From Cupriavidus neocaledonicus (GTDB lineage: Bacteria; Pseudomonadota; Gammaproteobacteria; Burkholderiales; Burkholderiaceae), in contig NZ_AQUR01000087.1 in assembly GCF_000372525.1 (NCBI RefSeq), forward strand, positions 1-64,000: a stretch of 64,000 bases of DNA. The letters are read 5' to 3'. The translations under genes were made by a program, and so were the position numbers. Position 1 is the first letter of the stretch; the number at the start of each line of letters is the position of its first letter. The notes beneath the pieces were generated by a model that was not told the DNA's origin, did no database searches, and saw nothing but the letters and a program-made list of their open reading frames with translations. This document shows, piece by piece, positions 1-64,000 of the stretch.

Positions 1-782
1 GTCACCGGCCACGTACTGCCGACAGGCGACAACGCTGCCGGTATCGCACTGCTGCGGCAGGCGGGCGATCTGGTCAGGACGTTGGGCGATGGCGCCACCA
101 GGCACCAGACCCAAGCCCTGTCGACCGGGAAGGACGACGAGTCGCCATTGGCGAAGCAAGCCAAGGCTGCAGCCGGCATGGTCGACGGGCAATCGCTCGA
201 ACAGCAAAGGAAGACGCGGCTGGCGGCAATACCAGCACACCAAGGAAGGTGCCGCACCAGGGCGAGCCAATGGTCCACCTCAACGGCAGAGCTGGCGTGG
301 CTATGGTGGCGGGCCAGGATCTGCAGATTGCCAGTGGGGAAAGCGTCGTGATGGCCAGCGGGCAGGACAACAATGTCGCCGTCGCGGGACAGGGGCGCAT
401 CCATTCGGGAAAGGCGATTGGGGTGGCCGCAGGACTGTCTTCGGCCGGCGGCGGAAACGTCGGCCTGCAACTGACGGCAGGCCAGGGCGATATCGATCTC
501 CAGGCGCAGCATGATTTGCTGAAGCTGGCGGCGCGGGAGGACCTGACCATTGTGTCGGCCAATATGAATGTGGACTTTGCTGCGGCCAAGCGCATCCGCA
601 TTGCGACAGCTGGTGGTGCTGCCATCACCATCGAGGGCGGCAATATTACTTTCGAATGTCCCGGCCCGATTACTTACAAGGCCGCGCAAAGGAAGTTCGA
701 GGCAGGCGTCCGCCACGACTATCCGCTCCCAATGGCACCGGCGACGCCATGGGAGATAACCGGTTCCTTCCCCTACTCCTGA
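1..782 (+). pseudogene. vgrG: VgrG-type T6SS spike protein, 3' part, frameshifted
   Basis: The window opens inside this gene. From about position 205 to the stop at 780-782 the product is a DUF2345-like VgrG C-terminus: PHQGEPMV, VMASGQDNN, IHSGKAIG and glycine-rich beta-helix repeats that form the spike shaft. Upstream sequence (VTGHVLPTGDN..., helical, KAAAGMVDGQSLEQ) is in frame 1, while the DUF2345 part is in frame 3. Putting one G back in the run at about 201-208 restores a continuous LEQAKEDAAGGNTS reading. The lesion is therefore a single-base deletion, real or a sequencing error. VgrG sits at the tip of the secreted Hcp tube, and the 3' neighbours of vgrG genes are commonly its cargo effectors. 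The 5' part of the gene lies outside the window. Confidence 0.75.
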
Positions 783-795
783 ACCAGACTGCGCC

Positions 796-3048
796 ATGAT
801 CATCAGCTATCCCATTCTTACAACGCCGCCGGCAGGCAACGCCATGGAAGAGTCGGAGGATGCCTGGCTGGCCCGCCTGCTGGCCGAGTCAGACGACCCG
901 AAGGGCGCCTATCCGGCGCGCATGGTCGGCAACACGTACTGTTGGCACGGCGGTCTGCATATCGGTGCCGATACGGCAACGCCGGTTCGCGCCATCGCAG
1001 ATGGCACCATCGTCGCCTACCGGCTGGCGCCAAAGACCGAGACCTACGAAGGGCAGCCCTACGACACCAGCTTCGTGCTGCTACGCCATGAGACCGAGAC
1101 GGGTGCGGTCACGCCGGTGGTGTTCTACTCGCTCTACTTGAACCTCGCCGCCGCCGAGCATTTGCATGGTCGTACCGACACGCTCGCAACGTGCTACCGA
1201 ACCCGCACCAGCCCGGACGCACGCGTGCCGGACGATCCGAAAAAGGCCAAGGTCTACCGGCGCGACATACTCGGCTATCCGGGGAGCCAGCATCAGTCCG
1301 GACGCAATGGATTTCATTTGGAGATCTTCACCACCGACGAGGCGCTGACCCTCTTTTTCCGCGATAGCAGCCGCATCACGGACAAGGGTAGTGCTGACAT
1401 CTATGGCGACGTCCACTTTGTTATCCCGGAAGGCAAGTCATTCGCAGCTGCGCATCCGCGTCTCCCCGCAGGTGACTGGCCATGGCGGAAAACGGACAAG
1501 GATGCCAAGCCGATGTTTCCGATCGGAAAAGCCGGAAGCAATGCCGGGCAGCAACTCTACGTCAGCGTACGCCTGGACAAGGACAAGCGCCTCACGACCA
1601 CACGCATACGTACCGCGCAGGGGCAGTACCGCGAACTCGGCCGGGTCGAACAACAGGGGTATGGCTACGCCATGCTGGCTCTTGCCGAGGCGCTGTACCC
1701 GGACAACCCTAGCGCTGGCCTGGAGTGGCTGACCTTCGGGCGTGTGTTGAGCGACGAACGCAGCCGCCACACCGACAATTGGCAACTGGTGCCCTATGCA
1801 CCCGGCTCGGCCGGATATATCGACTTGTCACAGGCCGGCATCGCGCGGTTGTCCGACGCGGACTTCCCGCATTGGCTTGGCTGGAAGAAGGTCGAAGAAG
1901 GCGCGATGCTGAGTCCGGCCGATGCCATCGTAGACGACCCGGCGACGCTACAGATGCTGAGCGACAACGGCGACGCGGGCAAGGCGGCGCTGCGTCATCT
2001 GGTGGTCAAGCATCCGACTGAATGGGATGTCTCGGATTTAGACGCACGCTTTGCGCGCCTGCGCAAAACGGGCATGCCGTTGGTGTCGGAGGAAAGTTGG
2101 CAGCGGTTCAAGGATCAGGCGCAGAAACTCGCGTTCTGGCAGCACACTGGATTGCCTCGTGGGGTATGGCATTTCCATCCGCTGCAGTTCATTCATCATA
2201 TGCGTCGGGCGCTGTGGCTTAGTGTTGATGAACTTAGGCAGGCTGTGCCGGCAAGGGCGTTGCGGGGCTTTGGGGCAGGAATTCCCCACAAGATTGTGTA
2301 TGAAGCAGCAACAAGAGACGCCGGTGTTCTCGCAAGGAGTCATAAGGACCGTTTGAATACTGCTTGGCGAAAGTACGGCATAACGACCCGCGCCAGGCTA
2401 GCCGCATTCCTTGGGAACTCCGTTCAAGAAACAGTCTGGTTCAGCACGCTGGTAGAGGGGGGCGGCTCGCGTTCTTGGTACTCGCCATGGTTCGGTCGTG
2501 GCTTTCTGCAGCTGACACATACGCCCAACTATCTGAAATACTGGAAATTCCGAGGCCGTGACATCGACGCTGCCCTCGACGCCGCACTACATGCAACATA
2601 CTCGAGGGCGAAAGAATTGCGCAGCAACGTACCGCTACATGCCGCTGAACCGAGTTTGCCAGGAAACATTCTAAATTGGCGCGAAGATGTGGCTGTGGAC
2701 ACTTATAGTGCCGCTGATAGCGCTGGGCACTACTGGCTCAAGAATGGGGCGAATAAAGAAGCGGACACGCTAATTCCAAATTACCGCCATCAGTTCAGTA
2801 TCCATTTCACCAGCCAACTAAGGAAGCGCGATGTCTTTGTATTTTACGAGAATGTATCTTTCCGCCGTGCGTCCTGCATCGTGAACCTGCCAGACCACGT
2901 GAATCTAGGAAATCCGCGGTTGAATGGTCTTGTAGACCGATATCATGCATACGCCTATGCTCAGGTGTTGTTGTTCGACCATCCTACCTTCCCCGATAGG
3001 GTGGGCGTCGTGCAGTTCAAGCCGGAGGATTATGAATGGAAGCGGTGA
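796..3048 (+). CDS. Putative T6SS peptidoglycan-targeting effector (M23-like plus GH19/lysozyme-like)
   Basis: 750 aa, starting 13 nt after the vgrG stop. Residues about 50-190 look like an M23/LytM domain (HGGLHIGAD, then TPVRAIADGTIV, later GFHLEIF), but the second motif has one His instead of HxH, so this domain may be degenerate. Residues about 520-620 look like a GH19 chitinase/lysozyme fold: LAAFLGNSVQETVWF, with Glu as the likely catalytic acid, then GRGFLQLTHTPNY. No signal peptide is visible, as expected of cargo delivered by VgrG. The last ~800 nt are visibly richer in A+T than the 5' half, which suits an exchangeable toxin module. The inferred role is to cleave peptidoglycan in the periplasm of competitors. 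The domain calls are from motifs only; an ordinary cell-wall hydrolase is the alternative. Confidence 0.6.
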   Translation: MIISYPILTTPPAGNAMEESEDAWLARLLAESDDPKGAYPARMVGNTYCWHGGLHIGADTATPVRAIADGTIVAYRLAPKTETYEGQPYDTSFVLLRHETETGAVTPVVFYSLYLNLAAAEHLHGRTDTLATCYRTRTSPDARVPDDPKKAKVYRRDILGYPGSQHQSGRNGFHLEIFTTDEALTLFFRDSSRITDKGSADIYGDVHFVIPEGKSFAAAHPRLPAGDWPWRKTDKDAKPMFPIGKAGSNAGQQLYVSVRLDKDKRLTTTRIRTAQGQYRELGRVEQQGYGYAMLALAEALYPDNPSAGLEWLTFGRVLSDERSRHTDNWQLVPYAPGSAGYIDLSQAGIARLSDADFPHWLGWKKVEEGAMLSPADAIVDDPATLQMLSDNGDAGKAALRHLVVKHPTEWDVSDLDARFARLRKTGMPLVSEESWQRFKDQAQKLAFWQHTGLPRGVWHFHPLQFIHHMRRALWLSVDELRQAVPARALRGFGAGIPHKIVYEAATRDAGVLARSHKDRLNTAWRKYGITTRARLAAFLGNSVQETVWFSTLVEGGGSRSWYSPWFGRGFLQLTHTPNYLKYWKFRGRDIDAALDAALHATYSRAKELRSNVPLHAAEPSLPGNILNWREDVAVDTYSAADSAGHYWLKNGANKEADTLIPNYRHQFSIHFTSQLRKRDVFVFYENVSFRRASCIVNLPDHVNLGNPRLNGLVDRYHAYAYAQVLLFDHPTFPDRVGVVQFKPEDYEWKR

Positions 3049-3683
3049 GGGAGCGGACTCTCGAAGCGTTTGCAGTCTTTGGCACGGCGATGGCCTTCTC
3101 GCTCGCGAGCGCGGGCGTGTGGGCGGAGGGAGTGAGAGGTAACGGACTCATACCTAAAGGGACGCAACGATACGTCCTTCCAATGAAAGACTGTGCGCTG
3201 GAATTTGTCGCCAAGGCTGGAGGTGCTGCCCGGGTAACTCCATCGGACGATTCCTGGGGTACCTTTAGACATGGAAGCTACTTTCCAAAAGAGAACGAGA
3301 AAGAGCTATCAATGCTTGTCAGTTGCCAGCCCGGGGCGGCAAAAAAACTCTGTCCGGAACTGATGAGCCAACGCCGGGAGTCTGACCCTATGATGATCCG
3401 GGATACTCAACAGCGTGACCTTACCAGCCTTAACCCGCGGTACTACTCTGATGCCACCATTGCTACTGCGACCGCTGTAGCGACACCGCGTAGCCGTGAC
3501 CTCCATTTTTGTCTAGGTGATGAAACGCGTACGATCGTGACGATGAATGGCGGGATCGTCGTTGGATTCGACCCGCGCGAGATCACCGAAACCCGCGGCA
3601 AGACGATTTTGAAACGCTCAGAGCGCGCGCTGCCAGACGTGCTAGCCATCATCCGCTCGATGCGGTTCATCGCCAATCCATAG
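3036..3683 (+). CDS. Exported protein, candidate immunity protein for the upstream effector
   Basis: 215 aa. It overlaps the effector stop by 13 nt and has a GGAGG ribosome site about 8 nt before the ATG, so the two are translated together. The N-terminus is a signal peptide (hydrophobic AFAVFGTAMAFSLASA, likely cleavage after VWA). The mature part has several cysteines (KDCALEF, VSCQPGA, KLCPEL, HFCLGDE) that could form periplasmic disulfides. I recognise no family. A periplasmic partner encoded directly behind a peptidoglycan hydrolase effector fits an immunity protein; this is inferred from context, not homology. Confidence 0.55.
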   Translation: MEAVRERTLEAFAVFGTAMAFSLASAGVWAEGVRGNGLIPKGTQRYVLPMKDCALEFVAKAGGAARVTPSDDSWGTFRHGSYFPKENEKELSMLVSCQPGAAKKLCPELMSQRRESDPMMIRDTQQRDLTSLNPRYYSDATIATATAVATPRSRDLHFCLGDETRTIVTMNGGIVVGFDPREITETRGKTILKRSERALPDVLAIIRSMRFIANP

Positions 3684-3708
3684 CACCTAAGGCACCACAA
3701 TCGCCCCC

Positions 3709-5112
3709 TTAATCCACCAACCCCACCAACGCCTCCCGCGCCTCCCTCCTCAACTTCTCCAAATCCAGCCCCACCACCGCCCCATCCCGCACCACCTGCC
3801 GCCCCCTCACCAGCACATCACGCACAGGCGTCGGCTCCCCAGCCGCCACCGGCGCCGTGCCGATGTCATGGAACCCATGGAACCGCAGCCCGCTGACGTC
3901 ATAGATCGCCAGGTCCGCCGATTGCCCGGGCGCAAGCGTGCCGATACCGGGCAGCCCCAGAACCTGCGCCCCACCGGCAGTACCCCAGTGAAGCACTTCC
4001 TCCACCCGCGTTTGCCCGGCGCCGCCGAGGGCGCGGTGCACCAGCCAGGCGAAGTTGGCCTCGTGCACCATGCTGCCCGATTCATTGGAAGCGACGCCAT
4101 CGACGCCAAGTGAGATCGGCACGCCCGCATCCGCCATCGCCCGCACCGGCGCGATACCGCTGCCGAGGCGTGCGTTGCTGACGGGGCAATGCGCCATGCC
4201 GGTATTGGTCACGGCCAGCATGCGGATTTCCTCAGGGTTGACGGTGACGAGGTGCGCGAACCAGACGTCGGGTCCCAGCCAGTCGTGGTCGGCGACGAAC
4301 TGCACCGGCGTGCACTGGTACTTCTCGCGGCAGAACCTGACGTAGTTGTCGGTCTCGGACAGGTGCGAATGCAGGCGCAGGTCCATACCGCGGCCAAAGG
4401 CGGCGAGTTCGCGCAGCAGGGCGGGCGGCAGCGAGAAGGTGGGGGTCGTCGGGGCCACCACCACGCGGCGCAGGCCGTCGGGGGCGGGGTCGTGGTAGCG
4501 TGATTTCAGCCGTTCGATATCGGCCAGCATTTCGTCCAGCGTCTCGGGCACCAGCGCGGTGGCGCGCATGCCGGGATGATCGGAGGCGGACTGGATGGCG
4601 CCGCCGCGGCACAGCACCAGGCGCATGCCGAGCTCTTCGGCCACCTCGAACAGCACGTCGCCGGTTTCGGCGCCGTGGCCGTGGTGATACAGGTAGTGGT
4701 GGTCGGCGCACGTGGTGGTGCCGGACAGCAGCAGCTCCGCCATGCCCAGGCGCACCGCGGTGCGGAAGATCTTCGGACTGAAGCGCGCCAGGCGCGGGTA
4801 GGCGACGGCCGCCAACCATTGCTCCAGCCCGACGTTCATGCCGCTGGGCACGGCCTTCAGCAGGTTCTGGAACAAGTGATGGTGGGTGTTGACCCAGCCG
4901 GGATAGATCACGCAGCCGCTGGCGTCGAGGAGGCCTTCGCCGTCGTGACGCGGCAGGCTGGCACCGATTTCGGCGATGCGGCCCTCGCGGATGCGGATGT
5001 CGGCGGCGCCGGCGCGCGCGGCAGTGCCGGCGCGGCCGGTCATCACGGCGGCGGCGTTGCGGATCAGCAGGGCGCCGGCCGGCGCGGTGGTGGCGTTGGT
5101 GTTGTGCACCAT
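3709..5112 (-). CDS. Amidohydrolase, 8-oxoguanine deaminase / chlorohydrolase-like (COG0402)
   Basis: 467 aa metal-dependent cytosolic deaminase of the COG0402 family (guanine/8-oxoguanine deaminase, AtzB/TrzN, SAH deaminase). Metal and active-site motifs appear in order: NTHHHLFQ (HxH ligand pair), HSHLSET, HCPVSNARLGSG and GVDGVASNE. The start lies 4 nt after the stop of the NCS2 permease, so the two form one unit: uptake of a purine-like base followed by hydrolytic deamination. 8-Oxoguanine deaminase is my preferred family assignment because of the purine permease, but the family covers many substrates and the real one cannot be read from sequence. Confidence 0.75.
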   Translation of the reverse strand: MVHNTNATTAPAGALLIRNAAAVMTGRAGTAARAGAADIRIREGRIAEIGASLPRHDGEGLLDASGCVIYPGWVNTHHHLFQNLLKAVPSGMNVGLEQWLAAVAYPRLARFSPKIFRTAVRLGMAELLLSGTTTCADHHYLYHHGHGAETGDVLFEVAEELGMRLVLCRGGAIQSASDHPGMRATALVPETLDEMLADIERLKSRYHDPAPDGLRRVVVAPTTPTFSLPPALLRELAAFGRGMDLRLHSHLSETDNYVRFCREKYQCTPVQFVADHDWLGPDVWFAHLVTVNPEEIRMLAVTNTGMAHCPVSNARLGSGIAPVRAMADAGVPISLGVDGVASNESGSMVHEANFAWLVHRALGGAGQTRVEEVLHWGTAGGAQVLGLPGIGTLAPGQSADLAIYDVSGLRFHGFHDIGTAPVAAGEPTPVRDVLVRGRQVVRDGAVVGLDLEKLRREAREALVGLVD

Positions 5113-5116
5113 GTTG

Positions 5117-6466
5117 TCAGACCCCTTGGACGTTGTCGGCGCTGGCGGTCAGCTCGTCGGCTTCACGCGCTGGCAGGCCGTTGAGAATCAGGTTGAGGAC
5201 CACCGAAACCACGCAGGCGATGATCACGCTGCTGTGGACGAAGGGCTGCAGGAAGCCGGGCAGCTTTTCGAGCATGCCGGGCAGCATCACCGGCATCATC
5301 GCGCAGCCGAGCGTGATCGAGACGATGGAGAGGTTGTTGGGATTGCGCTCGTAGTCCACCTCGCCCAGCGTCTTGATGCCGGCGGCGACGACCACGCCGA
5401 ACATCACCATGGTGGCGCCGCCCAGCGCCGCGGCGGGGATCGATGCGAACAGCGCGCCGATCTTGGGCACCAGCGCCACCGCGCACAGCATCACGCCGCA
5501 GGTGGCGACCACCCAGCGGCTGCGCACGCCGGTGACGATCACCAGCCCCACGTTCTCCATGAAGGCGATGTACGGGAACGCCGCGAACATGCCGCCGATG
5601 GCGCTGGCCAGGCCGTTGGCGCGCAGGCCGCGGGTGGCGTCGCGCTCGGTCAGCGGTCGCTTGACGATGTCGCCGACGGCAACGAACAGGCCCATCGATT
5701 CCACCATCTGCACCACCATCACGATCACCATGGTGGTGATGGCGCCGATGTTGAAGGTGGGCATGCCGAACGCGAACGGCGTCACCATGGTGAACCATGG
5801 CGCGCGCGCGACCTCGTCGAAGCTGCCCATGCCCAGCATCCACGCCACCGCGCCGCCAACCAGCAGGCCGATCACCACCGACAGGTTGCGCACCAGCTCG
5901 CCGCCGTGCCGGTTGATCAGCAGGATCAGTGCCACCACGCCGAAGGCGACCAGAAAAAAGATGGGCGCGCCGAAATCCGGCGCGCCCCTTCCGCCTCCAA
6001 ACCAGTGAAACGAAACCGGGAACAGCGACAGGCCCACGGCGGTGATGGTGCACCCGCTCACCACCGGCGGGAAGAAGCGCTTGAGCTTGCCGATCACCGG
6101 GGCCAGGAACATCGCGATCACGCCGGCGGCGATGATGGCGCCGCAAACGCCGTTGAAGCCGAGCGCGGGATCGGTGCCGATGGCGATGACCGGGCCCACG
6201 GAGCTGAACGCCACGCCCTGCATCAGCGGCAGGCGCACGCCGAACTTCCAGAAGCCCACGGTCTGCAGCAGCGTGGCGATGCCGGAGGTGAACAGCGCAG
6301 TGCTGATCAGCATGGTGGTCTGCGCCGGCGTCATCTTGAGGGCGCCGGCGACGATCATCGGCACCGCAATGGCGCCGAGGTAGCTGACCAGCATGTGCTG
6401 GAAGCCGAGCGACGCCATCGCGCGTGCCGGCAGGATCTGGTCGACGGGGTGAACCACTGGTTTCAT
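5117..6466 (-). CDS. NCS2-family nucleobase permease (uracil/xanthine type) 1
   Basis: 449 aa inner-membrane symporter with about 12-14 hydrophobic segments. Family features: HPVDQILPARAM near the N-terminus, GLQHML-like GFQHMLVSYLGAIAVP, a QTVGFWKFGVRLP segment and the signature region TGVRSRWVVA. The NCS2 family moves uracil, xanthine, urate and other purines with H+ or Na+. The start at 6466 is preferred over an upstream in-frame ATG because it has an AGGAG box about 7 nt before it. It is co-transcribed with the downstream deaminase. A second member of the same family lies at 14600-15991, so the region imports two substrates or one substrate under two controls. Confidence 0.88.
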   Translation of the reverse strand: MKPVVHPVDQILPARAMASLGFQHMLVSYLGAIAVPMIVAGALKMTPAQTTMLISTALFTSGIATLLQTVGFWKFGVRLPLMQGVAFSSVGPVIAIGTDPALGFNGVCGAIIAAGVIAMFLAPVIGKLKRFFPPVVSGCTITAVGLSLFPVSFHWFGGGRGAPDFGAPIFFLVAFGVVALILLINRHGGELVRNLSVVIGLLVGGAVAWMLGMGSFDEVARAPWFTMVTPFAFGMPTFNIGAITTMVIVMVVQMVESMGLFVAVGDIVKRPLTERDATRGLRANGLASAIGGMFAAFPYIAFMENVGLVIVTGVRSRWVVATCGVMLCAVALVPKIGALFASIPAAALGGATMVMFGVVVAAGIKTLGEVDYERNPNNLSIVSITLGCAMMPVMLPGMLEKLPGFLQPFVHSSVIIACVVSVVLNLILNGLPAREADELTASADNVQGV

Positions 6467-6747
6467 GATGGGTCTCCTGCCGCGTACTGGGGGAAAGTGC
6501 GCCATGCCGGCGGCGGCTGGCCCGGTCTGTGGTTGCCGGGCTCGGGTCCGTCACGGTGCCATGCGCGGCGCATGGCCCACGCATGCCTTGCACAGTAGTG
6601 ATGCACGGCATGCCGTCATAGCGTTATTGCGAAGGCTGTGGCACGGGGCCGCAAGCGGGCTTGCAAAATGCGCGCCGGAGGCATCAGGGGTTTCCCTTGG
6701 GTTGCGTGAGGGCAGGGGTGGCAATACGATGGATGCGCTGGTTTGCT

Positions 6748-6773
6748 CCCCTCTCCCGCGCGCGGGAGAGGGG
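6748..6773. repeat. 26-bp perfect palindrome, GGGAGAGG repeat copy 1
   Basis: A perfect palindrome whose right half reads cgcgggagagggg. It shares the outer gtttgct-ccctctcccgc pattern with the copy at 33867-33891. Intergenic, probably a dispersed REP-like element. Confidence 0.8.
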
Positions 6774-6870
6774 TTGGGGGAGAGGGCCGGCGTGCGCAGG
6801 AACGAAAGAGATCGAATGCCGCGCTGATGTTGCCAGCGGCATTCGAGGCGGTATCGCTCTTGCAAGTTCC

Positions 6871-6912
6871 TGCCCTCTCCCCCGCCCCCCTCCCGCAGGC
6901 GGGAGAGGGGAG
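6871..6912. repeat. GGGAGAGG palindromic repeat copy 2
   Basis: The core is ctcccgc-ag-gcgggag (6890-6905), flanked by a second C-rich arm ccctctcccc and gaggggaga. It is the same family as the copy 100 nt upstream but internally expanded. Confidence 0.7.
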
Positions 6913-6976
6913 AAAGACGTCGGACGTTGAGGCGGCGTCGGTCGCCGTGGTGCTTTCCCTTCTGCTATCCAACGCT

Positions 6977-7984
6977 ATGTCACCCACCGCAGCATGGTCC
7001 GCCGCAGCCCCGCGCTCGCCAGTCTCTCGCGGCGGGGACCTCGATCGCATCCAGTCGCTGTCCGGCCGCGTGTTCGGCCCCACGCGGCTGCGCGCGGCCG
7101 AGGACGATGCGGCGCTCGATGCGCGCATCGATACCAGCACCATCGGCCGGCTCACGCTGGTGACCATCGCCTACAACCAGGCGGTGCAGATCGAGCCGCA
7201 GCCGAACAAGGACGAGTTCGTGATCCAGACGGTGCTGGCCGGCGGCTGCCGCGTGGAAACGCCGCGGGGCGCGATGCTGATGCCACCGGGCGCGACCTTC
7301 GTGTTCTCGCCCACCGTGCCGACCACGCTGTCGCTCGATCCGGGCTGCGAGCGCTTCAGCGTGGTAATCCGGCGCCAGCTGATCGAAGAGGCGTTCCGCC
7401 ACCAGTTCAGCTTCGAGCCGCCGGCGCCGATCGAATTCGACATGCAGCCGGTGGCCGACGATGGCCGTGCCGCGCGCTGGCAGGCGCTGGTGGGCTACCT
7501 GCGCGCGGAAACGCGGGTGCGGCGCGAAGGCAGCGGCGTGCCGGCGGTGGATGCCAGCATCGAACGGATCGTGCTGTCGACGCTGCTGCTCGATCGCTTC
7601 GCCGCCGACGGCAATATGCTGCCGCGCCGCTTCGAAGCGGTGCTGCCTGACTACGTGCGCCAAGCCATTGCCTACCTGCGCGCCAACCTGGACCAGCCGC
7701 TGACGCTGGAACAGATCGCCGCGCATTGCGGCGTGTCGGCGCGCACGTTGCAGCTGGGCTTTCGCAAGAGCAAGGACACCACGCCGATGGAGTACCTGCG
7801 GCTGCTGCGCCTGCATGGCGCGCGCGCAGACCTGCAGCGCGCGTCGCAGGAGAAAGGCATGGTCGGCGCGATCGCGCTGCGGCACGGCTTTACCCACCTG
7901 AGCCTGTTCTCGCGCGAGTACCGGCGTGAGTTCGGCGAGCTGCCGTCGCAGACCTTGCGCGCGGCAGCCTTGCGGCGGGACTAA
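6977..7984 (+). CDS. AraC-family transcriptional regulator
   Basis: 335 aa. The N-terminal two thirds form an AraC_binding_2-like sensor domain (FVIQTVLAGGCRVETPRG, DPGCERFSVVI). The C-terminal ~100 residues hold two helix-turn-helix motifs (LTLEQIAAHCGVSARTLQ and AIALRHGFTHLSLFSREY), followed by FGELPSQTLR as is typical. The ATG at 6977 is chosen because the frame further upstream runs through the palindromic repeats. It is divergent from NCS2 permease 1 and convergent with the CobW gene, so it probably controls one of the adjacent catabolic operons. The effector is unknown. Confidence 0.85.
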   Translation: MSPTAAWSAAAPRSPVSRGGDLDRIQSLSGRVFGPTRLRAAEDDAALDARIDTSTIGRLTLVTIAYNQAVQIEPQPNKDEFVIQTVLAGGCRVETPRGAMLMPPGATFVFSPTVPTTLSLDPGCERFSVVIRRQLIEEAFRHQFSFEPPAPIEFDMQPVADDGRAARWQALVGYLRAETRVRREGSGVPAVDASIERIVLSTLLLDRFAADGNMLPRRFEAVLPDYVRQAIAYLRANLDQPLTLEQIAAHCGVSARTLQLGFRKSKDTTPMEYLRLLRLHGARADLQRASQEKGMVGAIALRHGFTHLSLFSREYRREFGELPSQTLRAAALRRD

Positions 7985-8015
7985 CCGCAAGCCAGTCCCG
8001 CCGCCGACAGCACGA

Positions 8016-9125
8016 TCAGGCGGCCTGCGCCACCGGCAGGCACACCTTCAGCAGCGTCTGCAGCCGCAGCTTGTCGAGATGGCGGCCGATGAACACGAAC
8101 TTGCTTTGCGCCGGCTCCGTACCCCACGCCTCGGCGGGATGGAAGTCCATCAACCGGTGCACCGCCTGCAGCACGTAGCGGCGCTCATCGCCGTCCACCG
8201 CGACGATGCCCTTCATGCGGAACACATCGTCGCCCTGCGCGGCCAGCAGCGCCTTCAGGCCGTGCTCGAGGCGCTGGCGATCAAATGGCTGGTCGAACAC
8301 CAGCGAGACCGAGGTCACCGACGGATCGTGGCGGTGGCCGTGACTGTCGTCATCGTGCGCGTGGTCGCAATACTCGTCGCATACGTGGTCGTGATGCTCG
8401 TCGTGCCGATCATGCGCTTGGCCGGTGTGCTCGTGCGCATCGTGCGCATCGTGCGCATCCGCCTGGATCGTCCCCGGCGTGAACCCGCCGATACCCAGGA
8501 TCTTGCCCAGGTCCACCTGCGCGAAGTTGGAGCGCAGGATCTGCGCGCCCTCGTTCAGGCGATGGATGCGCGCTTCCAGCCGGTCGAGCTGCACGGCGTC
8601 CACCAGGTCGGTCTTGTTCAGGATCACGCGGTCGGCGGCGACGATCTGGTCGACGGCCTGGTTGTCGAAGCCAGTCAGCTGGGGGTCGTCGAGATGGCTT
8701 TCGATATGCACCGCATCGACCAGCGTCAGGATGCCGTCGAGCGTGACCTGCCTGGCGACTTCGTTGTCCATGAAGAAGGTGGCGGCCACCGGGGTCGGGT
8801 CGGCCAGGCCGCTGGTCTCGACCAGGATATGGTCGAAGCGCTCGGGGCGCTCCAGCAGCTTCTGCAGGATGCGCACCAGGTCCGTGCGCACATCGACCAC
8901 GCAGCAGATGCAGCCGTTGGTCATCTGGTAGATCTCTTCGTCCGAGGTCATCACCAGGTCGGAATCGACGTCGACTTCGCCGAACTCGTTCTCGATCACG
9001 GCGATGCGGTGGCCGTGCTTCTGCGTCAGGATGTGGTTGAGCAGCGTCGTCTTGCCCGAGCCGAGGAAGCCGGTAAGGATGGTGACCGGGACGGGCGGCT
9101 GTTGTGCGACGGCAGGTGCGTTCAT
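8016..9125 (-). CDS. CobW/COG0523-family GTPase, His-rich metallochaperone
   Basis: 369 aa G3E P-loop GTPase. Walker A is GFLGSGKTT near residue 18, followed by ENEFGEVDVD, the family metal-binding GCICC motif and the NKTDLVD guanine-specificity motif. A CobW C-terminal domain ends the protein. Between them lies a stretch of about 40 residues rich in His and Asp (residues ~225-270, with CDEYC inside) that should bind Zn or another divalent metal. AGGAG precedes the ATG. It is the last gene of the molybdenum-hydroxylase operon, 54 nt after the UbiX-like gene. That suggests it supplies metal to one of the cluster's metalloenzymes rather than acting in cobalamin synthesis; this role is inferred. 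Confidence 0.85.
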   Translation of the reverse strand: MNAPAVAQQPPVPVTILTGFLGSGKTTLLNHILTQKHGHRIAVIENEFGEVDVDSDLVMTSDEEIYQMTNGCICCVVDVRTDLVRILQKLLERPERFDHILVETSGLADPTPVAATFFMDNEVARQVTLDGILTLVDAVHIESHLDDPQLTGFDNQAVDQIVAADRVILNKTDLVDAVQLDRLEARIHRLNEGAQILRSNFAQVDLGKILGIGGFTPGTIQADAHDAHDAHEHTGQAHDRHDEHHDHVCDEYCDHAHDDDSHGHRHDPSVTSVSLVFDQPFDRQRLEHGLKALLAAQGDDVFRMKGIVAVDGDERRYVLQAVHRLMDFHPAEAWGTEPAQSKFVFIGRHLDKLRLQTLLKVCLPVAQAA

Positions 9126-9179
9126 GTTGTCTCCTGATTAGGGTCTGCGTTCCCCGCGAGCGCGAGGCGGAAGTTCTTT

Positions 9180-9776
9180 TCAAGCGGTGGCGACGCCGGG
9201 GCGCAGGCCTTGCCAGCGTGCCACCAGTCCGTCGTGCGGTACGTCGAACAGGTCCAGCACGCGTCCCACGGTGTGGCCGACGATGTCGTCGACCGACTGC
9301 GGATGCGCGTAGAAGGCCGGCACCGGCGGCAGCACGATGGCGCCCATCTCGGTCACCGTGGTCATGTTGCGCAGGTGCACCAGGTGGAAGGGCGTCTCGC
9401 GCGCCAGCAGCACCAGCCGGCGGCGCTCCTTGAGCATCACGTCGGCGGCGCGGGTGACGAGGTTGTCGGCCAGGCCGGTGGCGATGGCGGCCAGCGTGCG
9501 CATCGAGCAGGGCGCCACCACCATGCCGTTGCAGCGGAACGAGCCGCTGGCGATGGTGGCGCCGATATCGCGCACGTTGTGCACCACGTCGGCCATGGCC
9601 TCGATCTGCGGGCGCTGCAGGCCCAGTTCATGATGCGCGGTCAGCAGGCCGGACGGCGAGCACACCAGGTGGGTCTCCCAGCCGTCCAGCTCCGCCAGTG
9701 CCTGCAGCATGCGCACGCCGTACACCGCGCCGCTGGCGCCGGTGATGGCGACCACCAGGCGTTGCTTGCGGCTCAT
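9180..9776 (-). CDS. UbiX-like flavin prenyltransferase (catabolic paralog)
   Basis: 198 aa. Flavin prenyltransferases make prenylated FMN, the cofactor of UbiD decarboxylases. Motifs: VVAITGASGAVYGVRML at the N-terminus (FMN-binding loop), [35 protein letters not shown] and KERRRLVLLARETP. Its ATG overlaps the stop of the molybdenum subunit (ATGA), so the two are translationally coupled. A second, probably housekeeping, UbiX lies at 46639-47262. This copy most likely serves the UbiD protein at 16229-17671 in the same region. Confidence 0.88.
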   Translation of the reverse strand: MSRKQRLVVAITGASGAVYGVRMLQALAELDGWETHLVCSPSGLLTAHHELGLQRPQIEAMADVVHNVRDIGATIASGSFRCNGMVVAPCSMRTLAAIATGLADNLVTRAADVMLKERRRLVLLARETPFHLVHLRNMTTVTEMGAIVLPPVPAFYAHPQSVDDIVGHTVGRVLDLFDVPHDGLVARWQGLRPGVATA

Positions 9777-12060
9777 CCGCGCCCGCCTTCCCGCGCCGCC
9801 TTTTCCGCCAGCGCCTGCAGCACCTGCTCGGGCTTGATCGGGTAGTGGCGGAAGCGCACGCCGATGGCATCGAACACCGCGTTGGCAATCGCCGGCCCGA
9901 TTGCGACGATCGGGTCTTCGCCCACGCCCTTGGCACCGAACGGGCCGCCGGGGTCCGGCGCGGCTTCCAGGATCACGGTGCGGATCTCGGGCATATCCAT
10001 CGCCAGCGGCATCTTGTAGTCGACGAAGTTGGCGTTGAGCGAGCGGCCGCTGCGCATGTCGATCTGGTAGTCCTCGTACAGCGTGTGGCCGATGCCCTGC
10101 TGGATGCCGCCTTCGATCTGGCCCGCGGCCGCGACCGGGTGGATCACCTTGCCGACGTCGTGCACCGGCACCACCTGCCGCACGGTGATGAAGCCGGTCT
10201 CGGTATCGACCGCGACTTCGACAAAATGCGCGGCGAACGAATACGACTTGGTCGGGTGATAGGTGGCGGTGCCCACCAGTTGCGCGGCGGGAATGCCCTT
10301 GCGCGGCATCACCGCCTCGCGCACCGTCAGCGTGGGGCCGTCGCGGTCGCGCACGGCGATGATGCCGCCGGCCAGCGTCAGGGCTTCGGGCTCGCACTCC
10401 ATCAGCTTCGCGGCGCGCTCGAACAGCTGGCGCCTGATTTCGCCCGCCGCCATCTGCGCCGCCTTGCCGACCATGTAGGTGGTGTGGCTGGCAAAGGCGC
10501 CGATGTCCCAGGGCACCACGTCAGTGTCGCCATGCACGACCGATACCGCTTCGAACGGCAGTGTCAGTTCCTCGGCAACGATCTGCGCGAGCGCGGTATG
10601 CGCGCCGGTACCCAGCCCGGCCGCGCCGGTCAGCAGCACCACGGTGCCGTCCTCGTTCATCTTGATGATGGCGTTGCCCTGTTCCTTGATGCCAGGATAG
10701 GCGCTGCTGCCGTGCATCTCGCAGCCCAGGCCCCAGCCGGTGCGGACCGGCCCGGTGGTGTCGCGCGCGCGGCGGCGCAGCGCGGGCCAGTCGAGCAGGG
10801 CCATGCCTTTCTCGATGCAGGCCTCCAGGCCGTGTCCGATCAGCGGATGGTTCGAGGGCGCGATATCGCCTTCGCGCACGGCGTTCCTGAGCTTGAGTTC
10901 GGCGGGGTCCATGCCCAGGTGCGCGGCGGCCTCGTCCATCTGCACGTCGAGCGCGTAGTAGGTCTGCACCACGCCGTAGCCGCGGAAGGCGCCGGCGATG
11001 GGGCTGTTGGTATAGACGCAGCGGCCTTCCAGCAGCACGTTGTCGCAGCGGTACAGCGATACCAGCGCGGCGGTGCCGACATTGGTCACGCCGGGACCGT
11101 GCGAGCCGTAGGCGCCGGAATTGAACACCACCCTGGCCTTGCGCGCGGTGATGGTGCCGTCGTTGCGGAAGCCCTGCTTCAGCCAGATTTTTGCCGGATG
11201 GCGGGTGCGGCCGCCGAGGAAGGTTTCCTCGCGGGTGTATTCCATGCGCACCGGCCGGCGTGTCTCGCGCGCCAGCAGCGCGCACAGGAACTCATGCTGG
11301 AACAGGTCCTGCTTGGCACCGAAGCCGCCGCCCATGTGGTCGACCAGCACGCGCACCTTGTGCAGCGGCAGCCCCAGCACCTCGGCCATGATGCCGCGCA
11401 CCATGAAGGCGGTCTGGGTCGAGATCCACACCGTCAGGTTGCCGTTGCCGTCCCAGCTGCAGGTGAGCACGTTGGGTTCCATGTAGGCGGGGGTGGGGCG
11501 GCCGCCTTCGTAGACGCCTTCGAGGATGAAGTCGGCCTCGGCAAAGCCGGCTTCGACATCGCCGCGCCTGACGATCACCGGCGGCAGCACCAGGTTGCCG
11601 CCGGGCTCGCGTTCATGGAGGCGCGGGGCGTCGGAGCGCTCGGCATCTTCGGTGGTGAAGACCGCGGGCAGCGTGTCGTATTCGACCTCGATCAGTTCGA
11701 GCGCGCGCTCGGCGATCTCTTCGCTGACCGCCGCCACCGCGGCCACACCCTCGCCCCAGTAGCGCACCTTGTGGTCAAGGATGTACTGGTCGCAGGTCAC
11801 TGACGCCGAGCGCGGGTGCGGCGAGCCGGCGTGCAGCACGCGCGGCACGTTCTCGTGCGTCAGCACGGCCTTGACCCCGGGCAGCGCCAGCGCGCGCGAG
11901 ACGTCGATGCGGCGGATGCGGGCGTGGGCGACGTTGCTGCGCTTGATCTTGCCGTACAGCAGGCCAGGGAAGGGCATGTCGGCAACGTATTTGGCGTTGC
12001 CGGTGACCTTGTCGAGCAGGTCGGTGCGCTTGACGCTGTGTCCGATCACGGCGTGGCTCA

Positions 12061-12064
<4 letters not shown>
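9773..12064 (-). CDS. Xanthine-dehydrogenase-family hydroxylase, molybdopterin subunit
   Basis: 763 aa large subunit of a molybdenum hydroxylase (xanthine, nicotinate and 4-hydroxybenzoyl-CoA enzyme family). An N-terminal hammerhead domain (VTGNAKYVADMPFPGLLYGKI) is followed by cofactor-binding regions: MGGGFGAKQDLF, AGAFRGYGV, a GLGTGAHTALAQIVAEEL segment and, near the C-terminus, GAKGVGEDP, whose Glu is the catalytic base in the family. The start at 12064 overlaps the stop of the 2Fe-2S subunit (ATGA); the open frame runs further upstream but only through that gene. It hydroxylates a carbon next to a ring nitrogen or an activated ring position using water. The substrate is unknown; the neighbours argue for a heterocycle. 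Confidence 0.87.
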
Positions 12065-12560
<496 letters not shown>

Positions 12561-12573
<13 letters not shown>

Positions 12574-13445
12574 GATGCTCCGCGCAGGGCGGCCTCCAGG
12601 GCTTGTTCGAGGGCGCGGCGGGTCAGCACGCTGACCATCTGCCGCCGGTAGGCTGCGCTGGCGCGCACGTCGCTGATCGGACGGGCCTCGTCCATGGCGG
12701 CGTGCGCGGCCTGCAGGATCAGGGCGTCGGTCACGCGCTGGCCGCGCAGCAGCTGCTCGGCGCGCGCGGCGCGCACGGGTGTGGGGCCAACCGCAGCCAG
12801 CACGATGCCGGCATCGGCGCAGTGGCCGTCCTCCAGCGTCAGCGATACCGCCACGCCGACCGTGGCCAGTTCCATCTGCACGCGGCGGCCATGCTTCAGA
12901 TAGACCTTGCCGGTGTTGGCGCGCGGCGGCGGCACGGTGATGCGGGTAACGATCTCGTCCGGCGCGATGGCGGTCTTGCCGACGCCGGTGACAAAGTCCT
13001 CGACGCGCAGTTCGCGCGAGCCCGACATGCCGTACAGGTGCACCGAGGCGCCGTCGGCGACCAGCGGCGCGATCGAATCCGCCGACGGCGACGCACGGCA
13101 GACATTGCCGACCACGGTGGCGCGATGGCGCACCTGGATCGAGGCGAAGTCGGTCACCGCCTTCGCCAGGCCGGCGTAGTGGCGCTGCACCAAGCCGGAG
13201 GTCTCGACCGCGCGCGTGGTCACCAGCGCGCCGATGCGCAGGCCGTTGACCGGATCGAAGGTCAGCACGTCCATGCCCGGGATCTTCTTGAGGTTGATGA
13301 CCTGCTCGGGCTTGCGCACGGACTCCTTGATCTGCACCAGCAGGTCGGTGCCGCCGGCCAGCACGCTGGCCTTGCCGCCGCACCGGTGCAGCATGGCCGA
13401 GGCTTCGGCCAGCGTTGCCGGTTCGAAATACTCAAACGCTCTCAT
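12561..13445 (-). CDS. Molybdenum hydroxylase, FAD-binding subunit
   Basis: 294 aa CoxM-type subunit, the first gene of the operon that runs FAD, 2Fe-2S, Mo, UbiX, CobW. It has the FAD pyrophosphate loop VLAGGTDLLVQIKE and the second flavin motif TVVGNVCRASPSADS, then the CO_deh_flav_C region. The start at 13445 has AGGAGG just upstream; longer in-frame starts lack one. It reoxidises the enzyme by handing electrons on to NAD+ or another acceptor. The operon is divergent from the LysR gene at 13660. Confidence 0.88.
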
Positions 13446-13659
13446 TGCTCCTCCTGGTCTGTGCCATCGGCGGCGGCTGCCGGTCGTGCCGAAGTCGTGC
13501 GGGGCGCGCGCCGTTGAATCCATCATGGGTGGCAGGTGTTCATCGGTAAAGACCCGCAAACGGATTAATTGATCGTGTTACCCTCTGAATCAGACGCGCC
13601 GCGAAAGCCCTGTCCCTTCGCCGCAGAGCGCGCACCCCGAGATCCCGGAGGTAGACAAC
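13446..13659. promoter_or_regulatory. Divergent promoter region, molybdenum hydroxylase operon / LysR
   Basis: 214 nt between divergent starts, the usual place for LysR autoregulation and activation. An A+T-rich stretch at about 13560-13580 (ggattaattgatc) is the only such patch and is a candidate LysR box or -10 region. The half-site tgaatcca at about 13514 recurs in the inverted repeat at 16161-16199. Confidence 0.4.
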
Positions 13660-14583
13660 GTGCCCAACCTCAGCAACATGAACGTGTCGCTGCGCCAGCT
13701 GCGCGCGTTCATCGCCGTGGCGCAGGAGCGCCACTTCACCCGCGCCGCCGAAAGGCTGGACCTGTCGCAGTCGTCGGTCAGCGCGCTGATCCACGAACTG
13801 GAAGCCAACCTCGGGCTGAAGCTGTTCGACCGCCACACGCGCCAGCTGCACATCACCCAGGCGGGCGCGGAACTGCTGCCGCTGGTGAAGAAGGCGGTGG
13901 CCGATATCGATAGCGTGATCGAGAATTCCAGCGAGCTGCGCACGCTCGGACGCGGGCGCGTGTCGATCGCCGCATCGTCGATCCAGGCGGCGCTGATGCT
14001 GCCGCGCGTGATCCGTGAGTTCTGCGTCAGCCATCCGGGCGTGAAGGTGGAGCTGCACGATGTGTCCGAGCATGAAGTGACCAGGATGGTCAGCTCGGGC
14101 GAGGTCGATTTCGGCATCGGCACCATCCCCGCGGGCCAGCCCGACCTGAGCGCGCACCGGCTGCTGGACGATGCCTTCGTGATCGTGATGCCGGCGCACC
14201 ATCCGCTGCGCCGGCGCAAGACGCTGCGCTGGGAGGACGTGGCGGGACTGCCGGTGATCGGCCCGCACAAGGGCAACCCGATCCGCGACTGCCTGGACAC
14301 CGCGCTGGCCGCGCGCGGCATCACGCTGCAGCGGGTGCACGAGGTGTTCCTGCCTCTGACCATGGTCGGCATGGTCGACGCCGGCCTGGGCATCGCCGTG
14401 ATGAGCGCCGCGGTCACGCGGCTGACCGGCGCGCTGGGGCTGGCCACGGTGATGCCGACCGATCCGGTGATCCACCGCGAGATCTCGCTGCTGGTGCACG
14501 CGGACCGGTCGCTGTCGCCGCCGGCGCAGGCCTTCCGGGATTTGCTGATGCGCTATCGCGCCAGGCTGGCGGAAGCCAGCTGA
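13660..14583 (+). CDS. LysR-family transcriptional regulator
   Basis: 307 aa. The N-terminal winged helix-turn-helix has the classical pattern SLRQLRAFIAVAQERHFTRAA followed by SQSSVSALIHELE and LFDRHTRQLHIT. The C-terminal part is a periplasmic-binding-like co-inducer domain. The GTG start at 13660 has GGAGG about 9 nt before it; an ATG at 13678 is the alternative. It is divergent from the molybdenum hydroxylase operon and ends 16 nt from the convergent NCS2 permease 2, so it is the natural regulator of this catabolic region. Confidence 0.88.
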   Translation: MPNLSNMNVSLRQLRAFIAVAQERHFTRAAERLDLSQSSVSALIHELEANLGLKLFDRHTRQLHITQAGAELLPLVKKAVADIDSVIENSSELRTLGRGRVSIAASSIQAALMLPRVIREFCVSHPGVKVELHDVSEHEVTRMVSSGEVDFGIGTIPAGQPDLSAHRLLDDAFVIVMPAHHPLRRRKTLRWEDVAGLPVIGPHKGNPIRDCLDTALAARGITLQRVHEVFLPLTMVGMVDAGLGIAVMSAAVTRLTGALGLATVMPTDPVIHREISLLVHADRSLSPPAQAFRDLLMRYRARLAEAS

Positions 14584-14599
14584 CTGCCGGCCAACTTCG

Positions 14600-15991
14600 T
14601 CATGCCGGTTCCTTGGCCAGCCCGTGCGGCTGGGCGGCTGGCGAACGGGCGTTGAACAGCAGGTTCAGCAGCACCGCGGCCAGCGTGCCCAGCAGGATGC
14701 CGTTCTGGCAGAACTTGGCCAGCAGCTCCGGCATCTGCGCGAAGAACTTGTCCGACACCAGCGGGATCATGCCCAGCGCCACGCTGACGGCGACGATGTA
14801 GGCGTTCTTCTTGTTGTCGACAAAGTCCACATGGCCGAGGATGCGCACGCCCGTGGCCGCGACCATGCCGAACATCACCAGCGCCGCGCCGCCCAGCACG
14901 TATTGCGGGATCGACGCCGCGAAGAAGGCCAGCTTGGGCAGGCAGCCCAGCACGATCAGGATGCCGCCGGCGGTGGCGCAGACCCAGCGGCTGCGCACGC
15001 CGGTGACCTGCACCAGCCCGACGTTCTGCGCGTACGAGGTGTAGGTGAAGGTGTTGAACACCGCCCCCACCAGCGCGCCGACACCGTCGGCACGCAGGCC
15101 GCGCGCCAGGTCCTCGGAGTCGACCGGGCGCCCCACGATCTCGCCTAGCGCCAGGAACTGGCCCACGCCTTCGATCATGATCACGATCATCACCACGCAC
15201 AGCGTGACCGAGGTCATGGCGTCGAAGGTGGGCCAGCCGAAGTGGAAAGGTGTGATGAATTCAACCCAGTGGGCGTTGTGCAGGCCGTCGAAACTGACCT
15301 TGCCCAGCGCCAGCGCGATCACGAAGCCCACCGCAATCCCGATCAGCACCGCCACGTTGCACAGGAAGCCGCGCGCGAACGCCACCAGCGCCAGCACCGT
15401 GCACAGCACCGCGGTGGCGATGGCAATGTTCAGCGGCAGGCCGAAATTGGGATTTGGCACCGGACCGGCCGCGGTATTGATGGTGGGATTGCCGCCCGCC
15501 GCCCAGTTGATCCCGACCCGCATCAGGGAGACCCCGATCACCAGCACCACGGTGCCGGTCACCACCGGCGGGAACCAGCGCACCATCTTGCCGACATAGG
15601 GCGCGGCAAAGTAAGTGAAGACGCCCGCCACCATCACCGCGCCGAACACCGCCGGCAGGCCCAGCGACGGATTGGAGCCGGTGGCGATGATCGGCGCGAT
15701 CGCGGTGAAGGTGACGCCCATCATCACCGGCAGGCGGATGCCGACCTTCCAGATGCCGATGCTCTGGATCATCGTCACCAGGCCGCAGCAGAACAGGTCG
15801 GCGGCAATCAGGAAGGCGACCTGGTCCTTGGGCAGCTTGAGGGCGCCGCCGATGATCATCGGCACGGCAATGGCGCCGGCATACATCACCAGCACATGCT
15901 GCAGGCCAAGGGCCAGCAGGCGCGGCGGGGGCAGGACCTCGTCGACGGGATGCACGGCGGCATTCCCTTGCGTAGGCAGGGTGGGGTTCAT
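14600..15991 (-). CDS. NCS2-family nucleobase permease 2
   Basis: 463 aa polytopic symporter of the uracil/xanthine/urate permease family: HPVDEVLPPPRLLALGLQHVL near the N-terminus, IGIWKVGIRLPV, the TGVRSRWVCAT signature and NPSLGLPAVFG. The start at 15991 has a GGAGACAGC-ATG box; the longer frame has none. It is the last gene of the unit amidohydrolase B, amidohydrolase A, UbiD, permease. It is more like typical uric acid/xanthine permeases than permease 1 in its length and central glycine-rich loop, but the substrate cannot be read from sequence. Confidence 0.88.
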   Translation of the reverse strand: MNPTLPTQGNAAVHPVDEVLPPPRLLALGLQHVLVMYAGAIAVPMIIGGALKLPKDQVAFLIAADLFCCGLVTMIQSIGIWKVGIRLPVMMGVTFTAIAPIIATGSNPSLGLPAVFGAVMVAGVFTYFAAPYVGKMVRWFPPVVTGTVVLVIGVSLMRVGINWAAGGNPTINTAAGPVPNPNFGLPLNIAIATAVLCTVLALVAFARGFLCNVAVLIGIAVGFVIALALGKVSFDGLHNAHWVEFITPFHFGWPTFDAMTSVTLCVVMIVIMIEGVGQFLALGEIVGRPVDSEDLARGLRADGVGALVGAVFNTFTYTSYAQNVGLVQVTGVRSRWVCATAGGILIVLGCLPKLAFFAASIPQYVLGGAALVMFGMVAATGVRILGHVDFVDNKKNAYIVAVSVALGMIPLVSDKFFAQMPELLAKFCQNGILLGTLAAVLLNLLFNARSPAAQPHGLAKEPA

Positions 15992-16160
15992 GCTGTCTCC
16001 TTTGGTCGGTATCACGCCGGTTGCGCATTGCGCTAACGTGTCGCCAAGGTGCCGGCGCTTCCTCTTGCGGGATGGTCTTGCCATCCTCTCGTGCGAAGCC
16101 CGCGCCTGTCCTGTCTTGTCAGTCCAGCATGACAGCGGCGCAGGGAAGGTACAACGTTGG

Positions 16161-16199
16161 CGGTGGATTTATCGATCGGGTGAAACGATGAATCCACCG
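16161..16199. promoter_or_regulatory. Inverted repeat, possible operator upstream of NCS2 permease 2
   Basis: Arms cggtggatttatcg (16161-16174) and cgatgaatccaccg (16186-16199) are complementary at 13 of 14 positions around an 11-nt spacer. It sits 170 nt upstream of the permease start and 30 nt past the UbiD stop. No T-run follows on the minus strand, so it is more likely a regulator site or mRNA structure than a terminator. Confidence 0.5.
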
Positions 16200-16228
16200 T
16201 TTTCAGCGGGTTATCCCTGAGCCGCGCC

Positions 16229-17671
16229 TCACGGCACGTGGGATGCCGCACGCTCCAGCCGTGCCAGCAGTGCAGCCGCGCGCGCCATCGCGGCGGCATC
16301 GATGCGCGCGCGGATGCCGTCGAAATTGGGCCCGCGCGTTGCATCCAGCCCCATGCGTGACGTGGTGCCGACACCCGATGCCGACGGATCCAGCGCGCTG
16401 CCGGGCAGGCCGTCGACCACCACCACGTCCAGGTGCGGCTGCAGGTGCGTGGCCATGGCCCACAGCACATCCTCGTCGCGGGTGATGTCGACGTCCTCGT
16501 CCACCGCCACCACCGTCTTCAGGTACGGGTCCCAGCCCAGCAGGCCCAGCATCACCTGGCGGGCCTCGCCCGGGCGGCTCTGGCGCAGCGCCACGTAGGC
16601 GTGGAAATGCGTGCCGGAGCTGGGGTAGTGCACCGCGGTGACGCCGGGAAAGCGCTCGCGCAGCTTCTCCACCATCTCGGACTCGCGCGGGATGCGGCCC
16701 AGGTTCAGGTGCTCGGCCGAGTTGCCGCCGACCACGTCGACCAGCCACGCGTCCGTGCGCCGCATCACGCTCTGCACCCGCAGCAGGTTGTTGGTCGAGC
16801 GGTCCGACGAGTATCCGGTGAACTCGCCGAACGGGCCTTCGTCGACGCGGGCCTCGGGATCGATCACGCCTTCGAGCACGATCTCGGCATGCGCTGGAAC
16901 CAGGATGCCGTGGCGCGGCGTGCGTACCACTTCCAGCGGCGCGCCGAACAGGCCGCCGGCGACATGGCGCTCGTCCACGCCGAACGGCAGCCGCGCGGCG
17001 CCGGCCAGCATGAACAGCGGATGCGCGCCGATCACCATTGCGACCGGCAGCGGCCGGCCCAGTTCGGCGGCGCGCTGCTGCATGCGCCACAGGTGGCCGC
17101 GCGAATGCAGGCTGGTGGCGATCTCGGTCGGCGAATGCAGCATCGAGCGGTGGTAGCTGGCGTTGCCGATGCCGCTGTCGGGGTCTTCCGCGATCAGGAT
17201 CGCGTTGGTGATGTAGGGGCCGCGGTCGGTGGCGAAGTGCCGGATCGCGGGGATCGTGCGCAGGTCGACGTGTTGCGTCTCGACGTGGCCGGTGACGGCG
17301 CCGCTGTCCAGCACGCGCGGCGCGACCATGCGGCGGCTGCGGGCCTGGTATTCGGCATGGATGCCGGCGGGCGGCACGCCGCCCAGCATGCGCCCCACGC
17401 GCTCGCGCGAGGCGAACAGGTTGGTGGCGAGCGATGTGCCCAGTCCCTCGACATGGTCGAACAGCAGGGCCGGATGGCGGCCCTGCGCAGCCAGCGCCCA
17501 CACCAGCGCGGTGGGGTCCTGGTCGGCGCCGACCGGCTCGCGGATGTGCAGCACGTCGTCGGGAAAGGCCTCGCGGTAGGCGGCCAGGAACTGGTGGAAG
17601 TCCTGCGAGGTATCGTGGAAAGGCTGGCGCGCCGGCGTCGCGGTGGCGAAGGGCGCTGCGGGTGAGTTCAT
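16229..17671 (-). CDS. UbiD-family prFMN-dependent decarboxylase
   Basis: 480 aa, the normal length for the UbiD family (Fdc, AroY, UbiD). Diagnostic motifs: IGNASYHRSM with the preceding E-D acidic residues, GVIDPEARVDEGPFGEFTGY (the conserved E-x-PFGE-TGYY-type region) and HLNLGRIPRE. These enzymes use prenylated FMN and a divalent metal to (de)carboxylate aromatic, heteroaromatic or acrylic acids. A UbiX-like protein that would make the cofactor is encoded in the same region. It is followed downstream by NCS2 permease 2 and preceded by two amidohydrolase-2 genes. The substrate is unassigned. Confidence 0.87.
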   Translation of the reverse strand: MNSPAAPFATATPARQPFHDTSQDFHQFLAAYREAFPDDVLHIREPVGADQDPTALVWALAAQGRHPALLFDHVEGLGTSLATNLFASRERVGRMLGGVPPAGIHAEYQARSRRMVAPRVLDSGAVTGHVETQHVDLRTIPAIRHFATDRGPYITNAILIAEDPDSGIGNASYHRSMLHSPTEIATSLHSRGHLWRMQQRAAELGRPLPVAMVIGAHPLFMLAGAARLPFGVDERHVAGGLFGAPLEVVRTPRHGILVPAHAEIVLEGVIDPEARVDEGPFGEFTGYSSDRSTNNLLRVQSVMRRTDAWLVDVVGGNSAEHLNLGRIPRESEMVEKLRERFPGVTAVHYPSSGTHFHAYVALRQSRPGEARQVMLGLLGWDPYLKTVVAVDEDVDITRDEDVLWAMATHLQPHLDVVVVDGLPGSALDPSASGVGTTSRMGLDATRGPNFDGIRARIDAAAMARAAALLARLERAASHVP

Positions 17672-17772
17672 GGATCGGCTCCTGGGGTCAGGGTGGGCCA
17701 GGGCGAAGGCTGCCCCAGCGGCCGGGAAGTCCCCGGCCGCCGTGCCGTGCCTGCCTGCCGAACAGCTAGCGA

Positions 17773-18687
17773 CTACCGGGTGCTGGCGTAGGTATCCTTC
17801 AGCCGCGCCAGCGCTTCTTCCTGCGTCCTGGGCGGCGCGGTCGGCTCGATGCCGACCAGCCGGGCGATGTTGTTGCCCATGTAGTCCTCGAGCCCGTCCT
17901 CATCCAGGTCCATGCCCTGCGGCGCGGGGCCGCACAGCATTTCCAGCTCGCGCAGCCACATGCCGGGTTCGTTGGGCGGCGTGTCGGTGCCGAACACGAT
18001 CTTGTCGCGCGGCAGCTGGCGCGCGAACTCGACGATGCGCGACTGGAAGCACCAGCCCGATTCGCAGTACACGTTGGGCGTGTCCATCGCCATCCAGAAC
18101 GCCTCGAACGAGTAGTTGCCGCCGGTCTGGATGCCGAAATGCCCGATGATGAAATTGACCATCGGGAATTCGCGGATGATCGGGTAGAACATCGTCGGGA
18201 TCGTGTACGGGCCGTCGCCGGTGTGGATCAGCACCACCACGTTGTACTTGGCGCAGACCTTCATCGCCGGGCGCAGCCAGTCGAGCGCGCGGTCTGGACG
18301 GTAGCCGTGCATGTTGGCATGCAGCTTCAGCATCTTGAAGCCGTACTCCTTGACATGGAATTCCAGCTCCAGCGCGCCTTCTTCCGGGCCCCAGCGCGGG
18401 TTGAAAGTGAAGTTGCCGATAAAGCGGTCGGGGTACTTCTGGCACAGCTCGGCGATATACGCCATGTAGTCGCGGATGCCTTCGCGGCCGCGGCGGTTGC
18501 CGTCGCGGTAGCCGGTGTTGCCCGGCGGCGGCTGGATAAAGCCCATGTCGATGCGGCGCGGCTTGCCGTTGATCATGTAGGGGCCGTCCATCATCTTGAG
18601 CATGCGCTCGCCGTTGAAGGGCTCGCCGGTGTGGCGCCAGGCTTCGTCGACCAGGTTGGTCGGGTGCAGGTGGGTGTCGATAATCAT
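17773..18687 (-). CDS. Amidohydrolase-2 family protein A (intact HxH)
   Basis: 304 aa TIM-barrel metalloenzyme of the ACMSD / LigW / gamma-resorcylate decarboxylase and metal-dependent hydrolase group. Putative metal ligands: DTHLHPTN at residues 4-11 (HxH), the His of LIHTGDGP, the His of IIGHFGIQTGG and the Asp of FGTDTPPNEPG. It has a close tandem paralog (18739-19641), 51 nt upstream on the same strand. Family members hydrolyse or decarboxylate ring-derived acids. Here it could act on the product of the hydroxylase or of UbiD; that order is inferred. Confidence 0.8.
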   Translation of the reverse strand: MIIDTHLHPTNLVDEAWRHTGEPFNGERMLKMMDGPYMINGKPRRIDMGFIQPPPGNTGYRDGNRRGREGIRDYMAYIAELCQKYPDRFIGNFTFNPRWGPEEGALELEFHVKEYGFKMLKLHANMHGYRPDRALDWLRPAMKVCAKYNVVVLIHTGDGPYTIPTMFYPIIREFPMVNFIIGHFGIQTGGNYSFEAFWMAMDTPNVYCESGWCFQSRIVEFARQLPRDKIVFGTDTPPNEPGMWLRELEMLCGPAPQGMDLDEDGLEDYMGNNIARLVGIEPTAPPRTQEEALARLKDTYASTR

Positions 18688-18738
18688 GTTCGGGTGCTCC
18701 GGAGTCCGTTGTCGTTGGCGCGGGTGCGGGTGCGGACC

Positions 18739-19641
18739 TTATGCGGCCAGGCGCGCTTTCGCTTCTTCCAGCGTGCGCGGCACCGGCGTCGGCTCCAGGC
18801 CGATCATCCGGGCGACGTTGTTGCCGAGGTAGTCCTCGAGCGTGTCTTCATCCAGGTTCAGGCCCTGGGGCGGCTCGAAGCACAGCACTTCCAGCAGGCG
18901 CAGCCACATGCCGGGCTCGTTGGGCGGGGTGTCGGAACCGAACAGGATCTTGTGCCTGGGCAGCACCTTGGCGAACTCGACGATGCGCGACTGCAGGCAC
19001 CAGCCCGATTCGCAGTAGACGTTGGGCATGTCCATCGCCATCTGGAACGGCTCGAAGCAGTACACGCCGCCGGTCTGCACGCCGAAGTGGGCCATGATGA
19101 AGTTCACCGTCGGGAACTCCTTCATCATCGGCACCCATTCGGTCGGGATGCTGTAGGGACCGTCGCCGGTATGCAGCTTGACCAGCACGCCCAGCTCGGC
19201 GCATTTCTGCAGCGCCGGGCGCAGCCAGTCCAGCGCGCGGTCCGGGCGATAGGCGTGCATGTTGGCCTGGAACTGGACCATCCTGAAGCCCAGCTTCTTC
19301 ACGTAGTGCTCGATGGCGTTGACGCCGTTCTGCACGCCGCAGCGCGGGTTGTAGACGAAGCAGCCGATAAAGCGGTCCGGGTACTTCCGCACCATCTCGA
19401 CCGTGTAGGCCATGTACGCGTCGATCGATTCGCTGCCCGACTTCACGCCGTCGGTGTAGGTGTAGATGGTGTTGCCCTGCGGCGGCTGGATAAAGGCCTT
19501 GTCGATGCGGCGCGGCTTGCCGTTGATGGTGAATGGGCCGTCCATCATCTGGATCAGGCGCTCGCCGGTGAACGGGTTGCCGTCGTGGCGCCAGGCCAGG
19601 TCCACCAGGTTCGTCGGATAACAGCTGGTGTCGATGATCAT
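18739..19641 (-). CDS. Amidohydrolase-2 family protein B, HxH motif replaced by SCY
   Basis: 300 aa paralog of the next gene, with near-identical core motifs: LHTGDGPYSIPT, MAHFGVQTGG, VYCESGWC, FGSDTPPNEPGMWL. The N-terminal metal motif THLHPTN of its paralog reads TSCYPTN here, so both HxH histidines are gone while the other ligands remain. It may be a non-catalytic partner of protein A, a mononuclear variant with different metal use (Cys available), or an enzyme of changed chemistry. The start at 19641 is chosen by alignment to the paralog's MIIDT start. It is the first gene of the UbiD operon. Confidence 0.8.
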   Translation of the reverse strand: MIIDTSCYPTNLVDLAWRHDGNPFTGERLIQMMDGPFTINGKPRRIDKAFIQPPQGNTIYTYTDGVKSGSESIDAYMAYTVEMVRKYPDRFIGCFVYNPRCGVQNGVNAIEHYVKKLGFRMVQFQANMHAYRPDRALDWLRPALQKCAELGVLVKLHTGDGPYSIPTEWVPMMKEFPTVNFIMAHFGVQTGGVYCFEPFQMAMDMPNVYCESGWCLQSRIVEFAKVLPRHKILFGSDTPPNEPGMWLRLLEVLCFEPPQGLNLDEDTLEDYLGNNVARMIGLEPTPVPRTLEEAKARLAA

Positions 19642-20223
19642 GGGAGATCCCCTAACAATGACTGGTGTCCTGTTCCGCAAGTAACTTGCCAAAATGAAAT
19701 CGTCCAGTTGCTCGTCAGGCTAGGCGCGAGGAGGCGCCATAGCCGTAGCTATGGCAACGACGAGCAACGACGCATGGCGGGCAACTGGGCGATTTCATGG
19801 CAAGGCATTTGCGGAACAGGACACCAGGGTTGGACACGCATGCGGCGGGCGCGCGCGAACAACGCCGCGGGGCCGGCCTTGCATGCTGCGATCGGGAGTC
19901 TTTGTCAGGGGAGCGTCTGGACCACTGCGCCACCGACGAAACACTCCGTCAGTGAGCAATCTCCAGTTGAACGTCGCGGCATTGCACCGCTGCTGTCCAA
20001 TCGACCGCTTCTACCCACGCGCTCTTTATACATAGCGCCTCGGCATGGGTCAAGCGCATCATGTGTTGCGCCGCACGAACAGTGGGGCCGGCCTGCATTC
20101 CAGACCTGGCCGTGAATCCGCTACATTGCGGGAACCGCAGCGGCAGGCCCGGCCGCCGCGGCATATCGACAACAGGGCCGATCGCTTCGAACGGGGTTCA
20201 TCACAGGGAAGGGGGAAGAACAT
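19642..20223. other. 582-nt intergenic region with a long inverted repeat
   Basis: Separates the catabolic operon (minus) from the GH114-like lipoprotein (plus). It contains the 166-bp inverted repeat listed separately. The rest (19828-20223) holds no convincing gene; open frames there lack ribosome sites. An AGGGAAGGGGG stretch just before 20224 is the probable ribosome site of the next gene. Confidence 0.6.
19662..19827. repeat. 166-bp imperfect inverted repeat (MITE- or ncRNA-like)
   Basis: The outer arms ctggtgtcctgttccgcaa (19662-19680) and its exact reverse complement (19809-19827) pair over 19 bp. The inward arms continue with few changes (cttgcc, atgaaatcg, ccagttgc on the left against their complements at about 19780-19806). 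The centre is another perfect hairpin, gccatagc-cgta-gctatggc (19736-19755). The whole could fold as one long stem. No transposase is inside. It resembles a MITE or a dispersed structured repeat; I cannot name the family. Confidence 0.75.
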
Positions 20224-21108
20224 ATGCATGGCAACGATGCGAGGAAGGCCGCGGCGCTGCTGTCGGTTGCGCTGGGCCTGGCACTGGGCGGCTGCGGCGG
20301 CGATGGCGGGCAGACCGAGATGGTGTCGCCGACCGCCGCGGCCGCGACGCGGCACATCAACGAAACCACCACCAGCGCCACCACGCGCTGGGCCCCGGCG
20401 CTCACCGATACCTGGCAGATCCAGCTGACCGGCCGGCTCAATACCAGCTATGCGGTGACCGCCTATGACTTCGACCTGTTCGATACGCCGCAGGCCACCA
20501 TCGACGCACTCAAGGCACAGGGCCGGCGCGTGATCTGCTACTTCTCGGCGGGCAGTTCCGAGGACTGGCGTCCCGACTTCAACCAGTTCACCGAGGCGGA
20601 CCAGGGCGCCCCGCTGTCGGGCTGGGCCGGCGAGCGCTGGCTGGATACGCGCTCGGCCAACGTGCGCCGCATCATGCAGGCGCGCATGGACCTGGCGGTC
20701 AGCAAAGGCTGCGATGCGGTCGATCCCGACAATGTCGACGGCTATACCAACAGCCCCGGCCTGCCGCTGACGGCCGAGACCCAGCTCGACTACAACCGCT
20801 TCCTGGCGGCGGAGGCGCATGCGCGCGGGCTGGCGGTCGGTTTGAAGAACGACGTGGGGCAGGTGGCCGAGCTGGCCGCGAGCTTTGACTTCGCCATCAA
20901 CGAACAGTGCTTCCAGTACCGCGAGTGCGGTGCCTATACCGCGTTCACGGGGCAGGGCAAGCCGGTATTCCAGATCGAATACGCCACCAAGTACCGGGAC
21001 GCCGCCACGCGCGCCGGGCTGTGCGCCAAGGCCCAGGCGGCCAACCTGCGCACGCTGGTGCTGCCCAGGACGCTGAACGGGTCGTTCCGCTACGCCTGCG
21101 ACGCCTGA
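20224..21108 (+). CDS. Lipoprotein of the GH114 (endo-alpha-1,4-polygalactosaminidase-like) family
   Basis: 294 aa. The signal peptide ends in a lipobox (LGLALGGCGG; Cys about residue 24). The mature part is a TIM-barrel like GH114/TM1410: VTAYDFDLFDT, RRVICYFSAGSSEDWRPD, ERWLDTRS, GCDAVDPDNVDGY with probable catalytic Asp residues, and GLKNDVGQ. Known members cleave galactosamine-containing exopolysaccharide or act in envelope processes. It is likely anchored in the outer membrane. Its 3' end overlaps the convergent metalloprotein gene by 19 bp. Confidence 0.75.
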   Translation: MHGNDARKAAALLSVALGLALGGCGGDGGQTEMVSPTAAAATRHINETTTSATTRWAPALTDTWQIQLTGRLNTSYAVTAYDFDLFDTPQATIDALKAQGRRVICYFSAGSSEDWRPDFNQFTEADQGAPLSGWAGERWLDTRSANVRRIMQARMDLAVSKGCDAVDPDNVDGYTNSPGLPLTAETQLDYNRFLAAEAHARGLAVGLKNDVGQVAELAASFDFAINEQCFQYRECGAYTAFTGQGKPVFQIEYATKYRDAATRAGLCAKAQAANLRTLVLPRTLNGSFRYACDA

Positions 21109-21662
21109 GCGCGAGGATCGATGCCGCCGGCGGGGGCGGCGCGTTCCAGCTCCCGCCAGGCCAGGTAGAGCCGCGTATCGAACTCGAGCTGGTGGTAGCG
21201 CGGCTCCATGTACTCGCAGAGCCGGTAGAAGGCCTTGTCGTGCTCGCTTTCCTTCAGGTGGGCAAGCTCGTGCACGACGATCATGCGCAGGAATTCCGGC
21301 GGCGCTTCCTTGAACAGCGAGGCGACCCGGATCTCTTTCTTGGCCTTGAGCTTGCCGCCCTGCACGCGCGAGATCGCGGTATGCAGGCCGAGCGCGCGCT
21401 GGGCCGAATCCAGGCGCGCATCGAACCCCACCTTGTGCAGCGGCGGCGCGCTGCGCAGGTATTCCTGCTTGATGTCCGTGGTGTATTCGTACAGCGCGCG
21501 GTCGGTCTGCACGGTGTGGCGCCCCGGGTAGCGGCGGGCCAGATGGTCGCCGAGCCGGCCGGCGGCGACCAGCTCGCGCACCTGCTCCAGCACGCCGGGC
21601 GGATAGCCGCCCAGGAAGCGCATCGGGTCCTTGCCGGCGGGACGCCAGCTCTCGTTCACCAC
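21090..21662 (-). CDS. YgjP-like (DUF45/M48-related) metalloprotein
   Basis: 190 aa. The zinc signature is VVHELAHLKESEHDKAFY: the HExxH variant HELAH with a downstream HDKAFY His, as in YgjP/WLM-type metallopeptidases. The N-terminal 50 residues are basic and unrelated. It starts 10 nt after the stop of the zinc-ribbon gene, so both are one transcription unit. The function is unknown; a cytosolic zinc metallopeptidase is the family prediction. Confidence 0.75.
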   Translation of the reverse strand: MVNESWRPAGKDPMRFLGGYPPGVLEQVRELVAAGRLGDHLARRYPGRHTVQTDRALYEYTTDIKQEYLRSAPPLHKVGFDARLDSAQRALGLHTAISRVQGGKLKAKKEIRVASLFKEAPPEFLRMIVVHELAHLKESEHDKAFYRLCEYMEPRYHQLEFDTRLYLAWRELERAAPAGGIDPRAQASQA

Positions 21663-21672
21663 GGTGGCCGGC

Positions 21673-21897
21673 TCAGTGGTGGTGGTGATGGTGGTGCATC
21701 CAGCTGTTGTCGAGCGAATTGACGAAGGACTCGACCGCGTCCTTGTCGCCGGTGGCGTGGCGCATCATTTCGCCGCACTTGCAGAAACCCTGGTACGGGG
21801 TGATGTGCGAGCACGCCGACGTCTTCTGCAGGTACAGCGTGACGGGTTTGGTGCACTTCTTGCACTTGAACTTTAAGGTCAGGGCGGGTTTGCTCAT
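21673..21897 (-). CDS. Small zinc-ribbon protein with natural C-terminal His7 tail
   Basis: 74 aa. Residues 9-45 hold cysteine pairs (KCKKC and FCKCGEM) plus ACSHI, consistent with a zinc ribbon. The protein ends SWM followed by seven His codons (six CAC and one CAT) and stop, so the C-terminus is a natural polyhistidine. It lies just upstream of the zinc metalloprotein gene. A role in metal handling for that partner is a reasonable guess but is not shown. Confidence 0.7.
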   Translation of the reverse strand: MSKPALTLKFKCKKCTKPVTLYLQKTSACSHITPYQGFCKCGEMMRHATGDKDAVESFVNSLDNSWMHHHHHHH

Positions 21898-22046
21898 GGC
21901 GATGGCTTGAAAAAGCAGCGGAAGGACGAACCCGTGATTGTACCGGCGGGCGCCAAACCTGGCCGGGCCCAGGCTGCGCGCCGCGGCGTGCCTGATACAC
22001 TCCGCCATTCCCGCACCTATTCCAGCACCATCACTAGCACGCACCC

Positions 22047-23714
22047 ATGGCACAGTACGTTTTCACCATGAACCGCGTGGGCAAGATCGTTCCGCCCAAG
22101 CGTCACATCCTGAAGGACATCTCGCTGTCGTTCTTCCCGGGCGCCAAGATCGGCGTGCTCGGCCTGAACGGCTCGGGCAAGTCCACGCTGCTCAAGATCA
22201 TGGCCGGCCTCGACAAGGAGATCGAGGGCGAGGCCACGCCGATGCCGAACCTGAACATCGGCTACCTGCCGCAGGAGCCGCAGCTCAACCCCGAGCAGAC
22301 CGTGCGCGAGTCGGTGGAAGAAGCGCTGGGCGGCGTGTTCGAGGCGCGCAAGAAGCTCGATGAAATCTACGCCGCGTACGCCGAGCCGGACGCCGACTTC
22401 GACGCGCTCGCCGCCGACCAGGCCAAGTACGAAGCCATCCTGGCCGCCAGCGACGGCAACAACGTCGAACTGCAGCTCGAAATCGCCGCCGACGCGCTGC
22501 GCCTGCCGCCGTGGGACGCCAAGATCGAACACCTGTCCGGCGGTGAAAAGCGCCGCGTGGCGCTGTGCCGCCTGCTGCTGTCGCGCCCCGACATGCTGCT
22601 GCTCGACGAACCGACCAACCACCTGGATGCCGAATCGGTCGACTGGCTGGAGCAGTTCCTGACGCGCTTCCCCGGCACCGTGGTGGCCGTGACCCACGAC
22701 CGCTACTTCCTCGACAACGCCGCCGAGTGGATCCTGGAACTGGACCGCGGCCACGGCATCCCCTGGAAGGGCAACTACAGCTCGTGGCTGGACCAGAAGG
22801 AAGCGCGCCTGAAGCAGGAAGAAGCCAGCGAGTCGGCGCGCCAGAAGGCGCTGCACAAGGAACTGGAGTGGGTGCGCCAGAACCCCAAGGGCCGCCAGGC
22901 CAAGTCCAAGGCGCGCCTGGCCCGCTTCGACGAGCTGAACAGCCAGGAATACCAGAAGCGCAACGAAACCCAGGAAATCTTCATCCCGGTGGGCGAGCGC
23001 CTGGGCAATGAAGTGATCGAGTTCGACAACGTCAGCAAGGGCTTCGGCGACCGCATGCTGATCGAGAACCTGAGCTTCAAGGTGCCGCCGGGCGCCATTG
23101 TCGGCATCATCGGCCCGAACGGCGCCGGCAAGTCGACCTTCTTCAAGATGCTGACCGGCAAGGAACAGCCGGACAGCGGCGAGATCAAGATCGGGCCGAC
23201 CGTGAAGATGGCCTTCGTCGACCAGAGCCGCGACGCGCTCGACGGCACCAAGACCGTGTTCGAGGAAATCTCGGGCGGCGCCGACGTGCTCACCGTGGGC
23301 CGCTACGAAACCCCGTCGCGCGCCTATATCGGCCGCTTCAACTTCAAGGGCGGCGACCAGCAGAAGCAGGTCGGCACGCTGTCGGGCGGCGAACGCGGCC
23401 GCCTGCACATGGCCAAGACGCTGATTGCCGGCGGCAACGTGCTGCTGCTGGACGAACCGTCCAATGACCTCGACGTGGAAACGCTGCGCGCGCTGGAAGA
23501 CGCGCTGCTGGAGTTCGCCGGCTGCGTGATGGTGATCTCGCACGACCGCTGGTTCCTGGACCGGATCGCCACGCACATCCTGGCGTTCGAGGGCGACTCG
23601 CATGTGGAGTTCTTCCCGGGCAACTACCAGGAATACGAGGCCGACAAGAAGAAGCGGCTGGGCGAGGAAGGGGCCAAGCCTAAGCGCATCCGGTACAAGC
23701 CGATCGTGCGGTAA
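22047..23714 (+). CDS. ettA: Energy-dependent translational throttle protein EttA (ABC-F)
   Basis: 555 aa, the usual EttA length. Two ABC domains without membrane segments: Walker [10 protein letters not shown] and GPNGAGKST, signatures [11 protein letters not shown] and [11 protein letters not shown], Walker [12 protein letters not shown] and [11 protein letters not shown]. The charged linker (about residues 245-300) is the P-site tRNA interaction motif typical of ABC-F proteins. It binds the ribosomal E site and gates the first elongation steps according to the ATP/ADP ratio. It is monocistronic, followed by a strong terminator. Confidence 0.95.
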
Positions 23715-23756
23715 AGCACCCGCCGGTAGCGATAAGCACTCCGCTTCAAGCAAAGC

Positions 23757-23788
23757 AAAAGCCCCGACTCAATAGAGCGGGGCTTTTT
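23757..23788. terminator. Bidirectional rho-independent terminator after ettA
   Basis: Stem gccccg-a-ctc / gag-cggggc with an aata loop, preceded by an A-run and followed by ttttt. It can stop both ettA and the convergent metallophosphoesterase transcript. Confidence 0.9.
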
Positions 23789-23835
23789 GCTGCGCACTGA
23801 CCGCGCGCAAAGGCTTCGTCTCCTGCGGCAGTGTC

Positions 23836-24984
23836 CTAGTTGGCTCGCACCAGCCTCACCCGCGTAATCTCCGACGGCGCCCCGAACCGCTTCGGCGGGC
23901 CCCAATAGCCGGTACCCCGGCTGATATAGATCCACAGCGATCCATGCCGCACCAGGCCCGCGGTGTACGGCTGCTGCATCGGCACGAACAGGTTCCACGG
24001 CCAGAACTGGCCGCCATGGGTATGGCCCGACAGCTGCAGGTCGAAACCGGCTTGCGCCGCCGCGGGCGCGGTGCGTGGCTGGTGCGCCAGCAGCACGCGC
24101 ACGCCGGCGTCGGCGGGGGCGCCGGCGATGGCGCGCTGCGGGTCGCTGCGGTGGCTTTCGTGGAAGCGGCCGGCGGAGTAGTCGGTGACGCCGCCCAGCA
24201 CCAGCGCGTCGCCGTCATGCTGCAGCACCACGTGCTCGTTCATCAGCACGCGCACGCCCAGGCGGCGCAGTTCGTCGATCCACGGCTGTGCGCCGGAGTA
24301 GTACTCGTGGTTGCCGGTGACAAAGTAGGTGCCGTGGCGCGCCCGCAGCCGGGCCAGCGGCGCGGTGTGCGCTGAGAGTTCGCGCACGGTGCCGTCGACC
24401 AGGTCGCCGGTAATGGCGACGGCATCGGCCTGCAGGCTGTTGACGCGATCGACGATGCGGTCCAGGTAGGGCCGCTTGATGGTCGGGCCGACATGGATGT
24501 CGCTGATCTGGGCGATGGTGAAGCCGTGCAGCGCCTCCGGCAGGCCGCGCACCGGCACGTCGACTTCGACCACGCGCGCCAGCCGGCGCGCGTTGACGTA
24601 ACCCGCCAGCGTCACCAGCAAGGCCAGCAGCGGCACCGCCACGGCGCTGCCGGCGGCCAGGCCGGGCGCGCGCCAGCCCAGCAGTTGCCCGGCCAGCCAG
24701 GCGGCGGCGAGGGCCACGTCGCGGACCAGTGTCAGCACCAGCAGCGATGAGAAGAATCCCATGGCGAGCATGCCGATCCAGGACACCAGGTCCGACCAGG
24801 GCTGGCTGACGCGCCGCGCCAGCAGTCCCGCCGGCAGCAGCGCGCAGGACAGCGCCAGCCAGGCCAGCGCCAGCGCCTTGACCGCCATCGGGACCGGCAG
24901 CGCCGGCAGCAGGCGCAGCGCGATATAGCCGTGCAGCAGGGCCGTGATGAACGCCGCGGTCAGGATGGTGGTGCGTGGAGGCAT
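23836..24984 (-). CDS. Membrane-anchored metallophosphoesterase (YaeI/YkuE-like)
   Basis: 382 aa. The first ~140 residues contain four or five hydrophobic helices. The rest is a calcineurin-like phosphoesterase with all motifs: ISDIHVGP, ITGDLVDG, VTGNHEYYSG, LAHQPR and LSGHTHGGQFWP. Relatives include YaeI and UDP-2,3-diacylglucosamine or teichoic-acid-linked phosphodiesterases. The catalytic domain is next to the membrane; the substrate is unknown. The start at 24984 is the first ATG before the helices; upstream sequence in frame does not look coding. Confidence 0.85.
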   Translation of the reverse strand: MPPRTTILTAAFITALLHGYIALRLLPALPVPMAVKALALAWLALSCALLPAGLLARRVSQPWSDLVSWIGMLAMGFFSSLLVLTLVRDVALAAAWLAGQLLGWRAPGLAAGSAVAVPLLALLVTLAGYVNARRLARVVEVDVPVRGLPEALHGFTIAQISDIHVGPTIKRPYLDRIVDRVNSLQADAVAITGDLVDGTVRELSAHTAPLARLRARHGTYFVTGNHEYYSGAQPWIDELRRLGVRVLMNEHVVLQHDGDALVLGGVTDYSAGRFHESHRSDPQRAIAGAPADAGVRVLLAHQPRTAPAAAQAGFDLQLSGHTHGGQFWPWNLFVPMQQPYTAGLVRHGSLWIYISRGTGYWGPPKRFGAPSEITRVRLVRAN

Positions 24985-25300
24985 GGGCGGGCCCGGGGTG
25001 GAATGTTCAGAGATGAGGCCGCGCCGGGCGGCTTCAAGGGCCGCGGCGGCGCGCGCAGGCCATGCAAGATGCGCACCCGCCGGCCGGCCTGGCTCGCGCT
25101 CCGGGGCCGCCCGGTGCAGCAACGCGGCGGTCCGGGCTCGTGCCGCCGATCTGTCTTTTTTCTGGCGGATCCTGAATGTTTTCGAATCAGATTGTTCGTG
25201 TCGGCGCGCTACTCTAGATTCGCGCAATGGGCCGCCTGTTGTGCAGCATCCTGCCCGCGCGTGCCGGCAGCCGGCAGGCGGCGCCCTCCCGGAGAAACCC
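24985..25300. other. 316-nt divergent intergenic region
   Basis: Promoter region between the metallophosphoesterase and the 802-aa exported protein. It contains one good sigma-70-like promoter for the rightward gene (listed separately). No gene is supported. Confidence 0.5.
25192..25220 (+). promoter_or_regulatory. Putative sigma-70 promoter of the 802-aa exported protein
   Basis: ttgttc (25192-25197) and tagatt (25215-25220) are spaced by 17 nt, 81 nt before the ATG. Confidence 0.45.
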
Positions 25301-27709
25301 ATGTCGTTTCGGATAAAGCAGACCAGCGTGCTGATCGCGGCGGCCTGGCTGGCGCTGGCCCCGCTCGTCGCGCAGGCCGCCACGTCGCCCAGGTCGTCGT
25401 CGGTAGCCGCGGGCGCGGCCTCCCTGACCTGGCCGCGCAACTTTGATGCGGCCACCGACCATGTCGAGCTGTACCAGCCCCAGATCGAGACCTGGGAGGG
25501 CAACCGCCTGTCCGGGCGCGCCGCGGTGGCGCTGGGCGACAAGGCGGGCGCGCCGACCTACGGCGTGGTCCACTTCTCGGCCACCGGCGATATCGACAAG
25601 CCTTCCGGGCTGGTGCAGCTGACCGGCATCACGGTCGACAGCGTCGAGGTGCCGACCCGGCCCGATGCCGCCGACCGCGTGCGCCAGGCGCTGGTGTCGC
25701 GCCTGCCGGCCAACGGGCTGACGGTGCCGCTGGACCAGCTTCAGGCCAGCTATGCGGTATCGCAGCAACTGGCGAAAGCCGGCCGCGTCGCGGTGCGCAA
25801 CGACACGCCGCAGATCCTGTTTGCGACCACGCCCACGCTGCTGGTGCTGGTCGACGGCGAGCCCGCCTGGCGCGCCGTGCCGGGAACGTCGTACGAACGC
25901 GCGCTGAACAGCCGCGCACTGCTGCTGCGCGCGCCCGGCGGCGAGCTGTTCCTGAAGGCGGCCGGCTACTGGTATCGCTCGGAGTCCGCCGGCGGCGCGT
26001 GGGAGGTCATGACCACCGTGCCCAGGGCGCTCGAGAGTGCGGCCGGCAAGGCCGCGGCCGGCATCAAGCCCGATGCGATGCTGCCCGCAGACGGCAAGCG
26101 CCCGGCCCGCGCCCCGGCCATCCTCTTCGCCACGCAGCCGACCGAGTTGGTGGTGACCAGCGGCGCGCCGCAGATGGCGCCGGTCAGCGGGGTCGGCCTG
26201 CTGACCATGGCCAACGCCGACCACGCGGTCTTCGTCGATCCGGCCGCCAACCAGTATTACGTGCTGGTCTCGGGGCGCTGGTTCCGCGCGCCGATGCTGA
26301 CCGGCCCATGGCAGTACGTGCCGGGCAGCCGGCTGCCGGCGGACTTTGCCCGCATCCCGCCCACCGATCCCAAGGCCAATGTGCTGGTCTCTGTGCCGGG
26401 CACGCCGCAGGCGCGCGAGGCCGAGATCGCCGCCACCATCCCGCAGACCGCCACGGTGTCGCGCACCAAGGCGGGCCTGACGGTGGCGTATGACGGCGCG
26501 CCGCGTTTCGTGCCGATCACCGGCACTTCGCTCAGCTACGCGGTCAATACGGGCACGCCGGTGATCGAGGTCGACGGCAGCCACTACTACGCGGTGGCCA
26601 ACGGCGTCTGGTTCACCGCGCCGGCGCCCGCCGGCCCGTGGCAGGTCGCGACCGAAGTGCCGTCGGCGATCTATACCATCCCGCCGACTTCGCCGGTGTA
26701 CTACGTCACCTACGTGCGCATCTACGCGGTCACGCCGCAGACCGTGGTGGTGGGCTACACCCCCGGCTACATGGGCGTGGTGGTGAGCGCCGACGGCACC
26801 GTGGTCTACGGCACGGGCTATGTCTATCCGCCCTACGTGGGCGCGGTCTACTACGGCTATCCGGCCACCTATGGCTACGGCGCCGGCTTCGGCATCGGCG
26901 TGGCCGAGGGCTTTGCCTTCGGCTTCGCCGCGGGCGCGTTCTGGGGCGCGGCGTCGCCTTACTGGGGCCCGTACTGGTGGGGCGGCCCGTACAACTGGAA
27001 CTACGTCAACGTGAACCAGGCCAACTTCTACGGCCGCTGGGGCCAGGGCACGGTCACCCACGCGCAGGGCTGGAACGCCTGGACCGGCACCGAATGGCGC
27101 GGCACCGCGGGCGCCGGCTACAACCCGGCCACCGGCGCGCGCTACCAGGGCAGCCGCGGCGCCGCGTTCAATCCCTATTCCGGCAACTATGCGGCCGGCC
27201 ACCAGGGTGCCTTTGCCAACCCGTCGACCGGCCGCGAAGGCGCGGCGCGCGGCGGCGTTGCCGGCAACACCTACACCGGCGACTACGCGGCGGGACGCCA
27301 GGTGGCAGGCTACGACGCCCAGACCGGCCGCGTCGGCGCGGCCGAGGCCGGCATTGCCGGCAATACGCAGACCGGCCAGCACACTGCCGGCAGCCGCGGC
27401 TTCGTCGCCAACCCGGGCAAGGACAACGCGGTGGTGTGGAACAACGGCAACGTATATGCCGGCCACGATGGCTCCGTGTACCAGCACACCGACAACGGCT
27501 GGCAAAAGCACACCCCCGGCGGCTGGGAGCCGGTACAGGCCGGCAACGAGGTCACCGGCCGGCTGGACCAGCAGCGCCAGGCGCGCGAGCTGGGGCAGCA
27601 GCGCTTCAGCGGTGTCGCGCAGCAGTGGCAAGGGCGCGGCGGCATGGGTGGAGGATTCGGCGGCCGGGGCCTGCGTGGCGGTGGCTTCCATGGCGGATTC
27701 CGGCGCTGA
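25301..27709 (+). CDS. Large exported protein with WF/GPW repeats and Tyr/Gly-rich tail
   Basis: 802 aa. Signal peptide MSFRIKQTSVLIAAAWLALA...AQAA; GGAG box about 7 nt before the ATG. Residues about 160-480 hold three repeats of one module, each with a beta-rich part and a signature like YW-(Y/F)-R or WF-(R/T)-AP followed by GPWQ/GAWE: GYWYRSESAGGAWE, GRWFRAPMLTGPWQ and GVWFTAPAPAGPWQ. Then a Tyr/Gly-rich stretch, low-complexity NPxTG / YxG repeats (GYNPATGARYQG, NPYSGNY, NPSTGREG) and an Arg/Gly tail (GGRGLRGGGFHGGF). I recognise no described function. It is probably a periplasmic or surface-exposed structural or binding protein. Confidence 0.8.
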   Translation: MSFRIKQTSVLIAAAWLALAPLVAQAATSPRSSSVAAGAASLTWPRNFDAATDHVELYQPQIETWEGNRLSGRAAVALGDKAGAPTYGVVHFSATGDIDKPSGLVQLTGITVDSVEVPTRPDAADRVRQALVSRLPANGLTVPLDQLQASYAVSQQLAKAGRVAVRNDTPQILFATTPTLLVLVDGEPAWRAVPGTSYERALNSRALLLRAPGGELFLKAAGYWYRSESAGGAWEVMTTVPRALESAAGKAAAGIKPDAMLPADGKRPARAPAILFATQPTELVVTSGAPQMAPVSGVGLLTMANADHAVFVDPAANQYYVLVSGRWFRAPMLTGPWQYVPGSRLPADFARIPPTDPKANVLVSVPGTPQAREAEIAATIPQTATVSRTKAGLTVAYDGAPRFVPITGTSLSYAVNTGTPVIEVDGSHYYAVANGVWFTAPAPAGPWQVATEVPSAIYTIPPTSPVYYVTYVRIYAVTPQTVVVGYTPGYMGVVVSADGTVVYGTGYVYPPYVGAVYYGYPATYGYGAGFGIGVAEGFAFGFAAGAFWGAASPYWGPYWWGGPYNWNYVNVNQANFYGRWGQGTVTHAQGWNAWTGTEWRGTAGAGYNPATGARYQGSRGAAFNPYSGNYAAGHQGAFANPSTGREGAARGGVAGNTYTGDYAAGRQVAGYDAQTGRVGAAEAGIAGNTQTGQHTAGSRGFVANPGKDNAVVWNNGNVYAGHDGSVYQHTDNGWQKHTPGGWEPVQAGNEVTGRLDQQRQARELGQQRFSGVAQQWQGRGGMGGGFGGRGLRGGGFHGGFRR

Positions 27710-27955
27710 TCGTGCTGCGGCGCGCGCTGCGCGCAAACGGTACGGCAGGCGCGGAACAAGGGGGCATGCGCGCGTGACGCGACTCGAAAGGAGTTAATAC
27801 GCGCGCAAGAAAGATTGAATTGGCGCTGCCTGGGCCCGGCCTTACTCTGCCGGAGTACAGGGTGGGGAACGGTGCACCCGGCGGCCGGGCCGCTGCGGCC
27901 CCGGTCGCTTTGGCCGCGCCATGGCAACGCAGTCAATTTCTGGTGGGGGAGTCCC
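27710..27955. other. Leader of the RND efflux operon
   Basis: 246 nt. A frame open from 27815 runs into the adaptor gene but encodes no signal peptide at its start. No regulator gene or clear operator is present. Confidence 0.4.
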
Positions 27956-29173
27956 GTGAAAAGCGTGTTCAACTGGCGCGGCGCGCTATGGCTGCTTCCT
28001 GTCCTGGCGCTGGCCGGGTGCGGCAAGGAGAAAGCCGCGCCGGCCGCGCCGCCCGTGGCCGAGGTAGGCGTCATGACGGTGGCGCTGCGCGATGTGCCGA
28101 TCGTCTTCGACTTTGTCGGACAGACGCAGAGCTCGCAGCAGGTGGAGATCCGGGCGCGGGTGAATGGCTTCCTGGACAAGCGCGTCTATACCGAGGGCGC
28201 ACTGGTCAAGGCCGGCGAGACCCTGTTTCTGATGGATCGCAAGCCATTCGAGGCGACCCTGCAGGCCGCGGAGGCAGAGCTGGCGCAGCAGCAGGCGCGC
28301 CTGGTCACGGCCCAGGCAGACCTCAAGCGCGTGCGCCCGCTGGCCGAGCGCAACGCCCTCAGCCAGCGCGACCTCGATGACGCCACCGGCAAGGCCCAGG
28401 CCGCGGCTGCCGCGGTGGAAGGGGCACGCGCCAACGTGATCAGTGCGAGGCTCAACCTGGGCTATACGACGATCAAGTCGCCGGTGGCAGGGCTGTCCAG
28501 CTTTGCCAAGCGGCAGGCCGGCTCTTATATCGACACCTCCAACAGCCTGCTTACCTATGTGGCCAAGCTGGATCCGATGTGGGTCAATTTCAGCCTGTCC
28601 GAGAACGAAGTGCTGAAGATGCGCACCGAGCGCGAATCGGGCGCCATCAAGTTCCCGGAGCAGGATGCGTTCGATGTGGTGGTCGTGCTGGCGGACGGCA
28701 AGTCATTCCCCAACCACGGGCGCATCGCCTTTGCCGACGCGTCGTTCAGCGCGGATACCGGCACCTACCTGGTCCGCGCCGAGGTCTCCAACCCGGAAGG
28801 CGTGCTGCGGCCCGGCCAGTTCGTGCGCGTGAAGGTACATGGCGCGAAGCGCGCCAAGGCCATCGCCGTGCCCCAGGAAGCGATCGTGCAGACCCAGCGC
28901 GGCCAGGCGGTCTGGGTGGTCGGCCCTGACAACAAGGCGCAGCAGCGGGTAGTGGACGTGGGCGAGTGGACCGGCGACAACTGGGTGGTGCGATCCGGGC
29001 TGAAGCCGGGTGAACGGGTCGCCGTGAGCGGCACGCTGCGGCTGGCCCCCGGGGTGCCTGTCAAGGCGGTGCAGGCCGGGCCTGGCGCCGCGCCCGCCGC
29101 AGCCAGCGGCGTGGCGGCCGCACCCGCGCCGCCGCCGGCGTCCGGCGTCGCCACGGCGGGAGGCAAGCCATGA
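27956..29173 (+). CDS. RND efflux periplasmic adaptor (membrane fusion protein)
   Basis: 405 aa lipoprotein: GTG start with GGGGGAG upstream, then a signal peptide ending LALAGCGK. Family regions: [21 protein letters not shown] (barrel-sandwich half), a coiled-coil hairpin ([22 protein letters not shown]), [13 protein letters not shown], and a C-terminal membrane-proximal domain with GLKPGERV. It is HlyD/AcrA-like and links the inner-membrane pump to the outer-membrane channel. The Ala/Pro-rich C-terminal 35 residues are disordered. The stop overlaps the next ATG. Confidence 0.92.
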
Positions 29174-32100
29174 AGCTTGCCCATTTTTTTATTGACCGCC
29201 CGATCTTTGCGTCGGTCGTCTCCATTGTCATCACCGTGGGCGGGCTGGTGGCGCTGACCAAGCTGCCGATCGCCCAGTTCCCGGACATCACGCCGCCGTC
29301 GATCACCGTCACCACCAGGTACCCGGGCGCCAGCGCGGAAGTGGTGGCGCAGAACGTCGCCGCGCCGATCGAGCAGCAGGTCAACGGCGCGGACCGGATG
29401 ATGTACATGAACTCGACCAGTTCATCGACGGGCGACCTGACGCTGACGACTTACTTCGAGATCGGCACCGATCCGGAGCTGGCGCAGGTCGACGTGCAGA
29501 ACCGCGTCAACCTGGCGCTGCCCACGCTGCCGGAGGCCGTGACCTCGCAGGGCGTGTCGGTGCAGAAGCGTTCGTCGGCGTTCATGATGGTGATCGCCAT
29601 CTACTCGCCGGACGCCAGCTACGACCAGACCTTTGTCGGCAACTACGCCAACATCTACGTGCTGGATGCGCTCAAGCGCATTCCGGGCGCCAACCAGTCC
29701 TCCATCTTCGGCAGTCCGGACTACGCCATGCGCATCTGGCTGAAGCCGGACCGCATGGCGTCGCTGGGCATCACCACCGAGGATGTGAAGAACGCGGTGG
29801 CCAACCAGAACCAGCAGTTCTCGGCCGGCCGCATCGGCCAGTCACCCACCGACGGCGCTGTCCAGCTGACCTTTCCGATCGCCACCAAAGGCCGCATGAC
29901 AGAGCCGGCCGAGTTCGACAACATGATCCTGCGCGCGCAGTCCGGCGACGTCGCGCTGGTGCGCCTCAAGGACATCGGGCACGCCGAACTTGGCTCCAAG
30001 GACTACTCGCTGCGCAGCCGCTACAAGGGCAAGACGGCCACGCTGATGGCGGTCTACCAGCAGCCGGGCGCCAACGCGCTGGATGTTTCCAGGCAGGTGC
30101 GCGCCACGCTGGCGGAACTGAAGAAGAGTTTCCCGCCCGGGCTGGAATACGACATCGCGCTGGACACCACCACCTTCGTGCAGGAGTCGATCGACGAGGT
30201 GGTGCATACGCTGCGCGACGCCGTGATCCTGGTGATCCTGGTGGTCTACCTGTTCCTGCAGAGTTTTCGCGCCACGCTGGTGCCGATCCTTGCCGTGCCG
30301 GTGTCGATTATCGGCGCCTTTGTCGGCATGAGCGCATTCGGCTTCTCGGTGAACATGCTGACCTTGTTTGGCATGGTGTTAGCGATCGGCATCGTCGTGG
30401 ACGATGCCATCGTGGTGATCGAGAACGTCGAGCGCAACATGGTCGAGTTCAAGCTGCCACCCAAGGAGGCTGCCAAGAAGGCCATGGACGAGGTCAGCGG
30501 CCCGGTGGTCGCGATCGTGCTGGTGCTGCTGGCCGTGTTCATTCCCGTGGCCTTCCTGTCCGGCATTACCGGCCAGCTCTACAAGCAGTTCGCCATCACG
30601 ATCGCGGTGTCGGTGGTGCTCTCGGGCGTGGTGGCGCTGACGCTGTCGCCGGCGCTGGCGGCCATCCTGCTCAAGCCCGGCGAACACAAGAAGAACCGCT
30701 TCTTCACCTGGTTCAACGATTCCTTCGACCGGCTGGTGGCCGGCTATGACAGGTCGCTGCAGGTGGTCGTCAAGCGTACCGCGATGTCGATTGCGATCAT
30801 CCTTGCGATGGTCGCCGTCAGCGTGCTGATGTTCATGCGTATTCCGGGATCGTTCCTGCCGGTGGAGGACCAGGGCTACCTGTTCGGGGCCGTGGTGATG
30901 CCGGATGCCGCCAGCCTGGACCGCACCGGCAACCTGTCGTCGCGCGCGGAAACATGGCTGGCCAGGCAGCCCGGCGTGTCCTCGGTGGCAACGGTGGATG
31001 GCTACAGCCTGATCGACTCCCAGAACAAGGCCAATGCGGGCACCCTGTTCGTCACGCTCAAGGGCTTCGATGAGCGCGGCGAGGGCGAGAGCGCCGAGGA
31101 CCTGATCCTCAAGGCCAAGAAAGAGTTCTCCACATACCAGGACGGCGCGGTCATTCCCATCAACCCGCCTTCGATCCCGGGCCTGGGGACCACGGGCGGC
31201 TTCGAGTTCTGGCTGCAGAGCACGGCGGACGGTACCTACCAGCAGCTCGAGGAGAAGGTGCACCAGTTTATTGCCAGGGCGCGCCAGCGGCCGGAGCTGA
31301 CGGGCGTCAACTCCACCATCAATTCGCGCTCGCGCCAGTTCATGGTGGAGGTAGACCGGGAGCGCTCGGAAACGCAGGGTGTGCCGGTCGAGGCGGTGTA
31401 CTCCGCGCTGCAGACCATGTTCGGTTCGCTGTACGTAAGCCAGTTCCCGAAGAACAGCCGGCTGTTCCAGGTGATCCTGCAGGCCGAGCCCAAGTACCGC
31501 TCGCGTCCCGAAGACCTCGACAATGTCTATGTGCGCAACCACAAGGGCGAGATGGTGCCGATCAAGGCGGTGACCACCACGAAGTACGTCCCGGGCGCCG
31601 ACATCGTCACGCGCTTCAACAACTTCCCCGCGGCCAAGATCATGGGCGACGCCGCGCCGGGCTACAGCTCGGGGCAGGCCATCGCGGCCATGGAGGAAAC
31701 CGCGCAGGAGGTGCTCGGCATCGGCTACGCCTATTCCTGGAGCGGGCAGGCCTATGAGGAAAAAACCGCTGGCTCCACGGCGGTCTATGTCTTCGCCTTT
31801 GCCTTGCTGATGGTGTTCCTGATCCTGGCGGCGCAGTACGAGAAATGGTCGTTGCCGCTCGGCGTGCTGCTGGCGGTGCCGTTCGCCCTGTTTGGCGCCT
31901 TGCTCGCCATCCTGATGCGCGGCATGCTCAACGATGTCTATTTCCAGATCGGCCTGACCGTGCTGATCGCGCTGGCGGCCAAGAATGCCATCCTGATCTT
32001 CGAGTTCGCCGTGGAAATGCGGCAGAAGGAGGGCCTCAGCGCCTATGACGCGGCCATTCACGCCGCCAAGCTGCGCCTGCGGCCGATCATCATGACCTCG

Positions 32101-32358
32101 CTGGCCTTTATCCTGGGCTGCGTGCCGCTCGCCATCGCCAGCGGCGCCTCGGCGGCGAGCCGGCAATCGCTGGGCACGGGCGTGATCGGCGGCATGCTCG
32201 GCGCCACGGTGATTGCGCTGTTCTTTATCCCGATGTTCTTCTGGGGGCTGGAGGTGCTGGCCGAGCGCAAGCCCCGGGAAAAGGCGGCGGGCGGTGCGGC
32301 GCCGACCGCGGGCGACGGCTCGCCCCAGGCCAGGCCATCGGCCGGAGAACCATCATGA
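29170..32358 (+). CDS. RND multidrug efflux permease (HAE1 family)
   Basis: 1062 aa, AcrB/MexB-like. [17 protein letters not shown]-terminus, twelve predicted helices, and proton-relay motif [17 protein letters not shown] in TM4 with the two adjacent Asp residues. A second conserved cluster, [11 protein letters not shown] (Lys-Asn), is in TM10. It is inner-membrane and drives drug/H+ antiport through the trimer. It overlaps the adaptor by 4 nt (ATGA) and the outer-membrane gene by 4 nt. Substrates cannot be predicted. Confidence 0.95.
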
Positions 32359-33803
32359 GCGCGCGTGCCTGGTTGCTGGGAGCCTGCGCGGTGGCCGCGC
32401 TGGGCGGCTGCGCCATCGGCCCTGATTACCAGCGGCCGGCGACGCCGGAAGTGGCCCAGTACCGCATCGACACCGGCCCGCTGGCGATAGCCGCCGACAG
32501 CGACTGGTGGAACCAGTTCAACGATCCGGTGCTCACCGCGCTGGTGGACGAGGCGCTTGCCAGCAACTTTGACGTGCGCATTGCGGCGGCGCGCATCGAC
32601 GAATTCCGCGGCCAGCTGATGGTGGCGCGCTCGGGCTTCTTTCCGCAGCTGAACCTGTCGGCGTCGGCCGCGCGCCAGCGCCTGGGCACGTTCAACGGCA
32701 CGCCCTTCGCCGGGCTCGACAGCCCGCGCAACGCCTACCAGCTGCTGGCCAACGCGAGCTGGGAACTGGACCTGTGGGGACGCATCCGCCGCCAGGCCGA
32801 GGCGGCCGAGGCCGGCCTGTGGAACGCGGAATACGCCCGCCGCGGCGTGGTGCTGTCGCTGGCGGCGTCGGTGGTCCAGGGCTATGCGACGTTGCGGGGG
32901 CTCGATGCGCAACTCGATATCGCAAAGCAGACCCTGGCTTCGCGCGGCGACGGGCTGGACATTTTCAGGCAGCGGTACGAGGGCGGTGTCATTTCCCAGA
33001 TGGAACTGGCGCAGGCGGAGAACGATTTCTACGTGGCCGAGGCCACCATCCCGCCGCTGCGCACCGCCATTGCGCAGACCGAGAACGCACTGTCCGTGCT
33101 GCTGGGGCGCGAGCCCGGGCCGGTCGAACGCGGCAAGGCGGTGACAGCCTTGCAGGCGCCGTCCATCGGCGCCGACATGCCCGCCGCGCTGCTGTCGCGG
33201 CGTCCGGACGTGCTGCAGGCCGAGCAGTCGGCCATCGCGGCAAACGCGCAACTTGGCGCGGCGCAGGCACTGTACCTGCCGGCGGTCAACCTGAGCGGCT
33301 TGTTCGGCGCCATCGCCAGCACGCCAGGAGCGCTGTGGCACAGCGCCTCGCAGGTGTGGGGGTTTGGCGCCGGCCTGGCCCAGCCGATCTTCCAGGGCGG
33401 CGCCATCCGCGGGCAGGTGCAGACGTCATCGGCGCAGCGCGACCAGGCCATGCTGGCCTATCAGCGCACGGTGCTGGAGGCACTGGCCGACGTCAACACC
33501 GCGCTGGCCAACGGCACCGAGACGCGCACCCGCCTTGGCAGCCTGCGCGAGCAGGAAAAGAGCCTGACCATCTATGCGGACCAGGCCTTCGCGCGCTATG
33601 AGGGGGGCTATTCGAGCTACCTTGAAGTGACCAATGCCCGCGAGAAGCTGTTCAACGCACAACTGGCGGTGATCCAGGGCCAGGTGGACACGCTGACCAG
33701 CACCGCGGCGCTGTACAAGTCGCTGGGCGGCGGCTGGCCGTCGGTGCCGCAGGCTGTGCGCGAGGCGGGCATGCAGGGGGATGCGAAGGTGTTGGCAAGG
33801 TAG
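32355..33803 (+). CDS. RND efflux outer-membrane lipoprotein (NodT/OprM type)
   Basis: 482 aa TolC-fold channel. Lipobox [14 protein letters not shown]; the IGPDY following the Cys is typical of NodT-family channels. Two repeated halves ([12 protein letters not shown]..., [18 protein letters not shown] and [10 protein letters not shown]...) match the OEP domains. It is the last gene of the three-gene operon and overlaps the permease by 4 nt. Confidence 0.93.
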
Positions 33804-33866
33804 GAATAGCCTCCTGCCTGTACGTGCCTCTGTCGCCGGAACTCGCCAACCACCCGCGTACATGCT

Positions 33867-33891
33867 CCCTCTCCCGTGAAGCGGGAGAGGG
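33867..33891. repeat. GGGAGAGG palindromic repeat copy 3
   Basis: Arms ccctctcccg and cgggagaggg with a tgaag loop, in the gap between convergent RND and MATE genes. It may also end transcription from either side, though no strong T-run follows. Confidence 0.75.
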
Positions 33892-33917
33892 AAGCAAACC
33901 AGCGGTCGTCGAGCGCA

Positions 33918-35276
33918 TTACCGCGCCGACCATTCCCCCGGCCTCACCCCCAGCGCCGTGACCACGCCATAGGCCGTGATCCCCAGCGCCACGCCCAGGA
34001 AATGCCCGTCCAGGCCCATGCCGAACACATTGGCCAGCAGCCAGCCGCCGCCGGCGGCCAGCGCGATCCGGCATAGCCCGGCCGCCACCGGCCAGCGCAT
34101 GCGGCCCGCGCCCATCGAGGCGAAGTACAGCGCCATGCCGAGCCCGAAGCCGCCAAATGCCGGCCCGACCCATGACAGCGCGCGCGCGGCGATGGCGATC
34201 ACTTCCGGATCATGGGTGAACAGGCTGGCAAAGCGCACCGGCGCCAGGCCGACGGCGGCGCCCGCGGTGCCGGCGATGGCCAGCGCCAGCAGCGCGCCCA
34301 CCCATGCCGTGCGCCGCGCCGTCTGCCAGTCGCCCGCGCCCACCGCGCGGCCGACCAGCGCCGTCAGCGCCGAGCCCACGCCGAACGCAAGCGGGATCAT
34401 CAGGAATTCCAGCCGCGCCGAAATGCCGTAGGCCGCCACCGCGGCGGTACCATGGTGGCGCAGCTGCGCGGTGACCAGGATAGTGGTCAGGTTAGCCACC
34501 GAGGCCAGCGCGCACGCCACCAGTCCCACCGACAGGATGCGCGCGAACAGCGGCCACGACAGCCGCACCCGCAGCACCGGCACGAAGCCCGCGCCGCCGC
34601 GCGCCACCACGATCGCCATCGCCAGCGCCGCGGCCCACGACACCGCCGCCAGCGCCGCGCCGATGCCGGCCAGGCCCATGCCGGCGGGCTCGGCCAGCAG
34701 CCACGACAGCGCCGGGAACGCGATCCACATCAGCGCCAGCACGCGCGCCGCCAGTGCATGGCGGCCGCCGCCGCGCAGCACCGACGCCAGCGTGTTGGCC
34801 AGCCAGGCCGGGATCGCGCCCGCGCCGAACAGCCAGATCGCATAGGTGGCGGCCGCTTCGGCGGCGGTGGCGCCGGCCACCGCGCCCAGCACCGCGCGCG
34901 GGAACCCGGCCAGCGCCACGGCGAACGCCAGGCCGGCGATCACGGCGATCCACAGCGCATGCATCACCAGCGCCGAGGCATCGTCACGCTTGTTGGCGCC
35001 CAGCGCGCGCGCGATGGCCGCGACCACGCCGCCGCCCATGGCCCCGGTGGACATCTGCTGCAGCAGCAGCGCGAACGGCAGCACCACGGCCCAGCCGGCC
35101 AGCGCCGCGGTGCCCTGGCGCGCCGCCAGCCAGGTTTCGATCAGCTGCGCCACCGCCTGCAGCAGGGCAATCAGCGCGGTGGGCCCGGCCAGCTTGCCGA
35201 TGCGGCGGGCGAGTTCGATGGCCGGCACCGCATCGGCGGGCAGGGTGCCGGCAGGCAAGGCGCGCGTGTCAGTCAT
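33918..35276 (-). CDS. MATE-family efflux transporter
   Basis: 452 aa with twelve hydrophobic helices in two related halves (ALIALLQAVAQLIETWLAARQGTAALAGWA early; AYGISARLEFLMIPLAFGVGSAL later), the MatE pattern. It exports cationic drugs or metabolites by Na+/H+ antiport. Its ATG (35276) overlaps the HxlR stop by 8 nt, so the regulator and pump are one operon. The start is chosen for this coupling; the longer frame runs back into the regulator. Confidence 0.85.
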   Translation of the reverse strand: MTDTRALPAGTLPADAVPAIELARRIGKLAGPTALIALLQAVAQLIETWLAARQGTAALAGWAVVLPFALLLQQMSTGAMGGGVVAAIARALGANKRDDASALVMHALWIAVIAGLAFAVALAGFPRAVLGAVAGATAAEAAATYAIWLFGAGAIPAWLANTLASVLRGGGRHALAARVLALMWIAFPALSWLLAEPAGMGLAGIGAALAAVSWAAALAMAIVVARGGAGFVPVLRVRLSWPLFARILSVGLVACALASVANLTTILVTAQLRHHGTAAVAAYGISARLEFLMIPLAFGVGSALTALVGRAVGAGDWQTARRTAWVGALLALAIAGTAGAAVGLAPVRFASLFTHDPEVIAIAARALSWVGPAFGGFGLGMALYFASMGAGRMRWPVAAGLCRIALAAGGGWLLANVFGMGLDGHFLGVALGITAYGVVTALGVRPGEWSAR

Positions 35277-35784
35277 GGCCGCGCTCCGGCCCGGCCGCGA
35301 CGGCCTCGTTGTCGCCGAAGCGCTGGCGCAGGAAGCGGCCGGCGCCCGGGCCCGGCAGCACCCGCACATCGTCCAGCGTGATCGCGCTGCCGTCGGCGCG
35401 CGTCAAGGTCGGCTGGGCGATCTCGGTGCCGGTGCGGCGGTCCTGCAGCAGTGTCAGCGGTCCCTTGTCGTCGGTCATCCAGCGGTCGGCCCACGCCTTG
35501 AGCGCGACGTAGGCCGGAAAGAAGTCGCGGCCCTTGTCGGTCAGCTGGTAGACATGGCGCGCGCCGCCCTCGGGCATGACGCGCGCCAGCAGCCCGTGCG
35601 CCACCAGCGTCTTCAGGCGCGCGCTGAGGATGTTGGGCGCGATGCCCAGGTTGCGTTCGAATTCGTCGAAGCGGGTGCTGCCGTAGAAGGCCTCGCGCAG
35701 CACGAGGATGGCCCAGCGTTCGCCCAGCACGGCCATCGAGCGGGCCACGGGGCAGGGCATCGCGGTGAAATCGGTAGGGGGCAT
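35269..35784 (-). CDS. HxlR-family winged-helix regulator
   Basis: 171 aa. HxlR core: CPVARSMAVLGERWAILVLREAFYGSTRFDEFERNLGIAPNILSARLKTLV, with the Cys of CPV as the usual redox or ligand position, then HVYQLTDKGRDFFP. A C-terminal extension of about 60 residues follows the DNA-binding domain. GGAGACC lies before the ATG. As first gene of the operon it probably represses the MATE transporter. Confidence 0.85.
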   Translation of the reverse strand: MPPTDFTAMPCPVARSMAVLGERWAILVLREAFYGSTRFDEFERNLGIAPNILSARLKTLVAHGLLARVMPEGGARHVYQLTDKGRDFFPAYVALKAWADRWMTDDKGPLTLLQDRRTGTEIAQPTLTRADGSAITLDDVRVLPGPGAGRFLRQRFGDNEAVAAGPERGHD

Positions 35785-35916
35785 GGTCTCCGCCGTTGTG
35801 TGCTGCTTGCTTTCATTTTGCAAGCTGGCTGCAGCATAGCTTGCAAACAGAAAGTCTGCAGGCGGGCCGCTTCCATGGCCTGTCAAAAGCGTGCGTTCAC
35901 CGGCCAGCGGTGCCTG

Positions 35917-36831
35917 CTACTTCACCGCATCGCGGAATACCTCGAGCTTCTCCAGTTCCTCGCGCAGGAAGCCGATCAGCGCGCGCGTGGCCATCGACGG
36001 ATGCAGGTTGGGCGTGGTGATGATGAAGAGCTTGTTGCCCAGCCCCTCCGGGCGCCAGTCCGGCAGCACCGGCACCAGGTGGCCGGCGCGCACCTCTTCC
36101 CAGCCGATATAGACCGGCAGCATGCCGATGCCATGGCCTTCGCGCACGGCGCGCGCCAGGAACAGGAAGTGCTCGGACTGCAGCGTGGGCGTCAGCGCCA
36201 CGTCCACGCGCTGGCCGTCGCGGTACAGCGACAGCGGGAACTGGCGGGGCGGGTAGGGCGGGCACAGGAAGCTGCAGCCGGCCAGGTCCGGCGGCAGCTG
36301 TATCGGCGCAATGCTGGCGAGGTATTGCGGCGATGCATACAGTTGCCAGCGGATATCGCAGATTTCACGCGCGACATGGTCCAGCGGTGGCGCCGAGGTG
36401 ACCTTCAGCGCCACGTCGATCTCGGCCGCGATCAGGTCGTTGACGCGGTTGGCGAAGAACACGCGCAGGGTGATGCCCGGATGCTTGTGCGCGAACTGCA
36501 GCAGCAGCGGCGCGATATAGGCGTCGCCCAGCCCGGTGGGCACGCTGACCCGCACATGGCCGCGCAGGGTCTTGCCCAGGCTGTCGATCTCGGCCTGCGC
36601 CGACGCCACTTCCTGCAGGATGCGCACGCCGTGCTGGTACAGCGCATGGCCGGGTTCGGTCAGCTCGAGCCGGCGCGTGGTCCGGCGCAGCAACTGCGCG
36701 CCGGCCTGGTGTTCCAGCTCGCGCAGCTGGCGGCTGACCTGCGAGCGCGTGACGCCGCGCCGGCGTCCGGCTTCGGCGAGGTTGCCGGCATCGACGATGT
36801 CGACGAAGGCCTGGATCAGGTTGAGGTCCAT
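35917..36831 (-). CDS. LysR-family transcriptional regulator
   Basis: 304 aa. HTH region MDLNLIQAFVDIVDAGNLAEAGRRRGVTRSQVSRQLRELE, followed by the LysR substrate domain. It is divergent (123 nt) from the acyl-CoA synthetase at 36955, which it is likely to regulate together with the Bug protein. Confidence 0.86.
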   Translation of the reverse strand: MDLNLIQAFVDIVDAGNLAEAGRRRGVTRSQVSRQLRELEHQAGAQLLRRTTRRLELTEPGHALYQHGVRILQEVASAQAEIDSLGKTLRGHVRVSVPTGLGDAYIAPLLLQFAHKHPGITLRVFFANRVNDLIAAEIDVALKVTSAPPLDHVAREICDIRWQLYASPQYLASIAPIQLPPDLAGCSFLCPPYPPRQFPLSLYRDGQRVDVALTPTLQSEHFLFLARAVREGHGIGMLPVYIGWEEVRAGHLVPVLPDWRPEGLGNKLFIITTPNLHPSMATRALIGFLREELEKLEVFRDAVK

Positions 36832-36954
36832 CGGGGATTGCCTGCAGCATTGTCACGTCTGGCGCAACATTGTGATTCCACCGGGCCTGATTGTCGATGC
36901 CCGGCTACGCCGATACAGTGGTCGGCTGACAAAACCCGAGCATGGAGACAGCGG

Positions 36955-38448
36955 ATGGCCACGGACCTTTGGTATCAAGACATGCACCGCAGCGGCGAGG
37001 AGTTGCTGGCGCGCGGCGCGCGCGTGGCCGGCGGCCTGCGCGCGCTGGGCGTGCAGGAGGGCGACGTGATCGCGGTGCTGCTGCGCAACGATCCGGTGTA
37101 TGCCGACGTGGTTCATGCCTGCCGCATCGCCGGCTGCTACTACTGCCCCATCAACTGGCACTTCACCGCCGACGAAGTGCGCTTCCTGCTGAGCGACAGC
37201 GGCGCCAGGGTGCTTCTCGTGCAGGATGACCTGCTGCCCGCCGTGCGCGACGCGATCCCGGCCGGCATGCCGGTGCTGTCGGTGGGCGGTCCCGCCGATG
37301 GCGCGATGGCGTATGAAGCCTGGCTCGCGCAGCAGCCCGCCTACGACGGCCCGCGCGTGGCGCCGCGCGGCCACATGGCGTACACCTCCGGCACCACCGG
37401 CCGGCCCAAGGGCGTGGTGCGCCAGGCGTTGCCGCTGGACCGGCTCGAGCAACAGCTTGCGCGCATGCGCTCGGTGGTGCGGCAGACCTATGGCCTCGAG
37501 CCGGGCTGCCGCGCGCTGATGTCGGCGCCGCTGTACCACAGCGCGCCTGGCTCGTTTATCCAGAACGCGCTGCAGATGGCCGAGCGCCTGGTGCTGACGC
37601 CGCGCTTCGACGCCGAGCAGGTGCTGGCGCTGGTGGAGAAGCACCGCATCGACGTGCTCTACCTGGTGCCGATCATGTACGTGCGCCTGCTCAAGCTGCC
37701 GCCCGAGGTGCGCGCCAGATACGACTTGTCTTCGATCCGCTTCGTCGCCTCGACCGGGTCGCCGTGCGCGCCAGAGGTCAAGCGCGCGATGCTGGAGTGG
37801 CTGGGTCCGGTGATCCATGAAACCTATGCCTCCAGCGAAGCCGGCATGATTACCGTGGCCACGCCCGCCGATGCCGCCGCGCGCCCGGGCACCGCCGGCA
37901 GGCCGGTCGACGACGCGCAGCTGCGCATTCTCGACGAGCACGGCCGCGAGTGCGCGCCGGGCGAGATCGGCCTGGTCTACGTACGCCAGCCCGCATACGC
38001 CGACTTCACCTACCGCAACAATGAGGCCGCGCGCGCCGCGATCGACCGCGACGGCCTGGTGACGCTGGGCGACATGGGCTATGTCGACGCCGACGGCTAC
38101 CTGTTCATCTGCGATCGCGCCTCGGACATGGTGATCTCGGGCGGCGTCAACATCTACCCGGCCGAGATCGAGCACGAACTGGTGCGCTACCCCGGCGTGG
38201 CCGATTGCGTGGTGTTCGGCATTCCCGACGCCGAATACGGCGAGCGCCTGCTGGCCATGGTGCAGCCGGTGCCGGGCGCCGAGCTGCGCGAGGCCGAGGT
38301 GATCGACTGGCTGCGCCAGCGGCTGTCGGGCTTCAAGGTGCCGCGCAGCATCGTGGTCGAGGCGCAGCTGCCGCGCGATGAAACCGGCAAGCTGGCCAAG
38401 CGCCGGCTGCGCGACCGATACTGGGAAGGCCGCCAGCGCCGCGTCTGA
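36955..38448 (+). CDS. AMP-forming acyl-CoA synthetase / ligase
   Basis: 497 aa ANL-superfamily enzyme. AMP-binding motif YTSGTTGRPKG; ETYASSEAG core; GDMGYVDADGYLFICDRASDMVISGG hinge; catalytic Lys in ETGKLAKRR near the C-terminus. It activates a carboxylic acid to its CoA thioester with ATP. GGAG lies about 7 nt upstream. A far longer open frame upstream has no coding character. With the following Bug-type binding protein and the LysR gene it looks like a small uptake/activation locus for an aromatic or aliphatic acid. Confidence 0.9.
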   Translation: MATDLWYQDMHRSGEELLARGARVAGGLRALGVQEGDVIAVLLRNDPVYADVVHACRIAGCYYCPINWHFTADEVRFLLSDSGARVLLVQDDLLPAVRDAIPAGMPVLSVGGPADGAMAYEAWLAQQPAYDGPRVAPRGHMAYTSGTTGRPKGVVRQALPLDRLEQQLARMRSVVRQTYGLEPGCRALMSAPLYHSAPGSFIQNALQMAERLVLTPRFDAEQVLALVEKHRIDVLYLVPIMYVRLLKLPPEVRARYDLSSIRFVASTGSPCAPEVKRAMLEWLGPVIHETYASSEAGMITVATPADAAARPGTAGRPVDDAQLRILDEHGRECAPGEIGLVYVRQPAYADFTYRNNEAARAAIDRDGLVTLGDMGYVDADGYLFICDRASDMVISGGVNIYPAEIEHELVRYPGVADCVVFGIPDAEYGERLLAMVQPVPGAELREAEVIDWLRQRLSGFKVPRSIVVEAQLPRDETGKLAKRRLRDRYWEGRQRRV

Positions 38449-38502
38449 GCGCACCGGTGGGACTGCACCAGGCACAAGCCGATAACGACAGAAGGAGACG
38501 CG

Positions 38503-39516
38503 ATGCAGAACAAACCGACCAAGACCACCGGACGCAAGCCACGCCGCGCCTGGCTTGCCGCGCTCGCCGGCGCCGGGTGCGCGCTGGCAATCTGGGGCGG
38601 CGCCGCGCACGCGGCCTATCCTGATCGCCCGCTCAAGCTGGTGGTGCCGTACACGCCGGGCGGCTCGACCGACCAGTTCGGCCGCGCGCTGGCCGATGGC
38701 ATGTCGCGCCAGCTGGGCCAGACCGTGGTGGTGGAAAACCGCCCCGGCGCGGCCACCATGATCGGCACCGCCAGCGTCGCGCGCGCGCCGGCCGACGGCT
38801 ACACCATGGTGCTGGCGACCAACGGCAGCATGGTGCTGAACCCGATGCTGTACAAAAAGATCCAGTACGATCCGCCCAAGGATTTCCGCATCTTCAGCAT
38901 CGGCGCCGAGGCGCCGCTGGTGGTGGTCACCAACACCCGCGTGCCGGCCGGCAATATCCGCGAATTCGCCGCCTACGCCAAGGCCGAGGGCGGCAAGCTC
39001 AACTATGCCTCGGTGGGTTTGGGCAACGCGCTGCAGCTGGCCACCGAGATGCTCAAGACCGAACTGGGCATCGGCGTCACCCATGTGCCGTACAACGGCA
39101 GCGCGCCGGCGCTGGCGGCGCTGCTGGCCAATGACGTGCAGCTGATGGTGGATGTGGTCAGCACCTCGCTGCCGCATATCAAGGCGGGCAAGCTCAAGGC
39201 GCTGGCGGTGACCGGGCGCAGCCGGCTGGATGTACTGCCGAACGTGCCGACCGTGGCCGAGAGCGGCTATCCCAACTTCCAGGCCGCCACCTGGTTCGGC
39301 CTGGCCGTGCCCGCGCAGACGCCGCCCGAAGCCGTGGCCAGGCTGCAGGCCGCCGCCGACCACGTGCTGAAGGACCCGCAGTTCCGCGCCACCTTCAGCG
39401 CCCTCGGGCTGCTGGTGCAGCCGCCGCGCACGCAGGCCGAAATCGACCGCTATCTCGAGGCCGACCGCGCGCACTGGGGCAAGGTGATCAAGGCGAACAA
39501 CATCTCGCTGGACTGA
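38503..39516 (+). CDS. Tripartite tricarboxylate transporter-type (Bug) periplasmic binding protein
   Basis: 337 aa. Signal peptide up to about residue 38 (AAHAAYPD). Bug/TctC features: YPDRPLKLVVPYTPGGSTDQ, VVENRPGAATMIGT, KEFA-like REFAAYAKA, THVPYNGSAPALAALLANDVQ and TVAESGYPNF. GGAG lies 7 nt before the ATG. No TctA/TctB membrane genes are nearby, as is usual for these abundant Burkholderiales proteins. It follows the acyl-CoA synthetase by 54 nt. Confidence 0.9.
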   Translation: MQNKPTKTTGRKPRRAWLAALAGAGCALAIWGGAAHAAYPDRPLKLVVPYTPGGSTDQFGRALADGMSRQLGQTVVVENRPGAATMIGTASVARAPADGYTMVLATNGSMVLNPMLYKKIQYDPPKDFRIFSIGAEAPLVVVTNTRVPAGNIREFAAYAKAEGGKLNYASVGLGNALQLATEMLKTELGIGVTHVPYNGSAPALAALLANDVQLMVDVVSTSLPHIKAGKLKALAVTGRSRLDVLPNVPTVAESGYPNFQAATWFGLAVPAQTPPEAVARLQAAADHVLKDPQFRATFSALGLLVQPPRTQAEIDRYLEADRAHWGKVIKANNISLD

Positions 39517-39598
39517 CGCGTCGGGCGGGCGCGCAGGGAGCGGCGGGCGATGGGCGTATAGTTTCAGCTCATCACGGCGGCGGGGCGCGCCCCGCCGG

Positions 39599-41107
39599 AT
39601 GCCTGCGCCCGCCCCAGCCATGACCGATCGCGACCCCAACGATCCCAAGCCTGCCTCTTCGTCTGCCACTCCCGGCGCCAGCCCGGACTCCCGGGCGCAA
39701 CCCGATAACGGCGCGGCGCCGCCCGATCCCCGCCTGCTGAACCAGATCAGCCGCCGCGCGCGCGTGGCGGCGTGGCGCAAGTCGCGCCAGGCCGGGCGCA
39801 TCTCGCGCACCACGCTGCGTTATGCCGTGTTCATGTTCGGCGCGGGCTGCGTCGGGCTGTTCTCGCTGGTGTTCGCGTGGATCGCCGAGGTCGCACTGCA
39901 CTGGAACCGCCAGCTGACCCAGGCCACGCCGTGGCTGGCGTTCGTGATGCTGCCGTTCGGGCTGGCCGCGCTGCGCTGGCTGACCATCCGCCTGGCGCCG
40001 CAGGCGCGCGGCAGTGGCATCCCGCAGGTGATCGCGGCGGTCACGTTGCCGCCATCGGGCCCGGCGCAGACGCTGCTGGTGTCGTTGCGCCAGGCGATGT
40101 GGAAGGTGGTGCTGACCGCCGCGGCGCTGCTGGCCGGTGCCTCGGTCGGGCGCGAGGGCCCGTCGGTGCAGGTGGGCGCGGCGGCGATGCTGGCCTGGGG
40201 CCGCTGGTGCCAGGAGAAGCTGCGCTTTCGCATCGGCTTCCATCCCAATGCGCTGATTGCCGCCGGCGCGGCCGGCGGGCTGGCGGCGGCGTTCAACACG
40301 CCGCTGGCCGGGGTGGTGTTCGCCATCGAGGAACTGGGGCGCGGCACCGCGGTGCGCTGGGACCGCCTGGTGCTGTCGGGCGTGCTGACCGCGGGTTTCC
40401 TGTCGCTGGCAGTGCTGGGCAACAACCCGTATTTCGTGGTCAAGGTGCCGATGCTCGGCCTGCATGAGGCCTGGGGCCCGGTGCTGCTGTGCGCGCTGGT
40501 CACCGGCGTGCTGGGCGGCGTGTTCGCCAAGGCGCTCAAGGGCGGCGTGCCGGCGCTGCTGCCGGCCGCGTGGCGCGACTGGCCGGGGCGGCATCCGGTG
40601 TGGACCGCGTTCGGCTGCGGGCTGGTGGTGGCGATCATCGGCTGGGCCACCGCGGGCGCGACCTTCGGCACCGGCTATGAACAGGCGGCGGCGCTGATCA
40701 ACGGCGAATCGCATGCCACGCTGTGGTTCGGCCTGGCCAAGCTGGCGGCGACGGTGGTGTCGTACTTCGCCGGCATCCCGGGCGGGATCTTCACGCCCGC
40801 GCTGGCGATCGGCGCGGGCATCGGCGAGAACGTCGCGCATTTCGTCAGCGGCATGGCCGAACCGCGGGTGCTGGCGCTGGTGTCGATGGCGGCGTTCCTG
40901 GCGGCCGCCACGCAGGCGCCGATCACCGCCAGCGTGATCGTGATGGAAATGACGCGCACGCAGGACCTGACGGTGTTCCTGCTGGCGGCGTCATTGCTGG
41001 CGTCGTTCATCTCGCGGCAGTTCTCGCCGCACCCGTTCTACCACCAGGTCGGCCACACCTTCCGGCGCGAGGCCCTGGCGCTGACGCGCAAGGCGCCGGC
41101 AGGCTGA
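39599..41107 (+). CDS. ClC-type chloride channel / antiporter
   Basis: 502 aa with about 10-12 helices. Selectivity-filter motifs: GSGIPQV, GREGPSVQ (gating Glu present) and GGIFTPALAIGAGIG. No C-terminal CBS domain. The N-terminal 70 residues are hydrophilic and Pro/Asp-rich. The start could also be the ATG at 39620; neither has a clear ribosome site. Its role would be anion conductance or Cl-/H+ exchange across the inner membrane. Confidence 0.9.
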   Translation: MPAPAPAMTDRDPNDPKPASSSATPGASPDSRAQPDNGAAPPDPRLLNQISRRARVAAWRKSRQAGRISRTTLRYAVFMFGAGCVGLFSLVFAWIAEVALHWNRQLTQATPWLAFVMLPFGLAALRWLTIRLAPQARGSGIPQVIAAVTLPPSGPAQTLLVSLRQAMWKVVLTAAALLAGASVGREGPSVQVGAAAMLAWGRWCQEKLRFRIGFHPNALIAAGAAGGLAAAFNTPLAGVVFAIEELGRGTAVRWDRLVLSGVLTAGFLSLAVLGNNPYFVVKVPMLGLHEAWGPVLLCALVTGVLGGVFAKALKGGVPALLPAAWRDWPGRHPVWTAFGCGLVVAIIGWATAGATFGTGYEQAAALINGESHATLWFGLAKLAATVVSYFAGIPGGIFTPALAIGAGIGENVAHFVSGMAEPRVLALVSMAAFLAAATQAPITASVIVMEMTRTQDLTVFLLAASLLASFISRQFSPHPFYHQVGHTFRREALALTRKAPAG

Positions 41108-41277
41108 TGCCGGCGCGGCGCGCAAGTGCCGGCGGCGCCGGCGCCATCGGGTAAGCTAGCGCACGCCCCTTGTCGTGCGCGTGCCGGAAGTGAATCGTTC
41201 GCCACGATCTCGCGCCGCGCAGGAACAACCCGGCCCGGGGCGGGCTCCAACCCGGAGCCTTTCACCAGGAGTCCGTT

Positions 41278-42024
41278 TTGAAATTCCCCGTTGCCGGGCT
41301 GGCGCTTGCCGGCCTGCTGGGCGCCGCCGGCGCCAATGCCGCCGCTGCCGCACCCGCCGCCGCTGCCGCCGCTGCCGCCACTCCCGCCTCCGCAGCGGCC
41401 GCCAAGCCCTCGGCCCAGGCTGAAAACAGCGCGTTGTCGCCGCTGCTGGGCATGCTGGAAATCGGCAACCCGCTGCCGGCGCTGCCCGACTGCGCCGACA
41501 AGCGCTCGCCCGACGGCCGCGATGTCACCGGCTACTGCGTCGAACTGAAGGGCGATGGCCTGATGCGCCAGGTTGGCGTGCCGCGCGCGCAGCGCCCGGC
41601 GTTCATGGATGGCCCCTATGTGGTGGCCTTTGTCGACCGCAATGCGCTGGTCGGACTGGTGGTGCCGACCGCCGGCGCCAATTCGCAGCAGGCCGCTGCC
41701 GACAGCGTCAGCGCGCTGTATGGCAAGCCTTTCCGCCAGGAGCAGGTCGACATGCCCGACAAGGGTGGCAAGACCGTCAGGACGCTGCATGCCGGCTGGA
41801 TGCGCAAGCCGCTGACGGTTGAGCTGTACGCGATGCCGGAAGACCCCCACACCGGCACCATCGAGATGCTGCTGCCGCAGGCGCGCACGCTGATGGCGGA
41901 CAAGGACGCCGAGGTCGACAAGCAGCTCAATCCGGCCTCGGCGCCGGCGGCCAAGGGCAAGGCCGCCGCGGCCAAGCCCGCGCCGAAGGCGCCCGCCAGG
42001 CCGGAAAAGCCCGGCAGCTGGTAA
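41278..42024 (+). CDS. Exported Ala-rich protein of unknown function
   Basis: 248 aa beginning with a TTG codon 7 nt after AGGAG. Signal peptide KFPVAGLALAGLLGAAGANA, then a poly-Ala/Pro linker to about residue 50. A folded domain (PALPDCADKRSPDGRDVTGYCVEL, VGVPRAQRPAFMDGPYVVAFVDRNALVGLVVPT) follows, then an Ala/Lys/Pro-rich tail. I recognise no family. Probably periplasmic. Confidence 0.7.
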   Translation: MKFPVAGLALAGLLGAAGANAAAAAPAAAAAAAATPASAAAAKPSAQAENSALSPLLGMLEIGNPLPALPDCADKRSPDGRDVTGYCVELKGDGLMRQVGVPRAQRPAFMDGPYVVAFVDRNALVGLVVPTAGANSQQAAADSVSALYGKPFRQEQVDMPDKGGKTVRTLHAGWMRKPLTVELYAMPEDPHTGTIEMLLPQARTLMADKDAEVDKQLNPASAPAAKGKAAAAKPAPKAPARPEKPGSW

Positions 42025-42091
42025 CGGGCACAGGCAGGCGGGCACAGGCAGGCGGCCAGGCGACGCTCCGCCCGCCTGCGCCGCCGCAGCC

Positions 42092-42901
42092 TCACAGTCC
42101 TTCCATCACCTGGTCCAGCCCGCGCACCACGCCGCGCACGGTGTGGACCTTGCGGATCGCCAGCAGCGCGCCGGCAACATAGGGCTTGGAGCCATCGCCG
42201 GCTTCGTGCTTCAGGTGCAGGCGCTGGCCGTCGGCGCCGAAGATTACCTCCACGCCCAGCTGGTAGCCGGGCAGCCGCACCGCATGCACCTGCGTGCCGG
42301 ACAGGGTGGCGCCGCGGGTTTCCCTGGGCCCGTTGACCTGGTCGACCGGCACCGCCTGCGCGGCGGCCTTGACCTGGCCGAGCCGGAAGGCAAGTTCGCG
42401 CACCGTGCCGGAAGGCACGTCGATCTTGCCGGCCTTGGCATAGTCGATGATCTCCCAGTGTTCCAGGTGGCGCGCCGCCATCTCGGCAAACTTCTGCAGC
42501 AGCACCACGGTGATGGCGAAATTGCCGCACGCGAGCACGCCACGGTCGGCCTGGCGCGCGGCCGCGTCGATCTCGGCATAGTCGTCGTCGCTCAGCCCCG
42601 AGGTGCCGACCACCACGTGCGCGCCGTGCGCCAGCGCCTGCAGGATGTTGTGCTTGGCGATGCCGGGCCTGGTGTATTCGACGTAGACATCGTAGGGCGT
42701 CTGTCCCAGCGCTTCGATGCTGGCGGCGGCCACGCCGGGGGTATCGGCATGGCCGGTCAGTTGCGCCAGGGTCTGGCCGGCGGCGCCGCGCGACAGGCCC
42801 GCCACCAGGGTCATGTCGGCCGCATGGGCCACGCCGCGCGCAAGTTCGCCGCCGGCCCAGCCGGTCACGCCGCCCACGGCGACACGGATCGGGTGATTCA
42901 T
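42092..42901 (-). CDS. DapB-like reductase lacking the catalytic histidines
   Basis: 269 aa, the DapB length. Rossmann loop GGVTGWAGGELARGV, VVGTSGLS and the signature region KIDVPSGTVREL align with dihydrodipicolinate reductase. The E-x-H-H-x-x-K motif before VDAPSGT in DapB reads EIIDYAKAGK here: the Lys remains but both His are missing. It is therefore unlikely to be the lysine-biosynthetic DapB. It lies beside a lysine-catabolic cluster and 45 nt after the Lrp gene on the same strand, so a related cyclic-imine reductase is plausible. Confidence 0.7.
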   Translation of the reverse strand: MNHPIRVAVGGVTGWAGGELARGVAHAADMTLVAGLSRGAAGQTLAQLTGHADTPGVAAASIEALGQTPYDVYVEYTRPGIAKHNILQALAHGAHVVVGTSGLSDDDYAEIDAAARQADRGVLACGNFAITVVLLQKFAEMAARHLEHWEIIDYAKAGKIDVPSGTVRELAFRLGQVKAAAQAVPVDQVNGPRETRGATLSGTQVHAVRLPGYQLGVEVIFGADGQRLHLKHEAGDGSKPYVAGALLAIRKVHTVRGVVRGLDQVMEGL

Positions 42902-42946
42902 GTTCTGTTGCTCCGCAAAGGCTGATGGGTCTGGCAGCATACCGCG

Positions 42947-43396
42947 TCAGCCGGCGGCGCGCCGGCGGTCGAGCTTGCGCGCCAGCACGATCGAGGTGGT
43001 GGTGTGGTTGACGCCGTCGAGCATGCCGATCTCGTCGAGCAGCCGGTCGAGCCGGTCATGCGTGTCGCAGCGGATCGCCACCAGGTAGTCGACCGGGCCG
43101 CTGACGGAATTGACCTCTTCGATCTCGGGCAGCCGCTGCAGCGCGCGCAGGATCGCGGGCGCGGCCTTGGGCTGCACCGACAGGCCGCAATAGGCCAGGA
43201 TCGCGTTGTCTTCCATGCGCTGGCCAAGGCGCACGCCGTAGCCGGCGATCACGCCGCTGCGCTCCAGGCGCGCGATGCGCGCCACCACCGTGGTGCGCGC
43301 GATCCCCAGGTGCCGCGCCAGGTTGGCGGCGCTTTCGCGCGCGTTGGCCTGCAGCAGCGACAGCAGATGGCGGTCGGTGGTATCGAGTTCGGTCAT
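42947..43396 (-). CDS. Lrp/AsnC-family regulator
   Basis: 149 aa. Helix-turn-helix ESAANLARHLGIARTTVVARIARLERSGVI, then a RAM ligand domain (EIEEVNSVSGPVDYLVAIRCDT). It is divergent from the dehydrogenase pair at 43526-46221, which it likely controls in response to lysine or another amino acid. Confidence 0.88.
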   Translation of the reverse strand: MTELDTTDRHLLSLLQANARESAANLARHLGIARTTVVARIARLERSGVIAGYGVRLGQRMEDNAILAYCGLSVQPKAAPAILRALQRLPEIEEVNSVSGPVDYLVAIRCDTHDRLDRLLDEIGMLDGVNHTTTSIVLARKLDRRRAAG

Positions 43397-43525
43397 TGCG
43401 TCGGGATGCCTCGTCGTTTCGTTCGATTATGGCGGTTTTTCGTCGTTCTTGTGCCTTCATTGTGGCGGCCGGGCTAGCCATACTCCAGTCAACGGCATCC
43501 TTTTCTTCTTGTGGACGGAGACCCC
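43397..43525. promoter_or_regulatory. Lrp-lysine dehydrogenase divergent promoter region
   Basis: 129 nt between divergent starts with T-runs (gatt atggcggtttttcg) typical of Lrp-bound DNA. GGAG precedes the ATG at 43526. The promoter boxes are not clear. Confidence 0.35.
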
Positions 43526-44707
43526 ATGCAAGCCTCGAACCTGGGCCGGCAGGCCCCGCGCGACCTGCCCAAGGCGGCCCGCCCGCTGCACGTGACAGTG
43601 CTGGGCGCCGGCAAGATCGGCCGCACCATCGCGGCCATGCTGCATGACAGCGGCGATTACCGCGTCAGCGTGGTCGACCATGACGGGCGCCGCCTCGATG
43701 GCCTGCCGCGCGGCGTGCTGGCGCGCGCCGGCGATCCCACCGAGCCCGGCACCTGCGCCGCGCTGCTGGCCGGCGCCGACGCCGTGCTCAATGCGCTGCC
43801 GTTCCATGCCGCGCTCAGCGTGGCCTCGGTGGCGGCGCGCCTGGGCGTGCATTACTTCGACCTGACCGAGGACGTGGCCGCCACCCAGGCCATCCGCCAG
43901 CTGGCGCAGGGCGCGCGCTCGGTGCTGATGCCGCAGTGCGGGCTGGCGCCGGGTTTTATCGGCGTGGTCGGGCACGACCTCGCACAGCGCTTCCTGCGCG
44001 GCGGCGGCGAGCTGCTGGACCTGCAGATGCGGGTGGGGGCGCTGCCGCGCTACCCGAGCAACGCGCTCAAGTACAACCTGACCTGGAGCACCGAGGGACT
44101 GATCAACGAGTACTGCAACCCGTGCGAGGCCATCGTCGACGGCCGGCGCGTGGAACTGACCGCGCTGGAAGGGCTGGAGAGCTTTGCGCTGGACGGCATC
44201 GAATATGAGGCCTTTAATACATCGGGCGGGCTCGGCACGCTGCCCGAGACGCTGGCCGGGCGCGCGCGCCATGTCGACTACAAGTCGATCCGCTATCCCG
44301 GCCACTGTGCGCTGATGAAGCTGCTGCTCAACGACCTGCGCCTGCGCGAACGCCGCGACTGGCTGCGCGATATCTTCGACCGCGCCATCCCGGTGACCGA
44401 GCAGGACGTGGTGATCGTGTTCGCCACCGCCACCGGCTACCCGGCCGGCGGCGAACGCGGGCGCGGGCCGCTGACGCAGGCTTCGTTCTCGGCGCGCATC
44501 GGCGGCGTCGACGGTGACGGCGGCCATGTCAATGCGATCCAGCTGACCACTGCCGCGGGCATCTGCACCGCGCTCGACATGGTGGCCACCGGCGCACTGC
44601 CGCAGGCCGGCTTCGTGCGGCAGGAGTCGATGCCGCTCGCTGCCTTCCTGGCCAACCGCTTCGGCCGCCGCTACACGCAGCATCCGCTCCAGGAGAGCCT
44701 CGTATGA
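43526..44707 (+). CDS. Saccharopine/lysine dehydrogenase-family protein (probable L-lysine 6-dehydrogenase)
   Basis: 393 aa. N-terminal NAD(P)-binding VTVLGAGKIGRTIAAML, then LNALPFHAA, YFDLTEDV, MPQCGLAPGF and a C-terminal saccharopine-DH catalytic domain. Linked to an ALDH of the piperideine-6-carboxylate type, it would oxidise L-lysine's epsilon amino group to give the semialdehyde / cyclic imine. The start at 43526 has GGAG 5-6 nt upstream; the GTG at 43511 has none. The stop overlaps the next ATG (ATGA). Confidence 0.8.
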   Translation: MQASNLGRQAPRDLPKAARPLHVTVLGAGKIGRTIAAMLHDSGDYRVSVVDHDGRRLDGLPRGVLARAGDPTEPGTCAALLAGADAVLNALPFHAALSVASVAARLGVHYFDLTEDVAATQAIRQLAQGARSVLMPQCGLAPGFIGVVGHDLAQRFLRGGGELLDLQMRVGALPRYPSNALKYNLTWSTEGLINEYCNPCEAIVDGRRVELTALEGLESFALDGIEYEAFNTSGGLGTLPETLAGRARHVDYKSIRYPGHCALMKLLLNDLRLRERRDWLRDIFDRAIPVTEQDVVIVFATATGYPAGGERGRGPLTQASFSARIGGVDGDGGHVNAIQLTTAAGICTALDMVATGALPQAGFVRQESMPLAAFLANRFGRRYTQHPLQESLV

Positions 44708-46221
44708 AAGCGCAAGAGTTTGCCGCCTGCTGGGATTCGCTGGGCCTGCCGCGGCCGTGGCGCGAGGGCACGCCGGCCAGCGCCGTGACGGTGCGCTCGC
44801 CGGTCGACGGCGAGGCCATCGGCCACCTGCCGGCCTGCACGCCGGCGCAGGCCGACGCGCTGATCGCGCGCGCCCACGCGGCGCAGAGCACCTGGGCGCT
44901 GCTGCCGGCGCCGGCGCGCGGCGAGATCGTGCGGCGCTTCGGCGAGGTGCTGCGCGAACACAAGGCGGCGCTGGGACGGCTGGTGTCGCTCGAGGCCGGC
45001 AAGATCCTGCAGGAAGGGCTGGGCGAGGTGCAGGAGATGATCGACATCTGCGACTTCGCGGTCGGCCTGTCGCGCCAGCTGCACGGGCTGACCATCGCCT
45101 CCGAGCGCCCGCAGCACGCGATGCGCGAGACCTGGCATCCGTACGGGCTGTGCGGCGTGATTTCGGCGTTCAACTTCCCGGTGGCGGTGTGGGCGTGGAA
45201 CGCGGCGCTGGCGCTGGTGTGCGGCAACGGCGTGATCTGGAAACCGTCGGAGAAGGTGTCTCTGTGCGCGCTGGCCGCGCATGGCCTGCTGGAACGCGTG
45301 CTGGCCGCGGCGGCGCCGCAGCACAGCGGCATCTCGGCGGTGCTGCCGGGCGGGCGCACCCTGGGCACCCACCTGGTCGGGCACCCTGCGGTGCGGCTGG
45401 TCAGCGCCACCGGCTCGACCCGCATGGGCCGCGAGGTCGGCATCGCCTGCGCCGGCCACTTCAAGCGCTGCATCCTCGAGCTGGGCGGCAACAACGCCGC
45501 CATCGTCGCGCCCTCGGCCGATATCGAGCTGGCGGTGCGCGCCATCACCTTTGCCGCGGCCGGCACCGCGGGGCAGCGCTGCACCACGCTGCGCCGCTGC
45601 TTTATCCATGCCGACCTGATGGACACCATGGCGAGCCGGCTGATCACCGTGTTCGACCGGCTGCCGGTCGGGGATCCGCTGGCAGACGGCACGCTGGTCG
45701 GCCCGCTGATCGACAGCGCCGCCGGCGACGCCATGGCCAACGCGCTGGCGGCATGCCGGGCGCAGGGCAATATCGTGACCGGCGGCGAGCGCCTGCTGGC
45801 CGACCGCTATCCGCATGCGTACTACGTGCGGCCCGCGCTGGTGCTGACCGACGCGCAGCATGACACCATGCTGACCGAAACCTTTGCGCCGATCCTGTAC
45901 CTGATGCCGTACACCTCGCTGGACGAGGCCATCGCGCTGAACAATGCCGCCGCGCACGGGCTATCGTCGTGCATCTTCACCGAATCGATGCGCGAGGCCG
46001 AGCGCTTCCTGTCGTCGGCGGGCAGCGACTGCGGCATCGCCAACGTCAATATCGGCACCAGCGGCGCCGAAATCGGCGGCGCCTTCGGCGGCGAGAAGGC
46101 GACCGGCGGCGGACGCGAGTCGGGTTCGGATGCGTGGAAGGGCTATATGCGCCGCGCCACCAACACCATCAACTACGGCGATTCCTTGCCGCTGGCACAG
46201 GGTATCCGCTTCGAAATCTGA
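44704..46221 (+). CDS. amaB: Aldehyde dehydrogenase, ALDH7-like (piperideine-6-carboxylate / aminoadipate semialdehyde dehydrogenase)
   Basis: 505 aa. ISAFNFPVAVWAWNAALALVCGN, ELGGNNAAIV (catalytic Glu) and AGTAGQRCTTLRR (catalytic Cys), the signature of ALDH7/AmaB enzymes; GGAFGGEKATGGGRESGSDAWK near the end. It oxidises the semialdehyde made by the upstream dehydrogenase to 2-aminoadipate. It overlaps that gene by 4 nt, so both act in one pathway. The gene symbol follows the Pseudomonas naming and is a family-level assignment. Confidence 0.85.
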   Translation: MKAQEFAACWDSLGLPRPWREGTPASAVTVRSPVDGEAIGHLPACTPAQADALIARAHAAQSTWALLPAPARGEIVRRFGEVLREHKAALGRLVSLEAGKILQEGLGEVQEMIDICDFAVGLSRQLHGLTIASERPQHAMRETWHPYGLCGVISAFNFPVAVWAWNAALALVCGNGVIWKPSEKVSLCALAAHGLLERVLAAAAPQHSGISAVLPGGRTLGTHLVGHPAVRLVSATGSTRMGREVGIACAGHFKRCILELGGNNAAIVAPSADIELAVRAITFAAAGTAGQRCTTLRRCFIHADLMDTMASRLITVFDRLPVGDPLADGTLVGPLIDSAAGDAMANALAACRAQGNIVTGGERLLADRYPHAYYVRPALVLTDAQHDTMLTETFAPILYLMPYTSLDEAIALNNAAAHGLSSCIFTESMREAERFLSSAGSDCGIANVNIGTSGAEIGGAFGGEKATGGGRESGSDAWKGYMRRATNTINYGDSLPLAQGIRFEI

Positions 46222-46357
46222 CGGCATCCTCGGGACGGTGGCATGGCGCGTAGGGAACGGTAACAAGCGTTACACGGCTTTGACGCCGTATTACGTGTTA
46301 TGCCCGTATAACGTCAGCAAGGCAGGCACATGCCCGTTGTGCGACCCCAAGGATGAA

Positions 46358-46561
46358 ATGATGAGAATGCTGACGATTGGACTGGCTGCCGCTGCGGCAT
46401 CGGTGACCCTGCTGGGCGGCTGCGCCGTCTATCCCACGCCGGTCGGCCCGGCGGTCGGTCCGGCGCCGGTGTACGTGGCGCCCGCGCCGGTGGTGGTGGC
46501 GCCGCGTCCTTACTACTACGGCGGCTATGGCTACTATGGCCGCGGCTATCGCCGCTGGTAA
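46358..46561 (+). CDS. Small lipoprotein, Pro/Tyr/Gly-rich
   Basis: 67 aa. N-terminus MMRMLTIGLAAAAASVTLLGGCAVYP with a lipobox (LLGGC). The mature part is short and Pro/Val then Tyr/Gly-rich (YYYGGYGYYGRGY). AAGGA lies upstream. No function known; such small lipoproteins are frequent in Burkholderiales. Confidence 0.75.
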   Translation: MMRMLTIGLAAAAASVTLLGGCAVYPTPVGPAVGPAPVYVAPAPVVVAPRPYYYGGYGYYGRGYRRW

Positions 46562-46565
46562 CCGG

Positions 46566-46628
46566 GCCGGTAATCGTTGCCGGTAACGTTGCCGGTAACC
46601 GTTGCCGGTAACCGTTGCCGGTAACCGG
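46566..46628. repeat. Tandem repeat, five 12-13 bp units
   Basis: Five consecutive units of gccggtaa(t/c)cgtt, with one 12-nt unit and a last diverged copy, fill most of the 77-nt gap between the convergent lipoprotein and ubiX genes. Likely a slippage-generated microsatellite. Confidence 0.85.
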
Positions 46629-46638
46629 GGCGTCCAAC

Positions 46639-47262
46639 TCAGTTCCCGGCCGCGTCGCCGGCGCGGGTGTTGAGCCCGCCCCAGCTGGGCGCGAGGGTCT
46701 GGCCGATGTGCGGCAGGTCCACCAGGTCGAGCACGCGCCCGACCGTATGGTCGACCAGTTCGGCAATGCTCTGCGGCTTCTGGTAGAAGCCCGGCACCGG
46801 CGGGAACACGATCCCGCCCATTTCCGTCACTGCCGTCATGTTGCGCAGATGCGCAAGATTCAGCGGCGTTTCCCGCACCATCAGCACCAGCTTGCGGCGC
46901 TCCTTGAGCGTGACGTCGGCGGCGCGCGTGATCAGGTTGTCCGAGAAACCATGCGCGATCGCCGCCAGCGTGCGCATCGAGCACGGCGCCACCACCATGG
47001 CCTGCGCGCGGAACGAGCCGCTGGCGATGGTGGCGCCGATGTCGCGCACGTTGTGCACCACATCGGCCAGCGCTTCGACCTCGGCGCGGCCGATGTCCAG
47101 CTCGTGCTGAAGGTTCATCACGCCGGCCGGCGAGATCAGCAGGTGGGTCTCCACCGCAGGCGCCGCGCGCAGCACCTGCAGCAGGCGCACGCCGTAGATC
47201 GCCCCGGTGGCGCCGGTGATGGCGACGATCAGCCGTTGCGGTGTGCCGCCAGCCCCGGACAT
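46639..47262 (-). CDS. ubiX: Flavin prenyltransferase UbiX
   Basis: 207 aa. [69 protein letters not shown]. It follows grxD after 8 nt, in the conserved housekeeping order hemA-prfA-prmC-grxD-ubiX, so it is the copy for ubiquinone synthesis (prFMN for UbiD). The region at 9180-9776 carries a separate catabolic paralog. Confidence 0.9.
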
Positions 47263-47270
47263 GGCGCAGC

Positions 47271-47582
47271 TCAGCCCTTCAGCAGGGTTTGCAGTTCGCC
47301 GTTCTGGTACATCTCCATCATGATGTCCGAGCCGCCGATGAACTCGCCGTTCACGTAGAGCTGCGGAATGGTCGGCCAGTTGGCGTATTCCTTGATGCCC
47401 TGGCGGATGCCTTCGTCGTCCAGCACGTTGACCGTGGTCGGCGCATCGACGCCGCAGGCCTTCAGGATCTGGATGGCGCGGCCCGAGAAGCCGCACATCG
47501 GGAATTGCGCGGTGCCCTTCATGAACAGGACTACGGGGTTGCCCTTGACGATCTGGTCGATCTGTTGCTGCACGTCGCTCAT
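47271..47582 (-). CDS. grxD: Monothiol glutaredoxin GrxD
   Basis: 103 aa. Active site CGFS within [58 protein letters not shown]. It binds glutathione and [2Fe-2S] clusters and transfers them to other proteins. The ATG at 47582 is the standard MSDV start. Confidence 0.95.
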
Positions 47583-47703
47583 GGTTTGCTTTTCAGTGGG
47601 GCGAGGCCGTGTCGCGGGCGCCGCCTGGGGAGGAAGGGATACCGTGCGGCCGGGCCGCACGGCGGGAATCTGACGCCGATTTTACCGGAATCGCCGCCGC
47701 GCT

Positions 47704-48594
47704 TCAGGGCGCCGCGGCCGTGCCGGCGGGCTGCGCGCCCGGCCAGCGTCCGCCGGTGCAGCGCTCCAGCCCGGCCAGGTCGCGCGCGGTGAAGACCTCG
47801 TCGAAGCCACCGGCTTGCAGCAGCTGGCGCGTGGCCGCCGCCTGGTCATAGCCGTGTTCCATCAGCAGCCAGCCGCCCGGCAGCAGCCGCGCGCCGGCGC
47901 CGCCGACAATGGCGCGCAGGTCGGAGAGGCCGTCGTCGTGGTCGGTCAGCGCGTCGATCGGCTCGAAGCGCAGGTCGCCTTCGGCCAGGTGCGGGTCGCC
48001 CGCGGCGATATAGGGCGGGTTGCTGACGATCAGGTGGAAGCGCAGCTCCGGCGGCAGCGCCGCGTACCAGTCCGAGACCAGGAACTCGATATGCTCGGCG
48101 CCCAGCGCCCGGGCATTGTCCTGCGCCACCATCAGCGCGCCGGGCGAGATGTCGGTGGCCCAGACGCGCGCGTCGCGGCGCTCGCGCGCCAGCGTCACGG
48201 CAAGGATGCCGGAGCCCGTGCCGAGGTCCAGCACATGGGGCTGCGGCACCGAGGCCAGCCGCGCCAGCGCGGCTTCCGCGGCAACCTCGGTATCCGGGCG
48301 CGGGATCAGCACGTCGGGCGTGACCCGGAACTTGCGGCCGAAGAACTCGCGCTCGCCGATCAGGTAGGCCATCGGCTCGCCCGCCAGGCGCCGCGCCAGC
48401 AGCGTCGCAAACGCGTCGCGCTGGGCGATGGTGAGCACGTCGGTGTCGCGGGTGATCAGCTGCGTGCGGCTCAGGCCGGTGACGTGGGTCAGCAGCATGC
48501 GCGCTTCCAGCGCAGGCAGCCCGGCCATGGCGGCCAGGGTCTGCGCCTCGCGCAGCGTGGGGGTAGCCGGCAGCGCGGCAGAGTCGGTGGACAT
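47704..48594 (-). CDS. prmC: Release factor glutamine methyltransferase PrmC
   Basis: 296 aa. Class I SAM methyltransferase with VLDLGTGSGILAVTLA (SAM loop) and the catalytic SNPPYI motif; N-terminal helical domain LEARMLLTHVTGLSR. It methylates the Gln of the GGQ motif in RF1/RF2. It lies two genes from prfA, its substrate. The ATG at 48594 is taken; an upstream in-frame TTG (48606) is the alternative. Confidence 0.93.
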   Translation of the reverse strand: MSTDSAALPATPTLREAQTLAAMAGLPALEARMLLTHVTGLSRTQLITRDTDVLTIAQRDAFATLLARRLAGEPMAYLIGEREFFGRKFRVTPDVLIPRPDTEVAAEAALARLASVPQPHVLDLGTGSGILAVTLARERRDARVWATDISPGALMVAQDNARALGAEHIEFLVSDWYAALPPELRFHLIVSNPPYIAAGDPHLAEGDLRFEPIDALTDHDDGLSDLRAIVGGAGARLLPGGWLLMEHGYDQAAATRQLLQAGGFDEVFTARDLAGLERCTGGRWPGAQPAGTAAAP

Positions 48595-48628
48595 CGGGTG
48601 GGTCAAGGACGGTTCTGGTGCCGGCTAC

Positions 48629-48662
48629 AAAAAACCCCACCGGTGCGGGACCTGGCGGGGCT
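48629..48662 (-). terminator. Rho-independent terminator of the Ala-rich lipoprotein gene
   Basis: Read on the minus strand: stem ccccgcc / ggtgggg with a GC-rich loop, then a run of T. Confidence 0.8.
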
Positions 48663-48749
48663 TTGGGGCGGTGCTCTGGTGAAACTTCCGGCTTCGTGCC
48701 AGTGTACCGCTCATCGGCGGCGGCGGGCGCAATGCCCCCGCCGGGACGA

Positions 48750-49079
48750 TTACTTATTGACGGCGTCCTTGGCCTTGTCGGCGCCGGCGTTGACGGCATC
48801 CTTGGCGGCCTGCTTGGCATGCTCCATGGCGTTGCCGGCGTCTTCCTTGGCCTTCTCCGCGGCGGCGGAAGCGTTGGAGGCGGCGTCGCTGGCGGCAGCC
48901 TTGGCGGCATCTGCGGCGTTGCTGGCGGCAGCGGCGGCATCGCTTGCGGCGGCCTTGGCGGATTCCGCGGCGCTCTGCATCGCGCTCTCGGCGTTCGAGG
49001 CGGCGGGCGGCGCTTCTTCCTTCTTGCTGCAAGCGGCCATGGCCGCGGTGATCATCAACAGCGCGAGCAGTTTTTTCAT
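48750..49079 (-). CDS. Ala-rich amphipathic lipoprotein
   Basis: 109 aa. Signal peptide MKKLLALLMITAAMAAC with a lipobox. The mature part is built of imperfect 11-residue units (AESAKAAASDAAAAASN, KAAASDAASNAS, KAKEDAGNAMEHAKQ) that form one long amphipathic helix, like LEA or apolipoprotein repeats. It lies between prfA and prmC with its own promoter and terminator. The role is unknown; envelope stress or membrane association is a guess. Confidence 0.8.
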   Translation of the reverse strand: MKKLLALLMITAAMAACSKKEEAPPAASNAESAMQSAAESAKAAASDAAAAASNAADAAKAAASDAASNASAAAEKAKEDAGNAMEHAKQAAKDAVNAGADKAKDAVNK

Positions 49080-49147
49080 GATTTCGTCCTAGCTATGTTC
49101 TCGGGAGTGACTACCCGGCACCATTCTCCGTTTGCCGGTCGAAATCG

Positions 49148-49176
49148 ATTATAGACAGCGACTTTACCCCTGCCAG
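49148..49176 (-). promoter_or_regulatory. Sigma-70 promoter of the Ala-rich lipoprotein gene
   Basis: On the minus strand: ctggca, 17-nt spacer, tataat (49148-49153), about 69 nt before the start codon. Confidence 0.55.
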
Positions 49177-49270
49177 TGCTGTTTCAAGCATTTACAACAA
49201 ATACAAAGCAATCGGTGAATTTACGCGGTGTTCGTCGCCGTAGCTTCATGCAAGGGCTGTAAAGTGCCGC

Positions 49271-50353
49271 TCAGGCGTCTTCGCCCAAGGCGGCCAGCTG
49301 GTCCGCCTGGTGCTCGGCGGACAGCGCCGACAGCAACTCGTCCAGGTCGCCGTCCATGATCATGTCGATCTTGTACAGCGTCAGGTTGATGCGGTGATCG
49401 GTCACGCGGCCCTGCGGGAAGTTGTAGGTGCGGATGCGGTCGCTGCGGTCGCCCGAGCCGATCAGGTTGCGCCGGGTGCTGGCCTCGCGCGCCTGCGCCG
49501 CGCGCGCCTGCATGTCCTTGATGCGGGCGGCGAGCACCTTCATCGCCTTGTCCTTGTTGCGGTGCTGGCTGCGGTCATCCTGGCATTCGACCACGATGCC
49601 GGTGGGCAGGTGGGTCAGGCGTACCGCGGAATCGGTCTTGTTGACGTGCTGGCCGCCCGCGCCCGAGGCGCGAAAGGTGTCGATGCGCAGGTCGGCCGGA
49701 TTGATCTCGACCTCGCCGACCTCGTCGGCCTCGGGCATCACGGCCACCGTGCAGGCGGAGGTATGGATGCGGCCCTGCGCCTCGGTGGCGGGCACGCGCT
49801 GCACGCGGTGGCCGCCCGATTCGAACTTCAGCCGGGAAAACGCGGCATCGCCGGCGATCCGGATGATCACTTCCTTGTAGCCGCCGAGGTCCGATTCCGA
49901 TTCGCTCATCACCTCGACCTGCCAGCGCTGCCGTTCGGCATAGCGCGTGTACATCCGCAGCAGATCGGCGGCGAACAGCGCGCTTTCCTCGCCGCCGGTG
50001 CCGGCGCGGATTTCCAGCAGCAGGTTGCGGTCGTCGTTAGGATCCCGGGGCAGCAGCAGGCGCTGCAGGCTGGCCTGCAGCGCTTCCAGCCGGTCGCGCG
50101 CGGCGGCGATCTCGTCCGCGGCGAAGTCCTTCATCTCGGGGTCGTCGAGCAGCGCCTGCGCGGTGGCCAGGTCATCCTGGGCCTGCCGGTACTGGCCGTA
50201 TTGCTCGGCCACGGGCGACAGCTCGGCATGCTCGCGGCTGAGCTTGCGGTACTGGTCGATATTGGCGGTCGCGTCTTCGCGCGCGAGCAGGGCGTTGACT
50301 TCGTCGAGTCGCTCGGCCAGTTGGTCGAGCTTGGCAAGCATGCTGGCTTTCAT
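49271..50353 (-). CDS. prfA: Peptide chain release factor 1
   Basis: 360 aa, the full RF1 length. GGQ motif in [17 protein letters not shown]; the P-x-T-type codon-recognition segment [14 protein letters not shown]; the [10 protein letters not shown] start matches other RF1s. It reads UAA and UAG and releases peptides. It follows hemA by about 100 nt on the same strand; the GGQ Gln is the target of the nearby PrmC. Confidence 0.95.
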
Positions 50354-50453
50354 CGGGGCGGACAGGGAATGGGGTGGGCCGGGCCGCGCGCACAAAGACG
50401 GGGGGCGGCAGCGAGGGCGTGCCGGGCGCGGCGCGCCGGCAAGGCGAGCGGGG

Positions 50454-51758
50454 CTAGCGCTCGGAATGGCTGCTGTGGCGGAACAGGCCCGGCACCAGGC
50501 GCAGCAGCGCCTCGCGGTCCTCGCCCTGGGTGTGGTTGAGCGCGTGCGTGGGGCCGTGCAGGAACTTGCGCGTGAGCGCGCCGGAGAGCGCCTCGAGCAC
50601 GGCCTGCGGATCGTCGCCGCGCGCCAGCATGCGGCGCGCGCGTTCCAGTTCGGCCTGGCGGATGGCTTCGCCGCTGCTCTGCAGTTCCCGGATGACCGGC
50701 ACCACGCTGCGGGTTTCCAGCCAGTGCATGAAGTTCTGCACGCGGCTTTCGATGATGGCTTCGGCCTGCGCCACCGCGGCCTGGCGCAGGGCGTTGCCTT
50801 CGCGCACGACCGCGCCGAGGTCGTCGACGGTATAGAGGAAGACGTCGTCCAGGCGCGCGACTTCGGGCTCGACGTCGCGCGGCACGGCCAGGTCGACCAT
50901 CATGATGGGGCGGTGCTTGCGTCGCTTGACCGCGCGCTCCACCGCGCCCAGGCCGATGATCGGCAGCGAGCTGGCGGTGCACGACACCACGATGTCGAAT
51001 TCATGCAGGCGCTCGCCCAGGTCCGACAGGCGGATCGCGTTGGCGGTCAGGCCCTGGCCGCTGAGCTGCTCGGCCAGCTTTTCGCCGCGCTTGACGGTGC
51101 GGTTCGCCACCACCATCTGGCGCGGCTGCTGCGCGGCAAAGTGGGTGGCGCACAGTTCGATCATCTCGCCCGCGCCGATAAACAGCACGCGCTGGGTCGA
51201 GACGCTTTCAAAGATCCGCTGCGCCAGTCGCACCGCGGCAGCGGCCATCGACACCGAATGCGCGCCGATCTCGGTCTGGCCGCGCACTTCCTTGGCCACC
51301 GCGAAGGTGCGCTGGAACAGCTGGTTCAGGTAAGTGCCCAGCGAGCCGGCTTCGCCGGCGGTGCGCACGGCGTCCTTGAGCTGGCCCAGAATCTGGGTCT
51401 CGCCCAGCACCATAGAATCGAGCCCGCTGGCCACGCGGAAGGCGTGGCGCACGGCTTCGGACTGCGGCAGTGCGTACAGGTGCGGCGCCAGTTCGGTGGC
51501 CGGCACGTTGTGATGCTGCGACAGCCAGCGCAGGGTGTGCTCGAAGCCGTCCGTGCCCGGCGTCAGCACGTCGGTGGCGCAGTATATTTCGGTGCGGTTG
51601 CAGGTGGACAGGATGGCGGCTTCGGTGCCGCTGCGCGCCGACAGGTGGGAGCGCAGGGCCCCCAGCGCCGGCTTGATCTGCTCGAGCGGAAACGCCACCC
51701 GCTCGCGCAGCGAGACGGGTGCCGTAGTGTGATTGATGCCGATCGCGAGCAGTTGCAT
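50454..51758 (-). CDS. hemA: Glutamyl-tRNA reductase
   Basis: 434 aa. [17 protein letters not shown] at the N-terminus, catalytic STCNRTEIY (Cys), [18 protein letters not shown] (NADPH loop) and a C-terminal dimerisation helix. It performs the first committed step of tetrapyrrole synthesis, glutamyl-tRNA to glutamate-1-semialdehyde. It is the first gene of the hemA-prfA unit. Confidence 0.95.
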
Positions 51759-51803
51759 TGTTGGGGACTGGTGTGGTCCGAAGCGCGGCCGGACCCGGGT
51801 GCC

Positions 51804-51831
51804 ATTATACCGCCGGGACCGATCATTGCAG
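51804..51831 (-). promoter_or_regulatory. Sigma-70 promoter of hemA-prfA
   Basis: On the minus strand: ctgcaa, 16-nt spacer, tataat (51804-51809), 46 nt before the hemA ATG. Confidence 0.5.
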
Positions 51832-51925
51832 TCGCCCGCCGCGGCGGGTGGCAGGGCCGCCGGATTGCAGTATCGTTACGCCGCGGCCGGTCGCGGCTGT
51901 GATGCGGACAACACAGGAGAAGCGG

Positions 51926-52171
51926 ATGCTGGGCACCTTGATCGTGGGTTTGCTGGTCGGACTGGCGGCACGCCGGCTGCACCCGGCAGGGCGCGTGGTG
52001 ACCCTGCCGGCCGCGCTGGTGCTGGGCGCGGCGGGCGCAGCGGCGGCCTTCTACAGCGGCCGCGCGCTGCATTGGTTTGTCGACGGGCAGCTCAGCAGCT
52101 GGCTCGCGGTGATCGCCGGGTCGGCGCTGCTGGTCGGGTTCTGGGGCACGGTGCGGCCGCGCGGACGGTAA
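51926..52171 (+). CDS. Small membrane protein, GlsB/YeaQ-like
   Basis: 81 aa with three hydrophobic segments (MLGTLIVGLLVGLAA, VVTLPAALVLGAAGAAAAF, WLAVIAGSALLVGFWG). The MLGTLIVGLLVGLAAR start resembles transglycosylase-associated (YeaQ/YmgE) proteins. AGGAG is about 6 nt upstream. Divergent from hemA. The family assignment is tentative. Confidence 0.6.
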   Translation: MLGTLIVGLLVGLAARRLHPAGRVVTLPAALVLGAAGAAAAFYSGRALHWFVDGQLSSWLAVIAGSALLVGFWGTVRPRGR

Positions 52172-52243
52172 ATACTGAACCGACTTTCCGGTCAGGAATC
52201 TGCGCGCGGCTTGATCCTGGTCAGTCGGCCGCGTGGCCAGGCG

Positions 52244-53011
52244 TCAGGCCCTCGCCGCCAGCAGGCGGCGCAGTACCCCGCTGGAATAGTGGCTGGCCAC
52301 GTCGGTCAGGAATGCCGAAAAATCCACATGGGCGGTGTCGTCGGCACGGTCCGAGATGGTCCGCATCACCGCATAAGGCACGCCATACTCATGGCAGACC
52401 TGCGCTACCGCGGCGCCTTCCATCTCGACCGCCAGCAGGCCGGGCAGCCGCTCACGCAATTCCGCCACCGCGGCGGGCGAGCCGATGAACTGGTCGCCGC
52501 TGGCGATCATGCCCTGGTGCAGCGTGGGCGCCGCGACGCCGAACCTCTCGCGCACCGCGCGCGGTACGTCAACGGCGAGGTCGTGGCGCAGGAAGTCAGC
52601 GGCGGCGGCATGCAGCTCGGCCGTCAGCGCCGCATCGGCGGGGAATTCCGCGCGCTCGAGCAGCGGCACTTCATGGCGGCCGAAGAACGGGCGTGCGTCC
52701 AGGTCATGCTGCAGGGTGCGGTCGGCGATGACGATGTCGCCCACCTGCGTGGCGGCGCCGATGCCGCCGGCCAGGCCGGTAAAGACGATTTGCGAGGCCC
52801 CCAGCTCGCGGATCAGCGTGACCGTGGTGGCCGACGCCGCCACCTTGCCCATGCGCGCCAGCACCAGCACGCACGGCTGCCCGTACAAATGGCCGGTGTA
52901 GTAGTCGCGCATGCCGATGGTGCGTACCGTGGCGCGGCTGTCGTCATGGCGCATGGCGGCGACGAGGCCGTCGACTTCATCATGGATGGCGGCAAGGATT
53001 CCGAGGGTCAT
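52244..53011 (-). CDS. mtnN: 5'-methylthioadenosine / S-adenosylhomocysteine nucleosidase
   Basis: 255 aa purine nucleoside phosphorylase-like hydrolase. Motifs: LAAIHDEVDGL (catalytic Glu region), VFTGLAGGIGA, AVEMEGAAVAQVC and ISDRADD (catalytic Asp). It cleaves adenine from MTA, SAH and 5'-deoxyadenosine. The start at 53011 gives the usual MTLGILAA N-terminus. Confidence 0.88.
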   Translation of the reverse strand: MTLGILAAIHDEVDGLVAAMRHDDSRATVRTIGMRDYYTGHLYGQPCVLVLARMGKVAASATTVTLIRELGASQIVFTGLAGGIGAATQVGDIVIADRTLQHDLDARPFFGRHEVPLLERAEFPADAALTAELHAAAADFLRHDLAVDVPRAVRERFGVAAPTLHQGMIASGDQFIGSPAAVAELRERLPGLLAVEMEGAAVAQVCHEYGVPYAVMRTISDRADDTAHVDFSAFLTDVASHYSSGVLRRLLAARA

Positions 53012-53167
53012 GGGGCGTGGGGCAGCTTGGGACAAGGGCCACAGCATACCGGCCCGCGCAGGCCCGGCCTAGATGGAGCGCGACCGCACGCCCCCCTCCC
53101 ACGCAACAGGTGCGGCCCACGTATCACTTTGCTAAAGTCGCCGTCATTCCAGCACGCAAGGGCGAGC

Positions 53168-54214
53168 ATGCAAGCAACCCGCATCGGAACAAATGGCCCG
53201 GACCGCGAAGCCGTTGGCGAGCGCCGTGCCATCCGCCAGGCACTGGCCCACTGGCGCGCGCTGGGCCGCCTGGCGCCGCCGGCAGTCGCGGCGCCGTGGG
53301 CGCGCACCGAACCGGTCGCCGGTGACTGGCGCCGCTGGCTCGACACCGCGCTGATGGCGCTGGGCACCGCGCTGCTGTGCGCCGGGGTGATCGTGTTCTT
53401 TGCCTTCAACTGGCAGGACCTGCACAAATTTTCCAGGTTCGGCCTGCTCGCCGGCGCGCTCACGCTGCTGGCCGGCTTTGCCTGGCTGCGGCCGGCGGGA
53501 GATGCCGCCGGCCGGGCCGCGCTGGGCGGCGCGCAGATGGTGGCGGGCGTGCTGCTGGCGGTGATCGGCCAGACCTACCAGACCGGTGCCGATGCCTGGC
53601 AGCTGTTTGCGCTGTGGGCACTGCTGGCGTTGCCGTGGGCGCTGGCGGCGCGCGCGGCGCCGCACTGGTGGCTGGTGATCGTGGTTGGCAACCTGGCGCT
53701 GTTGCGGTACTTCAGCCTGCGCTTCGGCGTTGACGGCGTGTTCTCGCTGCTGTTCGATTCGCGCCACGTGCGCACGGCCACGCTGGCGTTGCTGGGCGCG
53801 GTGGCGCTGCAGCTGGTGCTGTGGCAGCTGCTGTGCGCAAAGGCGCCGGTGCTCGGCTTCCGCGGGCTGACCGGCGCCCGCATGCTGTCGGCGCTGGCGT
53901 GCCTGCATGCCGGCTCGCTCGGGCTGGCCAGCGTGCTGCGCAGCGACTTCGACGGCGCCGCGTTCGCGCTGGCGGTGCTGGCGCTGGCCGCGCTGGTCTG
54001 GTGGTTCCGCTGGCATGCCTTCGACATCGTGGTGCTGAGCCTGGCCTGCCTGACCGGCATCGTGCTGGCCGTGGCGGCGATCGCCAAGGTGCTGTTCGAG
54101 GGCAAGGACGATTTCGGCGCGTTCCTGTTGCTCGGCCTGCTGACCATCGGCCTGGCCGCCGCCGCGGCCGCGTGGCTGATGCGGGCCTGGCGCAGCCAGC
54201 TGGAGCAGGCATGA
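53168..54214 (+). CDS. DUF2157 polytopic membrane protein
   Basis: 348 aa with about nine hydrophobic helices. The N-terminal DUF2157 region covers WLDTALMALGTALLCAGVIVFFAFNWQDL and QTYQTGADAWQLFALWALLALPWAL. First gene of a three-gene operon with DUF4401 and GDYxxLxY proteins (ATGA coupling to the next). This trio is a conserved set of unknown function in Proteobacteria. The start at 53168 has no strong ribosome site. Confidence 0.8.
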   Translation: MQATRIGTNGPDREAVGERRAIRQALAHWRALGRLAPPAVAAPWARTEPVAGDWRRWLDTALMALGTALLCAGVIVFFAFNWQDLHKFSRFGLLAGALTLLAGFAWLRPAGDAAGRAALGGAQMVAGVLLAVIGQTYQTGADAWQLFALWALLALPWALAARAAPHWWLVIVVGNLALLRYFSLRFGVDGVFSLLFDSRHVRTATLALLGAVALQLVLWQLLCAKAPVLGFRGLTGARMLSALACLHAGSLGLASVLRSDFDGAAFALAVLALAALVWWFRWHAFDIVVLSLACLTGIVLAVAAIAKVLFEGKDDFGAFLLLGLLTIGLAAAAAAWLMRAWRSQLEQA

Positions 54215-55326
54215 GCAACGTCCTGCAGACCGAGCAACGGCTCTGGCAACAACTCGCCGCACGCGGCGAGGTACAGGGCGAGCCCCCCGCGCATCTTCAT
54301 ACGCCCTGGGCCGTGCGCTGCCTGATGGGCGCGGCGGGCTGGCTGGGCGCCTTGTTCTTCCAGTTCTTCCTGGTCGGCACCGTCTTCGTTGCCGCGCGCG
54401 AGAACGGCGTGGCGATGGCCGTCACCGGGCTGGCCATGATCGCGCTGGCCGCGCTGCTGTACTGGCGCGGCGGCGGCATCGCCGCGGGGCAGTTCGCGCT
54501 GGCGGTGAGCCTGAGCGGTCAGGGCATGGCGGTGTTCGGCCTGACCGAGGCGCTCGGCTTCACGCGCGTGGCCGAGAGCGCAGCCTTCTGGGCCGCACTG
54601 GCGCTGTTCGAAGCCGCGCTGGCGTGGCTGGTGCCCAACCGGCTGCACCGGCTGCTGTGCGGGCTGGGCGCGTGGATCGGCCTGGCCGGCGCGGTGCACC
54701 TGCTCATGGCTGGCAGCAAGCCGGAGGACTGGCTGTTGCTGACGTGGTCGCTCGGCTGGCTGGTGCCGCTCGGCGCCGCCCTGGCGGCGGGGTTCACGCT
54801 GGCCGAGGCGCGCCTGTGCGCGGACGGCCGCCATGCGCTGCTGGAACCGCTGGCCGACGCGACACTGCTGTTCACGCTGGCGGCGGCGCTGGTCGTCACC
54901 GGCATGAGCCATCCGCTGGCGTGGCTGGAGGGCCCGGAGGCGACGCGCATCCCGCTGGCGCACTGGGCCGCGGGCGGATTGACCACGCTGATGCTGGCCG
55001 GCTTCGCGCTGGCCGAATGCCGCCGGCTGGCGCTGGGCCAGGCCATGCAAGGCGCCGTGCTGGGCGGACTGGTGGCGTTCGGCGCGCTGATGGCGGCCGC
55101 GCCCGCGGTGGTGGCCGGCGTGCTTGCGCTGGGGCTGGCGCTGCGGCGGGCGTCGATGCCGTGGCTGGGACTGGGTGTCACCAGCATCGCCATCGGCTTT
55201 ATCTGGTACTACTCGGCCCTGCACTGGACCCTGCTGGCCAAGTCCGCCACGCTTGCCGCGGCCGGCGTGCTGCTGCTGGCCGGGCGCCACTGGCTGCTGC
55301 GCCGCGCGCAGATGGAGGCCGCATGA
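54211..55326 (+). CDS. DUF4401 polytopic membrane protein
   Basis: 371 aa, about ten helices (GAAGWLGALFFQFFLVGTVFVA, FALAVSLSGQGMAVFGLTEAL, WYYSALHWTLLAKSATLAAAGVLLLAGRHWL). It overlaps the upstream gene by 4 nt and the downstream gene by 4 nt. It is a likely partner of the DUF2157 protein in one membrane complex. Confidence 0.8.
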   Translation: MSNVLQTEQRLWQQLAARGEVQGEPPAHLHTPWAVRCLMGAAGWLGALFFQFFLVGTVFVAARENGVAMAVTGLAMIALAALLYWRGGGIAAGQFALAVSLSGQGMAVFGLTEALGFTRVAESAAFWAALALFEAALAWLVPNRLHRLLCGLGAWIGLAGAVHLLMAGSKPEDWLLLTWSLGWLVPLGAALAAGFTLAEARLCADGRHALLEPLADATLLFTLAAALVVTGMSHPLAWLEGPEATRIPLAHWAAGGLTTLMLAGFALAECRRLALGQAMQGAVLGGLVAFGALMAAAPAVVAGVLALGLALRRASMPWLGLGVTSIAIGFIWYYSALHWTLLAKSATLAAAGVLLLAGRHWLLRRAQMEAA

Positions 55327-55820
55327 AACGCTGGATCCTGATCGCCTGGGCGCTGACGCTGGCGCTGGCCGCCGCCGGCATCGTGGGCAAGGAGCGCCTG
55401 CTGGCGCGCGGCGATACCGTCTTGCTCAGGCTCGCGCCGGTCGATCCGCGCTCGCTGATGCAGGGCGACTACATGGCGCTGAACTTCGACATCGGCAACC
55501 AGATCCGCGCCGCCCGGGCGCACGATGCCCAGGTGCCGCGCGACGGCGTCGCCGTGATCCGCCGCGATGAACAGGGCGTGGCCAGCTTCGTGCGCGTGCA
55601 CGGCGCCGAGCGGCTGGCGCCGGGCGAGCAACTGCTGCGCTACCAGACCGCGCGTTCGCGCTGGGGCGGCATGCAGGTGCAGGTGTCGACCGACGCGTAT
55701 TTCTTCCAGGAGGGGCAGGGCAAGCGCTTTGCCGAGGCCGCGTATGGCGAGTTCCGCGTGGGCGCGGACGGACAGGCGCTGCTGGTCGGGTTGCGCGGCA
55801 AGGGGATGGAGAAGCTGTGA
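55323..55820 (+). CDS. GDYxxLxY-family membrane-anchored protein
   Basis: 165 aa. One N-terminal membrane helix (WILIAWALTLALAAAGIV), then a periplasmic domain with the name motif SLMQGDYMALNF and a terminal AEAAYGEFRVGADGQALLVGL region. Third gene of the operon; a terminator follows. Confidence 0.85.
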   Translation: MKRWILIAWALTLALAAAGIVGKERLLARGDTVLLRLAPVDPRSLMQGDYMALNFDIGNQIRAARAHDAQVPRDGVAVIRRDEQGVASFVRVHGAERLAPGEQLLRYQTARSRWGGMQVQVSTDAYFFQEGQGKRFAEAAYGEFRVGADGQALLVGLRGKGMEKL

Positions 55821-55848
55821 GGCGGGCGCGATAGGTGCCGCGCCGGTG

Positions 55849-55880
55849 AAAAAAAAGCCCGCATCGCTGCGGGCTTTTTT
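55849..55880. terminator. Strong rho-independent terminator at the island boundary
   Basis: Stem gcccgca-tcgc-tgcgggc preceded by eight A and followed by six T. It ends the DUF2157 operon; base composition changes just downstream. Confidence 0.9.
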
Positions 55881-56210
55881 CCTGGGGTCTGGCGAGTCAG
55901 ACGTTGAGCAGCCACCCCAGAGTACAACACTATTGACATTCGCTCTAACCCACTGTTTTTACGAAGAAATCTTCCTGCGCCAAGATGTCCATAGTTCGGG
56001 GTGCACCAGGGAAAATCCCTACCTGCTGCGCCACCTAGGCCGGCTGGGAAGTCCCAAGCAACTGTGAACTGCTCGATGCCGCGTCCTGCGACGTGGAGCC
56101 GCCGCGCATGACTCTAATGTAGCTGGATTGACGATACGTCGACGGTTTACAGCCAGCTTTCATTGTGCTAATTTCATCACATTGTAAAGACAATGTATTG
56201 ACAATTATCG
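55881..56210. other. 330-nt A+T-richer region at the start of the defence island
   Basis: No gene, tRNA or integrase is visible. The sequence has visibly lower G+C than the DNA to the left and ends in the operator-like repeat. It is the likely left edge of horizontally acquired DNA. Confidence 0.5.
56181..56205. promoter_or_regulatory. Operator-like ATTGT/ACAAT array before the RHH gene
   Basis: attgt-aaag-acaat followed by gt-attg-acaat, i.e. three ACAAT-type half-sites within 25 nt, ending 6 nt before the ATG. Such spaced half-sites suit an autoregulating ribbon-helix-helix dimer. Confidence 0.5.
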
Positions 56211-56444
56211 ATGCAGGAACGTAAGAGCGAAGCCGTAAATTTACGAATGTCACCGCGCACGAAAGATTTACTGCGCCGCGCAGCGGAGTCAGAACACCGC
56301 ACGCTGTCCAATATGCTCGAAGTACTTATCCTCGAGTATTGCGAGCGGCATCGCATACAGGCTTCCGACTGCAAGACGGTCAAGGGGAAGCTCTCAAGCC
56401 AGCCCCGCTCTAACGGAGAGCAGCGAGCGCTTTCTCACCGTTAG
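56211..56444 (+). CDS. Ribbon-helix-helix (Arc/CopG-like) regulator
   Basis: 77 aa. KSEAVNLRMSPRTKDLLRRAAESEHRTLSNMLEVLILEYCERH: a beta strand and two helices of the RHH fold, as in Arc and CopG. The Lys/Arg/Ser/Gln-rich C-terminal 30 residues are not part of the fold. Located 32 nt before the SLATT gene. It probably represses its own promoter and the defence module. It might also be an antitoxin-type protein, but no toxin gene pairs with it. Confidence 0.75.
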   Translation: MQERKSEAVNLRMSPRTKDLLRRAAESEHRTLSNMLEVLILEYCERHRIQASDCKTVKGKLSSQPRSNGEQRALSHR

Positions 56445-56476
56445 AAACGAAGCATAGACGACGAAGATGGAACTAG

Positions 56477-57082
56477 ATGAATAAAGATGTCTTGCTCAAA
56501 TCGATTGCAGAAACCGCCTACAACGTTGGGTACGGAGCAAAAGTAAATTTCGCGACCTTGGATATTATCGAAAAACTGCCTGGGTTTTTGTCCTTTGTTG
56601 GCCTGGTGGTTGGCATCTACGCACTATTTGTTCCCGAGCTAACTTCGAACCAAGTTGGCGCTGCGATGGTCCTCCTGGGTATCGCCGGCCTATATCTCGG
56701 AATGTATCAACCGGACAGGGACCGTTATGAGGCCGCCGGCAAGGCGCTCACGGCACAGTTTTACGAGCTCAAAAATCTGTATAACACTGCTAAATCACGG
56801 CCGGATACCGCAGATTTTACGGATTTGGTACAAGGACACAGCAGTATCCAGTCGGCGCTTGTTAATGTGTCGGTTTCTAAGCAGGTGCTTTTCAGTGATT
56901 GGTATGCGCACTACAAGTTTTTTTGGCAGCAGCAGATTGAGTGGATAGATGAGCAGAAAAGCTTCGGATTGTTTCGTGACAAGGTGCCATTGACAGCGTG
57001 GTTTGCCGCCGGTTTCGTATGTCTGCTGTTCATCTATCACTTTGCTTCCAAGCTTTCAATTTTCTCCTGCCTCGTAAAATAA
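56477..57082 (+). CDS. SLATT-domain membrane protein, candidate CBASS effector
   Basis: 201 aa. N-terminal amphipathic segment SIAETAYNVGYGAKVNFATLDIIEKLPG, then two transmembrane helices (FLSFVGLVVGIYALFV, VGAAMVLLGIAGLYLGM; residues ~34-80) in the SLATT pattern. A soluble helical region follows, and a third hydrophobic helix ends the protein (TAWFAAGFVCLLFIYHFA). SLATT proteins are predicted two-helix pore-forming effectors of cyclic-oligonucleotide systems. The downstream CD-NTase gene starts 10 nt after its stop. No separate nucleotide-sensing domain is seen, so the nucleotide may bind the SLATT protein itself. Confidence 0.75.
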   Translation: MNKDVLLKSIAETAYNVGYGAKVNFATLDIIEKLPGFLSFVGLVVGIYALFVPELTSNQVGAAMVLLGIAGLYLGMYQPDRDRYEAAGKALTAQFYELKNLYNTAKSRPDTADFTDLVQGHSSIQSALVNVSVSKQVLFSDWYAHYKFFWQQQIEWIDEQKSFGLFRDKVPLTAWFAAGFVCLLFIYHFASKLSIFSCLVK

Positions 57083-57092
57083 CAGGAATGGA

Positions 57093-58397
57093 ATGAGTTC
57101 TACACTTTTTGAGCAGTTCCGAAAGAACCTGGCGGTTGCCAATCAAGAGGATATTTCCACTTCCTACGCTGAGATTACAAAGCGGCTCAACAAGGACTAT
57201 TGGGATTCGTCCTCCGAGACTGCTAACAGCCTTCAAGTCGGTTCATACGGTCGTCAAACGGCAATTCGAAACGTTAGCGACCTAGATATGATTTTTGAGC
57301 TGCCGCAGAAGGTTTTTGACAGGGTGTCGGAGGTCCAGAATAACGGCCCTTCCCAATTGTTGCAGGAAATCAGACAGTCTATCAAGGCGCGCTATCCGAA
57401 CACTAAAGTAAACGGTGACGGCCAAGTGGTGGTGGTTTCCTTTGGGAAGTACGTAGTTGAAGTCCTGCCAGCGTTCCTGCAGATGGACGGGAGCTACCGA
57501 TATGGAGACAGCAATAACGGTGGCTCTTGGAATAACTACTGTTTGCCCCGAAAGGAAATTTCTGCGGTAAATGAAGTTAATAAGCGGTGCAATCGCAACC
57601 TCAAGCGCGTAGCTAAAATGGTTCGCGCCTGGAAGAACGTGCACGGAGCTGCCATGAGTGGCATGCTAATTGACACGCTGGTGTACAATTTTTTTAGGGA
57701 TAATACCGATTACGACCAGAAATCTTATGGCAGCTATCCTGAGCTTGTCCGAGATATTTTTTCTTTTCTGGCAAATCGACCTGAGCAGCAGTATTGGCTC
57801 GCGCCGGGCAGCAACTCCCGTGTAGCTACCAAAGGAAAGTTTCAGCGGAAAGCAAAGAAAGCTGCGGCAAAGGCACAGGAGGCGTTGGATGCCGATAATG
57901 AGAAAACTAAGCAGCGCCTTTGGAGGGAGATTTTTGGTCCGTTGTTCCCGTCTGTGCAGACGGGCACATTGTCGAAAGCTTTTGAATCGTATGCTGAGGC
58001 GAGTAACACGGAACAATATATTGAGGATGAAAATCCTGTTGATATTCAGTATGAGTTGGAAATTGGGTACGATGTAGCTTATGCGGGGAAGCATGAAGCC
58101 AGAATTAAGTTCATGGAGAAAACGTTCCCCTGGTTGAAGTTGGGAAGAAATCTCGAGTTTTTCGTGGTTGATTGTAATGTTCCCGAGCCATATGAGATGC
58201 TGTGGAAGGTTCGAAACGTAGGGCTATTGGCCGAGAAAAAGAATCAGATTCGAGGCGAGCTGATGCGGGATGCGGGGCGGCGGCGATTGACTGAACGAAC
58301 CTCCTTTGGTGGGCATCATTTCGTGGAATGCTATGTGCTAAAGGATAATGTTTGTGTTGCGAGAGACCGCATCGAAGTACCAATTGAACTTTCGTGA
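57093..58397 (+). CDS. CD-NTase (SMODS nucleotidyltransferase) with C-terminal AGS-C sensor domain
   Basis: 434 aa. Nucleotidyltransferase core: GSYGRQTAIRNVSDLDMIF at residues about 50-66 (G-S motif plus D-x-D metal ligands), and VEVLPAF at about 121-127 for the third acidic residue, which is Glu here rather than the usual Asp. A C-terminal domain of ~100 residues (PWLKLGRNLEFF..., SFGGHHFVECYVLKDNVCVARDRIEV) matches the AGS-C sensor. A CAGGAATGG ribosome site precedes the ATG. It would make a cyclic (oligo)nucleotide on phage infection to activate the SLATT effector. The product nucleotide is unknown. Confidence 0.82.
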   Translation: MSSTLFEQFRKNLAVANQEDISTSYAEITKRLNKDYWDSSSETANSLQVGSYGRQTAIRNVSDLDMIFELPQKVFDRVSEVQNNGPSQLLQEIRQSIKARYPNTKVNGDGQVVVVSFGKYVVEVLPAFLQMDGSYRYGDSNNGGSWNNYCLPRKEISAVNEVNKRCNRNLKRVAKMVRAWKNVHGAAMSGMLIDTLVYNFFRDNTDYDQKSYGSYPELVRDIFSFLANRPEQQYWLAPGSNSRVATKGKFQRKAKKAAAKAQEALDADNEKTKQRLWREIFGPLFPSVQTGTLSKAFESYAEASNTEQYIEDENPVDIQYELEIGYDVAYAGKHEARIKFMEKTFPWLKLGRNLEFFVVDCNVPEPYEMLWKVRNVGLLAEKKNQIRGELMRDAGRRRLTERTSFGGHHFVECYVLKDNVCVARDRIEVPIELS

Positions 58398-58699
58398 GCT
58401 CTCGGATTATCGAGGGAGTTCGTATAGGTAAATTGTGTGTGCGTAACGCTGCGAGCCTGTAATGCCCGGCCTCAAAGTATTCGGTTCGGCCCACGGGGGA
58501 GCCGTCACGCTTCGAGAGCTAAGCTGAAATAGTGGTCCTACCACCGCTGCAGAGTCCGGACCCGGAGGAACGCTGTCCTTGCACCCGTCAGCCTCTCGGC
58601 TTGTCATTCAAGCTAAAATTGTCCATTACCTCTTGCGGACAAGACGCCGAGCGTTATGTCCAGACAAAGGAGCCAACGTGAATGGACAACCGATAGCTG
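58398..58699. other. 302-nt intergenic region between CBASS-type module and hsdM
   Basis: No gene supported apart from the short leader below. An inverted repeat ttgtcc / ggacaa (58619-58624 and 58637-58642) overlaps a taaaat -10-like box and may be the control site of the hsd operon. Confidence 0.45.
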
Positions 58700-58707
58700 A
58701 TGCTTGA
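58678..58707 (+). CDS. Possible 9-codon leader peptide overlapping hsdM
   Basis: AAAGGAG at 58666-58672 is spaced 5 nt before a GTG that opens a frame of nine codons. Its stop (58705-58707) lies just inside hsdM, whose own ATG (58700) has no good ribosome site. Terminating ribosomes could restart on hsdM (translational coupling). Seen in sequence; function inferred. Confidence 0.3.
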
Positions 58708-60253
58708 CGACATCAAAAAAACCCTCTGGGCCACGGCCGACAAGCTGCGGGCTAACGTGGACGCCGCCGAGTACAAGCACATCGTGCTTGGCCTCATTTT
58801 CCTCAAGTACATCTCCGACACTTTCACTGCTCGGCGCGCCGAGCTGACCCGGCGCTTTGCCGACGAGCAGGACGAATACTTTCTGCACGACTGCGACGAG
58901 GAGATGTTGGCCGAGGAGCTGGAGGACCGCGACTATTACCGTGAGGTCAACGTCTTCTGGGTGCCAGAGACCGCGCGCTGGGAGAGTCTCCGCAGTGCTG
59001 CCAAGCAGACTGACATCGGCAAGCGCATCGACGAAGCGCTGGCGGAAATCGAAGCGCAGAACTCCAAGCTCAAGGGTATTCTGGACAAGCGCTACGCCCG
59101 GGCTCAGTTGCCTGATGGCAAGCTGGGCGAGCTGGTTGACCTGATTTCCACCATCGGCTTCGGCGAGGACGCCGGCCAGGCGCGGGACGTGCTTGGGCAG
59201 GTGTACGAGTATTTCCTCGGTCAGTTCGCCAGCGCCGAAGGCAAGAAGGGGGGGCAGTTCTACACTCCGGCCTCCATCGTCAAGACGCTGGTCGCGGTGC
59301 TGGCGCCGCACCACGGGAAGGTGTACGACCCGTGCTGTGGCTCGGGCGGCATGTTCGTGCAGTCGGAAAAATTCATCGAAGCCCACGGCGGCAAGCTTGG
59401 AGACGTGTCCATCTATGGGCAGGAATCCAATCCCACCACCTGGCGGCTGGCGGCGATGAACCTCGCTATCCGGGGCATCGACTACAACCTTGGGCGCGAG
59501 CCGGCGGATACGTTCGTGCGCAATCAGCACTCGGACCTGCGCGCTGACTTCGTGCTGGCCAACCCGCCGTTCAACGTCAGCGACTGGTGGCACGGTAGCC
59601 TGGAAGGCGACCCGCGGTGGGTGTACGGCACGCCGCCGCAGGGCAATGCCAACTACGCCTGGCTCCAGCACATGCTGTATCACCTGAAGCCAAACGGCCG
59701 CGCCGGCATCGTGCTCGCCAACGGCTCGATGAGCTCCAGCCAGAACTCCGAGGGCGACATCCGCCGCGCCATGGTCGACGCCGACGCGGTCGAAGTGATG
59801 GTGGCGCTCCCAGGCCAGTTGTTCTTCAACACGCAGATTCCGGCCTGCCTGTGGTTCCTCGCCAAGCAGAAGGCCACGCGCCAAGGTGAAGTGCTCTTCA
59901 TCGACGCGCGCAAGCTCGGCAGCATGATTAGCCGAGTGCAGGCCGAACTGACCGACGAGACCATCGAGCGCATCGCCAATACCGTCGCCATGTGGCGCGG
60001 CGAGGAAGGCGGCGGCGAATACGCCGACATCCCCGGCTACTGCCGCAGCGTCAAGCTCGCCGAGATTGCTGAGCACGGCCACGTGCTGACGCCGGGGCGT
60101 TACGTCGGCGCCGAGGAAGTCGAGAACGACGACGAAGCTTTTGCCGACAAGATGCAGAGGCTCACTGAGAAGCTCGGCGAACAGATGGCCAAGGGCGCGG
60201 AACTGGACCAGTTGATTCGGCAGAAGCTGGGGGGGCTGGGGTATGAGTTCTGA
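58700..60253 (+). CDS. hsdM: Type I restriction-modification, DNA methyltransferase subunit HsdM
   Basis: 517 aa. N-terminal helical HsdM_N domain ([24 protein letters not shown]), then [31 protein letters not shown] (SAM loop) and the adenine-N6 motif NPPFN at about residue 290. It methylates adenine in the target sequence with HsdS and joins HsdR for cleavage. hsdS overlaps its end by 11 nt. Higher G+C than the CBASS-type genes suggests the two modules came separately. Confidence 0.95.
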
Positions 60254-61556
60254 CTCCACTAAGACCGTTCGTGACTTTGTATCACTTGTTCGAGGGACAA
60301 CATACAAAGGGGACCTAGTTGGCAAACCTGGACCCGCGCTACTTGGATTAGGGTCAATTCAACCGGGTGGAGGGTTTCGGGAGGAGGACTTTAAGACGTA
60401 CGGCGGTGATTGTCCTTCCAAGTTGATGCTGGCCCCCGGCGACTTGTTTGCATCGCTCAAAGGGGCGACTAAGGACGGGAAGATGATTGGTTCAGTCGCT
60501 CGAGTTCCGGAATCAGTTCCGTCCGGTCGACTGACCCAAGACACCGTGAAGCTCCAATTCCTCCAGCCGAACAAAGAGATAGAAAACTATCTTTACTGGG
60601 TGCTTCGCTCCCCCCAGTACCGTGAGTATTGCGCCGGCCGCGCAATGGGAAGTGCGGTCGTAGCAATGAGCAGAGAGGACTTCCTTTCGTATGAAGTCCC
60701 TCCCTTCACGTCTTTTCGCTCGAACACGGTCGATTTGCTTGAAGAGATTGAGAAAAGGGAGCGCCTCCTGCGCGAAACCAATGCCACGCTGGAAGCCATC
60801 GCCCAGGCCCTGTTCAAGTCTTGGTTTGTTAATTTCGACCCCGTTCGCGCCAAACAGGAAGAACGCGCGCCTGAAGGCATGGATGAAACCACAGCCGCGC
60901 TGTTTCCGGACGGATTCGAGGAGTCACAGCTGGGCTTGGTGCCGAAGGGGTGGCGGGTGCTGTCGCTTGGTGAGGTAGTGGACACTGTTGGCGGCGCGAC
61001 GCCCGATACTAAAGAACCTGACTTTTGGGACCCTGCGGAGTTTTGCTGGACGACGCCGAAAGACCTTTCTGGAATGCAAGCGCCTGTGCTGCTGAGCACA
61101 GAGCGAAAGCTATCGGCCAAAGGGTTGGCAAAAATCAGTTCGGGATTGTTGCCGACAGGCACATTGCTGATGTCGTCCCGCGCTCCGATTGGCTATTTGG
61201 CTATCGCACAAACACGGCTTGCCATCAATCAGGGGTACATCGCCATGCCACCAGGCAGTACTTTGCCACCGTTGTACATGCTCTTCTGGTGCAGGCAGAA
61301 CATGGAGGGCATAAAGGCGAGGGCCAATGGTTCTACCTTTATGGAGATAAGCAAGAAGGCGTTTCGTCCAATCCCCATACTCGTGCCGCCCGGGTCTGTC
61401 ATTCAAGCTTTTACCGACGTTGTCGCAGCTCTTTTTGACCAAATTGTTGAAAACGAAAAACAGGCCCAAACGTTAGCTGAACTGCGAGATGCTCTGCTCC
61501 CCCGCCTGATTTCTGGCCAACTGCGTCTGCCTGAAGTCGAAGCGCTCGTCGCCTGA
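60243..61556 (+). CDS. hsdS: Type I restriction-modification, specificity subunit HsdS
   Basis: 437 aa. Two target-recognition domains separated by the central conserved helix ([32 protein letters not shown]) and ended by a second ([25 protein letters not shown]). The second recognition domain begins with the usual [17 protein letters not shown]; the first starts abruptly and is richer in A+T. It determines the bipartite target of the system. It overlaps hsdM, and hsdR begins 8 nt after its stop. Confidence 0.93.
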
Positions 61557-61564
61557 GGACGACC

Positions 61565-64000
61565 ATGACCGAAGACCAACTCGAGCAGGAATCGCTGGGC
61601 TGGCTGGCCGATGTCGGCTATCACTGCCTTTTCGGCCCCGACCTCGCCCCAGAGGGGACCAACCCGGAGCGGGCTGATTACAGGCAGGTGCTGTTGCTCG
61701 AGCGGCTGCGCGGCGCGATTTCTCGCCTCAACCCTGCAATACCGCTCCAGGCGCGCGAGGATGCCTTGCGTCAGGTGCAGGACCTGGGCATTCCGGCGCT
61801 CTTGTCGGCCAACCGGCGTTTCCACCAATTGCTGGTGGGCGGCGTGCCGGTGGCGTACCAGAAGGATGGCGAGACGCGCGGCGATTTCGTGCGGCTCGTC
61901 GACTGGGCGAACCCAGCTGCCAATGAATGGGTCACGGTCAATCAATTTGCCATCAAGGGGGCGCATCACACTCGTCGTCCCGACGTGATGCTTTTCGTCA
62001 ATGGCCTGCCGCTGGTGCTGCTGGAGCTGAAGAACCCGGCTGACCAGAACGCAGACATCTGGAAGGCGTACGACCAGATTCAGACCTACAAGGCGCAGAT
62101 TCCGGATGTCTTCCAGTACAACGAAATCCTTGTGATTTCCGACGGCTCGCAGGCGCGCATGGGCTCGCTTTCAGCCAACGCAGAGCGCTTCATGCAGTGG
62201 CGCACCATCGACGGCGTCACGCTCGACCCGCTGGGTCAGTTCAACGAGCTGGAGACGCTGGTGCGCGGCGTGCTGGCACCGGCCTACCTGCTGGACTATC
62301 TGCGCTTCTTCATACTGTTCGAGGACGACGGCACGCTGGTCAAGAAGATTGCGGGCTACCACCAGTTCCACGCGGTCCGAGCCGCCATCCAGCAGGTGGT
62401 GGCGGCATCGCGCCCCGGCGCGAACCACAAGGGTGGTGTGGTCTGGCACACGCAGGGCAGTGGAAAGAGCATCACCATGACCTGCTTCGCCGCACGCGTG
62501 ATGCAGGAAGCGGCGATGGAGAACCCAACCATCGTTGTCATCACCGACCGCAACGACCTCGACGGCCAGTTGTTCGGGGTGTTTTCGCTGGCACAGGACC
62601 TGTTGCGCGAACAGCCGGTTCAGGCCGGGACCCGACAGGATTTGCGCGCCAAGCTCGCCAACCGGCCATCCGGCGGCATCGTGTTCGCCACCATCCAGAA
62701 GTTCATGCCCGGTGAAGATGAGGACACCTTCCCCGTGCTCTCGGACCGGCACAACATCGTGGTCATCGCCGATGAGGCGCATCGCACCCAGTACGGCTTT
62801 GAAGCGCAACTGAAAGGCAAGCCGGGTCAGGAGAAGTATCAGGTGGGCTACGCGCAGCACCTGCGCGATGCGCTGCCCAATGCCACCTTTGTGGCGTTTA
62901 CTGGCACACCGGTTTCGAGCGAGGACCGTGATACGCGCGCGGTCTTCGGCGAGTACATCCACGTCTACGACATGCAGCAGGCCAAGGAGGATGGTGCCAC
63001 GGTTGCCATCTACTTCGAGTCGCGCCTAGCCAAGCTGTCGCTCAAGGCCGAGGACCTGCCGCATATCGATGCGGAAGTAGACGAACTGGCCGAGGACGAA
63101 GAGGAAAGCCAGCAGGCCAAACTCAAGAGCCGCTGGGCTGCGCTGGAAAAGGTCGTCGGCGCCGAACCGCGCGTGGCCGCCGTGGCTGCAGACCTGGTGG
63201 CGCACTTCGAGGAGCGCAACAAGGCCCAGAACGGCAAGGCTATGGTGGTGGCGATGAGCCGCGAGATTTGCGTCCACCTTTACGACGAAATCATCAAGCT
63301 TCGCCCGGAGTGGCACGACCCGGACCCGGAGAAAGGCGCCCTCAAAATCGTCATGACTGGCTCGGCCAGTGACAAGGCGCTGCTGCGGCCCCATATCTAC
63401 AGCGGCCAGGTCAAGAAGCGGTTGGAGAAGCGTTTCAAGGACCCGGCCGACCCGCTGCGCATGGTCATCGTGCGCGACATGTGGCTCACCGGCTTCGATG
63501 CACCCTGCGTGCACACCTTGTACGTCGATAAGCCCATGAAGGGCCACAACCTGATGCAGGCGATTGCGCGAGTGAACCGCGTTTTCAAGGACAAGCAGGG
63601 CGGGCTGGTTGTCGACTACATTGGCATCGCCAACGAGCTGAAGAACGCGCTGAGGGAGTACACGGCGAGCCACGGGCGTGGACGGCCCACCGTCGACGCG
63701 GCCGAAGCGTACGCCGTGCTGGAAGAGAAGCTCGACATCCTGCGTGGCATGCTCCACGGCTACAACTACAGCGGCTTCCTGACCGGTGGCCACAAGTGCC
63801 TCGCGGGGGCGGCCAACCATGTATTGGGCCTGGAAGATGGCAAGAAGCGCTTTGCCGATACGGCGCTCGCCATGAGCAAGGCCTTTACGCTGTGCTGTAC
63901 GCTCGATGAAGCCAAGGCCGTGCGCGAGGAAGTGGCCTTCATGCAGGCCGTGAAGGTCATCCTCACCAAGCGCGAGCTGAGCGACAAGAAAAAGACCAAC
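61565..64000 (+). CDS. hsdR: Type I restriction enzyme HsdR, truncated by window end
   Basis: 812 codons are visible and the frame is open at the window end. N-terminal nuclease PD-Ex[24 protein letters not shown]-type translocase: Walker [21 protein letters not shown] (Walker B), FVAFTGTP (motif III), [20 protein letters not shown] and [13 protein letters not shown] (motifs V-VI). It translocates and cuts unmodified DNA with HsdM/HsdS. Starts 8 nt after hsdS. Confidence 0.94.

Follow-up and report, generated by a model that had tools for sequence, protein, structure and literature searches.

A conserved pair of amidohydrolase paralogs, one with an altered metal site, in a candidate pteridine-catabolic gene cluster of Cupriavidus neocaledonicus

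Enzymes composed of two different PF04909 amidohydrolases have been described before. In AibH1H2, the hydroxylase of 2-aminoisobutyrate monooxygenase, AibH2 holds the catalytic Mn/Fe site, AibH1 carries a mononuclear site that is speculated to be structural, and disruption of that mononuclear site gave insoluble protein, according to the available parts of two papers (PMC10401708, PMC12141560). Such monooxygenases have been hypothesised to stand beside a small Rieske protein (PMC10811679). Another PF04909 relative, the decarboxylase ACMSD, functions as a dimer (PMC11650718). A second group of described systems concerns the breakdown of pteridine rings. Pterin is the ring system of folate, and folate and other pterins are widespread. 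Alcaligenes faecalis reportedly converts isoxanthopterin via 7-hydroxylumazine, tetrahydroxypteridine and xanthine-8-carboxylate to xanthine; for the ring-contracting tetrahydroxypteridine cycloisomerase (EC 5.5.1.3) we know of no gene. Isoxanthopterin and pterin-6-carboxylate are deaminated by amidohydrolases from the Sargasso Sea metagenome (PMC5270733). A Variovorax ortholog of Arad3529 deaminates folate and pteroate, and the accessible text of the same paper cites deaminase activity in Alcaligenes extracts, treats lumazine-6-carboxylate as a candidate folate breakdown product, describes as "elusive" how its Variovorax strain produces lumazine-6-carboxylate and ABG, and reports that the next candidate intermediates were not detected (PMC9513972).

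Here we describe a locus that touches on both groups. It lies in a stretch of 64,000 nucleotides of Cupriavidus neocaledonicus (the window; contig NZ_AQUR01000087.1) and contains two adjacent PF04909 paralogs, HXH, which keeps the HxH metal motif, and SCY, in which this motif reads S-C-Y. Our best explanation as a whole, to which we assign a probability of roughly 0.5, is that HXH and SCY would form a heteromer with a metal-free SCY subunit, acting in an uncharacterised pterin-catabolic pathway, possibly as a cycloisomerase.

The altered metal site of SCY

SCY is encoded on the minus strand at 18739..19641, from an ATG at 19641 to a stop codon at 18739-18741, and has 300 amino acids. HXH is encoded on the same strand at 17773..18687, and its start lies 51 nt past the SCY stop. 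Both proteins belong to PF04909 (Amidohydro_2), scoring 120.9 bits for SCY and 164.1 bits for HXH against a Pfam profile with a curated cut-off of 26.4, and they share 66% identity over 298 alignment columns. The N-termini read MIIDTSCYPT in SCY and MIIDTHLHPT in HXH, with S6-C7-Y8 of the former aligned to H6-L7-H8 of the latter; both strand-1 histidines of the HxH motif are indeed gone from the second paralog, as an earlier note on this DNA had stated. Its further statement that the two copies share all later motifs is right for strand-5 His157, strand-6 His185 and strand-8 Asp237, but it does not extend to strand 4, where Q123/Q125 of SCY replaces K123/H125 (K-L-H in HXH). SCY has also gained a lysine, K155, two residues ahead of His157, whereas HXH presents H6, H8, K121, H123, H155, H183 and D235 (own numbering).

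These positions were followed through 86 named loci, which comprise the best 80 of 174 relatives and six plasmid loci (L143-L148); being the best 80 of 174, the larger part of this sample leans to close relatives. HXH carries the PF04909 metal-ligand set, reading HLH in 86/86 loci and keeping the counterparts of H157, H185 and D237 (SCY numbering) in 85/85 full-length copies; the sites beyond HLH were scored in these 85, the copy in locus L081 being cut by the locus end. SCY does not carry this set. Its position 6 is serine in 85 of the 86 loci and glycine in one (L110), and C7, Y8, Q123, Q125, K155, H157, H185 and D237 are invariant in all 86. Three cysteines, C7, C94 and C101, are specific to SCY and occur in 86, 86 and 82 of the 86 loci, where HXH has L, N and W. 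In total, SCY and HXH differ at 28 positions of the alignment (27 residues plus one gap) at which either protein is at least 95% conserved in itself. Of 17 distant PF04909 homologs found within the order (28-34% identity), 16 have both HxH and KxH, and we therefore consider HXH to represent the ancestral state and SCY the derived one.

The loss of these residues suggests that SCY very probably works without a catalytic metal. C7 is flanked on its strand by the two positions that once held ligands, so its side chain probably points away from the metal site, and K155 may make up for the charge of the absent metal. The Cys-containing metal site that the earlier note offered as a second possibility may nevertheless draw on two other cysteines found in SCY but not in HXH, C94 and C101. 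An alternative is that SCY is itself a catalyst with a changed site, formed by S6/Y8 or by C7/C94/C101 and K155, and performs a separate step of the same pathway. The invariance of C7, Y8, Q123, Q125, K155, H157, H185 and D237, joined by C94 in every locus and C101 in nearly all, is stricter than a pure scaffold needs and speaks for this alternative. Strands 1 and 4, however, have lost every candidate ligand, C7 lies between the two site-facing positions rather than at one of them, and C101 is a tyrosine in four alphaproteobacterial loci, so that we consider an independent catalytic role of SCY improbable.

Pairing, selection and descent

All 86 loci, which by NCBI terms belong to alpha-, beta- and gammaproteobacteria, contain one SCY and one HXH gene each, in the order SCY-HXH on the same strand, separated by -4 to 141 nt (median 17). 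Thus, as in AibH1H2, two PF04909 paralogs are adjacent and co-occur. In a sample of the GTDB family, 83 of 398 genomes were positive at E <= 1e-30 and none had a single match; 81 of the 83 had exactly two matches, G707 had four (two pairs) and G617 three. In G617, the contig of locus L172 ends within HXH, after residue 161, and the third match was not located. Among relatives, 17/60 genomes were positive, each with two matches. The order sample gave 21 positives in 399 genomes at 1e-10, four with the pair and 17 with a distant homolog only, and the phylum sample gave two in 189 (the own genome among them), both with two matches; in the class sample the own genome was the only positive of 370. 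In the family of genome G037, one of three genomes was positive. The search of plasmids returned 91 records with 182 match places, two per record among the matches listed. That the THLH and TSCY proteins always occur together, a possibility raised by the earlier note, therefore held in 86/86 loci, in 83/83 positive family genomes and across the plasmid records, although these counts run over related genomes and are not phylogenetically independent. In G707, the two copies of the pair lie on contigs C3 and C4, both of which also carry a deaminase ortholog, and this points to duplication of the whole cluster.

This co-occurrence gives good support to the heteromer with one inactive subunit that the earlier note had suggested, and on genome comparison we regard it as probable that SCY and HXH act as such a heteromer, in which HXH would be the catalytic subunit.

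Both proteins are under purifying selection. In ten loci, nine from named Cupriavidus and one from Ralstonia, the median dN/dS was 0.053 for SCY (45 pairs) and 0.036 for HXH (44 pairs). These values bear on a further explanation, that SCY is a decaying duplicate without function. The loss of its metal ligands is what such decay would predict, but conservation in 86/86 loci across three proteobacterial classes, a dN/dS near 0.05 and the fixation of new residues refute it, and we give this explanation almost no credence. Degeneration confined to a single strain, which the earlier note had named as a possible outcome, is likewise excluded by the 86-locus conservation, with C7 and Y8 present in every locus, and by the dN/dS of about 0.05.

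In a tree of 40 rows (12 SCY, 12 HXH and 16 distant homologs), SCY forms a single clade with a support of 100/100, and HXH was not recovered as a clade, probably because the outgroup is very distant. No closer outgroup was available, since no pre-duplication homolog of about 35% to 60% identity appeared among the matches listed for the family, order and phylum samples. SCY would thus have originated from a single duplication, followed by loss of the strand-1 and strand-4 residues, that is, two histidines together with the lysine and histidine of KxH.

The gene cluster and its probable substrates

On the minus strand the genes follow in the order SCY, HXH, UbiD, NCS2 permease, the three subunits of a molybdenum hydroxylase, UbiX, CobW, a second NCS2 permease and a deaminase, with a divergent LysR gene after the first permease. 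The UbiD-family (prenylated-FMN) decarboxylase at 16229..17671 (-) has UbiD N, Rift and C domains and is accompanied by UbiX in the cluster; its nearest solved relatives are 6h6x/6h6v (5e-67), structures of HmfF, a decarboxylase of five-membered heteroaromatic carboxylates. An NCS2 nucleobase permease, matching a pbuX/xanthine permease model, is encoded at 14600..15994 (-), and the LysR-type regulator at 13660..14583 (+). The molybdenum hydroxylase consists of an FAD subunit (12561..13559, minus strand), a 2Fe-2S subunit (12064..12546, minus strand), for both of which the start codon is not settled, and a molybdopterin subunit (9773..12439, minus strand) whose true start is probably near 12100 and whose nearest solved relatives are 4-hydroxybenzoyl-CoA reductase, then 6-hydroxypseudooxynicotine and quinoline hydroxylases. 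The UbiX flavin prenyltransferase at 9180..9815 (-), whose start is not settled, would supply the UbiD cofactor. It is followed by a CobW-family GTPase at 8016..9125 (-), a candidate metallochaperone, a divergent AraC-type regulator at 6743..7984 (+), a second NCS2-type permease at 5117..6505 (-) and a COG0402-type deaminase at 3709..5112 (-). The GH114 gene at 20224-21108 was considered and placed outside the unit, as it adjoins SCY in part of the Cupriavidus loci only.

At E <= 1e-15, cluster proteins matched in the 80 loci as follows: UbiD in 79, UbiX in 62, CobW in 61, XdhFeS in 61 and the deaminase in 52; some deaminase matches (46-49% identity) and some XdhFeS matches (39-48%) are weak and may be paralogs. 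UbiD comes next after the pair in 79/80 loci, and the exception, L081, is cut by its end. Ten full-flank loci of Cupriavidus and Ralstonia lack UbiX, CobW and the deaminase, and because these loci end inside the hydroxylase genes, the misses reflect flank limits. The frequency of CobW in the 80 loci suggests dedicated metal loading of the amidohydrolases. In plasmids of S. meliloti, Caballeronia, Paracoccus, Ponticoccus, Ensifer and Shinella, the annotated cluster contains, besides SCY, HXH and UbiD, genes for a GTP-binding protein, a molybdenum hydroxylase and one more protein of the amidohydrolase family. Five of the six annotations include UbiX, and five a nucleobase or purine permease. In the S. 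meliloti ABS7 plasmid (L143, 16492-17080), UbiX matched in two overlapping pieces that do not appear in the listed annotation, so the gene may be frame-shifted. Clustering of recurrent neighbours gave several families, one of which (46 loci) probably represents, to judge by its place, a further molybdopterin subunit; it brought out no additional pathway gene with a recognisable name. Downstream of the cluster, a gene of the Asp/Glu-racemase family occurs in Burkholderia guangdongensis (L052, 13151-13924) and in Caballeronia (L144, 20829-21617); a role as allantoin racemase was considered for both and rejected, the best-scoring models being arylmalonate decarboxylase.

The clue to the substrate comes from the deaminase. 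The window protein matches 2PAJ, isoxanthopterin deaminase, at 2e-136 (458.9 bits), ahead of 3HPA, labelled only as AMIDOHYDROLASE (1.3e-83, 284.7 bits), and of 7WW2, labelled as 8-oxoguanine deaminase (4.5e-79, 269.7 bits). It is thus closer to 2PAJ than to 8-oxoguanine deaminases, and the deaminase of the Caballeronia locus L144 gives the same ranking with 2PAJ first. When the top four candidates per genome were scored, a deaminase ortholog (at least 65% identity) was found in 81 of 83 pair-positive and in 1 of 315 pair-negative genomes (Fisher p 2.6e-81, relatedness not corrected), two of the counted orthologs, in G641 and G029, being partial. Of the two pair-positive genomes without an ortholog, G551 has a cluster contig that stops just past the permease, and in G637, which carries the pair along with UbiD, UbiX and CobW, neither the genome search nor the 16 kb stretch around the pair yielded a deaminase ortholog. 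The pair-negative genome, G004, holds a deaminase fragment. The clue is not uniform, because the alphaproteobacterial clusters tested (four loci by NCBIfam, three by PDB) carry a different protein instead, nearest to cytosine deaminase or N-isopropylammelide hydrolase. Such a cytosine-deaminase-like amidohydrolase takes the place of the 2PAJ type in L147 (4791-6086), L148 (4759-6054), L143, L145 and L098, and in L147 and L148 it is adjoined by BMP/ABC nucleoside-type transporters and an aldolase. From these relationships it appears rather likely that the substrate of the pathway is of the pterin/lumazine type.

The proposed route and known systems

We propose that the COG0402 deaminase strips the 2-amino group from oxidised pterins or lumazines, that the molybdenum hydroxylase hydroxylates the pyrazine ring, that HXH/SCY then opens or rearranges the hydroxylated ring and that UbiD and UbiX carry out a decarboxylation, leaving a purine for ordinary catabolism. 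Within the pair, HXH would carry the metal and do the chemistry, and SCY, its empty site probably filled by K155 and Y8, would now serve as a structural and substrate-shaping partner, present as it is in every pair-bearing genome examined. In its most specific form, the proposal holds that HXH/SCY is the cycloisomerase converting 2,4,6,7-tetrahydroxypteridine to xanthine-8-carboxylate, from which UbiD would produce xanthine. The cluster supplies one enzyme for each step reported from Alcaligenes, namely the deaminase, the molybdenum hydroxylase, HXH/SCY and UbiD, and a cycloisomerase reaction would suit an amidohydrolase, because the contraction could proceed by hydrolysis of an amide and renewed closure of the ring. 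We advance the cycloisomerase step only tentatively, as a possibility that falls short of an even chance. Still more doubtful is the full claim, that this would be the first gene assignment for tetrahydroxypteridine cycloisomerase, comprising a catalytic and a metal-free subunit, with UbiD as xanthine-8-carboxylate decarboxylase.

The predicted structures (pLDDT 77.9 for HXH and 77.4 for SCY) bear on two further readings. Among solved structures, those that resemble the two models in fold are for the most part decarboxylases (by title, no fewer than 30 of the 50 matches listed in one comparison), including 2,6- and 2,3-dihydroxybenzoate decarboxylases, 5-carboxyvanillate decarboxylase, ACMSD and IDCase (5-carboxyuracil); among the matches listed, VIA-align gave Z of about 19-23 and rmsd of 2.5-4.1 over 233-265 aligned residues, and the top two structural matches of the HXH model are uncharacterised proteins. 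HXH/SCY could accordingly be a metal-dependent decarboxylase made of two different subunits and acting on a compound such as lumazine-6-carboxylate or 7-hydroxylumazine-6-carboxylate, with UbiD used at another step and SCY non-catalytic. The fold fits this at least as well as it fits a cycloisomerase. It would, however, require two decarboxylases, UbiD and UbiX being already in the cluster, and this group of decarboxylases is not known to include heteromers. We find a decarboxylase unlikely, although PMC9513972 names lumazine-6-carboxylate among the possible products of folate breakdown.

The structural matches also include oxygenases. Foldseek with the SCY model lists 8ful (AibH1H2) at rank 24 and 8sm6 (SfbO) at rank 32, and the structural comparison of the HXH model has 8uyr (DitZ) at rank 32; together with the heteromeric PF04909 composition of AibH1H2, these matches would fit an O2-dependent dinuclear monooxygenase like AibH1H2, SfbO and PtmU3. 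The ligands of AibH2, as given in the available part of PMC12141560, begin with D25, H27, H211, E265, D337 and H340, but HXH has HxH and not DxH, reading HLH in every locus, and does not show this dinuclear set. Furthermore, 8ful and 8sm6 are absent from the 50 Foldseek matches listed for HXH. Within the L143-L148 clusters the PLSDB gene tables, which have gaps, show no small Rieske protein, and the one in L145 lies some 12 kb off. We regard a monooxygenase as a very improbable reading and prefer the pterin-catabolic heteromer.

If this proposal is true, deaminase, molybdenum hydroxylase, pair and UbiD would make up a complete bacterial route from pterins, as remnants of folate, into purine catabolism. 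The cluster is likely a route for pteridine-ring catabolism for which the parts of the literature examined give no gene assignment after deamination, and this lends the pair added interest; it also proposes genes for an enzyme activity to which none is known to have been assigned. A search of the open-licence literature on UbiD with amidohydrolases, on pterin degradation and on the cycloisomerase found no paper naming the cluster in the titles and abstract beginnings of the best matches. The genes form a concrete set that can be tested in bacteria with which it is easy to work, Cupriavidus necator and Sinorhizobium meliloti among them. The pair appears to be a further case of PF04909 heteromers and a clear natural example of an amidohydrolase subunit that lacks the metal-site residues and yet is kept with its partner, through which one could study how a pseudo-subunit comes to play a part in an enzyme.

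Among described catabolic systems, the lum operon for lumichrome and riboflavin likewise acts on a pteridine-like ring and encodes hydrolases, a xanthine-oxidase-type hydroxylase and a heterocycle decarboxylase, but it differs in its thiamin-dependent decarboxylase and Rieske dioxygenase, and the words "UbiD" and "heterodimer" are absent from its text (PMC12746152). The decarboxylases of the ACMSD, dihydroxybenzoate, 5-carboxyvanillate and IDCase group resemble HXH in fold and in their HxH, His, His and Asp ligands. The ACMSD dimer consists of like subunits, whereas here two diverged paralogs are kept, one of them without HxH. In ACMSD the active site is completed by Arg239 of the neighbouring subunit (PMC11650718), a precedent for one subunit contributing to the site of another; inspection by eye revealed no counterpart of this residue in the pair. 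AibH1H2 resembles the pair in being composed of two PF04909 proteins, which there form one enzyme and here are predicted to do so. AibH1 still binds one metal, whereas SCY has lost the strand-1 and strand-4 residues; AibH2 has DxH and a dinuclear Mn/Fe site, whereas HXH keeps HxH; and the surroundings of SCY/HXH, with UbiD, UbiX, CobW, molybdenum hydroxylase and deaminase, are of another kind than those of AibH1H2. Finally, the COG0402 deaminases of the window and of Caballeronia L144 are nearest to 2PAJ, the isoxanthopterin deaminase. For this enzyme and the pterin deaminase Arad3529, the parts of the literature examined assign no genes to the steps that follow, and the SCY/HXH cluster may supply them.
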